This document shows positions 1 through 38,464 of a DNA stretch of 38,464 bases, piece after piece (within the stretch, counting starts at the first letter, position 1; every line of letters starts with the position of its first letter). The notes under the pieces are model-generated. The model was not told where the DNA came from. It ran no database searches and worked only from the letters and a program-made list of their open reading frames with translations. The position numbers were made by a program, and so were the translations under genes. Origin of the DNA: a virus; IMG/VR virus record IMGVR_UViG_3300042691_018210, positions 1-38,464 of that record; one strand, 5' to 3'.

Positions 1-1
1 A

Positions 2-601
2 ACCGCCGAGCAGCGTAAAGCGGCTCAGGACTTAACCGGCAAGTTAATCACAACTAGCATCGGCGGCATTGCCGAGCGTGGGAAACTCAGTCAGATATCG
101 AAAGGTAAGGGAGGCATTGCCACGAACAAGCCTGCATTCATTCGTGGGCTTGTGGATAGTTGGCCAGATGAATCGACGATCATTTGGTGCAATTACAACG
201 AAGAGCAAGATTCAATGGAGCGGACATTTCCGGATGCCGTGTCGATCAGTGGCGATACGCCCGAATCAAAACGCATGGAGTACATTGATGCGTTCAAGAG
301 TGGAGCCGTCAAGGTTCTTATAAGCAAAGCCAAGATACTAGGATTCGGGCTTAATCTCCAAGTATGCACGCGGCAGGTATTTAGCGGCCTAAAAGACTCC
401 TACGAGGAATACTACCAAGCCATTAAGCGTTCCAATCGAATTGGCTCAACGAAGCCGCTTAATGTGCATATTCCAGTGACGGAATTAGAGATCCCGTTCG
501 TTGAAAACGTCCTACGTAAAGCGGATCGGGTTGAAGCCGATACGCTTGAGCAAGAGAACCTGTTTCGAGAAATTGGCCACGAGTGCTTAAAAGGAAAGTA
601 A
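2..601 (+). CDS. SNF2-family DNA helicase, C-terminal part (5' end cut by window)
   Basis: The reading frame is open from base 2 and carries the second helicase lobe. After an entry segment TAEQRKAAQDLTG come IIWCNYNEEQ (motif IV region), VLISKAKILGFGLNLQ (motif V) and a motif VI-like stretch, YYQAIKRSNRIGSTKPLNVH, with the arginine-finger spacing of phage SNF2 helicases. The protein is an ATP-dependent double-stranded DNA translocase, probably used in replication or recombination. It continues in frame from the last codon of the window (see 37641-38464), which suggests one protein of about 474 residues encoded across the contig ends. The gene ends one base before the methyltransferase gene, as in many phage early operons. 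Confidence 0.85.
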   Translation, partial: TAEQRKAAQDLTGKLITTSIGGIAERGKLSQISKGKGGIATNKPAFIRGLVDSWPDESTIIWCNYNEEQDSMERTFPDAVSISGDTPESKRMEYIDAFKSGAVKVLISKAKILGFGLNLQVCTRQVFSGLKDSYEEYYQAIKRSNRIGSTKPLNVHIPVTELEIPFVENVLRKADRVEADTLEQENLFREIGHECLKGK

Positions 602-602
602 C

Positions 603-1511
603 ATGCTACTAAATGACGATCAAAACTTCCACGTACACCACGGCGACTGCATACCTCACATGCTCGATGTTATGCCAGAATCGAGCGTGGATTTCGCGGT
701 ATTCAGTCCTCCTTTTCCCGCTCTCTATGCCTATTCAGATGCCGTTGGTGATATCGGCAACGTCGACACAATGGGCGATGAGGCCAAGGTACATCTATCG
801 TTTTTCTTCAATGGACTGTATCGTGTACTCAAACCTGGACGAGCGGCAATTGTGCACGTTATGCAGATTCCACGAATGAAGCGTAGCGGCGGCGTTGGGC
901 TCTGCGATTTTCGCGGGCTCAATATTCGCGTTGCCGAGCGTGCTGGATTAGTATACGAGTACGACTGGAGCGTGAGGAAGAACCCGCAGGCACAAGCGAT
1001 CCGCACACGAAGCCGTGAATTGCAATTTGCTGGACTTGAAAACGACCGAGCGGCACAACGGGGAACGCTTCAAGATTACCTCATCAAGTTACGTAAGCCC
1101 GGTGAAAACGCAGTCAAGATCGACAGCGAAAATCAAGTGAGCCGCAATGACTGGATTGCGTGGGCTGAAGGGTGTTGGGATGATATTCAAGAGACAGACA
1201 CGCTCAATACCGCAGCCGCCAAAAGCGATGACGATACGCGGCATATTTGCCCACTGCAACTTGAAGTGATTCGGCGTTGCGTGCTGCTTTACACCAATCC
1301 AGGTGAAATTGTATTCAGCCCGTTCACTGGAATCGGTAGTGAAGGTTATGTATCGCTCGGCGGTAAGTCACCAAAGACAGGGCGAAGCATTGCAGACACA
1401 CGCCGATTCTATGGTTGTGAACTGAAGCCGGAATACCACAAGCAAGCCCTGAAGAACTTAAATAAGGCGGTTGAGCAATCCCAGTCGACGAAAGAGGCTC
1501 TCTTGTTTTAA
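603..1511 (+). CDS. site-specific DNA methyltransferase (beta class, N4-cytosine or N6-adenine)
   Basis: This is a 302-residue protein with the permuted motif order of beta-class DNA amino-methyltransferases. The catalytic motif IV, SPPF, lies at residues 35-38 (DFAVFSPPF) and the SAM-binding motif I (FSPFTGIGSE) is near residues 238-247, followed by RRFYGCELKPEY, which resembles motif X/II ends of this class. SPP[YFW] is more typical of N4-cytosine enzymes, DPP[YFW] of N6-adenine enzymes, so N4-cytosine is favoured but not proven. ATG at 603 follows the helicase stop by one base, so the two are probably co-translated. No cognate restriction enzyme is adjacent; protection of phage DNA from host restriction is the likely role. 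Confidence 0.85.
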   Translation: MLLNDDQNFHVHHGDCIPHMLDVMPESSVDFAVFSPPFPALYAYSDAVGDIGNVDTMGDEAKVHLSFFFNGLYRVLKPGRAAIVHVMQIPRMKRSGGVGLCDFRGLNIRVAERAGLVYEYDWSVRKNPQAQAIRTRSRELQFAGLENDRAAQRGTLQDYLIKLRKPGENAVKIDSENQVSRNDWIAWAEGCWDDIQETDTLNTAAAKSDDDTRHICPLQLEVIRRCVLLYTNPGEIVFSPFTGIGSEGYVSLGGKSPKTGRSIADTRRFYGCELKPEYHKQALKNLNKAVEQSQSTKEALLF

Positions 1512-1514
1512 CAA

Positions 1515-1571
1515 ATACCACCCAGAATTTGTTACAGCTTACCGCCCGTCGCAACGGCGTGGTGGTGTTTT
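1515..1571 (+). terminator. terminator-like hairpin after the methyltransferase gene
   Basis: ATACCACC at 1515-1522 can pair with GGTGGTGT at 1561-1568 (8 bp, one G-U), with a small inner hairpin CCGT-CGCA-ACGG, followed by four T at 1568-1571. The site lies between the methyltransferase stop and the next promoter, where an operon end is expected. The outer loop is long and the T-run short, so it may be weak. Confidence 0.45.
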
Positions 1572-1610
1572 GGCGGATTGACGGCGGGTGAAATGCCGAA
1601 TCGCGGTAAT

Positions 1611-1638
1611 TTGACGAAAAATAGAATTTTGCTATAAT
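1611..1638 (+). promoter_or_regulatory. sigma70-type promoter of the three-Cys cassette
   Basis: TTGACG at 1611-1616 and TATAAT at 1633-1638 are 16 bp apart, close to the bacterial housekeeping consensus. Transcription would start near 1645, immediately before the structured RNA and about 100 bases before the TcmP-like gene. Confidence 0.8.
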
Positions 1639-1644
1639 ACACGT

Positions 1645-1745
1645 AACATTGGTTGACCGCCGGTGTAACCGAACAATAGCCCATTCCGTTTGTGTCTTTG
1701 TGCTCTCGCACTATCGGCGGTCAAAACAAACGGAGTGGGCTTTTT
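1645..1745 (+). ncRNA. structured RNA 1: interlocked A-B-A'-B' leader or small RNA
   Basis: The sequence has two long, perfectly placed complementary pairs that interleave. A is TTGACCGCCG (1653-1662) with A' CGGCGGTCAA (1715-1724), 10 of 10 pairs. B is AGCCCATTCCGTTT (1678-1691) with B' AAACGGAGTGGGCT (1728-1741), 14 pairs with one G-U, followed by five T (1741-1745), so B-B' alone looks like an intrinsic terminator. Between B and A' is a small hairpin GTGC-TCTC-GCAC (1700-1711). A-A' and B-B' use different bases, so they could form together as a pseudoknot. RNA 2 at 4459-4564 has the same plan with different stem sequences. It has its own promoter upstream and the TcmP-like start at 1748 downstream, so it could be an attenuating leader or a terminated small RNA of about 100 nt. 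Confidence 0.7.
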
Positions 1746-1747
1746 CT

Positions 1748-2587
1748 ATGAGGCTATTGACCGTGAGTAAGAGCGATTTAGTGGGACGATCCCACAGAAC
1801 TCCAATTAAGCATTTTTTGCTTAATGCCATTGTTGGTAAAGTAATTGGCGTACTTGGGGTACAGTCCCCAAAGGTTCCATGCAAGGCTAATCCATTTTAT
1901 TGTGTCGATCTTTGCGGTGGCGACGGATTTGAGCCTGAAGATGGTAGCCACGAGGCATCGCCAAAGATTCTATTCAAGCACTGCAATTATCTACGTAGTA
2001 ACTACGGAAAGGAGTCGTTTCTTGATGTTATTGAAAAGCATCCGTTTGCATTTGCGGAACTACAAAAGAACTGCGAAGTAGAGCAGCGGCACAGCTGGTT
2101 TAAGTTAGTCAACGGTGATGCTCGTGAGTTTACGCTGCCAAAACTGAAAGAGAACCAAGCGGCGTTTGTTCATTGTGACCCTAACGCGGTTAGCCAAATG
2201 CCACTAACAAAGCAACTTGTATCATCATGGAATGCGTACACGATGTATCTTGTCACGCTTGGGTGTAATGCACAAGGCGTTAAGCGCAATATGTCACGCG
2301 AAGATCGTGAGCAATGGTTTATGTACACGGAATCATTGTGTGCTTTCCTGCCTAGAAATCACGACGCGGTACTGTTTTGGTTGCAACGCGACGATCACCA
2401 ATGGGCATACTTACTAAGCCTACCAAAAGTTTGGCGAGATGATTTTGTGAAGATGGCGATCAACAACACGGTCAAGCATTGGCCGAAGGGGATTGGATCA
2501 ATTTCGTATCGCAGCGATCCAAATGGCTTTGAGCGAGAAGTTCGTCGGTTATTCCTAACAAGTGCGGAGCTGCAAAATGGTCAATGA
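1748..2587 (+). CDS. TcmP-like protein (three-Cys-motif partner, SAM-methyltransferase-like fold)
   Basis: This 279-residue protein has a Rossmann methyltransferase-like arrangement: a glycine-rich strand-turn FYCVDLCGGDG (residues 50-60), VNGDAREF (121-128) and FVHCDPNA (140-147). The order and the neighbour, a CX3CX2C DUF5131 protein, match the family annotated as three-Cys-motif partner TcmP, whose biochemical role is not established. The frame is open further upstream to a TTG at 1649, but that stretch translates the structured RNA and is probably not coding. ATG at 1748 has GGAG at 1732-1735. The gene overlaps the next one by 11 bases. Assignment to TcmP is from pattern recognition; a more distant methyltransferase is the alternative. 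Confidence 0.65.
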   Translation: MRLLTVSKSDLVGRSHRTPIKHFLLNAIVGKVIGVLGVQSPKVPCKANPFYCVDLCGGDGFEPEDGSHEASPKILFKHCNYLRSNYGKESFLDVIEKHPFAFAELQKNCEVEQRHSWFKLVNGDAREFTLPKLKENQAAFVHCDPNAVSQMPLTKQLVSSWNAYTMYLVTLGCNAQGVKRNMSREDREQWFMYTESLCAFLPRNHDAVLFWLQRDDHQWAYLLSLPKVWRDDFVKMAINNTVKHWPKGIGSISYRSDPNGFEREVRRLFLTSAELQNGQ

Positions 2588-3998
2588 GACACTAGAAGAT
2601 ATTATTAAGCACTACCCAGAAATCACTGGCATTCATCCTGCTTGTACTGCCGTTCCCGCTATTGAAAAGGAAGACCAGGACGCATTGGAAAAAGACATAG
2701 CGAACAATGGACTTCTCGATGCTGTAACGCTTACGCAGGATGGATTGCTACTTGACGGACGCAACCGACTGATTGCGTGCCATAAGGCAGCCGTTGAAGT
2801 GCGATTTACTAAATTCGGTGGCGACCCGTGGGAGTATGCCTACGCCAAGAATATCGCTCGTCGTCATTTACCGATGGCGGCAAAGTGTGCGTTTGGTGAA
2901 GCGTGGGCTGATGACGAAAAGACAAAAGCCAAAGCACGGCAAGCAGAAAACGCAAAACGCAATCAACCTCAGAACGTGGAAATGTTTCCACCTTTAGAGA
3001 ACACTGGTAAGTCTCGTGATGCCATTGCCGAGCGTATCGGCGTGAGCGGTCGAACGTATGAGAAATACGAACAAGCGAAACTGCACGCACCGCCCGAAAT
3101 TATCGACAAGATGCGTCGCAATGAGATTAGTATTGACGCAGCCTACAAAGAAGCTAGAAAGGTCAAGGATCAAAAAGAGTCTTTGCCGATTGAGCAACCA
3201 AAGCAGAAATCTACGGATCACCAAACGCTAATTATCACAGCCAGCGGCAAGGAGTCGTTTATTGCGTTGCCTCAAAAGGTTGTATTTAATCAGACAAATG
3301 ACTCTGTTGATTGGGCGTCATGGACTTGGAATCCCGTTACAGGCTGTGAGCATGGGTGCAGATTTTGCTACGCACGCGAAATTGCAAACAGCGAGCGAAT
3401 GGCTCCATATTATCCAAACAAGTTTGAGCCAACATTCCATCCCTATCGACTAAGTGCACCAAAAAACACAAGTAAGCCAAAAAGCGATGACACTCGTGAT
3501 GGGCGTGTATTTGTGTGCTCGATGGCCGATTTGTTTGGTAAGTGGGTGCCAAACGCTTGGATTGAATCGGTATTTAAGGCGTGCTTAGATTCGCCTGAAT
3601 GGGAATATTTGTTTCTTACAAAATGGCCCGCTCGATACTCTAAGATGCCGCTGATTAAGAAGGCTTGGTACGGTGCAAGTATTATTCAGCAAAGCGACGT
3701 TAAACGTGTTGAATCAGATATGGCAAAGATTGATTCAGGTGATGTTATCAAATGGATAAGTCTTGAGCCAATGCTAGGTCCAATTAAATTTGAGGACATA
3801 AGTTGGTGCAACCTCGTAGTGATCGGGGCTCAAACCTCCACAAATCAGCCGGATGGATTTGTACCGTCATTCTCGCCACACTACGATTGGGTGCATGATA
3901 TTGTGGAGCAATGCCGAGAGTTTTGCGTTCCTTACTACTTAAAAGAGAACCTGCTTTCAAATCCAGGTATGACTCTTCCGAAGCAATCTCCAAAATGA
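2577..3998 (+). CDS. ParB/Srx domain fused to DUF5131 (phage Gp37/Gp68) radical-SAM-like protein
   Basis: This is a 473-residue two-domain protein. Residues about 18-110 form a ParB/sulfiredoxin-type domain with the signature DGRNRLIACHKA (60-71) and a following ARRHLPM segment; residues 146-195 contain a KorB/ParB-like HTH (RDAIAERIGVSGRTYEKYEQA). After a linker, residues 243-460 match DUF5131: WTWNPVTGCEHGCRFCYARE with C257, C261 and C264 in the CX3CX2C pattern of radical SAM 4Fe-4S clusters, then VFVCSMADLFG, YLFLTKWP and WISLEPMLGPI. ATG at 2577 is preceded by CGGAG (2565-2569). Neighbours are a TcmP-like protein and an HNH protein. The chemistry is unknown; nucleic-acid modification is my inference from the DNA-binding and radical-SAM parts. 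Confidence 0.8.
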   Translation: MVNETLEDIIKHYPEITGIHPACTAVPAIEKEDQDALEKDIANNGLLDAVTLTQDGLLLDGRNRLIACHKAAVEVRFTKFGGDPWEYAYAKNIARRHLPMAAKCAFGEAWADDEKTKAKARQAENAKRNQPQNVEMFPPLENTGKSRDAIAERIGVSGRTYEKYEQAKLHAPPEIIDKMRRNEISIDAAYKEARKVKDQKESLPIEQPKQKSTDHQTLIITASGKESFIALPQKVVFNQTNDSVDWASWTWNPVTGCEHGCRFCYAREIANSERMAPYYPNKFEPTFHPYRLSAPKNTSKPKSDDTRDGRVFVCSMADLFGKWVPNAWIESVFKACLDSPEWEYLFLTKWPARYSKMPLIKKAWYGASIIQQSDVKRVESDMAKIDSGDVIKWISLEPMLGPIKFEDISWCNLVVIGAQTSTNQPDGFVPSFSPHYDWVHDIVEQCREFCVPYYLKENLLSNPGMTLPKQSPK

Positions 3999-4309
3999 AA
4001 TACAGCACGTATGCCGAATATTTAGTATTACCGGAATACAGAGCAGTCTGTCGTATTGTCGCGGAGCGATCACAGGGCTTGTGTGAGTTTTGCGGCGATA
4101 CGGCAGACGATTTTCATCACGTGAAGTATTGTAAATGGGGCAAAGTTGATACACCTGATAACCTACTGCACGTATGCCGTGAGTGTCACGAAAATGAGCA
4201 TACATGCCACGGGTGCGGCGGCTACCTAAAAGCTGAAGCGATAAAAAAGCGATCAAAGTTTTGCCGACAATGCCGAGACAATGGACTAGATAAGGCAGTA
4301 TCAAATTGA
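3995..4309 (+). CDS. HNH-type zinc protein, putative endonuclease
   Basis: This 104-residue protein contains CEFCG (C30, C33), HH at 41-42, DNLLHVCRECHENEH (55-69) with N56, C61, C64, H65 and H69, then two more CxxC pairs (71/74 and 90/93). The Cys-His-His-Asn-CxxCH order is that of the HNH/McrA-like nuclease fold, in which two CxxC pairs hold zinc. ATG at 3995 overlaps the stop of the ParB-DUF5131 gene (ATGA), implying coupled translation and a functional link. It may nick or cut DNA, or act as a zinc-binding partner without nuclease activity. Extra CxxC pairs at the C-terminus are a second zinc ribbon. Confidence 0.7.
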   Translation: MKYSTYAEYLVLPEYRAVCRIVAERSQGLCEFCGDTADDFHHVKYCKWGKVDTPDNLLHVCRECHENEHTCHGCGGYLKAEAIKKRSKFCRQCRDNGLDKAVSN

Positions 4310-4404
4310 AAGCATCTACCCCCGAACTACTCAAATTCCAGAAGCTCATGCGTCGCTTAAAAGAAACTCGGCGTGGCGTCATTGGCAGATTTACGGCGGA
4401 GTGA
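4306..4404 (+). pseudogene. short ORF, possibly a gene remnant
   Basis: A TTG at 4306 overlaps the HNH stop (TTGA) and opens a 32-codon frame whose product includes ELLKFQKLMRRLKETRRGV. The pattern KFxxLxRRL...RxxVxG is reminiscent of the start of larger phage replication-associated proteins, but the frame stops after 32 residues just before the next promoter. It could be a decayed gene or a genuine small peptide; no strong ribosome binding site is visible. Confidence 0.3.
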
Positions 4405-4423
4405 AACGCGGATTGTGAGTAAC

Positions 4424-4452
4424 TTGACGACCTCTTGACAACTTGTTATAAT
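4424..4452 (+). promoter_or_regulatory. sigma70-type promoter of the replication operon
   Basis: TTGACG (4424-4429) and TATAAT (4447-4452) are separated by exactly 17 bp, a near-consensus promoter. A second TTGACA lies inside the spacer at 4435-4440. Transcription is expected to begin near 4459, just before structured RNA 2. Confidence 0.85.
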
Positions 4453-4458
4453 CGTGCT

Positions 4459-4564
4459 AAGTCGATGTGGAAGTCGGCAAAAAGAACACAATACACGCCC
4501 CAACTAGTGCACTCTTTGCGTACTCACGCACCGACTTCCACACGCACTGGTTGGGGTGTTTTTT
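4459..4564 (+). ncRNA. structured RNA 2: same interlocked architecture as RNA 1
   Basis: A is TGTGGAAGTCGG (4466-4477) with A' CCGACTTCCACA (4531-4542), 12 of 12 pairs. B is 4495-4510 (core GCCCCAACTAGTGC) with B' 4544-4559 (GCACTGGTTGGGGTGT), 16 pairs of which two are G-U, followed by six T (4559-4564). The central hairpin between B and A' is TGCGT-ACTC-ACGCA (4517-4530). Order, spacing and the central hairpin match RNA 1 at 1645-1745, while the stem sequences differ, as expected of a conserved structure. The GIY-YIG start codon follows at 4580. Leader-type attenuation or a free small RNA are both possible. Confidence 0.7.
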
Positions 4565-4579
4565 GTAAGGTGTTCAGGG

Positions 4580-5014
4580 ATGGAAATTGACGACGATCCG
4601 TTTTTAAGTCGTGAAGAACTAGAACAGAAGGCGGCATTATTTCTCAAGGCGTACAACTGGCTTGAGCATCCAGTTGAAAGGATGAGAGCAGCGTTTAGTT
4701 TATTTGATATTGATTTTTCAATAGAAACAAATCCGCTGTTTTTGCCTAGCGAGCCAGGGGTTTATGTGTTCTACAGCGAAGATGATCTGCTTTATGTCGG
4801 CAAATCCAAAAATCTGAAGGCACGCTGTTCAAGGCACGATAAACCATGCACGGATCACATTGGGTTTGGCGTGTGCGTAGAGCGATTGATTTCACTTCGA
4901 GAGGTCCAGTTGATTTCGGTATTGCGTCCACTTTGGAATTGCGAATCAAAAGACGCGACTGACGTTGGCTTTTTCAGTCAGCCAACCAAATCAATTAAAT
5001 GGAGTTATGAGTAA
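4580..5014 (+). CDS. GIY-YIG nuclease-domain protein
   Basis: In this 144-residue protein the GIY-YIG domain occupies about residues 57-122: GVY (60-62), LYVGKSKNLKAR (71-82, the YIG strand and catalytic arginine R82), E108 in LREVQLISVLRP, and N120 in the C-terminal strand. All key residues of the fold are present, so a single-strand nicking or structure-specific nuclease is plausible. About 55 residues precede the domain with no recognised motif. ATG at 4580 follows a purine-rich CAGGG; the frame upstream runs into the RNA terminator T-run and is not used here. It leads the replication operon, so a role in DNA processing rather than a selfish homing enzyme is possible, but either could hold. 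Confidence 0.75.
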   Translation: MEIDDDPFLSREELEQKAALFLKAYNWLEHPVERMRAAFSLFDIDFSIETNPLFLPSEPGVYVFYSEDDLLYVGKSKNLKARCSRHDKPCTDHIGFGVCVERLISLREVQLISVLRPLWNCESKDATDVGFFSQPTKSIKWSYE

Positions 5015-5811
5015 TGCCACGAATACGAACAATCAAGCCTGAGTTTTGGCGTAACAGACAACTTGCAGAGTTACCTGAATTCACTCGCCTAGTTGCAATT
5101 GCATTACTAAACATCGCGGACGATGAAGGGTATTTTGAGGCCGACGCAATGCTAATTCGCGGTGATGTTTTTCCGTACCTGGAAGACTACCGTAGTATTA
5201 CCGTAGCACTACGGGAGTTATCTAGTATTGATTATGTGTGCCTACGAACCACCCACGAGAAGGGTGTAATTGGCGTGATCCCGGCCTTCAAGAAGCACCA
5301 AGTCATAAACAAACCAGCAAAGAGCAAATTGAAGGAAATATACGACAAAACATTGGATATTCCTGCATTACATGAAGACTCCCGTAGTCCTACCGTCGTG
5401 CTACCGGACGACTCCCTGCTGGAACAGGGAACAGGGAACAGGGAAAAGGAAGTGGAAAAGGAAAAGGAAGCACCCCCTGAGTCCCCCAAGGGGGAAACTA
5501 TTGTTGAAAAACAAAAGCGAACCTCTGAGCCAGGATACGACGCTGGTACATACCGATTCAGTGGCCACCTAGACACCCCAGAAGTGCACGACGCATTCCA
5601 GCGGTACGTAGCGATGCGAAAGGCGAAGGGCAAGCGAGATAGGGCAACACTTGGAGCCTGCGAGCAGATTGAGCGTGATTTCCAGGATTACTCAGCGGCG
5701 GATTTGGTTGCGGCATTGGGCCGGTCAATTGTTTCGTCGTGGAATGGAGTTTTTAAGCCTGACAAGAGCACGAAGCGGCCTCCGCCAAGAGAGGGCGAAT
5801 TTGTTTTCTGA
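5014..5811 (+). CDS. phage replisome organiser / replication initiation protein-like
   Basis: The 265-residue protein begins MPRIRTIKPEFWRNRQLAEL and contains RLVAIALLNIADDEGYFEAD followed by a winged-helix-like segment (SITVALRELSSIDYVCL). This opening is the hallmark of phage replisome organiser proteins (DnaD/O-like). Residues about 140-175 form a highly charged linker rich in E, K and P, and the C-terminal 90 residues (FQRYVAMRKAKGKRDRATLG) form a helical domain. The start overlaps the previous stop (TAATG). The likely role is binding of the phage origin and recruiting the helicase with help of the next gene. An origin was not identified, though origins often lie inside such genes; the low-complexity AAGGAAAAGG-type run at about 5440-5470 would be a place to look. 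Confidence 0.7.
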   Translation: MPRIRTIKPEFWRNRQLAELPEFTRLVAIALLNIADDEGYFEADAMLIRGDVFPYLEDYRSITVALRELSSIDYVCLRTTHEKGVIGVIPAFKKHQVINKPAKSKLKEIYDKTLDIPALHEDSRSPTVVLPDDSLLEQGTGNREKEVEKEKEAPPESPKGETIVEKQKRTSEPGYDAGTYRFSGHLDTPEVHDAFQRYVAMRKAKGKRDRATLGACEQIERDFQDYSAADLVAALGRSIVSSWNGVFKPDKSTKRPPPREGEFVF

Positions 5812-5847
5812 TTTTCCCAACTGCGAAAACTGACGATAGGACGAAAA

Positions 5848-6363
5848 ATGAATCAAACCGAAGCATCCGACATCATGGCTGAACTTAAATCAATGTTTCC
5901 TGACTGGACCGCGTGGGCTCGTGCACTACCCGACCTGCCAGCCACGTCAAGAGTCTGGACCAAATCCCTAATGACCCAAGACAAGCACGATGTGCTCGAC
6001 ATCATCGACGATTACACAACCGGCAAGCGTAAGGCTCCCACGAGCTACGAGTACGAGCGGCTGATTTTTGGAATCGTCGCGGCGGCTCGTGAGATTCGGG
6101 ACAAGGACACACAACGCAGTGAGCAGCAGCAGCGTATTCGTTCATGGCACGACGAGCAGGATGCAGCAGCGAAGCGACGAGCCGAATACAAGACGATCCG
6201 TGACCGTGGCATGGGGTGGGCCGCGAAAGAGTTTGAGCGGTTAGTGAATTTGCGAATTTCTGAGACTGGTCGACCACGTTCCCAGTGGACGAGCGACGAT
6301 GACTCGTGGTATCGTGAGCAGATGGCAGAAGTGGTCAAGCAAGTGGGGGAGATGAGATGCTAA
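5848..6363 (+). CDS. helicase-loader / G39P-inhibitor-like protein
   Basis: In this 171-residue protein, residues 1-75 (EASDIMAELKSMFPDW, then VWTKSLMTQDKHDVLDIIDDY and a PTSYEYERLI segment) resemble the N-terminal domain of phage replicative helicase loaders/inhibitors such as SPP1 G39P. The middle is a long charged helix (KDTQRSEQQQRIRSWHDEQD). Its position directly after the replisome organiser fits loading of a DnaB-type helicase; no phage DnaB is present, so it would load the host helicase. A purine-rich stretch at 5836-5844 precedes the ATG. Similarity is by pattern only. Confidence 0.5.
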   Translation: MNQTEASDIMAELKSMFPDWTAWARALPDLPATSRVWTKSLMTQDKHDVLDIIDDYTTGKRKAPTSYEYERLIFGIVAAAREIRDKDTQRSEQQQRIRSWHDEQDAAAKRRAEYKTIRDRGMGWAAKEFERLVNLRISETGRPRSQWTSDDDSWYREQMAEVVKQVGEMRC

Positions 6364-6572
6364 TTAGGATTGTTCAACATAAAGATTGGGCGAACAAGTT
6401 TATGCGACTTGAAAATACGACGATTGCCGATTGTGCTCGGCTTGCCTCTGAGCGTTTCAGCGATCCGGGGCCGTGGATTGTGTCCGATGAACACTGCAAT
6501 CACGAACTAACGTGTGAGCGTGTGACCGAGTGGCGTGTTGTGAGTTTGCGTGGAAATGCGGAGGGGGTGTGA
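6357..6572 (+). CDS. small conserved-looking protein of unknown function
   Basis: This 71-residue protein contains WANKFMRLENTTIADCARLA and ends in a Cys/His pair region (DEHCNHELTCERV). It overlaps the preceding gene by 7 bases, with a purine-rich GGGGAG just upstream as ribosome binding site. I do not recognise the family. It sits among replication accessory genes. Confidence 0.6.
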   Translation: MLIRIVQHKDWANKFMRLENTTIADCARLASERFSDPGPWIVSDEHCNHELTCERVTEWRVVSLRGNAEGV

Positions 6573-6573
6573 G

Positions 6574-6984
6574 ATGATACTCCGCACCATCGAACTACCA
6601 ATTGAACTAACGAACAATAACACGGGCCGAACGCAGCATTTCGGCCGCTCGGCAAGTCAACGCAAAAAGTACGAGCGTATCATTCGAGCGAAGTTTGGTC
6701 AGCAAGTTCCGTTTACGTCGAAGGTTGAAATTGTCGTACAGCGTGTGCTTGCAGCACGGCAGCGGCTATGGGACTTTTCTTCGGTGCTGCGTGGCAACTG
6801 GAAGGAAATTGAGGATGCACTTGTGGCTTGTGGTTTTGTGCACGACGATGGGCCGGAATACGTCGGATTGTGCATTGGTGATCAAGACGCAGAAACGCGA
6901 CTGACTAGCGAAGGTGGATTTGTGCGGGTATACTTTTTGGATGCAGGGACACTTAATGCGAGGGTGGTGTTATGCGATGGGTAA
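6574..6984 (+). CDS. RusA-like Holliday junction resolvase (putative)
   Basis: The protein has 136 residues from the ATG at 6574, which has a strong GGAGGGGG binding site; an upstream ATG at 6550 in the same frame lies inside the previous gene and is less likely. The layout resembles RusA/DUF1064-type resolvases: an N-terminal strand segment, a basic helix (SASQRKKYERIIRAKFG) and a segment DFSSVLRGNWKEIEDALVAC followed by GFVHDDGPEYV, comparable to the RusA pattern of a lysine and aspartates around D.DN..K...DAL...DD. The first aspartate cluster is not canonical, so catalytic competence is uncertain. It would resolve branched DNA before packaging. Confidence 0.5.
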   Translation: MILRTIELPIELTNNNTGRTQHFGRSASQRKKYERIIRAKFGQQVPFTSKVEIVVQRVLAARQRLWDFSSVLRGNWKEIEDALVACGFVHDDGPEYVGLCIGDQDAETRLTSEGGFVRVYFLDAGTLNARVVLCDG

Positions 6985-7181
6985 GGTTTAGTGAGCGGTT
7001 TCCACGTGCGGATGATAAGACATCAGTATCAAGCGACGATCAAGTGATTGTGCGTGGTAAGACAGCTGATGGTGAATGGTATTGCGAAAGCGAGCACTTA
7101 GATACGATTTACGAACATTACGACGCAAATGGCAGGAATGAATGGCTCGAAGATGCGTTTGAGGTGGATGTGAAATTATGA
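6972..7181 (+). CDS. small protein of unknown function
   Basis: This 69-residue acidic protein begins MRWVRFSERFPRADD and overlaps the preceding gene by 13 bases. The W..FSERFP opening and VIVRGKTADGEWY strand resemble short phage proteins of the DUF551 type (W.P..ExxP), but the match is weak. It is part of the tightly coupled replication accessory string. Confidence 0.5.
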   Translation: MRWVRFSERFPRADDKTSVSSDDQVIVRGKTADGEWYCESEHLDTIYEHYDANGRNEWLEDAFEVDVKL

Positions 7182-7567
7182 AACGTATCTACATTGCCGG
7201 CCCAATGCGTGGCTACAAACACTATAACTTTCCAGCATTCGATGCAGCGGCAGAACGTCTACGTCGACTTGGCTTTGAGCCTGTGAGCCCTGCCGATGCG
7301 GATCGTGCATTGGGCTTTGATCCGATGGCGTTGCTGGACGATCACGATTGGAATACTCTGCCGGAAGGCTGGGATATTCGAGACGTTGCAAAGCGGTGCT
7401 GCGATGCGGTGATTGGGTGCGATGGGTTGTTTTTATTGAGTGGCTGGTATGATTCGCGTGGTGCAGTCGCTGAAAAAGGATTAGCTGACTGGCTAAGACT
7501 CAAGGTATCGGCAGATTGGTTTACCGATGAATACGTTTTGCGTGATTTAGGAGGTGTCCAATGCTAA
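7178..7567 (+). CDS. DUF4406 protein (nucleoside 2-deoxyribosyltransferase-like fold)
   Basis: The 129-residue protein opens with MKRIYIAGPMRGYKHYNFPAFDAA, the signature of DUF4406, related in fold to nucleoside deoxyribosyltransferases; PVSPADADRALG and DGLFLLSGWYDSRGAVAEKGLA follow. Members are common in phages next to nucleotide metabolism genes and may act on nucleotides or nucleotide sugars. It overlaps the upstream stop by four bases (ATGA) and the dNMP kinase gene by seven, which supports a nucleotide role. Confidence 0.8.
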   Translation: MKRIYIAGPMRGYKHYNFPAFDAAAERLRRLGFEPVSPADADRALGFDPMALLDDHDWNTLPEGWDIRDVAKRCCDAVIGCDGLFLLSGWYDSRGAVAEKGLADWLRLKVSADWFTDEYVLRDLGGVQC

Positions 7568-8094
7568 TCGCTCTATTCGGCCCGCCCGGTGCAGGTAAAG
7601 ACACGGTAGCCAAACGGCTCGTCGAGCAACATGGATTTGTGAGAGTTGCGTTTGCGGATAAGGTGCGGGAGTTGGCGTATGAGGTACTAAATGCGTACTG
7701 GAAAAGTGTTATTACTGAAGTCGGATGGGAGCGTGCAAAACGCAATGATCCAGAAATCCGCAAATTGCTTGAGCGTGTTGGCGACGGCACCCGCAGGGTG
7801 CTAGGTGATGACGTGTGGATCGACGCAATTCGCTATCAAGTACTAAACACTTTGCGAAATAACGGAAATGTAGTAATAACCGACTTGCGTAAAGAAAACG
7901 AAAAATGGTTTGTCAATGCACTTGATTTACACATTTTTGGCAAATCCAAACTTTGGTACGTCACCCGCCCCGGCTGCCACAAGCGACCGTTTGACGAGTG
8001 GAAGCCTGAATGGGCCGCGTTCACCATCTACAACAACGATACGATTGAAGTGCTGAATCAGCGGGTCGATGAGGTGCTGGAGTTATGCCAGTAA
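7561..8094 (+). CDS. deoxynucleoside monophosphate kinase (phage type)
   Basis: In this 177-residue P-loop protein, Walker A is GPPGAGKDT (residues 7-15), followed by RVAFADKVRELAYEVLN, the substrate-binding segment of phage dNMP kinases (T4 gp1 family), then GTRRVLGDDVWIDAI and VVITDLRKENE, which correspond to the Walker B/LID-side strand. The enzyme phosphorylates dNMPs with ATP to feed phage DNA synthesis. A GGAGGTGT binding site lies just before the ATG. The position within the replication operon fits. Confidence 0.85.
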   Translation: MLIALFGPPGAGKDTVAKRLVEQHGFVRVAFADKVRELAYEVLNAYWKSVITEVGWERAKRNDPEIRKLLERVGDGTRRVLGDDVWIDAIRYQVLNTLRNNGNVVITDLRKENEKWFVNALDLHIFGKSKLWYVTRPGCHKRPFDEWKPEWAAFTIYNNDTIEVLNQRVDEVLELCQ

Positions 8095-8553
8095 ATGAAC
8101 CAATTCACGGATGAGCATTTTAACCAACTTCAGATGTGGGCCAAGTTCCGTGGATGGGATGATATTTATCGTTCGTGGTCGAATGCCAAGTGCCGGAAGC
8201 TTAACACGTATTGGGTAGAGATGTGGCTGCGTTTAACGATTGCCGACGTTCCACAAATTGAGCGTCTTGTCGGTCAGCCGGTCAAGTGCTGGCCCGTAGT
8301 GGTATTTGAAGAACCAATGATTGCAACCCATGACGGCAACTTTTCATTCGATGAACTATTTGGTCGCGACTGGATTCCGACACTGAAGGAAATCGAAGAG
8401 ACAAGACACAGCATTCAGGATAGTTGGGACGATGAGCAATCGAATCAGAGATATAATCGGCAGGTTAAGCAAATACGAGTTACGCCAGCATCGTATCGTG
8501 ATATGCTCAGTCGTGAGGTTTGGCAGCGTAGAAGGAATAATGGGGACTTGTGA
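8095..8553 (+). CDS. protein of unknown function
   Basis: This 152-residue protein is rich in aromatic residues (FRGWDDIYRSW, WVEMWLRL). It starts directly after the kinase stop (TAA then ATG). The middle holds PVKCWPVVVFEEP and the C-terminus is basic (REVWQRRRNN). I recognise no family. Its context is the last gene of the replication operon. Confidence 0.6.
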   Translation: MNQFTDEHFNQLQMWAKFRGWDDIYRSWSNAKCRKLNTYWVEMWLRLTIADVPQIERLVGQPVKCWPVVVFEEPMIATHDGNFSFDELFGRDWIPTLKEIEETRHSIQDSWDDEQSNQRYNRQVKQIRVTPASYRDMLSREVWQRRRNNGDL

Positions 8554-8641
8554 CACTCCCTCACTTGGAGTACCCCGGCTTATAGGTTCTTCCGGCTACC
8601 ACTTATTAGCGGCCCCCAAAGGGAACAATCGGCAATTATGA
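8540..8641 (+). CDS. candidate 33-residue peptide
   Basis: ATG at 8540 follows GAAGGA at 8531-8536 and overlaps the end of the previous gene by 14 bases. The product is MGTCDTPSLGVPRLIGSSGY plus 13 residues, ending KGNNRQL. It has no recognised domain. If it is not coding, the interval 8554-8669 is simply an untranslated spacer before the packaging genes, where a cos site might be expected for a GpA-type terminase; I see no convincing cos-like structure. Confidence 0.35.
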   Translation: MGTCDTPSLGVPRLIGSSGYHLLAAPKGNNRQL

Positions 8642-8669
8642 AGAAGTCCATCCAATTTGCGAGGTCAAA

Positions 8670-8990
8670 ATGAAACCAATAACGCCAGGTGAAGCCGAAG
8701 CAAAGCGTGCTGATAAAATCCCAGCAATTGTCATTGAAGCGGTCAATAATCTTATTCAAGAAAAGTGGGATGGCTATTCAGCGAAATTTTGTGACGTTGA
8801 TGTAGCACGAGAAATTGATGCGTTAGCGACAAAAAGAAAACAAGACGCTGTTATACTTGGGCTTCCTAACGTAGCACCGATTTACGAAAAGTTTGGGTGG
8901 TCAGTTAAGTGCTTGCGTGCAATTGCGACTCGGCACGATGGATCGTCTATGGTATTTAATTACCAGTACGAGTTCATGCGAGGACAGTAA
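8670..8990 (+). CDS. small protein of unknown function upstream of terminase
   Basis: This 106-residue protein includes KIPAIVIEAVNNLIQEKWDG and YEKFGWSVKCLRAIATRHD. Short proteins with VIEAVNxLI and EKFGW patterns are frequent in phage genomes without known function. A GAGGT site precedes the ATG. It lies one gene ahead of the terminase pair, so it may be transcribed with the packaging genes. Confidence 0.65.
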   Translation: MKPITPGEAEAKRADKIPAIVIEAVNNLIQEKWDGYSAKFCDVDVAREIDALATKRKQDAVILGLPNVAPIYEKFGWSVKCLRAIATRHDGSSMVFNYQYEFMRGQ

Positions 8991-9223
8991 TGAGTGAAGA
9001 AATTTTAACAACCAAACCGCCTGAGCCTCAATCGATTACATCGCTGTACGTTTTTAGTGAGCAAATAAATCGATTGCACTGTGAAATGCAACAACTGAAA
9101 CGTGCATTGAGGCGAGCAGTTGACGCTGCAAATACTTCTGGACTTGCTATTCCTGTGGAGGATATCGCAGCGGAAAGCGGGGTATCCGTTGAGCAGTTAA
9201 ACGCATGGATTGACGATGGCTAA
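8990..9223 (+). CDS. candidate terminase small subunit-like protein
   Basis: In this 77-residue protein, residues 20-47 form a helix with coiled-coil potential (VFSEQINRLHCEMQQLKRAL), followed by an HTH-like C-terminus (VEDIAAESGVSVEQLNAWID). A short DNA-binding protein overlapping the large terminase gene (8 bases) is where a small subunit normally lies. It is shorter than most TerS proteins, so the call rests on position plus the HTH. Confidence 0.45.
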   Translation: MSEEILTTKPPEPQSITSLYVFSEQINRLHCEMQQLKRALRRAVDAANTSGLAIPVEDIAAESGVSVEQLNAWIDDG

Positions 9224-11330
9224 GAAAAAGACTCACGAACTGCCGCCAGCAGAGTTGGATAAACTTCGTGCCCGTGACGCAGAGCGTAAACGTAAGCAGC
9301 GAAATCTAACCAAGGAAATCGCTCCGCTTCCGGCGTGTGCCGATCCAAAACTTCGTGAGAAACTATCTACCGATCTTGAAGCGTTTTTACTCATTTGCTT
9401 TCCAACTGCGTTTCCGCTTCCATTTTCGCCCGCCCATAGGATTCTCATCACGCGATTGCAAGACGTTTTCACTCGTGGTGGCTTGCAGGCTATCGCGATG
9501 CCTCGTGGATTTGGCAAGACAACTATCGTGTTGCGTGCCGCACTTTGGGCGGTACTTTACGGCCATCAGCCTTACGTGGCACTTCTTGGGGCTAACGCTA
9601 CCGCAGCGGATGAGTTACTCGATACGATCCGAACGCTACTCGAAACAAACGAAACGCTGTTGGCACTCTTCCCAGAGGTGTGCTATCCGATACGATGTCT
9701 TGAAGGCGAAACCAAAAAAGCAATAGGGCAGACTCTCAATGGCGAACGAACTCGAATCGGTTATAAAGGCAAGCGAATTATTCTCCCTACCGTACCAGGG
9801 AGTAAATCAAGCGGAAGCATCATCCAAGCAGGTGGCTTATTATCTCGCTTACGGGGATTTCAATTCACCAGAGAAGATGGAGTGGTTCTTCGTCCCACAT
9901 GCGTTATTCCCGACGATCCACAGACAGATTCATCTGCTGCAAGCGATAAACAGTCCGACAAGCGATGGCGTGTGATGATGGGTGCGGTGCTTGGGCTTGC
10001 TGGTCCCGGTGTCCGCATTTGCGGTGTCTGCCCCTGTACGGTGATTCGATACGGCGATATGTCGTGGCGTTTACTCCAAAGGCAGTTATCGCCTGAATGG
10101 CAAGGGACCGTAACAAAGCTCGTCGTGAAGTGGTCAAAAGAGCAAGAATTAATCGATGAATACGCCGAGTTGCGTAAATCAGATTTGATGCTTGGCGACG
10201 ACAACATCACTCGTGCAACTGCGTTTTGGCGTAAACATCAAAAGACCATCGAAGCCGATACCGATGTCACATGGAAAGAGCGATTTGAGCCTTATGAAGT
10301 ATCTGCGTTGCAACACGCCTACAACCTAAAGTTTCGCAATCCGCTGACGTTCGATGCAGAATACCAAAGCGATCCACAAGAGGGCATCGATCTATCAACT
10401 GGGGTTTACGCTGCATCGAGTGATTCTATCGCCATTCGTGCTAGCGGGTACGAGCGTGGTGTTGTACCGAAAGAATGCGTGCATCTCGTGGCAGGTGTCG
10501 ACGTGCAGCGTACGGTGCTTTACTGGACGGTGCTTGCTGTCGCTCCAGGATTTACTTCTTATGTGGTTGATTACGGCGTATGGCCTGAACAAGGTAAGAT
10601 TTACTTTGGCTTATCCGAAGCCGATAGGACGATTCAGCACGAAACCGGCGTGAGTAGTTTATCCGCATCGATTCTCGCAGGCCTACGGCGTTTTGAGTCG
10701 TTTATGCTATCGCGTGAGTATGTACGCGATGACGGCACACCCATGAACTTGGAGCGTATCGTTCTCGATGCCAACGACGGCCCGCTAACCGATACCATCT
10801 ACAGTTTTGTCCGTCAGACTCAACAGCGTGCAATTTGGCTCCCGTGGCATGGCATGGGAATTACAGCCAGCAAAAAGCCAATGAACCAATGGCCGGTTAA
10901 GCAAGGTGAAATCATTGGCGACAATTGGCGTATTAATCCAACGCAGGCCCAGAACCAAAGACCCCGCCATATTGTGGCTGACTCCAACCACTGGAAAACA
11001 TTTGCCCATGCAAGGTTGCGTCAACCGGATGGCGAGCCCGGTGCGTTGATGTTATTCAAGGCAAGCCCGGCTCAACATCGTATGTATGCCGATCACATTG
11101 CAGCCTGGACACCTATCGAGACGACCGGACAAGGACGCAAGCTCGTGGAATGGAAACTTAATACCGGGGCTGAGGATCACTACGGTGATTCGCTCGTGAT
11201 GGCGTGTGTGGCTGGTTCCGTTGTCGGTGGTCGACTGCGTGAGCACGAAATCCGGCAAGCGGTGAAGCCGGAACGCAAGACGCTCGCTCAAATGCGTGAT
11301 GAGGCCAAAAAGCGACGAAAGGGCAATTGA
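9216..11330 (+). CDS. terminase large subunit, GpA (lambda) type
   Basis: The protein has 704 residues from ATG 9216 (an in-frame TTG at 9210 is six bases upstream). The ATPase domain has Walker A PRGFGKTT (96-103) and a Walker B-like PTCVIPDDPQT (227-237). The nuclease domain starts around residue 420 with HLVAGVDVQRTVLYWTVLAV, the GpA-type strand bearing the first catalytic aspartate. The C-terminal HYGDSLVMACVAG matches the end of this family. The enzyme drives DNA into the prohead and makes the genome ends. A GpA-type enzyme suggests cos-site packaging, although the circular contig could also come from permuted DNA. Confidence 0.92.
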   Translation: MAKKKTHELPPAELDKLRARDAERKRKQRNLTKEIAPLPACADPKLREKLSTDLEAFLLICFPTAFPLPFSPAHRILITRLQDVFTRGGLQAIAMPRGFGKTTIVLRAALWAVLYGHQPYVALLGANATAADELLDTIRTLLETNETLLALFPEVCYPIRCLEGETKKAIGQTLNGERTRIGYKGKRIILPTVPGSKSSGSIIQAGGLLSRLRGFQFTREDGVVLRPTCVIPDDPQTDSSAASDKQSDKRWRVMMGAVLGLAGPGVRICGVCPCTVIRYGDMSWRLLQRQLSPEWQGTVTKLVVKWSKEQELIDEYAELRKSDLMLGDDNITRATAFWRKHQKTIEADTDVTWKERFEPYEVSALQHAYNLKFRNPLTFDAEYQSDPQEGIDLSTGVYAASSDSIAIRASGYERGVVPKECVHLVAGVDVQRTVLYWTVLAVAPGFTSYVVDYGVWPEQGKIYFGLSEADRTIQHETGVSSLSASILAGLRRFESFMLSREYVRDDGTPMNLERIVLDANDGPLTDTIYSFVRQTQQRAIWLPWHGMGITASKKPMNQWPVKQGEIIGDNWRINPTQAQNQRPRHIVADSNHWKTFAHARLRQPDGEPGALMLFKASPAQHRMYADHIAAWTPIETTGQGRKLVEWKLNTGAEDHYGDSLVMACVAGSVVGGRLREHEIRQAVKPERKTLAQMRDEAKKRRKGN

Positions 11331-11354
11331 CGGCATTGACTTGCGTGATACAAT
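11327..11354 (+). promoter_or_regulatory. promoter overlapping the end of the terminase gene
   Basis: TTGACG (11327-11332) and TACAAT (11349-11354) are 16 bp apart. As in the promoter at 4424, a second TTGAC element lies in the spacer (11336-11340). The TGA of the first hexamer is the terminase stop codon. It would drive transcription of the leader at 11361-11483 and perhaps the head genes. Confidence 0.6.
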
Positions 11355-11360
11355 CACAAG

Positions 11361-11483
11361 AATCCATTGCGGAATATCTTTCTCTTTTTGCAGTGGGGAA
11401 ACGTATTTAAGGGGCATAGGTCGTTGGCGCGGCCTCCCTACAATCTAAAGCATCCAGGCGTTGTAAACCTGGGTGCTTTTTTT
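11361..11483 (+). ncRNA. possible untranslated RNA between terminase and head genes
   Basis: The segment between a promoter and a strong terminator holds three possible hairpins: CCATTGC pairing with GCAGTGG (about 11364-11396), AGGTCG (11418-11423) with CGGCCT (11430-11435), and the terminator at 11447-11483. It has no open frame of note. It does not show the interlocked A-B-A'-B' plan of RNAs 1 and 2. Transcripts from the upstream promoter would be about 120 nt if terminated. Confidence 0.4.
11447..11483 (+). terminator. intrinsic terminator
   Basis: AGCATCCAGG (11449-11458) pairs with CCTGGGTGCT (11468-11477), 10 pairs with one U-G, extendable by two A-T pairs; the loop is nine bases and seven T follow (11477-11483). 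This is the clearest classical terminator in the window and separates terminase transcription from the head operon. Confidence 0.85.
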
Positions 11484-11500
11484 GTTTCCAAATAGCCCCA

Positions 11501-11519
11501 TTGACAACTAGGTTAAAAT
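11501..11519 (+). promoter_or_regulatory. promoter-like element of the head operon
   Basis: TTGACA (11501-11506) and TAAAAT (11514-11519) are only 7 bp apart, too close for normal sigma70 use, but they lie between a terminator and the first head gene, and the same short spacing occurs at 24993-25011. It may be an element read by a phage-modified polymerase or a chance match. Confidence 0.35.
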
Positions 11520-11549
11520 TAGGGTTGCACGTTTAGGAGGTGCAATCCT

Positions 11550-11771
11550 ATGCCTAATGCCGATGGCTCTTTAACGCCCGCCGAAATTGCTGAAGCGGCC
11601 CAAAAGCCCTCTAACGTCTCTGTGGACGGCACGTCTGCAACTCGTGCGTCTACTTCTGAACTCATCGATGCGGATCGTCACCGAGCGGCTAACGCTGCAT
11701 TTCAAAGCCCATTTCGTGGCATGGTGTTTGCAAAAATTCGCAAAGGCTCCGCAGTCAACGAGAACTCCTAA
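11550..11771 (+). CDS. small head protein in the gpW position
   Basis: This 73-residue protein starts MPNADGSLTPAEIAEAAQKP and continues DGTSATRASTSELIDADRHR. It lies between the large terminase and the portal, where lambda encodes gpW, and the DGxSxTRxSxxELI pattern recurs in short phage proteins at that place. A strong TAGGAGG site precedes the ATG. A head completion or connector role is inferred mostly from position. Confidence 0.55.
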   Translation: MPNADGSLTPAEIAEAAQKPSNVSVDGTSATRASTSELIDADRHRAANAAFQSPFRGMVFAKIRKGSAVNENS

Positions 11772-13477
11772 TGCTACTCAATGAGTTTGGGCAACGAATT
11801 CCGCCGTCGATGACACCACAGCAAAAGGCTTTGGGTGTGATGCGTGCGTCTGCTCGTGCTGAACTTGCCGGTGCTTATGATGCCGCTCAAACGACCGGCG
11901 AGAATCAAAAGCATTGGCGTTACGCCGACGACCTCTCAGCGGCAGCGGCCAATTCTTTCCAGGTACGCAAAACTTTAAGACAGCGTGCCCGCTACGAGTG
12001 CTTGCAAAGCAACTCATTTGGCAACGGTATCGTGATGACGCTTGCTAACGATACTATTTCGACGGGGCCTATTCTTCAGGTACAGCTCGATCCGACCGTC
12101 TCAAAAGTTATCGAACAGCGGTGGAAGCGTTGGTGCAGAGCCACTAAGCTTGTACAGAAGTTGCGTACGGCTAGATTGTCGAAGATTGTCGACGGCGAAA
12201 CCTTCCTGCTTCGTACCACTAATCCAGCCCTACGCGATGCCTGCAAGCTCGACATCAACTTGGTTGAAGCCGATCAAGTTTCCACGCCCGGCTGGATGGA
12301 AGGTCGACCGGGCATGGTCGATGGCATTATCTTCGACCGGTACAATAATCCGACCGTCTATCACGTCCTCAAGCAGCATCCCGGCGAGATTTGGAATATT
12401 GGGGCATGGCAAAAAGTCGACGTAATGGCCGACGATGTGATTCATCTATTCAACGCCATTCGTCCCGGTCAAGCTCGTGGCGTGCCCGAAGTAACTCCAT
12501 CACTCCCGCTGTTTGCTTTCTTGCGGCGTTATACGCTCGCTACGATTGACGCAGCCGAGACGGCAGCCAACTTGTCGGCAATCATCACCACGCAGGCTAA
12601 TCCGTGGAATAGTGAAGGCTATTCAACTGATCCAGGTATTCAGCCATTCGATAGCGTGCAAATCGACCGTGGTTTAATGGTGTCTTTGCCGCATGGCTAT
12701 GACATGAAGCAATTCAAGCCAGAGCAGCCTACTGGCTCTTATGAAGGCTTTCGAAACGCGATCCTGCAAGAGATTGCTCGATGCGTTCACATGCCTGAAA
12801 ACAAGGCCCTTGGATCGTCTGCTAACTATAACTTCTCATCGGCCAAGCTTGACGATCAAATTTATTGGCACTCGATCCAACTTGAGCGTGAGTTAATTTG
12901 GATCAATGAGTGCATGGAGCGTATTTTCGAGTGGTGGTACGAAGAGGCGATGAACATTGACGGCTATCTGCCGCTGGTTGATTCATACGAACCGCCACAC
13001 ACTTGGGGATGGCCGCCACGATTGCAGGCTAACCCAGCCGAAGAAGCTCAAACCAACCTGCAACTCATCAACGGCGGACTTAAGCTCGATGAGCAATACC
13101 TTAACGAGCAGGGTATCGATCCGACTTGGTTTTTCCGCAAGATGGACGAGCAGATTGAACGTCGCAAGCGTTGGGGCACTGTAAGCCAAGAGACGGCAAC
13201 GGTGATGCAGTCAGAGACCAAGGCTCAGCCAGAAGCGGGACCGGAAGCGGTAGCAAACCAATCATCCGGTGAGTACATGGGCATCTCTCGAATGCAATGG
13301 AACCGTAACAAGAAGGCCATACTTGAGACGCTTCAAAACGTAGCCGATGGCACGCTCAATCGTGCTCAAGCTGAAGTGTTTTTAAGTGGCGTTGGTTTAT
13401 CGCCTGAAAACATCGCGAAGTTACTCGAAGACGCAAGCGATGGCAGTGTTGATTCTGTGAGCGAGGAAGATGAGTAA
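11771..13477 (+). CDS. portal protein, lambda family
   Basis: In this 568-residue protein, residues 40-130 (GENQKHWRYADDLSAAAANS and FGNGIVMTLANDTISTGP) and the crown/stem part (VEADQVSTPGWM, DVIHLFNAIRPGQARGVPEV) are typical of lambda gpB-type portals. The dodecameric portal forms the DNA entry vertex. The C-terminal 80 residues are acidic and hydrophilic. The gene overlaps the upstream stop by one base and the next start by one base (TAATG). Confidence 0.9.
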   Translation: MLLNEFGQRIPPSMTPQQKALGVMRASARAELAGAYDAAQTTGENQKHWRYADDLSAAAANSFQVRKTLRQRARYECLQSNSFGNGIVMTLANDTISTGPILQVQLDPTVSKVIEQRWKRWCRATKLVQKLRTARLSKIVDGETFLLRTTNPALRDACKLDINLVEADQVSTPGWMEGRPGMVDGIIFDRYNNPTVYHVLKQHPGEIWNIGAWQKVDVMADDVIHLFNAIRPGQARGVPEVTPSLPLFAFLRRYTLATIDAAETAANLSAIITTQANPWNSEGYSTDPGIQPFDSVQIDRGLMVSLPHGYDMKQFKPEQPTGSYEGFRNAILQEIARCVHMPENKALGSSANYNFSSAKLDDQIYWHSIQLERELIWINECMERIFEWWYEEAMNIDGYLPLVDSYEPPHTWGWPPRLQANPAEEAQTNLQLINGGLKLDEQYLNEQGIDPTWFFRKMDEQIERRKRWGTVSQETATVMQSETKAQPEAGPEAVANQSSGEYMGISRMQWNRNKKAILETLQNVADGTLNRAQAEVFLSGVGLSPENIAKLLEDASDGSVDSVSEEDE

Positions 13478-13899
13478 TGGCTGACGTATCACAAACTCCC
13501 GCTAATGTAAAGCTCAAAGGAACCGACACACAGCGTAACGTAACTCGTGAACGCAAAGCTGGTGAAACGATTACTCAGGGACAGCCCTACTATATCTCTG
13601 AAACCGACAGCCTTGCCTACCAGACAGACGCTAACGATGGTGTTGCCAAAGCAGCGGCTCAAGGTATTGCCATTACGCCCGCAGCGGCTAATGGTCGTTT
13701 CATTGGTTGTGAAGAAGGCCCCATTGACATCGGTGGTACATTAGTAGTGGGGACAATTTACGTAGTCTCAGTGACTAAGGGTGGTATTGCTCCATCGACC
13801 GATTTAACGACCGGGAATTACGTCACGCCATTAGGAACAGCAACCACTTCCTCGACACTTGAGTTACTACCGAAACCAAGTGGAGTACAGAAACCTTGA
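13477..13899 (+). CDS. capsid cement/decoration protein-like (DUF2190-like)
   Basis: This 140-residue beta-rich protein contains GETITQGQPYYISETDSLAY, GIAITPAAANGRFIGC and GTIYVVSVTKGGIAPSTDL. The GIAxxxAxxGxxI pattern and the vYvvS.TkGGI ending are seen in phage capsid-associated proteins encoded near portal and capsid genes. It may stabilise the shell. It lies between the portal and the protease-capsid fusion; a second such protein is at 16444. Confidence 0.6.
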   Translation: MADVSQTPANVKLKGTDTQRNVTRERKAGETITQGQPYYISETDSLAYQTDANDGVAKAAAQGIAITPAAANGRFIGCEEGPIDIGGTLVVGTIYVVSVTKGGIAPSTDLTTGNYVTPLGTATTSSTLELLPKPSGVQKP

Positions 13900-16115
13900 G
13901 CAAGCAACTGCGATTTATCGCGACGGGCAAATGTGATTTGCGAGCGGCAGAAAATGCCGAGCCCGCAAAGTTTCGTTTGTACGCTTACTCAGGCGGCGTG
14001 ATGTATCCGCACTTGGCGGTTAACTGGCGTGGCCCAGTCGTGGTTGATATCGCGGGCATGGAAGTGCCGAACGAAACGATACCAATCCATCGCGATCATG
14101 ATACCGAAAAGCCGGTTGGACATTCAACCGATTTGCAGATCGGCAATGAAATAGTTGTTGATGGCGTTTTTAGTGTGCCATCGCAAGACATGATTGAGAT
14201 TGTCGAAAGTGGTAAAGGCGGATTCCCTTGGAAAGCATCCGTTGGACTATCGCTTGGTGATTACTCGGTCATTGAAGAAGGTCAATCGATCACGGTTAAC
14301 GGGCAAGATTTCCAAGGCCCGATATTGCTCGTAAGTACGAGCGTACTCGAAGAAGTGTCTTTTGTTTCAGTGCCAGGAGACAGCAAGACACATGCAGAAA
14401 TTTTGGCACGTTTAGGCAACGGAGAGGCTACTATGCCGACTTTTGAAGAATGGGTTGCGTCATTAGGGCTAGAAGTTTCCAGCCTAAGCGATGCAGCCAA
14501 AGAAGCCCTGATGAAGCAGTACGCTGAACAGGCTGAGGAAAGTGCCGAGGCTCCTGAGGTTGTCGCCGAAGGCGATAGCAAGATGGAAGCCGAAGACGGC
14601 ATGAAAGAAGATGAAATGAAGGCTATGGACGGCGAAGAAGACAAGCCCGTTCAAGCTGGAAAAGCTAAGGCATCGTCCGCAGTCAAGAAACTGCGTGCCG
14701 AAGCTGCTAAAGAAACCGCACGAGTTGCCGAGATTCGCAAGTTGTGTGCGAAGTTTGGCAGCCCTGAATACACTCACGGCGGAAAGCAAATCGATCTTGC
14801 TGCTCATGCAGTAGCAGAAGGTTGGACGCTTGAAAAGACCGAACTTACTATTCATCGCCAAGAGCGGCTCAAAGCTCAACGGGAGGCTCGCCCACAAGTG
14901 CCAGCAATTCATTCGAAGGCATCCGGCTCCGCTGGAAATATGGAAGTTTTGCAAGCTGCTATGCTCATGCGTGGCAATGCAAACGTGGAAAGCGACAAGT
15001 GGAGCAAGCGAGAGTTTCGAGACGCTTGCAAAATGGAGTGGCTCAAGGCGTCCATTAACAGCGACCGTAAGCAGCAAATTCTTGAGCAAGCAAACCACTT
15101 CCGCAACTGCTCGTTGCTGGAGTTGACCGCTCACGCTTTGCGAATTAGCGGCAAGGATACTCCGATCAATCGCCAAGACCTTTTGCAAGCTGCGTTTTCG
15201 ACCGGTGCTGTATCCGATTTATTCGGTGCAACAATCGGTGCAAAGGTTCTCGAAGGCTACAACGAGATTCGCGACTTTTCTGTGGGCTGGACGGTGGAAG
15301 CCGAGAACCCAGATATGGAAGATCACAAGCGTATCCGCATGGAAGCCGCTCAGAACTTGGCATATCTGCCAATTGGTGGCGAAGCTCAGCACGCTAAACG
15401 ATCCACCTTGAGTGAGTCGACTCGAGTTTACCGCTTCGCTCGTCAGATGGAAATCGATGAAGGTGATTTGCTGTCCGATAACTTCGGCAAGCTGGCAGAC
15501 ACTCCACGAGATTTCGGTTTAGCCGCTGCTCGTGTGCGTCCTGATTTGGTTGCAAACATTTTACTTGCTAACCCAACCTTGACCGCAACCAGCCGCACGC
15601 TAACCAACACGACTGACGGCAACCGATTCGGTTCCGCTGCGTTGGCTCGTGCCACTTTGTCGGCGGCTATCGCTGCAATGTCGAAGTTCAAGGACGGTGA
15701 CGCATCGCTCAACTTGGCTCCAAGCCATTTGATTTGCCCACCAGACTTGGCCGATACCGCTATTCAGTTGACTCAATCGGTACGCAACGCAACCACTGCC
15801 AGCGATGCCGGTGAAATTAACCCATTGGCTCGCTACGGCATTGAAACCGTCAGCGAAGCCCGTTTGGCTAACGGCCTAGTCGATCCAATCGCAGGCACAA
15901 GCCGCAGCGGTTCGACCTCGACTTGGTGGTTGGTTTCACGTGAAGCTCATACGATTGAGTTGACCTTCCTGCAAGGTGCTGGACGTGCTCCAGTGGTTCG
16001 TACTACCCAACTTGTGAACGGTCGATTTGGTTTGAACATCGATGTGCGTCACTATGTTGGTGCTAAGGCTTTGGATTGGCGTGGCTTTGTCTACAACCAA
16101 TCATCCAGCCTGTAA
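13896..16115 (+). CDS. prohead protease - scaffold - major capsid protein fusion
   Basis: This 739-residue polyprotein has an N-terminal domain (about 1-170) that is an HK97-type prohead protease: IPIHRDHD with H65/H68, PVGHSTDLQIGNEIVVDGVF, WKASVGL with S115, and LEEVSFVSVP. Residues about 180-350 are acidic then basic and helical (MKEDEMKAMDGEEDKP), consistent with a scaffold/delta domain. From about 350, and clearly from 433 (FSTGAVSDLFGATIGAKVLE), it is a major capsid protein. Start is TTG at 13896, overlapping the previous stop (TTGA), with GGAG at 13882-13885. Cleavage would release mature capsid subunits. Separate genes are the more usual arrangement. Confidence 0.85.
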   Translation: MSKQLRFIATGKCDLRAAENAEPAKFRLYAYSGGVMYPHLAVNWRGPVVVDIAGMEVPNETIPIHRDHDTEKPVGHSTDLQIGNEIVVDGVFSVPSQDMIEIVESGKGGFPWKASVGLSLGDYSVIEEGQSITVNGQDFQGPILLVSTSVLEEVSFVSVPGDSKTHAEILARLGNGEATMPTFEEWVASLGLEVSSLSDAAKEALMKQYAEQAEESAEAPEVVAEGDSKMEAEDGMKEDEMKAMDGEEDKPVQAGKAKASSAVKKLRAEAAKETARVAEIRKLCAKFGSPEYTHGGKQIDLAAHAVAEGWTLEKTELTIHRQERLKAQREARPQVPAIHSKASGSAGNMEVLQAAMLMRGNANVESDKWSKREFRDACKMEWLKASINSDRKQQILEQANHFRNCSLLELTAHALRISGKDTPINRQDLLQAAFSTGAVSDLFGATIGAKVLEGYNEIRDFSVGWTVEAENPDMEDHKRIRMEAAQNLAYLPIGGEAQHAKRSTLSESTRVYRFARQMEIDEGDLLSDNFGKLADTPRDFGLAAARVRPDLVANILLANPTLTATSRTLTNTTDGNRFGSAALARATLSAAIAAMSKFKDGDASLNLAPSHLICPPDLADTAIQLTQSVRNATTASDAGEINPLARYGIETVSEARLANGLVDPIAGTSRSGSTSTWWLVSREAHTIELTFLQGAGRAPVVRTTQLVNGRFGLNIDVRHYVGAKALDWRGFVYNQSSSL

Positions 16116-16124
16116 TCGTCCCCT

Positions 16125-16170
16125 CGCGGCTCCCATCGCTTGCCCTATAAGCGGCGGTGGGAGTTTCGCG
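16125..16170 (+). other. stable hairpin after the capsid gene
   Basis: CTCCCATCGC (16130-16139) pairs with GCGGTGGGAG (16154-16163), 10 pairs with one U-G; outer CGCG (16125-16128) can pair with CGCG (16167-16170). There is no T-run, so it is unlikely to be a full terminator. It may protect the capsid mRNA 3' end or reduce expression of downstream genes. Confidence 0.6.
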
Positions 16171-16189
16171 GATAACCGGAGAGTAAGTA

Positions 16190-16426
16190 ATGCGAGTGGT
16201 GTTAGATAAAGATGTGGAGATTCAGGGTGTGCCATACGTGGCAGGCCAAGATATCTCTTCAGTTGATTCCGGTGCTATTGAGTCTCTACTAGGGATGAAG
16301 TGGGCACGCAGGGTGCACGATGACGATCCACACGGACCTGTTGTTGTGCAGGACGAAATTAAACCAGAAGTTGTCGAGTCGGTTCCGGCTCCGCAACCTG
16401 TTCAACGAAAAAACAAGCGACGATAA
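16190..16426 (+). CDS. small head-associated protein of unknown function
   Basis: The 78-residue protein begins MRVVLDKDVEIQGVPYVAGQ, has a VDSGAIESLLGMKWARRV segment and ends in a basic, proline-containing tail (QRKNKRR). Short proteins of this kind sit between capsid and connector genes in many siphophages. A GGAGAGTAAGTA site precedes the ATG. Confidence 0.6.
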   Translation: MRVVLDKDVEIQGVPYVAGQDISSVDSGAIESLLGMKWARRVHDDDPHGPVVVQDEIKPEVVESVPAPQPVQRKNKRR

Positions 16427-16443
16427 CACGGAGATTTTAGACA

Positions 16444-16809
16444 ATGGCAGCAGTTCAATACCATCCAGCAAGCGAACGAGAAGGCACTGCAAGTGCTGCT
16501 CTTTCTTCTGGCGACATTCTTTTGAGCACAGACAGCAAGGCATGTGTTATCACTGCTCTTGCCGGTGTAGATAACGGCCAGAAGTGGCGTGGCGTTTGCG
16601 AAGGCGTATTTGACGTTACCGCAGAATCGTCCGATACTTGGTCAGCAGGTGGTTTAGTGTACTTAACTGAATCAACTCAGGTTGCAGCGACGTCCAGCGG
16701 TGCGGGTAAGATTCTTATCGGAACAGCCGCATACGCCAAAACCAGCGGACAGTTGGTTGTGAAAGTCGACCTGAACGGTACTCGAACCAGCGTTGACGAT
16801 CATTCCTAA
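16444..16809 (+). CDS. DUF2190 capsid cement protein
   Basis: This 121-residue protein has the DUF2190 features: EREGTASAALSSGDILLSTD, WRGVCEGVFDVTAESSDTWS and GGLVYLTESTQVAATSSGAG. These trimeric spike or cement proteins decorate HK97-fold capsids. It lies just after the major capsid gene. The C-terminal VVKVDLNGTR is the expected terminal strand. Confidence 0.75.
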   Translation: MAAVQYHPASEREGTASAALSSGDILLSTDSKACVITALAGVDNGQKWRGVCEGVFDVTAESSDTWSAGGLVYLTESTQVAATSSGAGKILIGTAAYAKTSGQLVVKVDLNGTRTSVDDHS

Positions 16810-16837
16810 TTCGAATTGACTAGCGAGGTACGTGACA

Positions 16838-17194
16838 ATGGCAGACGCTTTGAGCGACGGTGTAAACTGGTTGCTTGATACGCTTGCTACTCACGTATCT
16901 CGTAGCGTCACGTTCCGACGTGCTAGCAGTAGTGCGACGATCACCGTAACGCTTGGTCGAAGCGAATTCGAGCAGATGGGAACCGATGGCAGTATCGTCC
17001 GAATGGTAACACGCGATTACATCTACAACGGAGAGGAGATACCTAACTTTGGTTTACCTCAACGCGGCGATGAAATTGTTGATTCGGATGGTGTCTATCA
17101 AGTTCTTCCAACGAGCGGCCTTCAGTGCGTTCGTTATTTGGATACGCGGCAAATCGGACTCAGAATCCACACGAAGCGAAAGGGAACGGCATGA
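16838..17194 (+). CDS. head-tail connector/adaptor-like protein
   Basis: The protein has 118 residues from ATG 16838 (GAGG at 16825-16828; a GTG six bases upstream is the alternative). It contains HVSRSVTFRRASSSATITVT, a beta segment, then FGLPQRGDEIVDSDGVYQVL, resembling lambda FII-type head-tail joining proteins (RGD..DxxGxxYxV). The order after capsid genes and before a tail terminator-like gene supports this. Confidence 0.6.
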   Translation: MADALSDGVNWLLDTLATHVSRSVTFRRASSSATITVTLGRSEFEQMGTDGSIVRMVTRDYIYNGEEIPNFGLPQRGDEIVDSDGVYQVLPTSGLQCVRYLDTRQIGLRIHTKRKGTA

Positions 17195-17673
17195 CGAGCC
17201 GGGTTAAATCGCTTGTAAGTGGAATTGTCGATACGCTGCAAGATTTGATTGACGCAGATATTTTTTCGTTATCGTCAACGGTACGCAAGAGTTACACCCA
17301 CGCATACAACCTTGAAGACTTAACTGAATTCCCTGCGATCTACGTCAAGGCCACAAGCAAGACAGCAAGCCCGGCGTCACGCGGCGATCAGTACCGAAAC
17401 GAAATTGCGGTGATGGTTGAAATCGTCAAGGCACTCGAAAACACGAGCGAAGCCAACGATGATGGAACCATCGAAGAAATGGAAGACCTGACCGATTTTG
17501 CAGACGAAATTGAGCGGGTCATGAAGATCAATTGCAGGTATGTGGCTGATTGCACTCTACTCAGTGTAGCAATCGAGCCGCTGTATGAGTTTGAAGCGGT
17601 CGAAGAACAAAACGTCTTTCGCTCGTTTCAACTTTATACGTACGTAATCACAGAAAAGAACGACTTGGAATAG
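17191..17673 (+). CDS. tail terminator/minor tail protein-like
   Basis: The protein has 160 residues from ATG 17191, which overlaps the previous stop (ATGA). Motifs are LVSGIVDTLQDLIDADIF, YVKATSKTASPASRGDQYRN and EIAVMVEIVKA, with an acidic middle. The alpha/beta pattern and place just before the tail tube gene fit lambda gpU-like terminators; sequence evidence alone is modest. Confidence 0.55.
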   Translation: MTSRVKSLVSGIVDTLQDLIDADIFSLSSTVRKSYTHAYNLEDLTEFPAIYVKATSKTASPASRGDQYRNEIAVMVEIVKALENTSEANDDGTIEEMEDLTDFADEIERVMKINCRYVADCTLLSVAIEPLYEFEAVEEQNVFRSFQLYTYVITEKNDLE

Positions 17674-17683
17674 GGGCTAAAAT

Positions 17684-18157
17684 ATGGCTGACTCAATGAC
17701 ATCGGTGGTTGGTAAGAACCTCAAGCTCTACTATTCCGAAGATTACGGAACGCCGGTGTGGGCTGAAATCAAAAAGGCGATCAACGTATCGCATCCGACG
17801 ATCAACAAGACGATGAACTCGATCCAGTCGCGTGAAATCGATTGGAATAGTGCGGTGCCGGGCAATAAGGCTATCTCATTGCAGTTTGGCTATCTGTACG
17901 AGAAGGGCGATGATACGGTGCTCGAAGATATTCGCGATTCGTACTTGAACGATACTGTTCTGACGTTCGCAGCAATGGACGGCAATATTGCAACGGTTGG
18001 CTCACAGGGTTGGCGGTTTCCGGGCGTCGTTTCTGACATGAACGAGACGCAAGACTTGGAAGGCAACAAGACCATTAACGTAACAGTGGATTACGTTCGC
18101 ATCCGAGACGGCGGCAACATTGTTGAGCCCGATTGGTACGAAGTGGCATCAAGTTAG
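17684..18157 (+). CDS. major tail tube protein
   Basis: This 157-residue protein contains KNLKLYYSEDYGTPVWAEIK, INKTMNSIQSREIDWNSAVP and WRFPGVVSDMNETQDLEGNK with NVTVDYVRI. These match tail tube proteins of siphophages that begin VxGKxxKLY and end with a conserved strand. It polymerises around the tape measure protein. It is followed by the chaperone pair and tape measure in the standard order. Confidence 0.75.
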   Translation: MADSMTSVVGKNLKLYYSEDYGTPVWAEIKKAINVSHPTINKTMNSIQSREIDWNSAVPGNKAISLQFGYLYEKGDDTVLEDIRDSYLNDTVLTFAAMDGNIATVGSQGWRFPGVVSDMNETQDLEGNKTINVTVDYVRIRDGGNIVEPDWYEVASS

Positions 18158-18175
18158 TTTTGATAGCGAGGGGTT

Positions 18176-18628
18176 ATGCGAAAATTCAAAGACGAGGAAG
18201 GCCGCGAATGGCTGGTACGTGTCGACACTACGACGATACGCAAAGCCCGCGACCGGTTTGGTATTGACCTAGATGGGATCCTATCGGACAAGGAGCCACT
18301 GAAGCGTCTTGCCGATGACGTGGTGCTGCGTGTCGATGTGCTGTGGTGCTGCGTTGAGGATCAAGCCAAGCAAAAAGGCATCACCCCTGATGAATTTGGG
18401 AAGGCTCTTTATGGCGATGCCATCGAGTCGGCAACTGATGCACTCATGGAGGCTATCATCGATTTTTTCCCGCGAAGCCGTCGCGACCTGCTAGAGAAGG
18501 TTTGGCAGAAAAGCAAAGAGCGAGCGACGGCGGAAATGGAGAAGGTCAACGCGATAGTCGAGGAATTCCTATTGGAGAAACCATCGCAGCCCTTGCAGCC
18601 CATGCCGGAATCAATCCAGACGGTTTAA
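18176..18628 (+). CDS. tail assembly chaperone, first frame (lambda G-like)
   Basis: The 150-residue protein begins MRKFKDEEGREWLVRVDTTT and contains DRFGIDLDGILS and LRVDVLWCCVEDQAKQKGI, typical of tail assembly chaperones. Its 3' end overlaps a second frame (-1) encoding a TLREL-type domain, as in lambda G/GT. The chaperone coats the tape measure protein during tail assembly. AGCGAGGGG precedes the ATG. Confidence 0.75.
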   Translation: MRKFKDEEGREWLVRVDTTTIRKARDRFGIDLDGILSDKEPLKRLADDVVLRVDVLWCCVEDQAKQKGITPDEFGKALYGDAIESATDALMEAIIDFFPRSRRDLLEKVWQKSKERATAEMEKVNAIVEEFLLEKPSQPLQPMPESIQTV

Positions 18629-18873
18629 CACTCAGAGAGTTAAAAGCAGCGGCACTGGCAGCATGGTCAAAACATGCGAAGATTGAAGCGGCTATCCGTG
18701 ACGGACTGACTCCAAGACGCGACAAGAGCCCTTGGGACCACAGGCTATTCAATCCGTTCATTGATAGCGTAACACCCTATGCGGTGATGAGTGGGGATGA
18801 AATCAAGCAATACCGCAGCATGTGCAAAACTCATACGATTGTAAAAGCGAGTGAAGTAAAGGTGAGGGAATGA
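18502..18873 (+). CDS. tail assembly chaperone, second frame (GT-like extension)
   Basis: The frame is open in -1 relative to the first chaperone. The conserved-looking part begins around 18570 (IGETIAALAAHAGINPDGLT then LRELKAAALAAW) and ends KASEVKVRE. In its frame the overlap has no ATG or GTG, only a TTG at 18502 whose first 20 residues look like out-of-frame sequence, so ribosomal frameshifting from the upstream gene is favoured. I see no canonical X-XXY-YYZ heptamer; GGAGAAA at 18574-18580 is the nearest purine-rich candidate. The boundaries of the translated extension are therefore approximate. Confidence 0.6.
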   Translation: MAEKQRASDGGNGEGQRDSRGIPIGETIAALAAHAGINPDGLTLRELKAAALAAWSKHAKIEAAIRDGLTPRRDKSPWDHRLFNPFIDSVTPYAVMSGDEIKQYRSMCKTHTIVKASEVKVRE

Positions 18874-19526
18874 CACTCAAATTCATTGACTCAAACTTTT
18901 ACTTTGACGCAAAGGACAAGGAGCGTTTTTTCGATCGTCCTGCCGTTATGGCAATGATGTCTAAAAATAAACATCGAGCCATGTACCGGGCGGCGGCTAC
19001 GTGTCGAAAGAAAATCCAACAAGGACTCACCAGAGCCAAGACCAATAAGCCATCTAAGCCCGGTAAGCCTCCGCGTCAGCGATTGGCTGGAGACGACGGC
19101 CTCCGTAAGATCACGTATAACCTAATGCCCGATGGCGATACGGCTCAGATCAAGGTTATCAAATGGCCGTCAAGATCGAAGGACGGAAGCACTCCGCAAC
19201 CTGCTCTACATGAATTCGGCGGCACAGCAATGCGTCGTAAGATTACATTCGGCCCAACTCGTGAAACGAAGTGGATATTCGATCCGGCACAAGCAAAGCA
19301 GAATAAGCGAATCCTAAAGCAACTGGAATACTGGTCGCGACGTACCGATTTTCGAAAGATGGCAATCGAGACACGTCGGCGTATTTTCCTTGTCAGCGAT
19401 TTCACCGTTACCGAAACGACCGTTGCAGCCCGATATCCACAGCGTTCATTCATGCAATCGGGGCTTGAAAAGTACCAACGCAGTAAGCATTTTCAGGCAC
19501 GAGTTGCCGAGATATTGAGAGGCTAA
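18870..19526 (+). CDS. minor tail / HK97 gp10-like protein
   Basis: This 218-residue basic protein includes YRAAATCRKKIQQGLTRAKT, KPGKPPRQR, ALHEFGGTA and AARYPQRSFMQSGLEKYQRS. The HEFG/GT and YPxRSFMxxGLE signatures occur in gp10/Z-like tail completion proteins. It overlaps the chaperone frame by four bases (ATGA). It lies between chaperone and tape measure instead of before the tail tube, a less common order. Confidence 0.65.
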   Translation: MTLKFIDSNFYFDAKDKERFFDRPAVMAMMSKNKHRAMYRAAATCRKKIQQGLTRAKTNKPSKPGKPPRQRLAGDDGLRKITYNLMPDGDTAQIKVIKWPSRSKDGSTPQPALHEFGGTAMRRKITFGPTRETKWIFDPAQAKQNKRILKQLEYWSRRTDFRKMAIETRRRIFLVSDFTVTETTVAARYPQRSFMQSGLEKYQRSKHFQARVAEILRG

Positions 19527-19527
19527 A

Positions 19528-20634
19528 ATGGCATCCTTATCGGCAGGTGAAGTGTTTGTAAATCTTGTCATTAAAGGCGATGGCATCAAGCCTACGCTTG
19601 CAGCGGCATCCGCGAAAGTTAAGGAATTCGGCAAGGGCATATCGGCTATCTCCGTGGCTACCGGTACGCTGATTGCCCAAGGTGTCACGAAGGCACTTGG
19701 CAGCGTGGCAAGTATCGGTAGCATGGTTTGGGATAAAGCCAAGGTAAATCCCAGGACGGCTCAGGGTATGCTTGATTTACAGCGTACTATTGACGGCATT
19801 TACAAGAAGTTTGCCGACGTGGGTGCGATTATCATCGAAGCAGCATTGCCAGCGATGCAAGCGGCAGCAGATGCAGCGTCGTGGCTAGTTGGTCAACTTG
19901 TGGAAGTTATCGAGTGGCTCGATCAATTTGGAGTTGTAGCGGCACTTCAAACCGGCGATTTCTCCAAATCGTTTGAAATTGCTTGGAAGCAAATCCAGTT
20001 GCTATTCACGCAAGGCTCTCAGTACGTAACCGCAGCATTCGACACCATGACAAACGGAATTTTGGCCGCATGGGATCAGATGGCTATCAAGCTTGGTGAA
20101 ATACTAGGTGATGCACTCCGTAAGGTTGGTGATACACTTGTTGGGTTTTCGATTGCAGCCAAAGTGTACTTCCCTCAAATTGGTGAGCAATTAGGGCCAC
20201 TGAAAGAACTTGGCAAGTCGCTATCACAAGCTGGTAAGGGACTCGAGATTGGCAGTGGACTCGCCAAAATCGGTGCTGACAATGAAGCAGAATCACGAGC
20301 CAAAATGGCTGAAGAAAAGCAACGTATTTTGCAAGCGGAAATCGATGCACTGAGGGCCGAGATTGCAACATCGACCGAAAGTGCCGTTGCCAAGCGTGAC
20401 CGTCAACGCAAAGACCGCGAAGCTGGTATTGACCAGACGTTAGCCGCTCGTGCGTCCGTGGCTGGTAGTGGCGGGATCCGTGGCACGTTTGCACTTCAGG
20501 CATCCGGCGGCAATCCAGTCTGGCAGACGCAAAAAGATATCCTTCGCGAAATCAAAGAGCAGAAAGCATTGCAGCAAGAGCAAGTTCGACTCATGCGTGA
20601 CCAAAAAGGCAATCAAGTGAGGTTTGCACAGTAA
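19528..20634 (+). CDS. tape measure protein (short)
   Basis: This 368-residue protein has the usual features: a glycine/alanine-rich hydrophobic N-terminal half (AISVATGTLIAQGVTKALGS), a second hydrophobic stretch (IIIEAALPAMQAAADAASWL), then a charged coiled coil (AKMAEEKQRILQAEIDALRA) and a C-terminal coil. At about 0.15 nm per residue it would set a tail near 55 nm, short for a siphovirus. Position after the chaperone pair supports the call. Confidence 0.75.
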   Translation: MASLSAGEVFVNLVIKGDGIKPTLAAASAKVKEFGKGISAISVATGTLIAQGVTKALGSVASIGSMVWDKAKVNPRTAQGMLDLQRTIDGIYKKFADVGAIIIEAALPAMQAAADAASWLVGQLVEVIEWLDQFGVVAALQTGDFSKSFEIAWKQIQLLFTQGSQYVTAAFDTMTNGILAAWDQMAIKLGEILGDALRKVGDTLVGFSIAAKVYFPQIGEQLGPLKELGKSLSQAGKGLEIGSGLAKIGADNEAESRAKMAEEKQRILQAEIDALRAEIATSTESAVAKRDRQRKDREAGIDQTLAARASVAGSGGIRGTFALQASGGNPVWQTQKDILREIKEQKALQQEQVRLMRDQKGNQVRFAQ

Positions 20635-21431
20635 TGGAACTCATTCCGCAAGACGATGGAATATCAGTGCCAAGTTCGGGTGATGTGCAAGCGTCATTGC
20701 GTTACTATGTGGCCGACCTAAATACCGATCCGACACTAGAGGATGTGGTAGGATTTTTGGAAACGGAATTGCCTCGTACGTTTGGACAATTGAAGCTAAC
20801 GGGCTTCGACCCAAGGCGTATCGGTAAGGGGCTATATTCGGTCGATGCAACATATGCACTTCTCACGCAGCGGTTTACCGGTGTGCCTGCTCTTGATCCA
20901 AGTGGTGCCGGTTCGTATACGTTTTCGTTTTCAACAACCGGGGCAACCTATCACACGAAGTTTGCAAAGGATCAAGACGCATTCGGCACAAGCCCGCCCA
21001 CCATTGGCGATCTGATTAACTGGAATGGGCAAACGGCAGACGGTATTGATATCGTTGGTCCGCAATTGCAGATTACGATTCGTAAGCGGCTTCCAGGCTC
21101 ACGGATTACACTGCCATTCATTCGGCAAATCGTCAGTTTAACCGGCAAGACCAACAACGCCACGTTTATGCAGTTTGCAGCCGGTGAATTGCTTTTTATG
21201 GGTGCCGAAGGGCAAATGGTGGTTGGTCAAGATACGGAAGTAACGTACAACTTCTCGGCCGCTCCAAACGTGGCAAGTGCGACGGTTGACGGCGTGACCG
21301 TGACCGACATTAAGGGGCATGAATATATTTGGTCGTTTGTTATTCCAGGCGGATTGAATATTCCCGATGTCAAGGGAATTTACAAGGCCCGCCTATATGA
21401 TTCTGCCGACTTCACTCTACTGGGGATTTAA
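20634..21431 (+). CDS. distal tail protein candidate
   Basis: This 265-residue beta-rich protein contains DVVGFLETELPRTFGQLKLT, YALLTQRFTGVPALDPSGAG, LPFIRQIVSLTGKTNNATFM and GHEYIWSFVIPGG. I do not recognise the family with confidence. It overlaps the tape measure stop by one base (TAATG) and is in the place of distal tail or baseplate hub genes. Confidence 0.55.
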   Translation: MELIPQDDGISVPSSGDVQASLRYYVADLNTDPTLEDVVGFLETELPRTFGQLKLTGFDPRRIGKGLYSVDATYALLTQRFTGVPALDPSGAGSYTFSFSTTGATYHTKFAKDQDAFGTSPPTIGDLINWNGQTADGIDIVGPQLQITIRKRLPGSRITLPFIRQIVSLTGKTNNATFMQFAAGELLFMGAEGQMVVGQDTEVTYNFSAAPNVASATVDGVTVTDIKGHEYIWSFVIPGGLNIPDVKGIYKARLYDSADFTLLGI

Positions 21432-21434
21432 ACA

Positions 21435-21896
21435 ATGAGTGAGTTTGCGTTTCCCGGCGATCCGCTCGAAATCAAAGCCAGCGAATGGAACCAAGTTCGG
21501 CGGCAGACTAAGCCCAATTCATCGCAGGCAGTTAGTGTGTCCCAGTGGATGCCGGAGTCGTACTGGGCTATTGTCACAACAGAGGTGACAGCGAGGTCAG
21601 GAACGACGCTAGGTGTTGGGGCGGCTGAGCTTTACACAAGAAACGATTCTAACCAACTAATATCTAGGGACGTGATTGTTTCAGTGTACAACGCTGACGT
21701 TGATGTTATTGAGGTGGGAGCAGTTGTTTTTGTGTCGCGAGAATACTCACGAAGGGATTTTTGCGTAATACGATCATTCAAGGACTCGTGCTCGGAAAAG
21801 GAAATCACCGATATTCGAGTCAGCGGGAATATGTTACAGTACAAGCAATGTGGTGATTGGGTAACTTGGCACACTGGAACGGACTGCCCATCATGA
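21435..21896 (+). CDS. tail-associated protein of unknown function
   Basis: The 153-residue protein begins MSEFAFPGDPLEIKASEWNQ and ends VSGNMLQYKQCGDWVTWHTG. The FPGDPLEIxAxxWN opening followed by a beta-rich domain is a pattern I associate with tail-fibre-proximal proteins of some environmental phages, but no function is known to me. It overlaps the cysteine-rich gene. Confidence 0.5.
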   Translation: MSEFAFPGDPLEIKASEWNQVRRQTKPNSSQAVSVSQWMPESYWAIVTTEVTARSGTTLGVGAAELYTRNDSNQLISRDVIVSVYNADVDVIEVGAVVFVSREYSRRDFCVIRSFKDSCSEKEITDIRVSGNMLQYKQCGDWVTWHTGTDCPS

Positions 21897-22813
21897 TACA
21901 ATTTCTTGACGGTGGCGTCTTGATACGAAGCGGACAGGTTGGAATGTCGTCTGACTGTTGCTGTACGCCAAGTTGCTATCCAAACGCTTGCCTACTCAAT
22001 CCAAGGTCATTGTGCTGCCAATACTACTGTCCAGACGCAGATGATTGCCGTCACATAAACTCGTTTGAAGTCAACATCAGCGGAGTTGGTGGTGCGATTA
22101 CGTGTCCAAGTACAGGCGGCACCGATTGTTGCTATGCGTTTGATTGTGAATGTGATCTTTTCAACGCAACATTCATTCATGAGCTGGATGCAATTTGCGG
22201 AGGATCGGCGCCTCCAGATTTAAATGGCTGCATTAACCGATGGCAGCTTCGCGGAGCGGCTTGGAATGGAGTCGCTTTTAGTGATTCGTGCAATATCCCG
22301 CCAACATTTGCGTGCGGACCTTGGTTGACAGAAAGATCTGTTTATATCGAAACAGGATTTGCAAATTATCTGCAAGGCTACACCGCAGGGTTTATACTAT
22401 CCTTGTCATTGCCAAATGCGTTTACAACATTTGGTTCGTGGCAAATTTGTAACAATTACACACTTGTGCCTGGTCACTATATAGTTGTGATTATGCAGCA
22501 CACTGTTAAAAAACCGTTCAATGTCGACGGATGGTCGACCGAAAAGATGTATCTTTATCCGTTTGCAAATGGAGTGAAACGCTACGAAACCTGTGCCGAA
22601 GATAACTACTATCCGGTAGGGAATTTTATTGGCGGCGATGCTGTATTATTTGCCAGTCGAAGGTTCAAAATCAATGGACAGACTACGCCACCAACCTACA
22701 CCTGGGACTGCAATGACTGGGACTATACCTGCCAACTAGCGGACGCAACGGTAACAGTCGAGCCACCAGATTACGACCTTTGCGAAGAGTCTGAAGAGCC
22801 ACCACCACCATGA
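21893..22813 (+). CDS. cysteine-rich virion/tail protein
   Basis: The protein has 306 residues from ATG 21893 (ATGA overlap). I count 23 cysteines, many in clusters: SSDCCCTPSCYPNACLL, LCCQYYC, DCCYAFDCECD, spread over the protein. There is no signal peptide or membrane segment. The C-terminus is acidic and proline-rich (CEESEEPPPP). Such a composition suggests a disulfide- or metal-stabilised exterior tail-tip component. No family is recognised. It is translationally coupled to the glycosyltransferase gene by overlap. Confidence 0.6.
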   Translation: MIQFLDGGVLIRSGQVGMSSDCCCTPSCYPNACLLNPRSLCCQYYCPDADDCRHINSFEVNISGVGGAITCPSTGGTDCCYAFDCECDLFNATFIHELDAICGGSAPPDLNGCINRWQLRGAAWNGVAFSDSCNIPPTFACGPWLTERSVYIETGFANYLQGYTAGFILSLSLPNAFTTFGSWQICNNYTLVPGHYIVVIMQHTVKKPFNVDGWSTEKMYLYPFANGVKRYETCAEDNYYPVGNFIGGDAVLFASRRFKINGQTTPPTYTWDCNDWDYTCQLADATVTVEPPDYDLCEESEEPPPP

Positions 22814-24147
22814 ACCATCCCAAAAACTTTCTTTTTGTCTGTGAGACTTGCGGTCGCAAAAACTGGCTAAATCGTCCGCAGCAAATGGTTGCCTGTAAGT
22901 GTGGTGCAATGCAAGCGAAGGATTCGCATGTGCACCGACAGTCGTTTCGCCAAAACAAACTCGGCATCGCCTACACATCTATCCAACGAGTCGGTGGGGC
23001 TGAAACCTTCTTGCGAACCATGGCACACGCTTTAGGTCCGGCACTGAGTGGCGTTGCCGTGTTATCACCGACAATTTACAGCGGCGGATTTCGGCATGGA
23101 GTCGAGTCTATAGATGAACTTGCATCGGTTAGCGATATTTTGCTTGCTTGGGGCTTTACTGAAGGACTTGAGTTACTAGTTGCAAAATATCCAAAAACAA
23201 AAATCTATGCAATTCATCATGGGTCGCTCATGTCGAGTTGGGCAAATGAAGTATTTGCAGCACAGATACAAATCACAAAGCATGGTATCGCTGTAAATCA
23301 GCAGGTTGCAGCGATGTTCAATGTCGATTGGTTGCCCAACCCAGTGTTAAAGCCAACATTCGGAAAAACCCTGAATACCACAGGCAAGCCAAGAGTCATT
23401 TGGAATCATCGCTGGAGTGCAGAAAAGCGGCCAGAACTTGCATTAGCAATCGCTAGCGAACTAGGTGACAAGGTGCAATTTGCAATATCTGCCCCGCCAT
23501 CAACAAACCTTCCAGCGAATTGCACGAACATCGGTCAAACTACAAGCAACGTCAATTGGCTATCGGGTGCGGATGTGTTTCTCTCAACAGCAAATCAAGA
23601 GGCATTTGGTTATTCATTGGCAGAGGCGGCCTATGTCGGTGTGCCGATTGTTTCCTCTCCTTACGGGATCGGAGCACACGTTGCAACACGTGTCGTTGAC
23701 TCGGATAAGCCTGAAGCGTGGGCGGAAGCGATTCTAGCGTCGGTCGGTGCTGACACAAAGCCAGTGGCAACATGGATTGACGCAAATCACGGGAGCAAAG
23801 CAGTAGAGCAGTGGGCGATGTTTGCAGGTGCAGACCTAAGCACCATTAGCAATAGAAATCTTAAACTAGATCGAATTGGCGGCCCCGGAACCGAACTGAC
23901 CGAACTACTTAAATCCTACGGCATCGAAGAAAAGTCAGGTTGCTCTTGTCGTGCTGTAGCTCGTCAGATGGACCAATGGGGCGTCGATGGTTGCCGACAG
24001 CAAAAAAACCTAGATTGGATTGTGGAGCGTGTAAAAGAAAACGCCAAAAAGTATTCTTGGTTTTTGCGTCTACCGGCAATGATTACACTACCATTAGCAA
24101 TCTCGATGGCAATCGAGCGAGCAGCAAAGAAAAACGAGGGGACTTGA
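22810..24147 (+). CDS. GT4-like glycosyltransferase with N-terminal zinc ribbon
   Basis: In this 445-residue protein, residues 10-37 have CETCGRKNW and CKCG cysteine pairs (zinc ribbon). The GT-B part follows: RVGGAETFLRTMAHALG, AIHHGS, WNHRWSAEKRPELALAIA and DVFLSTANQEAFGYSLAEAA with the E...E pattern of family 4 enzymes, then GVPIVSSP. A C-terminal module GPGTELTELLKSYGI, SGCSCRAVARQMDQWGVDGC is distinct from the enzyme core. It could modify phage virion proteins, host surface sugars or DNA bases; the tail location favours virion or surface. Confidence 0.75.
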   Translation: MNHPKNFLFVCETCGRKNWLNRPQQMVACKCGAMQAKDSHVHRQSFRQNKLGIAYTSIQRVGGAETFLRTMAHALGPALSGVAVLSPTIYSGGFRHGVESIDELASVSDILLAWGFTEGLELLVAKYPKTKIYAIHHGSLMSSWANEVFAAQIQITKHGIAVNQQVAAMFNVDWLPNPVLKPTFGKTLNTTGKPRVIWNHRWSAEKRPELALAIASELGDKVQFAISAPPSTNLPANCTNIGQTTSNVNWLSGADVFLSTANQEAFGYSLAEAAYVGVPIVSSPYGIGAHVATRVVDSDKPEAWAEAILASVGADTKPVATWIDANHGSKAVEQWAMFAGADLSTISNRNLKLDRIGGPGTELTELLKSYGIEEKSGCSCRAVARQMDQWGVDGCRQQKNLDWIVERVKENAKKYSWFLRLPAMITLPLAISMAIERAAKKNEGT

Positions 24148-24996
24148 ATGACTACCGTTGGCGATCCAAGAAAGTATTGGCTCTATTCCGACCTCATTGA
24201 ACAGGCAAAGCGGCTTGCCTCAAACGTGGTTCGTGAGCAGAAGGTTTCAGCGATCGCAGGCGTGCCACGTTCCGGCATGCTGGCAGCAAGTGCAGCAGCA
24301 ATCTATTTAGGCGTGCCGCTACTTGAAGCGTCGATGGATGGTATCCGCAGTATCAGCCACGGCAGGCGGCTTGATAATGTACGTCACGAGGGCCGGGTGC
24401 TTGTAATGGAGGACTCTCTAAATACGGGGCGTAGATTCCGTGACCTGAAACGCAAGTTAGGTAGCGGCTACATTTACTCATCGGTGTTTTCGACTCCACG
24501 AGCGAAGCAATACGCCGATTACGTGGGAGTTGAACTTGAATTGCCCCACTGGTTTGATTGGTGGCTGTGGGGCTCGCGTCACATGCAAATGGCGAGAATC
24601 GGAACCGACTTCGACGGTATCCTTTGCGAAGACTGCCCACGAGACAAAGACACGGACGATCAGCGATATATCGACTGGATGAGTAGCGTGCCTGTGTTGC
24701 GTCATGCGTGGCCGTACGGCGTGCCGGTGATAATTACGGGGCGTTTATCTAAGTACCAGCACGAGACGCGGCAATGGCTCGATAGGAACCACCAAAAAGC
24801 GGTTACGCTTGCGATGGGTGATTGGCCTACAGCGGCAGAGCGTCGTGGGATTGCCGAATTTAAGGCCGATCAGTGCAAGAAGCTGAACCTGACGGCATTC
24901 ATCGAATCCGACGAACGGCAAGCCAAAATTATCGCAGAGCGTGCCAAGATTCCCGTACCCTGCCCTGCGGCTGGATGGGTTTTCGGGCAGCATTGA
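24148..24996 (+). CDS. phosphoribosyltransferase - HAD-like fusion protein
   Basis: This is a 282-residue protein. The N-terminal half is a type I phosphoribosyltransferase: GVPRSGMLAA (38-47) for the PPi loop and VLVMEDSLNTGRR (84-96), the PRPP-binding motif, with E-D in place of D-D. The C-terminal half is HAD-like: GTDFDGILCED (152-162, catalytic DxD), VPVIITGR and a late acidic segment FIESDERQA. Such fusions may salvage a base or process a nucleotide. It begins immediately after the glycosyltransferase stop, suggesting a joint sugar-nucleotide pathway. Confidence 0.75.
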   Translation: MTTVGDPRKYWLYSDLIEQAKRLASNVVREQKVSAIAGVPRSGMLAASAAAIYLGVPLLEASMDGIRSISHGRRLDNVRHEGRVLVMEDSLNTGRRFRDLKRKLGSGYIYSSVFSTPRAKQYADYVGVELELPHWFDWWLWGSRHMQMARIGTDFDGILCEDCPRDKDTDDQRYIDWMSSVPVLRHAWPYGVPVIITGRLSKYQHETRQWLDRNHQKAVTLAMGDWPTAAERRGIAEFKADQCKKLNLTAFIESDERQAKIIAERAKIPVPCPAAGWVFGQH

Positions 24997-25011
24997 CAAT
25001 GGTGGTATGAT
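24993..25011 (+). promoter_or_regulatory. promoter-like element before the lysis genes
   Basis: TTGACA (24993-24998) and TATGAT (25006-25011) are 7 bp apart, the same close spacing as at 11501-11519. The first hexamer overlaps the PRT-HAD stop. A leader of about 35 bases leads to the holin-like gene. Confidence 0.35.
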
Positions 25012-25048
25012 GAATTGTCGCGACTTTCACATAATGCGGGGATAAAAT

Positions 25049-25243
25049 ATGAGTCAAGAGCAGTGGTTAAAGATTGCCAAAGGGGCCGCGATTGCTGTCG
25101 GCGGTGCTTTACTTGCGTATGGTGCTAATGCGGTTGTGCCGTTTCTGGAGGCCAATGGCGGCATCTGGGGCCCAGCGGTAGCATCTTTGCTTGCTATCGC
25201 AATTCAGACAGCCCGCAAGTTCCTTGAGAAGCAAGAGGGCTAA
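25049..25243 (+). CDS. holin-like small membrane protein
   Basis: The protein has 64 residues with two predicted membrane segments (about 10-31, AKGAAIAVGGALLAYGANAV, and 38-55, GIWGPAVASLLAIAIQT) and a charged C-terminus (ARKFLEKQEG). This is the layout of a class II-type holin. It opens a group of small membrane proteins preceding the papain-like protease. Confidence 0.6.
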   Translation: MSQEQWLKIAKGAAIAVGGALLAYGANAVVPFLEANGGIWGPAVASLLAIAIQTARKFLEKQEG

Positions 25244-25246
25244 ACG

Positions 25247-25555
25247 ATGTTAGGGCTAGTTGGACGACGAAAACGGCTAACGCTACGTGGCAAGAAATTC
25301 GGCTGGCGTTTAGCAAGCGATGCGTTTGCAAGCGTCAGCAACAGCCTTGACCGTGAGCTAACTGAAGACGATTTGCCAGTCGTATTGCAACGTGTCGAAT
25401 CACTTCGCGGCACTGAGGTTATTCCGCCATGGATTTGGCAGTTGGTTTTGGCGTACATCGCTCAAATTATCATCAACTGGATCGTCGAAAAGTATTTAAC
25501 GCCGCCACAATTCCCAGCAACGGAACTTGGTGATGACGATGAGGTGGCTGAATGA
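25247..25555 (+). CDS. small membrane protein of unknown function
   Basis: The 102-residue protein has a basic N-terminus (GRRKRLTLRGKKFG), one hydrophobic segment (IPPWIWQLVLAYIAQIIINW, residues about 60-80) and an acidic C-terminus. It may be a tail or lysis accessory. It overlaps the next gene by four bases. Confidence 0.55.
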   Translation: MLGLVGRRKRLTLRGKKFGWRLASDAFASVSNSLDRELTEDDLPVVLQRVESLRGTEVIPPWIWQLVLAYIAQIIINWIVEKYLTPPQFPATELGDDDEVAE

Positions 25556-25842
25556 ACCCACAACAATTACTAGGCCTAGTCTTGATCGTTGCGGCTATTG
25601 GTTTAGTGGCGTGGTCGATGTGGCCCGCAAAAAAACAAGAGCAACAAGAGAAACAACCAGAGCCAAATAAATCCGACGACGAAATTGAAGCCGTCGAGAA
25701 TTGGGCTGAAATTCACGCATCGATTGCCGAACTGCATATTTTACTAACCGGTAACGATGTGGCTCGTGACAAACTGAACGAACTTGGAGCGTCACTGTAC
25801 GATACCAAGAACTGGGAGCAATCCGATGAACCAGTTCAATAA
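25552..25842 (+). CDS. membrane-anchored small protein, possible spanin-like
   Basis: The 96-residue protein has one N-terminal membrane segment (LLGLVLIVAAIGLVAWSMW) and then a charged Q/E/K-rich helix (KKQEQQEKQPEP) plus a second helical part (NWAEIHASIAELHILL). The topology is that of an inner-membrane spanin, but without a recognised family. Confidence 0.5.
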   Translation: MNPQQLLGLVLIVAAIGLVAWSMWPAKKQEQQEKQPEPNKSDDEIEAVENWAEIHASIAELHILLTGNDVARDKLNELGASLYDTKNWEQSDEPVQ

Positions 25843-26227
25843 GTGGATTGTAGCCGCATTACTGGTTGCCGGTGGATTGCTATTGATTCAGCCGCAGGGC
25901 TGTGAAATACCATCATTTCCAATCGTTCAAAAGCAATACCCTGATGCGTGGCTTGTGCTAATTGAAGAATCGAGCCAACGAACCAAAGAAGTTGCACTAC
26001 TGGCACAGGATTTGACATGGCGTAGATCACTTGATGAACGTGAGATAAGATTTCGCATTTACGACATCGACCAGCCTGAAGCCGAATCCTACAAAAAGAT
26101 GAACATGCCGGTGCCAAGTTACGTTTTTATTCGTCCATCTGGTGACGTTGTAGCCATCGGTGAAGTGCCGAAAACGGACACGAAGAAAAGTATTGAGAAG
26201 TTAATTGCGGAGGTGACTGGCAAATGA
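25826..26227 (+). CDS. thioredoxin-fold-like exported protein without CxxC
   Basis: The protein has 133 residues from ATG 25826, overlapping the preceding gene; an upstream in-frame ATG at 25784 lies deeper in that gene. A hydrophobic leader (WIVAALLVAGGLLLIQPQGC) is followed by DAWLVLIEESSQRTKEVALL and NMPVPSYVFIRPSGDVVAIG. The VPSYVFI with a likely cis-proline and the trailing beta strand resemble the thioredoxin fold, but the active-site CxxC is absent. It is probably exported or membrane-tethered. Function is unknown. Confidence 0.5.
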   Translation: MNQFNKWIVAALLVAGGLLLIQPQGCEIPSFPIVQKQYPDAWLVLIEESSQRTKEVALLAQDLTWRRSLDEREIRFRIYDIDQPEAESYKKMNMPVPSYVFIRPSGDVVAIGEVPKTDTKKSIEKLIAEVTGK

Positions 26228-27036
26228 GTTACGACGTAATTGACGGTAGATACTTCACTGGGTGCCAAGTACCTGACAAGAAACCACAGAGACTTGCAGC
26301 GTACGAAGATTCGCAGCCAATGTTGTCGCGGGCTGAAATCATCGAAATGGTTGGCAATGAAAACCGCACGCCAGCACGTAAAAGGTTCACCGCAGAGCAG
26401 TGGATACGCAACCAAGGCGGACGCGGAAGCTGCAACGGCTATGCCGGAGCGTGGGCTCTTGCTCGTGCTCGTGTCATGGCTGGACTGCCGTTTGAACCGT
26501 TGTCGGGTGAGTACCTTTACTCGATGATCAACGGTGGTCGTGATAGCGGATCGATGCTTGATGACGGAATGAAAGCGATTCAGGAACGCGGTGTTGCTCG
26601 TGAGTCGCTTGTAAAGCACGAATCCTATCTATGGAATCAAATGAGCGAGGAGGCTCGAAAAGACGCACCGCGATTCATGGCGTTTGAATGCTACCGAGTA
26701 GAAACAGAACTAGGTCTCGCTAGCGGTTTAGCACTAGGATTTGTCGGTGTCGTAGCGGTTCACGCATCTAACGCATGGTCAAGCCTATCCAACGGCGTAT
26801 CAAGACCGTCAAACGGTCCAGGCAATCACGCAGTTGTGTGCCAGGACGTTGGCGTTAATGGCGACACGTTGCACTTTGACATTGCTAACTCGTGGGGTCG
26901 CAACTGGGGTGATAGTGGGCACACTTGGAATACGTGGGCTAATCACTTTGTTCAAACCGTTCGCAATCACGACTTCTATTTAATTCGCGGGGTCACGGAT
27001 GACCCGCAAAACCCGGCACCGGAGCCAAAGCAATGA
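26224..27036 (+). CDS. papain-like (C1-family) cysteine protease
   Basis: This 270-residue protein has all four papain residues: Q64 and C70 in NQGGRGSCNGYAGAWALARA, H202 in GPGNHAVVCQDVG, and N222 in IANSWGRNWGDSGH. There is no signal peptide and no inhibitory propeptide. It is in the place of an endolysin, after holin-like proteins, and I see no recognisable muramidase, amidase or endopeptidase elsewhere. It could act as the lysin, for example on peptide or protein walls, or as a virion protease. It overlaps both neighbours by four bases. Confidence 0.8.
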   Translation: MSYDVIDGRYFTGCQVPDKKPQRLAAYEDSQPMLSRAEIIEMVGNENRTPARKRFTAEQWIRNQGGRGSCNGYAGAWALARARVMAGLPFEPLSGEYLYSMINGGRDSGSMLDDGMKAIQERGVARESLVKHESYLWNQMSEEARKDAPRFMAFECYRVETELGLASGLALGFVGVVAVHASNAWSSLSNGVSRPSNGPGNHAVVCQDVGVNGDTLHFDIANSWGRNWGDSGHTWNTWANHFVQTVRNHDFYLIRGVTDDPQNPAPEPKQ

Positions 27037-27284
27037 AAACACTTTCTATTTGCGTCGCGTTACTGATTGGTTGTATTGCCGTGGCTGTGGTTGGCGATGA
27101 TCCATATTGTCCGACCGGCAATTGTCCGTACACGCCGAGAGTGCAACCGCAGGTAATTAAAGTTGAATCGAGTAGCGTTGTTGAATCAACTCCATCGGTT
27201 CAAACCGTGAAGCGTCAACCGGTTCGCCGGGTATTTCAAAGCCGTCCTGTCCGAGGCTTCTTCAAAAGGATTTTCTGCCGATGA
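27033..27284 (+). CDS. small secreted or lipoprotein-like protein
   Basis: The 83-residue protein has an N-terminal signal-like segment (MKTLSICVALLIGCIAVAVV) containing LIGC, a possible lipobox, then CPTGNC and a proline/valine-rich, basic C-terminus (QPVRRVFQSRPVRGFFKRIF). Small exported proteins with this composition could serve as an outer spanin. Not assigned to a family. Confidence 0.5.
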   Translation: MKTLSICVALLIGCIAVAVVGDDPYCPTGNCPYTPRVQPQVIKVESSSVVESTPSVQTVKRQPVRRVFQSRPVRGFFKRIFCR

Positions 27285-27487
27285 TCCAAATACTCACTAT
27301 TTTGGCGAACGCTGAAAATTATACCGTGATTGGTGGTGCAACTGCGATCATCACGACGCTGAGTGGTGCGGTAGCGTACCTCTGGAAGCGTGCCGAGAAA
27401 GAGTTTGATGAGTGCAAGGCGGATCGTGCCAAGTTGTGGCAAGCGTTATATAAAATGGGTTATGTTTCAGATGAGGCAACGGAATGA
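27281..27487 (+). CDS. small membrane protein with a coiled tail
   Basis: The 68-residue protein has one hydrophobic segment (VIGGATAIITTLSGAVAYLW) followed by a charged helix (KRAEKEFDECKADRAKLWQA). It resembles short holin-accessory or XhlA-like proteins in layout. It overlaps both neighbours by four bases. Confidence 0.5.
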   Translation: MIQILTILANAENYTVIGGATAIITTLSGAVAYLWKRAEKEFDECKADRAKLWQALYKMGYVSDEATE

Positions 27488-27822
27488 GAGTACAGCACGT
27501 CAACGCGGTTATTTCAAGCGGACAAACCGCATCGTCAACGATAAGTTTATCTGACAACGCACTCGATTTTTCCTGTTTTGTCGGCTTCTATACGCCTGCT
27601 GCACTAACCGGCACTTCGTTTACGTTTCAAGCGTCGAGCGACGGTAGCACGTTTGTTAATGTCCTGAATGAAGGAACGTCATATAGTGTGACCGTGGCGG
27701 CTAGTCGGTACGTCTCCGTGGAGCCCGCCGTATTTGCCGGTGTGCGTTTCATTAAGATCGTGAGCGGTTCGTCTGAAGGTGCAGAACGTACGATTGTAGC
27801 ATGCTTGCGTGAGGTTCACTAA
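27484..27822 (+). CDS. beta-rich virion-associated protein
   Basis: This 112-residue protein contains SFTFQASSDGSTFVNVLNEG, a pattern common in phage tail or capsid accessory proteins (FxxSxDGxxFxxxxxxxg) of discoidin-like or decorating type, and RYVSVEPAVFAGVRFIKIVS. The location immediately before the receptor-binding protein suggests an exterior adaptor role. Confidence 0.5.
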   Translation: MRVQHVNAVISSGQTASSTISLSDNALDFSCFVGFYTPAALTGTSFTFQASSDGSTFVNVLNEGTSYSVTVAASRYVSVEPAVFAGVRFIKIVSGSSEGAERTIVACLREVH

Positions 27823-29874
27823 ATGGGTTTATTGTTGCTCAATAGTGCCAGACGTAGAGGCGGTGTAGTTGCGCCCGTAATCACCTCACAGCCATCATCA
27901 ATCGAAGGTTATGTTGGTTTGACCGCAACATTTTCAGTTACCGCAACCGGTGGCAGTTTATCCTATCAATGGCAAAAAAGTGACAACAGCGGCGTGGATT
28001 GGTCTGATATCAGTGGAGCAACCTCTTCCAGTTACACAACGCCAACCCTTGTCTATGCGACCGACCACAATGACCAGTTTCGTTGTGTTGTGACCAATTC
28101 TGCTGGTACAGTAAACAGCAACGCAGCAACGCTTACGGTGTGGAGCCCCGCGCTGCTTACTGGACTTCAGTTGTGGCTCGATGCTGCTGATTCATCGACA
28201 ATTCTTGAAGGTGCTGCGGATACTGCCGAGGACGGTGATCTAGTCACTGAGTGGAGTGATAAGAGCGGCAATGCACGCCATGCAACCGCAACGACAACAG
28301 CTAGGCCGACATATAGAGCAGCCAGCCAAAACGGTCGTGGCACACTTGAGTTCAATGGTTCTTCTAATTTTTTAGCTACTGGTGCGGCTGGTGCGTTTAA
28401 TTTCTTGCACAACGGCACTGATAGCTTGGTGATGGTTGTATTGAAGCCTGGAACGTCATCGAATCCAAATGTGTATGCACCGATCCTCGGAAACAACTCA
28501 GGCTCGTCGTCAAGTATTGGCTATAGCTTAATGTATGACGACCGTGCGGCTTTTTCGCTAAGTAACACATTGTCCTCGTTTGTATCAAAAGGTTCATCAG
28601 GTCAAATTGTTTCGTTAAACGAAACGCAAGATGGACTAATGCCGAGCCAATACTCGTTTGTGTCTGACCGCTTGCGTGCGTCAAATGCGACAGCGAGTAT
28701 TCGTAGTGTGTTGCGAGTCAACAACAATCTTTTTGATATCGTGAACAACTCGTCATCTTCAGCGGTATCAGCGTCTAACCACACTTCAATCATGCGAATT
28801 GGTTCCGAGGGTTCAGGCTTTTTTGTCGGCAATATTGCAGAAGTGATTATCTGCAACAATCCGAACACAAGCTCTTACACTAGCCTTGCTAGTTATCTGA
28901 CTGCGAAGTGGGGACTTGATGCCGATATACTAACCGCAAGTTCGCTGCAACGTATTTCCGCCGCAACAAGTGCTTATGACGCTTTTCCAACTCTATACGA
29001 CACAGACGCAGGGCTTGTTTGCCTCTTCCGATCTGGCACAAATCACGTTGGCAGCAAGGGTACTATCACTCGTGCATTGTCAACCGATGACGGTGCAACA
29101 TGGAGCGTGACAGCTAACGTGCTAACGGATGCGACTTTTGATTTACGTGACATGCACGGTTTGGTTTTAAGCAATGGTGATTTACTTTGCGGAACGAACC
29201 TTTACGTTTTCGGAACTCCGGCGGCTGGTAGTGGTGGTATATACCGCAGCACAACGGATGGTTCTAACTTCACTCAGGTTAGTACCATATCTCCTCGAAG
29301 CGGCTATACGATGTGGTATCCGTTCGGAGCATGGCATCAGATTGGCAGCGAAATTTATGCACCAATTTATTCCTATCAAACTGCCGCTAGTTCTTGGCGT
29401 TCTGAAATATGGAAGACAACCGACGAGGGTGTTACGTGGAGTTTTGTCTCTCAGTTGGCTGGTAACTACAACGAAACCAGCGTCATCAGTCTAGGTGGAT
29501 CAACATGGCTTGCCGTGGCTCGCGCAGGCGATGAAACCGCCAACCAGATGGCTTATTTTACCTCGACCGATAATATGGCTACATGGTCGTCGGCCACGCT
29601 AACGACGTTTGGAATCCAAGCAGTATCGCCACACCTAATTGAATGGGATGGCGACGTCTGGCTATTCATCGGTGATCGCACTGGGACGAACGGCATAAAG
29701 GCGTTTAAGTGGACAGGTAGCGGGTTTACCGGTGGCGGCATGGTATACGGAGCTAGCGGAACTGATTGCGGATATCCGTCAGCGGTAGTCGATGCCAACG
29801 GTGATTTGCAGCTTGTGTTCTACCAGCAGTATACGAATCCAGGCGTGCAGCACTACAAGATTAGTAAGGTATGA
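27823..29874 (+). CDS. receptor-binding / tail fibre protein: Ig-like, LamG-like and propeller domains
   Basis: In this 683-residue protein, residues about 18-105 form an Ig-like domain (PSSIEGYVGLTATFSVTATG, YQWQKS, CVVTNSAGTV). Residues about 108-370 resemble a LamG/concanavalin-type lectin (GLQLWLDAADSSTI, WSDKSGNARHAT, FVGNIAEVIICNN, YLTAKWGL). Residues about 375-683 contain repeated Asp-box-like motifs (STDDGATWSV, STTDGSNFTQV, TTDEGVTWSF, STDNMATWSS), as in sialidase/BNR beta-propellers. No signal peptide. It likely binds, and perhaps trims, surface glycans. Confidence 0.8.
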   Translation: MGLLLLNSARRRGGVVAPVITSQPSSIEGYVGLTATFSVTATGGSLSYQWQKSDNSGVDWSDISGATSSSYTTPTLVYATDHNDQFRCVVTNSAGTVNSNAATLTVWSPALLTGLQLWLDAADSSTILEGAADTAEDGDLVTEWSDKSGNARHATATTTARPTYRAASQNGRGTLEFNGSSNFLATGAAGAFNFLHNGTDSLVMVVLKPGTSSNPNVYAPILGNNSGSSSSIGYSLMYDDRAAFSLSNTLSSFVSKGSSGQIVSLNETQDGLMPSQYSFVSDRLRASNATASIRSVLRVNNNLFDIVNNSSSSAVSASNHTSIMRIGSEGSGFFVGNIAEVIICNNPNTSSYTSLASYLTAKWGLDADILTASSLQRISAATSAYDAFPTLYDTDAGLVCLFRSGTNHVGSKGTITRALSTDDGATWSVTANVLTDATFDLRDMHGLVLSNGDLLCGTNLYVFGTPAAGSGGIYRSTTDGSNFTQVSTISPRSGYTMWYPFGAWHQIGSEIYAPIYSYQTAASSWRSEIWKTTDEGVTWSFVSQLAGNYNETSVISLGGSTWLAVARAGDETANQMAYFTSTDNMATWSSATLTTFGIQAVSPHLIEWDGDVWLFIGDRTGTNGIKAFKWTGSGFTGGGMVYGASGTDCGYPSAVVDANGDLQLVFYQQYTNPGVQHYKISKV

Positions 29875-29882
29875 ATCCCTGA

Positions 29883-30446
29883 ATGAATCGTCGCGAAGCA
29901 ATCGAGCGAGCGTACCAGATTCCGGGCATGTGTTGGCCCGTAGAGCTTGGTTCACTTTACGACCTACTCAGTGGCTCGATGTGTCACGTTGAGATTGGCT
30001 CATTCTGCGGGCGTTCGCTATTTACTTCGGCAATGGCGTTAGGTCAGGATGCAAAATTGCACGTCGTCGAGTCGTTTACCGGGTGCATCGGTGAAGCCGG
30101 TTCTATGCCAACTCCATGCCAAGACTGGGTGCCATCGATATTCATTGCAACCATTCACGCCATTCAGGTGCATCGGCCCGACATTGAAATTACTATCCAT
30201 CGAGAATCGAGCCTGGAAGCCGCGAAAAAATTTACTGCCAAAGCAACATCGATTTACATTGACGCAAACCACCACTTTGCTGAGGTTTGTGCTGATATCC
30301 AGGCGTGGGGCTCTCGCCTTGCCGATGGCGGCATTCTGGCAGGTCACGATTATTGGCCTGCCGAACGCGGCGTGATGGAAGCGGTTAATCACTGCCTGCC
30401 TTCTTTTCGAGTGATACCGGACACCCGTATTTGGGTTGCTTCTTGA
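29883..30446 (+). CDS. class I SAM-dependent methyltransferase (Methyltransf_24-like)
   Basis: The 187-residue protein has MCHVEIGSFCGRSLFTSAMA as a motif I region (E-I-G-S-x-x-G-R-S), LHVVESFTG with an acidic residue for ribose, and SIYIDANHHFAEVCADIQAW...LADGGILAGHDYW as the characteristic late motif of this family. Such enzymes methylate sugars or small molecules and often occur in glycan clusters, so it may go with the glycosyltransferase at 22810. It ends at the promoter of the regulatory region. Confidence 0.7.
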   Translation: MNRREAIERAYQIPGMCWPVELGSLYDLLSGSMCHVEIGSFCGRSLFTSAMALGQDAKLHVVESFTGCIGEAGSMPTPCQDWVPSIFIATIHAIQVHRPDIEITIHRESSLEAAKKFTAKATSIYIDANHHFAEVCADIQAWGSRLADGGILAGHDYWPAERGVMEAVNHCLPSFRVIPDTRIWVAS

Positions 30447-30478
30447 TTATTGGCCTTCTCTGCGTTACACTTCTGTAA
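30443..30478 (+). promoter_or_regulatory. promoter with palindromic operator before the HTH gene
   Basis: TTGATT (30443-30448) and TACACT (30466-30471) have a 17-bp spacer. The -10 box overlaps the perfect inverted repeat TTACA-CTTC-TGTAA (30465-30478). The string CGTTACACTT (30463-30472) is the reverse complement of AAGTGTAACG, the core of the operators at 30730 and 36703, so the same protein may bind all three. Confidence 0.6.
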
Positions 30479-30499
30479 TTCGCAACGCAAGAGGGCACT

Positions 30500-30700
30500 A
30501 TGAAAAAAACGCAAGAAGCCGAATCCGTTAAGACACTCACCACCGCCGAGGCCGCCCGCCTCATTGGCTGTGCCGAGATAACCATCCGTCAGTGGGTACG
30601 CCGTGGCAAACTCATGCCGATAGCCCGCATTGGTAGGTATATGGTATTCGCCCGCTCCCATATCGAGCACCTACGTTCCCATTTCGGCGGCAAGAAATAA
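30500..30700 (+). CDS. small HTH protein, excisionase/MerR-like winged helix
   Basis: This 66-residue protein matches the HTH_17/excisionase-type domain: LTTAEAARLIGCAEITIRQW then VRRGKLMPIARIGRYMVFAR, IEHLRSH, with the helix-turn-helix followed by the wing. It is the only small regulator with such a domain in the window. It is flanked by palindromic promoter elements, so it is the best candidate to regulate them. With no integrase present, a role in excision is unlikely. Confidence 0.75.
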   Translation: MKKTQEAESVKTLTTAEAARLIGCAEITIRQWVRRGKLMPIARIGRYMVFARSHIEHLRSHFGGKK

Positions 30701-30723
30701 TTCGAATTTTGTTTCAAGTGCTA

Positions 30724-30753
30724 TTGCTAAGTGTAACGATATTGATACACTGA
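30724..30753 (+). promoter_or_regulatory. early promoter with near-palindromic operator (copy 1)
   Basis: TTGCTA (30724-30729) and TACACT (30746-30751) are 16 bp apart. AGTGTA at 30730-30735 and TACACT at 30746-30751 are inverted repeats around ACGATATTGA, making a 22-bp near palindrome that covers the -10 box. The 30-bp block is 26/30 identical to the one at 36697-36726. Confidence 0.7.
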
Positions 30754-30789
30754 ATGCATCAATCAAGTTACTCACTCGAAGTACAACCC

Positions 30790-31506
30790 ATGAAGTTAAT
30801 CACCCCCCAAACCATCGCAACGATGCGTGACCTACGCTCGGCAGGCAAGTCGCTCCACGACATTGCACGAGCCGTTGACGTGTCGCTGCCGACGATCCAC
30901 AAGTACGTCATGGACATTGACTACCAAGCCGCTAAGGTGCGTGCCAATGAGATTAGCAAGGCTCGCAAGCAGTACGCTTGCAAGGATTGTGGTATTGCTG
31001 TCAATGACCGTGCACAGCGATGCTTAACGTGCCACTTGAAGTCGATTGCAAAGCAAGTAAAGAAGTGCTGCGATTGTGGCAAGGAACTATCCTCATCTGT
31101 CGCGACGCGCTGCAACTCGTGCAACCAACGCATGCAGATGGCAAAACGTGCATTGCTTCCAAAGAAACCGATTGCCAAGCGTAGGCCGATGCCAGACTGC
31201 ATGGATTGCGGCAAGACGCTCACAAAACACGACTCCAAGCGTTGCAGGCGTTGCAATAACATATTTAGACTTGGCAAGCCGGACGAGCGGCCCATTAAGA
31301 CGTTCACGCCGTCGCTGCCATGCAAGCGTTGTGGTACGCTGATTCGTGGCGGTGTAACCGGCATGTGCAAGGTTTGTTGTGCTGAGAAACTAAAAGAAGA
31401 GAACGGGACTAAGATTGTTTACAAGCCGATTGCAAAACCAAAGCGATGTAGCTGCGGGGCTTTGATCGTAACTAATAAGTGCGTTGCATGCGAGGTAAGA
31501 AAATGA
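30790..31506 (+). CDS. HTH protein with five zinc ribbons
   Basis: The protein has 238 residues from ATG 30790, chosen because the upstream ATG at 30754 lies right at the promoter. Residues 1-42 hold a resolvase/Cro-like HTH (SLHDIARAVDVSLPTIHKYV). Five zinc-ribbon repeats follow, with Cys pairs at 64/67-78/81, 93/96-108/111, 137/140-152/155, 178/181-193/196 and a shorter 220/222-231/234. The basic linkers suggest nucleic-acid binding. A transcriptional regulator or DNA-binding scaffold is plausible; I know no characterised homologue. Confidence 0.65.
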   Translation: MKLITPQTIATMRDLRSAGKSLHDIARAVDVSLPTIHKYVMDIDYQAAKVRANEISKARKQYACKDCGIAVNDRAQRCLTCHLKSIAKQVKKCCDCGKELSSSVATRCNSCNQRMQMAKRALLPKKPIAKRRPMPDCMDCGKTLTKHDSKRCRRCNNIFRLGKPDERPIKTFTPSLPCKRCGTLIRGGVTGMCKVCCAEKLKEENGTKIVYKPIAKPKRCSCGALIVTNKCVACEVRK

Positions 31507-31754
31507 AAGTACAACAACAAGCCGATTACATTCCACGGATTATTTACCAATATGTCGGCATGCTGCATTGTGGCGGCGAATATCGAATCGTCACGCGGCA
31601 GTGTGCGTCGATTGCCAACGCGGCCCGCGAAGCGATTAAGTACGCCGATGCAAACGGCGTAGACCGAAGCAAGATGAGAATTTGCCGACTCGATGAAGTC
31701 GATGTGAAAGTGGAAACGATGAATCCTTATTGTGATGAAAGGGCGACGAGATGA
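31503..31754 (+). CDS. small protein of unknown function
   Basis: The protein has 83 residues from ATG 31503 (ATGA overlap). It includes MLHCGGEYRIVTRQCASIAN and AAREAIKYADANGVDRSKMR. No family is recognised; the globular, strand-helix-strand look suggests a small accessory factor in the early operon. Confidence 0.55.
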   Translation: MKVQQQADYIPRIIYQYVGMLHCGGEYRIVTRQCASIANAAREAIKYADANGVDRSKMRICRLDEVDVKVETMNPYCDERATR

Positions 31755-32347
31755 GCTGGAGAGAAGTTACGAAAGATGATGTTGGAAAGATGGTTGAGGT
31801 AAGCGATACTGGACACTACCACAAATGCATGAGGAAACTTGAACACGTACTAAGTAAGCCAACAGAAGATGGGTTTCGCTTTATTGCTTGGTCTCCAGAA
31901 AATGCTTACACGACAAGTTTTCGGTACGCTCGTATCCGCACCTCACCGCTCCCTGACGGCTGGTTGCCGGATGATTGGCGGGTGCTTGGGGATGAGGAGA
32001 TTTGCAATCAGCACGACTTAGTTGTGTGGGAGGCGATGTTAGATTCGGCACTTACACTAGGTAAGCACAGTTGCTATTGCGATGGCGAATACACCGGCAA
32101 AACGGCGAAGTTTATCGTTGATGGTGTCGACTGCAATCTCTGCGTCATTCGTCCACGTTGGCGGCCCGCGACGAAGAGTGATGTTGGTAAGTACGTCAGT
32201 AGCGGAATCGACATGGGGCAATTAAAGATTATCCTGAACGAACCTGACGACGACGGACACGACTGCATTGTGTACTTTGGTGGATGGTGCGTTTCTGCTC
32301 TCAAGGACCTCAAAGTTGAAAACGAGGGCTGGCATGTCACGAAGTAA
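31751..32347 (+). CDS. protein with an internal tandem repeat
   Basis: The 198-residue protein contains two related halves: WREVTKDDVGKMVEVSD near the start and WRPATKSDVGKYVSSGI at about residues 137-153, each followed by a beta-rich segment with FRFIAW or DCIVYFGGW. A linker with PDGWLPDDWRVL and a Cys-rich patch separates them. The repeated WRxxTKxDVGKxV unit is a phage-common small domain of unknown role. Confidence 0.55.
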   Translation: MSWREVTKDDVGKMVEVSDTGHYHKCMRKLEHVLSKPTEDGFRFIAWSPENAYTTSFRYARIRTSPLPDGWLPDDWRVLGDEEICNQHDLVVWEAMLDSALTLGKHSCYCDGEYTGKTAKFIVDGVDCNLCVIRPRWRPATKSDVGKYVSSGIDMGQLKIILNEPDDDGHDCIVYFGGWCVSALKDLKVENEGWHVTK

Positions 32348-33128
32348 AGACTACGAGCAACTGCCCGCACTATCGCAATCGGCAATTAAGGATGTTAAAA
32401 AAGAAAAAGGCGGATGGAGGTACTTTTACGAAAAGCACATTGCGAAAAGTTTCAGGGAGGAGCCGACTGACTCGATGGAGTTAGGGACGGCGTTGCACTT
32501 GGCGTTATTGGAGCCCGACACGTTTCGCGACAAAGTGCTTCACATACCGGATGAAGTATTAGCGAAAAATGGAGCAAAGACAACAAACGCCTGGAAGCAA
32601 TTTGAGGCGGAAAATAAAGACCGATTGCTACTCAAGAGCAATGATTTTGCGAACTTGGCCTATGCAGTGGATGCCGTAATGAAACACCCAGCCGCTGCTC
32701 CGTTGATTGCTGGTAAAGGAATTACCGAGAAACCGATTACATTCAAGACGAACAATACGCTATGCAAAGGAATTCCCGATAAAGTAATTCCAGGTCATGC
32801 GATAGTTGATGTAAAGTCGACTTGCGTTGTTCAGCCGAAGAAATTTCAGCGGCAAGCTGAGGAGTTGTTTTACGACGTGCAAGCAAGATTTTATTGCGAC
32901 GGCGTGCTAGAAGTGTACGCCGAGCGATTGCCGTTTGTATTCATCGCCGTTGAGATGGAACCGCCGTTTCGCGTGCGTGCTTACCAAGCACCGGAAGACT
33001 GGATGCTCAGTGGGTTTGCCGTTATCAACGAAGTTGTGCAAGAGTACGAACGTCGAATGGCTGAAAACGATTGGAATGATGTTGAAGATCGAGAATTTGT
33101 TTTACTTGAGAAAATGAGGTGGAGATGA
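32334..33128 (+). CDS. RecE-like PD-(D/E)XK exonuclease
   Basis: This 264-residue protein opens with DYEQLPALSQSAIKDVKKEK, the sequence typical of phage exonuclease VIII-like (DUF3799) proteins, then MELGTALHLALLEPDTF. The catalytic core is CKGIPDKVIPGHAIVDVKST, with D at GIPD and DVKST as the PD-(D/E)XK residues, followed by QAEELFYDVQARFYCDGVL. It resects double-stranded ends for annealing by the adjacent RecT. It overlaps the preceding gene by 14 bases; ATG 32334 is chosen over an in-frame ATG upstream. Confidence 0.85.
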   Translation: MSRSKDYEQLPALSQSAIKDVKKEKGGWRYFYEKHIAKSFREEPTDSMELGTALHLALLEPDTFRDKVLHIPDEVLAKNGAKTTNAWKQFEAENKDRLLLKSNDFANLAYAVDAVMKHPAAAPLIAGKGITEKPITFKTNNTLCKGIPDKVIPGHAIVDVKSTCVVQPKKFQRQAEELFYDVQARFYCDGVLEVYAERLPFVFIAVEMEPPFRVRAYQAPEDWMLSGFAVINEVVQEYERRMAENDWNDVEDREFVLLEKMRWR

Positions 33129-33814
33129 GTACCGACATAACAGAAAAGCCAAAGGCCGAAACAAAGCAACTGACAACAATTGAGCCAGCACAGGTTCAGT
33201 TACTTCCTCGTGAGCAAACGAAAGAAGAAATTCAGTTTGGATTATCACAACGACAAGCGAAAGCATTGTCAGAATCGACCCTGATACCGAAAGACTTCCA
33301 GGGCAAGTTATCCAACTGCATGATTGCCTTGGACATTGCACAGCGGCTAAACGCTCCGCCGTTGCTTGTGATGCAGAATCTTTACATTGTGCACGGCAAG
33401 CCGTCTTGGTCGAGTCAGTTCTTAATCGCGACGTTCAATCAGTGCGGGCGTTTTTCACCAATCCGCTACGAGTTCTTTGGCTCTAAAGGCAAGGACGATT
33501 GGGGATGTAAAGCATATGCAATCGAGAACTCAACTGGAGAAATCCTGCACGGTCCTGAAGTGACGATTGCAATGGCAAAAGCCGAAGGATGGGTGGATAA
33601 GGCTGGCAGCAAATGGAAGACAATGCCCGAAATGATGTTGCGTTATCGAAGTGCTGCGTTCTTTGTTCGCACAGTGGCTCCAGAATTGTCTATGGGTTTA
33701 CCGATGTCGGATGAGGTTGAGGACATTGGAGAATCAAAAGTATCGGCACGGCTCACGGTTGACTCAATCAAGCACTTAGCCGATGATGTGGATGCCGATC
33801 CGCTGGGAGGTTAA
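33125..33814 (+). CDS. RecT-family single-strand annealing protein
   Basis: The 229-residue protein contains YIVHGKPSWSSQFLIATFNQ and AEGWVDKAGSKWKTMPEMML then RYRSAAFFVRTVAPELSMGL, the conserved helix-turn segment of RecT recombinases. It pairs resected strands with complementary DNA. The gene overlaps the RecE-like stop (ATGA), forming the classical exonuclease-annealase pair. An AGG lies five bases before the ATG. Confidence 0.88.
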   Translation: MSTDITEKPKAETKQLTTIEPAQVQLLPREQTKEEIQFGLSQRQAKALSESTLIPKDFQGKLSNCMIALDIAQRLNAPPLLVMQNLYIVHGKPSWSSQFLIATFNQCGRFSPIRYEFFGSKGKDDWGCKAYAIENSTGEILHGPEVTIAMAKAEGWVDKAGSKWKTMPEMMLRYRSAAFFVRTVAPELSMGLPMSDEVEDIGESKVSARLTVDSIKHLADDVDADPLGG

Positions 33815-33820
33815 CAACCG

Positions 33821-33907
33821 TTGATTGCACGGCCCGTCGACTACGACGAAAGCAATTGGTACACCGTGAGAGCCGGACTCATAAACCAATCCACGGACTG
33901 CCGGTAA
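33821..33907 (+). CDS. candidate 28-residue peptide
   Basis: TTG at 33821 with GGGAGG at 33805-33810 opens a 28-codon frame; the product begins with the string M(L)IARPVDYDESNWYTVRAG and ends NQSTDCR. It contains the only clear open frame between RecT and the tandem hairpins. It may be a peptide or a remnant of a larger gene. Weakly supported. Confidence 0.35.
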   Translation: MIARPVDYDESNWYTVRAGLINQSTDCR

Positions 33908-33913
33908 ACACTT

Positions 33914-33950
33914 CCACCGGACGCGGTGGCCCCGATGCGGTATTCGGGGC
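33914..33950 (+). other. tandem hairpins before the small early genes
   Basis: CCACCG-GACG-CGGTGG (33914-33929, perfect six pairs) is followed at once by CCCCGA (33930-33935) pairing with TCGGGG (33944-33949) around an eight-base loop; one more G-C pair is possible if G33929 is released. They end 33 bases before the next start codon. There is no T-run. They could be a transcription pause or RNA processing signal. Confidence 0.6.
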
Positions 33951-33982
33951 GATTTACAATACAGTTTACATGGAGACGATTA

Positions 33983-34195
33983 ATGAATGCAGAAGTTACA
34001 ACTTGCACCCTATCAGAAGCAGAGCACTGGATCGGCGGTTATCGCAACGCCGAATACTATCCGGTCATTAAGTTAACGCGATACGACAACGCAGGAAACG
34101 AAATTTCAATCGAGGTATTCAAGGAAGATATCGACATTCTTGAGGTGTTTATCAACCGTTTGCGAAATCGGGAGACACGCCACGATGGGTATTGA
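33983..34195 (+). CDS. small protein of unknown function
   Basis: The protein has 70 residues from ATG 33983, with GGAG at 33972-33975. It includes SEAEHWIGGYRNAEYYPVIK and EISIEVFKEDIDILEVFINR. The second half, VFKEDIDILEVFINRL, resembles a motif in the protein at 34679 (VYKADVKHLILMLNELL), so the two may share a small fold. No known function. Confidence 0.55.
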   Translation: MNAEVTTCTLSEAEHWIGGYRNAEYYPVIKLTRYDNAGNEISIEVFKEDIDILEVFINRLRNRETRHDGY

Positions 34196-34499
34196 AAACG
34201 CATTATTCAACGTCGACAAGATCAAGCGTAGTGTCCACAAGTTTTTACGCAAGAATTTATGGAAAATACGGAAGTCGTATCAGGTACGGAATACTGGAAC
34301 TTACTATATTCACGCAACTAGATGGCGAACGGATATCTTGATTCGCGTATCCGATCACAAGGGATATGATAGGTGGTTTCTTAAACTGTCTGGATTGCCT
34401 GAGCCGAGTTTCGATGTTAATCCACACGGTCAATCGCTCGAAAGTTTTAAAGCAACAATGAAGAGGCTATACAATGAAAGACGAGAATATGAGCAATGA
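34185..34499 (+). CDS. small basic protein of unknown function
   Basis: The protein has 104 residues from ATG 34185, overlapping the previous gene by 11 bases. It is rich in lysine, arginine and tyrosine (DKIKRSVHKFLRKNLWKIRK). It could bind nucleic acid, but no domain is recognised. Confidence 0.5.
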   Translation: MGIENALFNVDKIKRSVHKFLRKNLWKIRKSYQVRNTGTYYIHATRWRTDILIRVSDHKGYDRWFLKLSGLPEPSFDVNPHGQSLESFKATMKRLYNERREYEQ

Positions 34500-34698
34500 A
34501 CATGGAAAAAGTAAAGTCGTTGAAACGACACTTGCATCAGATCTCGTAATGAGACTTGATGGGTGCCTTGCTGCGTTTTGGTTGGCCTGCATTTGTGCAA
34601 TGGTATGCGTTGTAGTGTGTGCAGCCGTCAAAATGAACCTGCGGATCACTTGGGACAATCCAAAACCAGAGGTGAAAAATGTCACAGATAATCGGTAG
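34474..34698 (+). CDS. small single-pass membrane protein
   Basis: The 74-residue protein has one strong hydrophobic segment with four cysteines (CLAAFWLACICAMVCVVVCA, residues about 31-50) and hydrophilic ends. Overlaps both neighbours. Early phage membrane proteins often interfere with superinfection or host functions; that is only an inference here. Confidence 0.55.
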   Translation: MKDENMSNEHGKSKVVETTLASDLVMRLDGCLAAFWLACICAMVCVVVCAAVKMNLRITWDNPKPEVKNVTDNR

Positions 34699-34936
34699 AT
34701 TCGAGAGGTTTACGGCAACATTTGATTCCGACCAAACTGGCTCCGCATATACAGGCTGCGTTGTTCCTGTTATCCGTGTCATGGAGCGAGACACAGGCTC
34801 GACTTTCTTTGTCTACAAAGCAGATGTCAAGCACCTCATCTTGATGCTGAACGAGCTTCTCACGATGGAAGAATACACGCTAGATGATGGGGTGAGCCAA
34901 CTACGCCACGAACATTCGACAATTGGCGGAAGTTGA
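34679..34936 (+). CDS. small protein of unknown function
   Basis: This 85-residue protein includes RVMERDTGSTFFVYKADVKH and LILMLNELLTMEEYTLDDGV. The T..FVYK.D...L...LN pattern parallels the protein at 33983. It overlaps the membrane protein gene by 20 bases. Confidence 0.5.
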   Translation: MSQIIGRFERFTATFDSDQTGSAYTGCVVPVIRVMERDTGSTFFVYKADVKHLILMLNELLTMEEYTLDDGVSQLRHEHSTIGGS

Positions 34937-35016
34937 AGAAGAAAGATTTATACGCATTCTTCCGCGAATCAGTCGCAGAGTACGAGGCTCGACCGAAGCC
35001 AGAAAAGAGTCACTAG
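34933..35016 (+). CDS. candidate 27-residue peptide
   Basis: TTG at 34933 overlaps the previous stop (TTGA) and reads KKKDLYAFFRESVAEYEARP and a few more residues to a TAG at 35014. GGCGGA lies a few bases upstream. Similar TTGA couplings occur at 13896 (a certain gene) and 4306. Could be a true micro-protein; unproven. Confidence 0.35.
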   Translation: MKKKDLYAFFRESVAEYEARPKPEKSH

Positions 35017-35029
35017 AGACGAAATCCAG

Positions 35030-35117
35030 GGATCGGCGGCGTGGTGGGACACCAGGATTATCTATTTCCAGTGCAGCGTGATATAGCACTAAGCAGGTTC
35101 AAATCCTGCCCGATCCA
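35030..35117 (+). tRNA. class-II tRNA-like gene, anticodon uncertain
   Basis: An 88-base element has a perfect 7-bp acceptor stem (GGATCGG 35030-35036 with CCGATCC 35110-35116, discriminator A35117, no encoded CCA), a perfect T-arm (GCAGG-TTCAAAT-CCTGC) and a long variable arm AGTGC...GCACT, as in class II tRNAs (Leu, Ser, Tyr), with fitting length. A 3-bp D stem GTG/CAC is possible. The anticodon arm is poor: GGATTATCTATTTCC gives only GGA/TCC pairing with a 9-base loop, or 7 bases if a U-U mismatch is allowed, and no U at position 33. The linker after the acceptor stem is also long. It may be degenerate, edited or a tRNA mimic. CACTAGAGA repeats flank it. Confidence 0.5.
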
Positions 35118-35137
35118 CTAAGACACTAGAGAGCCCA

Positions 35138-35184
35138 TCTAGGGCGCGAGTTGTTAAGTAATCCTTAACAACTGAATCCCTAGA
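35138..35184 (+). other. long hairpin downstream of the tRNA-like gene
   Basis: TCTAGGG (35138-35144) pairs with CCCTAGA (35178-35184), and inside it AGTTGTTAAG (35149-35158) pairs with CTTAACAACT (35164-35173) around a TAATC loop. The two helices are separated by a 4x4 internal loop (CGCG/GAAT). Seventeen perfect pairs in 47 bases cannot be accidental in likelihood terms, but the role (terminator, RNA processing, protein binding site) is unknown. There is no T-run. Confidence 0.65.
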
Positions 35185-35202
35185 CAACGCAGTCCAGTAC
35201 CA

Positions 35203-35427
35203 ATGCAAACCTGCACAACGCCCATTCGATTCTGCATTAACTACCAGCAGCCCATTTGCTCAACTTGCAAATCGAGCTTGATAGCCCACGACGCAGCCGT
35301 AAAAGGTGGTATAATCTCGTGGGCGTTTTACTGTCCGATGTGCCTAACGCCGATCAGCCGAGCCGTTATTCAGATTCTTGACAGGAGTTTATCGAGTGGC
35401 GAAAGACGAGATAACAGCAGCGGTTGA
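35203..35427 (+). CDS. candidate small zinc-ribbon protein
   Basis: The 74-residue frame has CSTC and CPMC pairs (PICSTCKSSLIAH and SWAFYCPMCLTPIS), a plausible zinc ribbon. There is no clear ribosome binding site before the ATG, the frame overlaps the phosphoesterase start by 32 bases, and it contains the inverted repeat with TATAAT at 35284-35324. It may be real or a chance frame. Confidence 0.4.
   Translation: MQTCTTPIRFCINYQQPICSTCKSSLIAHDAAVKGGIISWAFYCPMCLTPISRAVIQILDRSLSSGERRDNSSG
35284..35324 (+). promoter_or_regulatory. inverted repeat enclosing a TATAAT box
   Basis: GCCCACGA (35284-35291) and TCGTGGGC (35317-35324) are perfect 8-bp inverted repeats, with TATAAT at 35310-35315 inside the loop and TTTT shortly after. 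A -35 hexamer is poor (ACGACG, 17-18 bp upstream). It could be a regulated promoter for the phosphoesterase gene or a terminator-type hairpin. Confidence 0.4.
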
Positions 35428-36397
35428 CGCGTTATTGAGGCAGCATCCCGAATGGCCCGCACGGTCACTAGCTCGCATGCTGCGTGAGCAAACCAATGGA
35501 GCCCTAACACTTGAGCAATGCCGTGGGCGGATCAATCATCGCATTCATGCGGCCCACAGAAACGCGAAGCACGGCAGGAAGTCGAATGAATCGCTTTCAA
35601 GGCCGAAACGCAAAGCGGGGACGCTCAGGATTCCGAAATCGGAAGCGAAACTTTGGACGCAATACGAATTAACCGGAAAGCGTATCGGTATTCTGTCGGA
35701 CGCTCACTTTCCATTCCACTCGGAGATGGCGATTGAGGCGGCTGTGGGCACGCTGCGAGAGCACAAGATCGATCACCTACTCTTAAATGGCGATTGGGCC
35801 GATCACTACGCTCAATCGTTTCACGAACGTAAACCGAGTTTACGTAATTTCAAGGCCGAGCGTACCAAAACCATTGAATCGCTTGCGTGGATAAGGGACC
35901 AGTTCCCGCGAATTAAGATCACATACAAGCTCGGCAATCACGAAGAACGATGGTATCGGTGGCTATATGCCCACGCCCCGGAAATTGGCGAAGAGCCCGA
36001 TTTAGATTTTGCGGCGTGGTTCCGGCTTGGCGAATACGATATCGACTGCGTTCAAGATCAGCGGATTGTAATGGCGGGCAAGTTGGCAATTGCTCACGGT
36101 CACGAACTTGGCAAGGGAATGACTAGCCCGGTCAATCCAGCACGCGGGGCGTTTCTTAGGACGCTACATACGATTCTCGTCGGGCATCACCACAGGACTA
36201 GCGGCCATTGTGAGTCAAACCTATGGCACGATGAGGTGTTTGTGTGGTCGACGGGGTGCCTCTGCGATTTGAACCCCGAGTACGCCCGTGTGAATAAATG
36301 GAACCACGGTTTTGCACTTGTCGAGGTTGCGAAGAACAAGGACTTTGAGGTGACGAATTATCGGATCAGTCCAAAGGGTATCGTGAGGGCATCGTAA
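35396..36397 (+). CDS. calcineurin-like metallophosphoesterase with N-terminal helical domain
   Basis: The protein has 333 residues from GTG 35396 (GGAG at 35384-35387); a TTG at 35378 is the alternative. Residues about 1-60 form a helical, HTH-like domain (WPARSLARMLREQTNGALT). The phosphoesterase motifs follow in order: DAHFPFH (102-108), LLNGDWADHY, YKLGNHEERW, IAHGHELGKG and LVGHHHRTSG. All metal ligands (D-x-H, GD, GNH, GH, GHxH) are visible. It may cleave a phosphodiester or nucleotide, perhaps in DNA repair or against host signals. It lies in the early region. Confidence 0.85.
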   Translation: MAKDEITAAVDALLRQHPEWPARSLARMLREQTNGALTLEQCRGRINHRIHAAHRNAKHGRKSNESLSRPKRKAGTLRIPKSEAKLWTQYELTGKRIGILSDAHFPFHSEMAIEAAVGTLREHKIDHLLLNGDWADHYAQSFHERKPSLRNFKAERTKTIESLAWIRDQFPRIKITYKLGNHEERWYRWLYAHAPEIGEEPDLDFAAWFRLGEYDIDCVQDQRIVMAGKLAIAHGHELGKGMTSPVNPARGAFLRTLHTILVGHHHRTSGHCESNLWHDEVFVWSTGCLCDLNPEYARVNKWNHGFALVEVAKNKDFEVTNYRISPKGIVRAS

Positions 36398-36663
36398 TGC
36401 GTGCCATCATCCGAGGCAAAGCCTACCAGTTGCAATTCGTGCCACGGCTCGAAGGCGATGCACATGGCATGTGCGACGCTCCGACAAGCAGGGCGAAGCG
36501 TATACGCATCCTAGAGCGACTCCGCGACGAAAGGCGACTCGAAGTTATCATCCACGAGATTCTGCATGCCTGTCACTGGGATCTCGATGAGGAGGCAATC
36601 GACGATTCGGCCAAGGCTATCGCCCGCGTCTTGTGGAGGCTCGGCTATCGGGCGGAAAAATAA
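36397..36663 (+). CDS. minimal zincin-like metallopeptidase
   Basis: The 88-residue protein has the zinc-binding motif HEILH within RLEVIIHEILHACHWDLDEE, followed at a short distance by acidic residues, a likely third ligand. The domain is among the smallest for HExxH peptidases, and related short phage proteins are annotated as hypothetical. It starts in the phosphoesterase stop (TAATG), suggesting coordinated production. Peptidase activity is inferred, not shown. Confidence 0.65.
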   Translation: MRAIIRGKAYQLQFVPRLEGDAHGMCDAPTSRAKRIRILERLRDERRLEVIIHEILHACHWDLDEEAIDDSAKAIARVLWRLGYRAEK

Positions 36664-36696
36664 TCCTGAAATCTTTTCGGTTTGGCTGTTTTGTGG

Positions 36697-36726
36697 TTGC
36701 GTAGTGTAACGATAATGATACAGTGA
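36697..36726 (+). promoter_or_regulatory. early promoter with near-palindromic operator (copy 2)
   Basis: TTGCGT (36697-36702) and TACAGT (36719-36724) are 16 bp apart. The block is 26/30 identical to 30724-30753, including AGTGTAACGATA. It would start the operon that runs through the helicase and methyltransferase genes across the window ends. Confidence 0.7.
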
Positions 36727-36758
36727 TAAGGGTAACGCAACACAAACGGAGCCGGACA

Positions 36759-36911
36759 ATGACAATCGAAAAAGCCTGTGACATTCTTGGATACGACTCA
36801 TCGCGACCAATCGAGCACCTAAAGCAGTTGGCATCGGTTCGCAAGAGCGTTTTGGCGGTGTCGGCTCCACTGAAGTACGAAGTTGCAATTAGCGTTATTT
36901 TGGGAGCGTAA
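36759..36911 (+). CDS. small protein of unknown function
   Basis: The protein has 50 residues from ATG 36759 (GGAG at 36749-36752). It begins MTIEKACDILGYDSSRPIEH, with a helical part LKQLASVRKSVLAVSAPLKY. It is first in the operon downstream of the early promoter. I do not recognise it. Confidence 0.55.
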   Translation: MTIEKACDILGYDSSRPIEHLKQLASVRKSVLAVSAPLKYEVAISVILGA

Positions 36912-37093
36912 TGATGACCGAAACCGAACTGCGAATCGCGGACCTTGAGTTGAGGATTGGGGACTTGGAATTGGCGTTGATAAGTCGCAAGAATTTAGGG
37001 ATTTTCGACCGAACAACGCATACGTACATGGACAGTAAAGATCGTCTCACGGAGGAACTGCAATGCCTGAAACAGTCTTTGCCGGTGCAGTAA
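36911..37093 (+). CDS. small coiled-coil protein
   Basis: The 60-residue protein begins with a heptad-like segment (TELRIADLELRIGDLELALI), reminiscent of short SlyX-like coiled coils, then SKDRLTEELQCLKQSL. It overlaps the previous stop by one base (TAATG). Function is unknown. Confidence 0.55.
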   Translation: MMTETELRIADLELRIGDLELALISRKNLGIFDRTTHTYMDSKDRLTEELQCLKQSLPVQ

Positions 37094-37164
37094 TTGGAAT
37101 AGCGTGTTGGTGGGCCTACTGGGGGCCAATGTGGAGAGCGTTTATTTGGAGGGTGGTGAGATGA
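37063..37164 (+). CDS. 33-residue tryptophan-rich membrane peptide
   Basis: ATG at 37063 follows a strong GGAGG (37051-37055) and overlaps the preceding gene in another frame. The product is MPETVFAGAVIGIACWWAYW plus 13 residues ending FIWRVVR, with six tryptophans and a single hydrophobic span. It ends in ATGA with the next small frame. This coupling makes a real micro-protein likely. Confidence 0.55.
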   Translation: MPETVFAGAVIGIACWWAYWGPMWRAFIWRVVR

Positions 37165-37193
37165 AGTTGGAAGTCTGGAAGGTGGTGACCTGA
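37161..37193 (+). CDS. candidate 10-residue mini-cistron
   Basis: ATG at 37161 overlaps the stop of the membrane peptide, and its own TGA overlaps the next ATG (TGATG at 37191-37195). The product would be MKLEVWKVVT. It could be a coupling frame rather than a functional peptide. Confidence 0.3.
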   Translation: MKLEVWKVVT

Positions 37194-37423
37194 TGGCACG
37201 CCAGCAACGTGCGTATTGTCCGATTTGCGGCAAGCCAATGAGTGAAAGTAATGGGCATCGTTGCAGTAAAAAGTCTCTTGCGGCACTGGATGCTGCAATG
37301 AAAAGCGAGCACGATCACCGTGAAAACAAAAAGCCATTTGGCAGGCGACTTACCGATGGCTTTGAGATGTTGCGACAGCACGACGATAGTTACTTAACGG
37401 AAGATAATTGGGAGGATGAGTGA
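37193..37423 (+). CDS. small zinc-ribbon protein
   Basis: The 76-residue protein begins ARQQRAYCPICGKPMSESNG with a CPxC pair and an H/C pair (GHRCS), a typical short zinc-binding module, followed by a charged helical region and an acidic end. It may bind nucleic acid or a host protein. Overlaps the next start (TGATG). Confidence 0.55.
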   Translation: MARQQRAYCPICGKPMSESNGHRCSKKSLAALDAAMKSEHDHRENKKPFGRRLTDGFEMLRQHDDSYLTEDNWEDE

Positions 37424-37644
37424 TGAAAGACGAAAACACAGAACCGGCGTTTCCGGTAATTAACAGCGATCATATGCCAGAGTATCGGGGCATGACGCTC
37501 TGCGATTGGTTTGCGGGGCAGGTACTAGCTGGGCTATGGCCAACAATAATGATTGACCGGAAGTATCTAGACGACGACGCATATGAGTGTGCTATTGCGG
37601 CGTACAAGATTGCGGATGCAATGATGGAGGCACGGAAGAAGTGA
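37423..37644 (+). CDS. phage-common small protein (MTLxDWFAxQ family)
   Basis: The 73-residue protein contains YRGMTLCDWFAGQVLAGLW and AIAAYKIADAMMEARKK. This MTLRDYFAxxAL...AYxxADAMLxAR pattern occurs in a very widespread family of small phage early proteins of unknown function. ATG 37423 is preceded by GGGAGG. It ends in GTGA with the helicase start. Confidence 0.7.
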   Translation: MKDENTEPAFPVINSDHMPEYRGMTLCDWFAGQVLAGLWPTIMIDRKYLDDDAYECAIAAYKIADAMMEARKK

Positions 37645-38464
37645 AGATAGATTTTAACTACAAATCGACCGCAGATTACGAGACGTTTCTTAACGTCCGT
37701 AAATGCCCCGTATATCGTTTTCGCGGTGCGTTTGCTCATATCCCTGATGAGTACGCAGCACTGCTCGGTCGTGTATCGGCTCCGCTCGTGGCCGATTACC
37801 AGCCCATGCCGTCGATGTTTGATTATCAACGCGATATCACGAAGATTGCACTTGCCAAGCGTAAGTACGCCATTTTTGCGGACTGTGGACTCGGTAAGAC
37901 AATGATGCTGCTCGATTACGCCAAGCACGCGGCATTTGCGACCGGCGGCAAGGTGTTAATTGTGTGCCCACTTATGGTGGTTAAACAGACGACCGAAGAG
38001 GCAGCGAAGTGGTTTCCTGAAATCGGCATTAAGCAAATCAAAGCGGCTGAACTGGAACAATGGCTCGTAAGCGGTCAAGGTATCGGAATCACGAACTATG
38101 AAGCAATTCGTGAGGATTTACCACAGGGCACGCTTGCGGGGCTCGTGCTGGATGAGTCATCGATGCTCAAGAGCCATTACGGTGCATGGGGAACGCGGCT
38201 CATCGAGCTAGGGCGTGGTGTGCCATATAAGCTATGCCTGACGGGTACGCCAGCTCCTAATGACCGGATCGAGTACGCCAATCATGCAGTATTCTTGGAT
38301 CGATGCAAAACGGTCAATGAGTTCCTGGCAACGTACTTTATCAATCGCGGCGAGACATCGAACCGATGGGAACTGAAACCTCACGCTTTGAAGTCGTTTT
38401 ATCGGAACCTTGCTGACTGGTCGATATTCTTGACCAATCCGGCAACCTACGGATGGAAGGATAA
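37641..38464 (+). CDS. SNF2-family DNA helicase, N-terminal part (3' end cut by window)
   Basis: GTG at 37641 overlaps the previous stop (GTGA) and the frame is open to the window end. Residues 60-66 (FDYQRDI) form the Q-motif region; Walker A is DCGLGKT (81-87); LIVCPLMVV is motif Ia; LVLDESSMLK (168-177) is the Walker B region with DESS in place of DEAH; LTGTPAPN (200-207) is motif III. The remaining segment ends NPATYGWKD. The reading frame continues at base 2 of the window, so this and 2-601 are one gene in a circular molecule. Confidence 0.85.
   Translation, partial: MKIDFNYKSTADYETFLNVRKCPVYRFRGAFAHIPDEYAALLGRVSAPLVADYQPMPSMFDYQRDITKIALAKRKYAIFADCGLGKTMMLLDYAKHAAFATGGKVLIVCPLMVVKQTTEEAAKWFPEIGIKQIKAAELEQWLVSGQGIGITNYEAIREDLPQGTLAGLVLDESSMLKSHYGAWGTRLIELGRGVPYKLCLTGTPAPNDRIEYANHAVFLDRCKTVNEFLATYFINRGETSNRWELKPHALKSFYRNLADWSIFLTNPATYGWKD

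Follow-up and report, generated by a model that had tools for sequence, protein, structure and literature searches.

A family of phage leader RNAs with crossed stems, proposed as transcription attenuators of replication-initiator operons

We describe a structured leader RNA of uncultured phages, found mostly ahead of replication genes, and consider, with a probability of about 45%, that it attenuates transcription at the 5' end of phage early operons, most of which encode replication initiators. The window (the whole stretch of DNA analysed, a virus record of 38,464 bases) carries two copies, RNA1 (1646-1746) and RNA2 (4461-4565), each behind a sigma70-type promoter and each with two crossed stems, A/A' and B/B', in the element order A, B, a small hairpin (P2), A', 1 nt, B' and a T-run (Table 1). 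The RNA family defined here is one without an Rfam model.

Two leaders in one genome

A sequence-only reading of RNA2 had described stems of 12/12 (A/A') and 16 pairs (B/B') that differ from those of RNA1, with the same order, T-run and central hairpin in both copies. Re-pairing and folding reproduced these stem lengths and positions and both central hairpins. Watson-Crick pairs make up 11/13 of A/A' and 15/16 of B/B' in RNA1, and 12/12 and 14/16 in RNA2, where the gap between A' and B' is again 1 nt. Across the half of the window that was scanned, the two promoters are the best sites, and both have an extended TG. Crossed stems followed by a T-run rise above background in the window at RNA1 and RNA2 only, and dinucleotide-shuffled sequence gave none at the same stringency. 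A promoter at 11327 with a terminator at 11447-11479 was considered as a third copy and rejected, as it has no crossed stem; here (11327-11479) the terminase gene ends in a promoter-like site, a strong terminator hairpin follows ~100 nt on, and the region may encode a small RNA. Just beyond it, immediately 5' of an ATG, a hairpin at 11520-11550 holds an AGGAG ribosome site in the loop.

In nested folding of the full-length RNAs, B:B' is part of the minimum (z -4.1 to -6.6 versus shuffles for RNA1 and RNA2), and when the transcript ends at A', A:A' is in the minimum fold of both. The copies do not cross-pair (A1:A'2 -3.7 and A2:A'1 -6.8 kcal/mol, compared with about -21 for own partners). The changes between the copies had been called compensatory, which is loose, because their arms are not alignable as homologues and do not cross-pair; among relatives, two-sided changes do occur. 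The own A:A' and own B:B' duplexes also beat 100,000 partner permutations, a result that is supportive and not independent, because the segments were chosen as complementary.

Three features had been overlooked in the sequence-only reading: the hairpin P0 at the 5' end, with A inside it, the replication initiators in the downstream operons, and a block of ~62 bp common to both copies upstream of the promoters (local alignment score 45, no shuffle above 25). This block suggests either a duplication or a common DNA-binding regulator, so that common control at the DNA level and by an RNA-binding factor are equally likely; it is not conserved in L140, a relative ~90% identical to the window. In L140, moreover, the window's right end (37612-38464) runs on into its left end (1-601) across 48 bases, and the record is therefore a permuted or circular genome with a helicase gene split over its ends.

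Table 1 Features of the two leaders and the adjoining genes in the window
Feature	Position	Strand	Basis or remark
Block upstream of promoter 1	1555..1617	+	Resembles 4369-4430, local alignment score 45
Promoter 1, TTGACG-16-TATAAT	1611..1638	+	11/12 consensus, TG ahead of -10
RNA1 P0, 5'-end hairpin containing A, loop UUGACC/UGACC	1646..1666	+	Fold; P0 in all members examined
RNA1 A, putative antiterminator strand (P0 loop + P0 3' strand)	1653..1665	+	13 pairs with 1712-1724
RNA1 B, putative terminator 5' arm	1678..1693	+	16 pairs with 1726-1741
RNA1 P2, central hairpin GTGC-TCTC-GCAC	1700..1711	+	Fold; stem covariation in relatives
RNA1 A', partner of A, 1 nt 5' of B'	1712..1724	+	Pairing
RNA1 B' and U-run, putative terminator 3' arm	1726..1746	+	Fold, pairing; B' 1726-1741, T-run 1741-1745
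First gene behind RNA1	1748..2587	+	Alternative start 1763
Block upstream of promoter 2	4369..4430	+	Resembles 1555-1617
Promoter 2, TTGACG-17-TATAAT	4424..4452	+	11/12 consensus
RNA2 P0, GUCGAU-GUGGAA-GUCGGC, loop = 5' part of A	4461..4478	+	Fold, loop pairing
RNA2 A	4466..4477	+	12 Watson-Crick pairs with 4531-4542
RNA2 B	4495..4510	+	16 pairs with 4544-4559
RNA2 P2, central hairpin TGCGT-ACTC-ACGCA	4517..4530	+	Fold
RNA2 A'	4531..4542	+	Pairing with A
RNA2 B' and U-run	4544..4564	+	B' 4544-4559, T-run 4559-4564
First gene behind RNA2, GIY-YIG nuclease-like	4580..5014	+	Pfam GIY-YIG, 1.2e-05
Second gene behind RNA2, replication initiation protein	5014..5811	+	phrog_1408, 2.1e-27

Relatives and covariation

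Relatives were first retrieved with the ParB/DUF5131 protein behind RNA1, and further scans were run with the helicase, with the replication initiator and with an alignment built on the protein behind RNA1. The first descriptor asked for crossed stems and a T-run; it recovered both window copies, L002/L003, L005, L007 (two copies) and L010 with scores of 64-69, and one further match (L027, 47.5); shuffled sequence gave zero at that stringency. Inspection of the sequence 5' of the homologous gene contributed L004, L006, L009, L012, L015, L016, L020, L123 and L126, and the L187, L190, L197, L238 and L264 types came from loci of the helicase and the initiator. A second descriptor, which required UR in the P0 loop, an A' of 7 nt or more lying 0-3 nt ahead of B', and a B hairpin, matched 28 distinct sequences in ~3.1 Mb of related viral contigs, 24 of which belong to the family (scores 49.5-72), and shuffles gave two weak matches (48 and 45). 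Members share a B:B' hairpin, an A' 0-3 nt ahead of B' and a P0 loop that can pair with this A'. The descriptor matches L091, L046, L169 and L027, and separately L042, L285 and L292, were set aside as chance, being weak and without the shared context, and pattern scans with the P2 motif gave mostly chance matches, with L167, L170 and L140 as exceptions.

Beyond these contigs little was recovered. Against Rfam 15, the window has no match at gathering score, including to riboswitch families, and 1500-4800 has none at E up to 5. Searches of cultured phages found no relatives, either with the DNA (except for a 56-base match in the DUF5131 gene) or with the protein behind RNA1, and one further search returned two distant plasmid proteins. 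The GIY-YIG query and single-sequence queries of the protein behind RNA1 yielded zero loci, and a one-genome-per-species scan yielded a single contig, without a leader.

The stems covary among these relatives. Sister comparisons gave seven two-sided changes and no broken pairs for the P0 loop with A' (A:A'), 28 and four for B, and seven and one for P2. When seven close relatives were aligned, 97.3% of cells were paired (82.0 when shuffled, at most 48.4 when slid), 17 pairs had changed on both sides and covariation was 0.521 versus 0.213, with the structure derived from those same sequences; these counts are limited to the close set, because MAFFT misaligns the arms of distant members. Covariation among homologues was the check that the sequence-only reading had named for its claim of selection on RNA structure, and the claim held. 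In L140, RNA1 differs by one change in 96 nt, located in the P2 loop. These data strongly support selection on RNA structure.

What is common to all members examined is the pairing of the P0 loop with A'. Each opens with P0, whose 6-8 nt loop and 3' strand together make up A. The sequences checked agree on three points in 18/18 cases: the loop, with up to two of its 5' bases excluded, pairs with A' at the 3' end of that strand; the gap from A' to B' is 0-2 nt; and the second and third loop letters are U and a purine, which would be U-turn-like. In antisense RNAs, U-turn loops start contacts (PMC7430163). P0 is more stable than shuffles when 11 members are combined (Stouffer z -5.5), with individually modest values, and it shows no two-sided changes in sister comparisons.

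Operons behind the leaders

P0 starts 3-9 nt after the -10 element in 14/16 leaders examined, the structure is ~85-100 nt long, and the first start codon follows B' by 6-27 nt, with the ribosome site outside both stems in most members. Wherever checked, the operon behind the leader encodes a replication initiator or primosomal protein; the exceptions are the helicase-methylase leaders (the operon behind the first copy of L007 is helicase-methylase) and two distant types. Besides these, three arrangements were seen. First, a gene of the RNA1 type and ParB/DUF5131 precede an initiator or primosomal protein in L002, L004, L005, L009 and L010. Second, initiators of several families lie directly behind the leader in L187, L190, L238, L254 and L264, those of L187 and L264 being relatives of the phrog_1408 initiator. 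Third, RNA2 of the window is followed by the GIY-YIG gene and then the initiator. In L126, a primase-helicase is encoded further downstream.

The first gene behind RNA1 has no match in Pfam or PHROGs, and relatives of its protein stand behind many other leaders. At 2562-3998 lies a fusion of a ParB-like domain and DUF5131 that carries a radical-SAM-like CX3CX2C motif (CEHGCRFC); the conserved protein beside it lacks a Pfam or PHROGs match and has relatives in many of these phages. A palindrome-like, operator-like sequence, AGGCATATGCCT, lies upstream of the -10 element in several U-poor leaders, namely L004 (~5043-5060), L006, L238, L254 and L167.

L167 and L254 have upstream sequence and first gene in common and differ in their arms, and the L167 arms stand in front of another gene in L004/L006; the arms therefore move as modules. 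Two arm sets occur per genome and are swapped between phages, and such naturally orthogonal sets would be of use as orthogonal RNA regulators.

Possible modes of action and known systems

As an attenuator, the leader would work by order of synthesis. P0 would fold first, at the start of its own transcript, and as A' emerged the P0 loop would pair with it and the pairing would spread to A:A' (7-13 bp), enclosing B in a closed loop before B' is made. Located 0-2 nt behind A' and tethered to RNA polymerase, B' could not wind onto B; with B:B' blocked, the terminator would fail and the operon would be read (ON). Were A kept off A' by a stable P0, an occupied loop or altered timing, B:B' and the U-run would terminate transcription at ~100 nt (OFF). 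We infer termination at B:B', the mutual exclusion of A:A' and B:B', the ON/OFF direction and the signal. A:A' and B:B' have no nucleotides in common, and exclusion would thus rest on topology and spacing, which lie beyond the folding tools used. In nested predictions for most members, A:A' together with P2 becomes the best fold as soon as A' has been transcribed (a few, e.g., L016 and L123, are exceptions), and P0+B:B'+P2 is the best fold in nearly all full-length leaders, which is the order that a kinetic switch needs.

A rather unlikely alternative is that the leader is its own antisense RNA. The terminated ~100-nt leader would be a putative trans-acting small RNA whose exposed A' captures the P0 loop of a new transcript that has yet to produce its own A', causing termination there too, and the arms would define specificity groups, like plasmid incompatibility or heteroimmunity. 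The U-turn-like P0 loops, of a type used in RNA-RNA recognition, fit this proposal, as does the failure of the two copies of one genome to cross-pair. So does the wholesale replacement of arms with the architecture kept: L004 and L167 have the same upstream sequence as L238 and L254 but different arms. Replication operons are, in addition, the classic target of such control (pT181/pIP501, PMC5703833; P4 CI RNA, PMC4825925). At the same modest odds, the leader would be a protein-free, self-targeting RNA switch that holds both the antiterminator loop and its complement and, once terminated, silences matching transcripts in trans. If true, the arms would be interchangeable specificity types, and the leader could provide copy-number control or RNA-based superinfection immunity with no counter-transcribed RNA.

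Weak U-runs in one sub-group (L004, L006, L167, L238, L240, L247 and L254) count against it, and against the attenuator too, of which they are the main weakness. In that group B' is followed by 1-3 consecutive T and termination is doubtful, although the terminators ahead of these leaders seem poor in U as well; L009/L010 have 4 T. The same sub-group keeps both stems despite wholesale arm replacement, which would suit a post-transcriptional role. A structured 5' UTR that protects the mRNA 5' end or governs ribosome access, with an incidental T-run, would also suit the position of P0 at the extreme 5' end and of the B' end close to the start codon. We nonetheless regard it as unlikely, as a U-run of 5-7 T directly behind B', as an intrinsic terminator needs, is found in most distinct sequences, and the ribosome site is mostly outside the stems.

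The sequence-only reading had proposed a shared trans-acting factor for the two operons, and a phage or host protein could bind P2 and thereby choose between A:A' and B:B' at both. P2 stems covary and most P2 loops contain TC (ATTC, ATCT, ACTC, TCTC), which makes such a factor possible. L015 and L264 lack P2 and the P2 of L012 differs (an unrelated GAAA loop), which speaks against a shared one. TCTTTG, described ahead of the hairpin in both window copies, is indeed there and in L004, L006, L009 and L010, and is restricted to one sub-group (TCTTCG in L002). We hold a P2-binding protein to be quite improbable. A riboswitch with an overlapping terminator would keep ligand-binding nucleotides in its loops or junctions; the letters that recur across members are U-purine in the P0 loop and, in the loops of P2, TC, the helices vary freely, and no Rfam riboswitch matched.

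In phage HK022, two leader RNAs, putL and putR, follow early promoters and act on RNA polymerase, with no terminator included. The window leaders, compared with put by description only, are likewise two copies behind two early promoters, with structure adjoining the transcription start, and could in principle act in cis so that polymerase ignores later terminators. This is very improbable, as the helix sequences change freely, unexpected for an RNA that contacts polymerase, and each leader carries its own terminator. Chance inverted repeats have practically no standing, being refuted by the homologues through covariation, conservation and shuffles.

Several known RNAs resemble the proposed attenuator in part. 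From the portion of the literature consulted on IsrK of Gifsy-1, short and long (messenger) forms arise from one prophage leader promoter, no crossed stems were seen and the context differs (PMC4825925). The c4 antisense RNA of phages P1/P7 (RF01695) is also leader-derived and varies its target loops while the scaffold stays constant (PMC5320573). It consists of three stem-loops and undergoes RNase P processing, and the window RNAs have no RF01695 match. In phage P4, the CI RNA (seqA/seqC) links RNA-RNA pairing in a replication-operon leader to premature termination (PMC4825925); there, a processed RNA acts on two distant targets, while here a single leader of ~100 nt holds both strands and a terminator of its own.

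The attenuators of pT181 repC and pIP501 repR likewise carry the antiterminator strand and a recognition loop in a 5' hairpin (PMC5703833, PMC4878617), and have two alternative folds, and an intrinsic terminator just before the replication gene, with the U-run weak in one sub-group here. They differ in two respects. Their pre-emptor pairs with the terminator's 5' arm, whereas here A pairs with A' inside the terminator loop and not with B. Their signal is a counter-transcribed antisense RNA, whereas a scan of 16 members with the sigma70 consensus found no opposite-strand promoter better than in shuffles, and a countertranscript model is not supported. By analogy, the leader would work like the pT181 attenuator yet fail two of its defining features. 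Any exclusion between its antiterminator and terminator, which share no bases, is by topology and timing, and if they do exclude each other, the leader would be a simple test bed for co-transcriptional folding.
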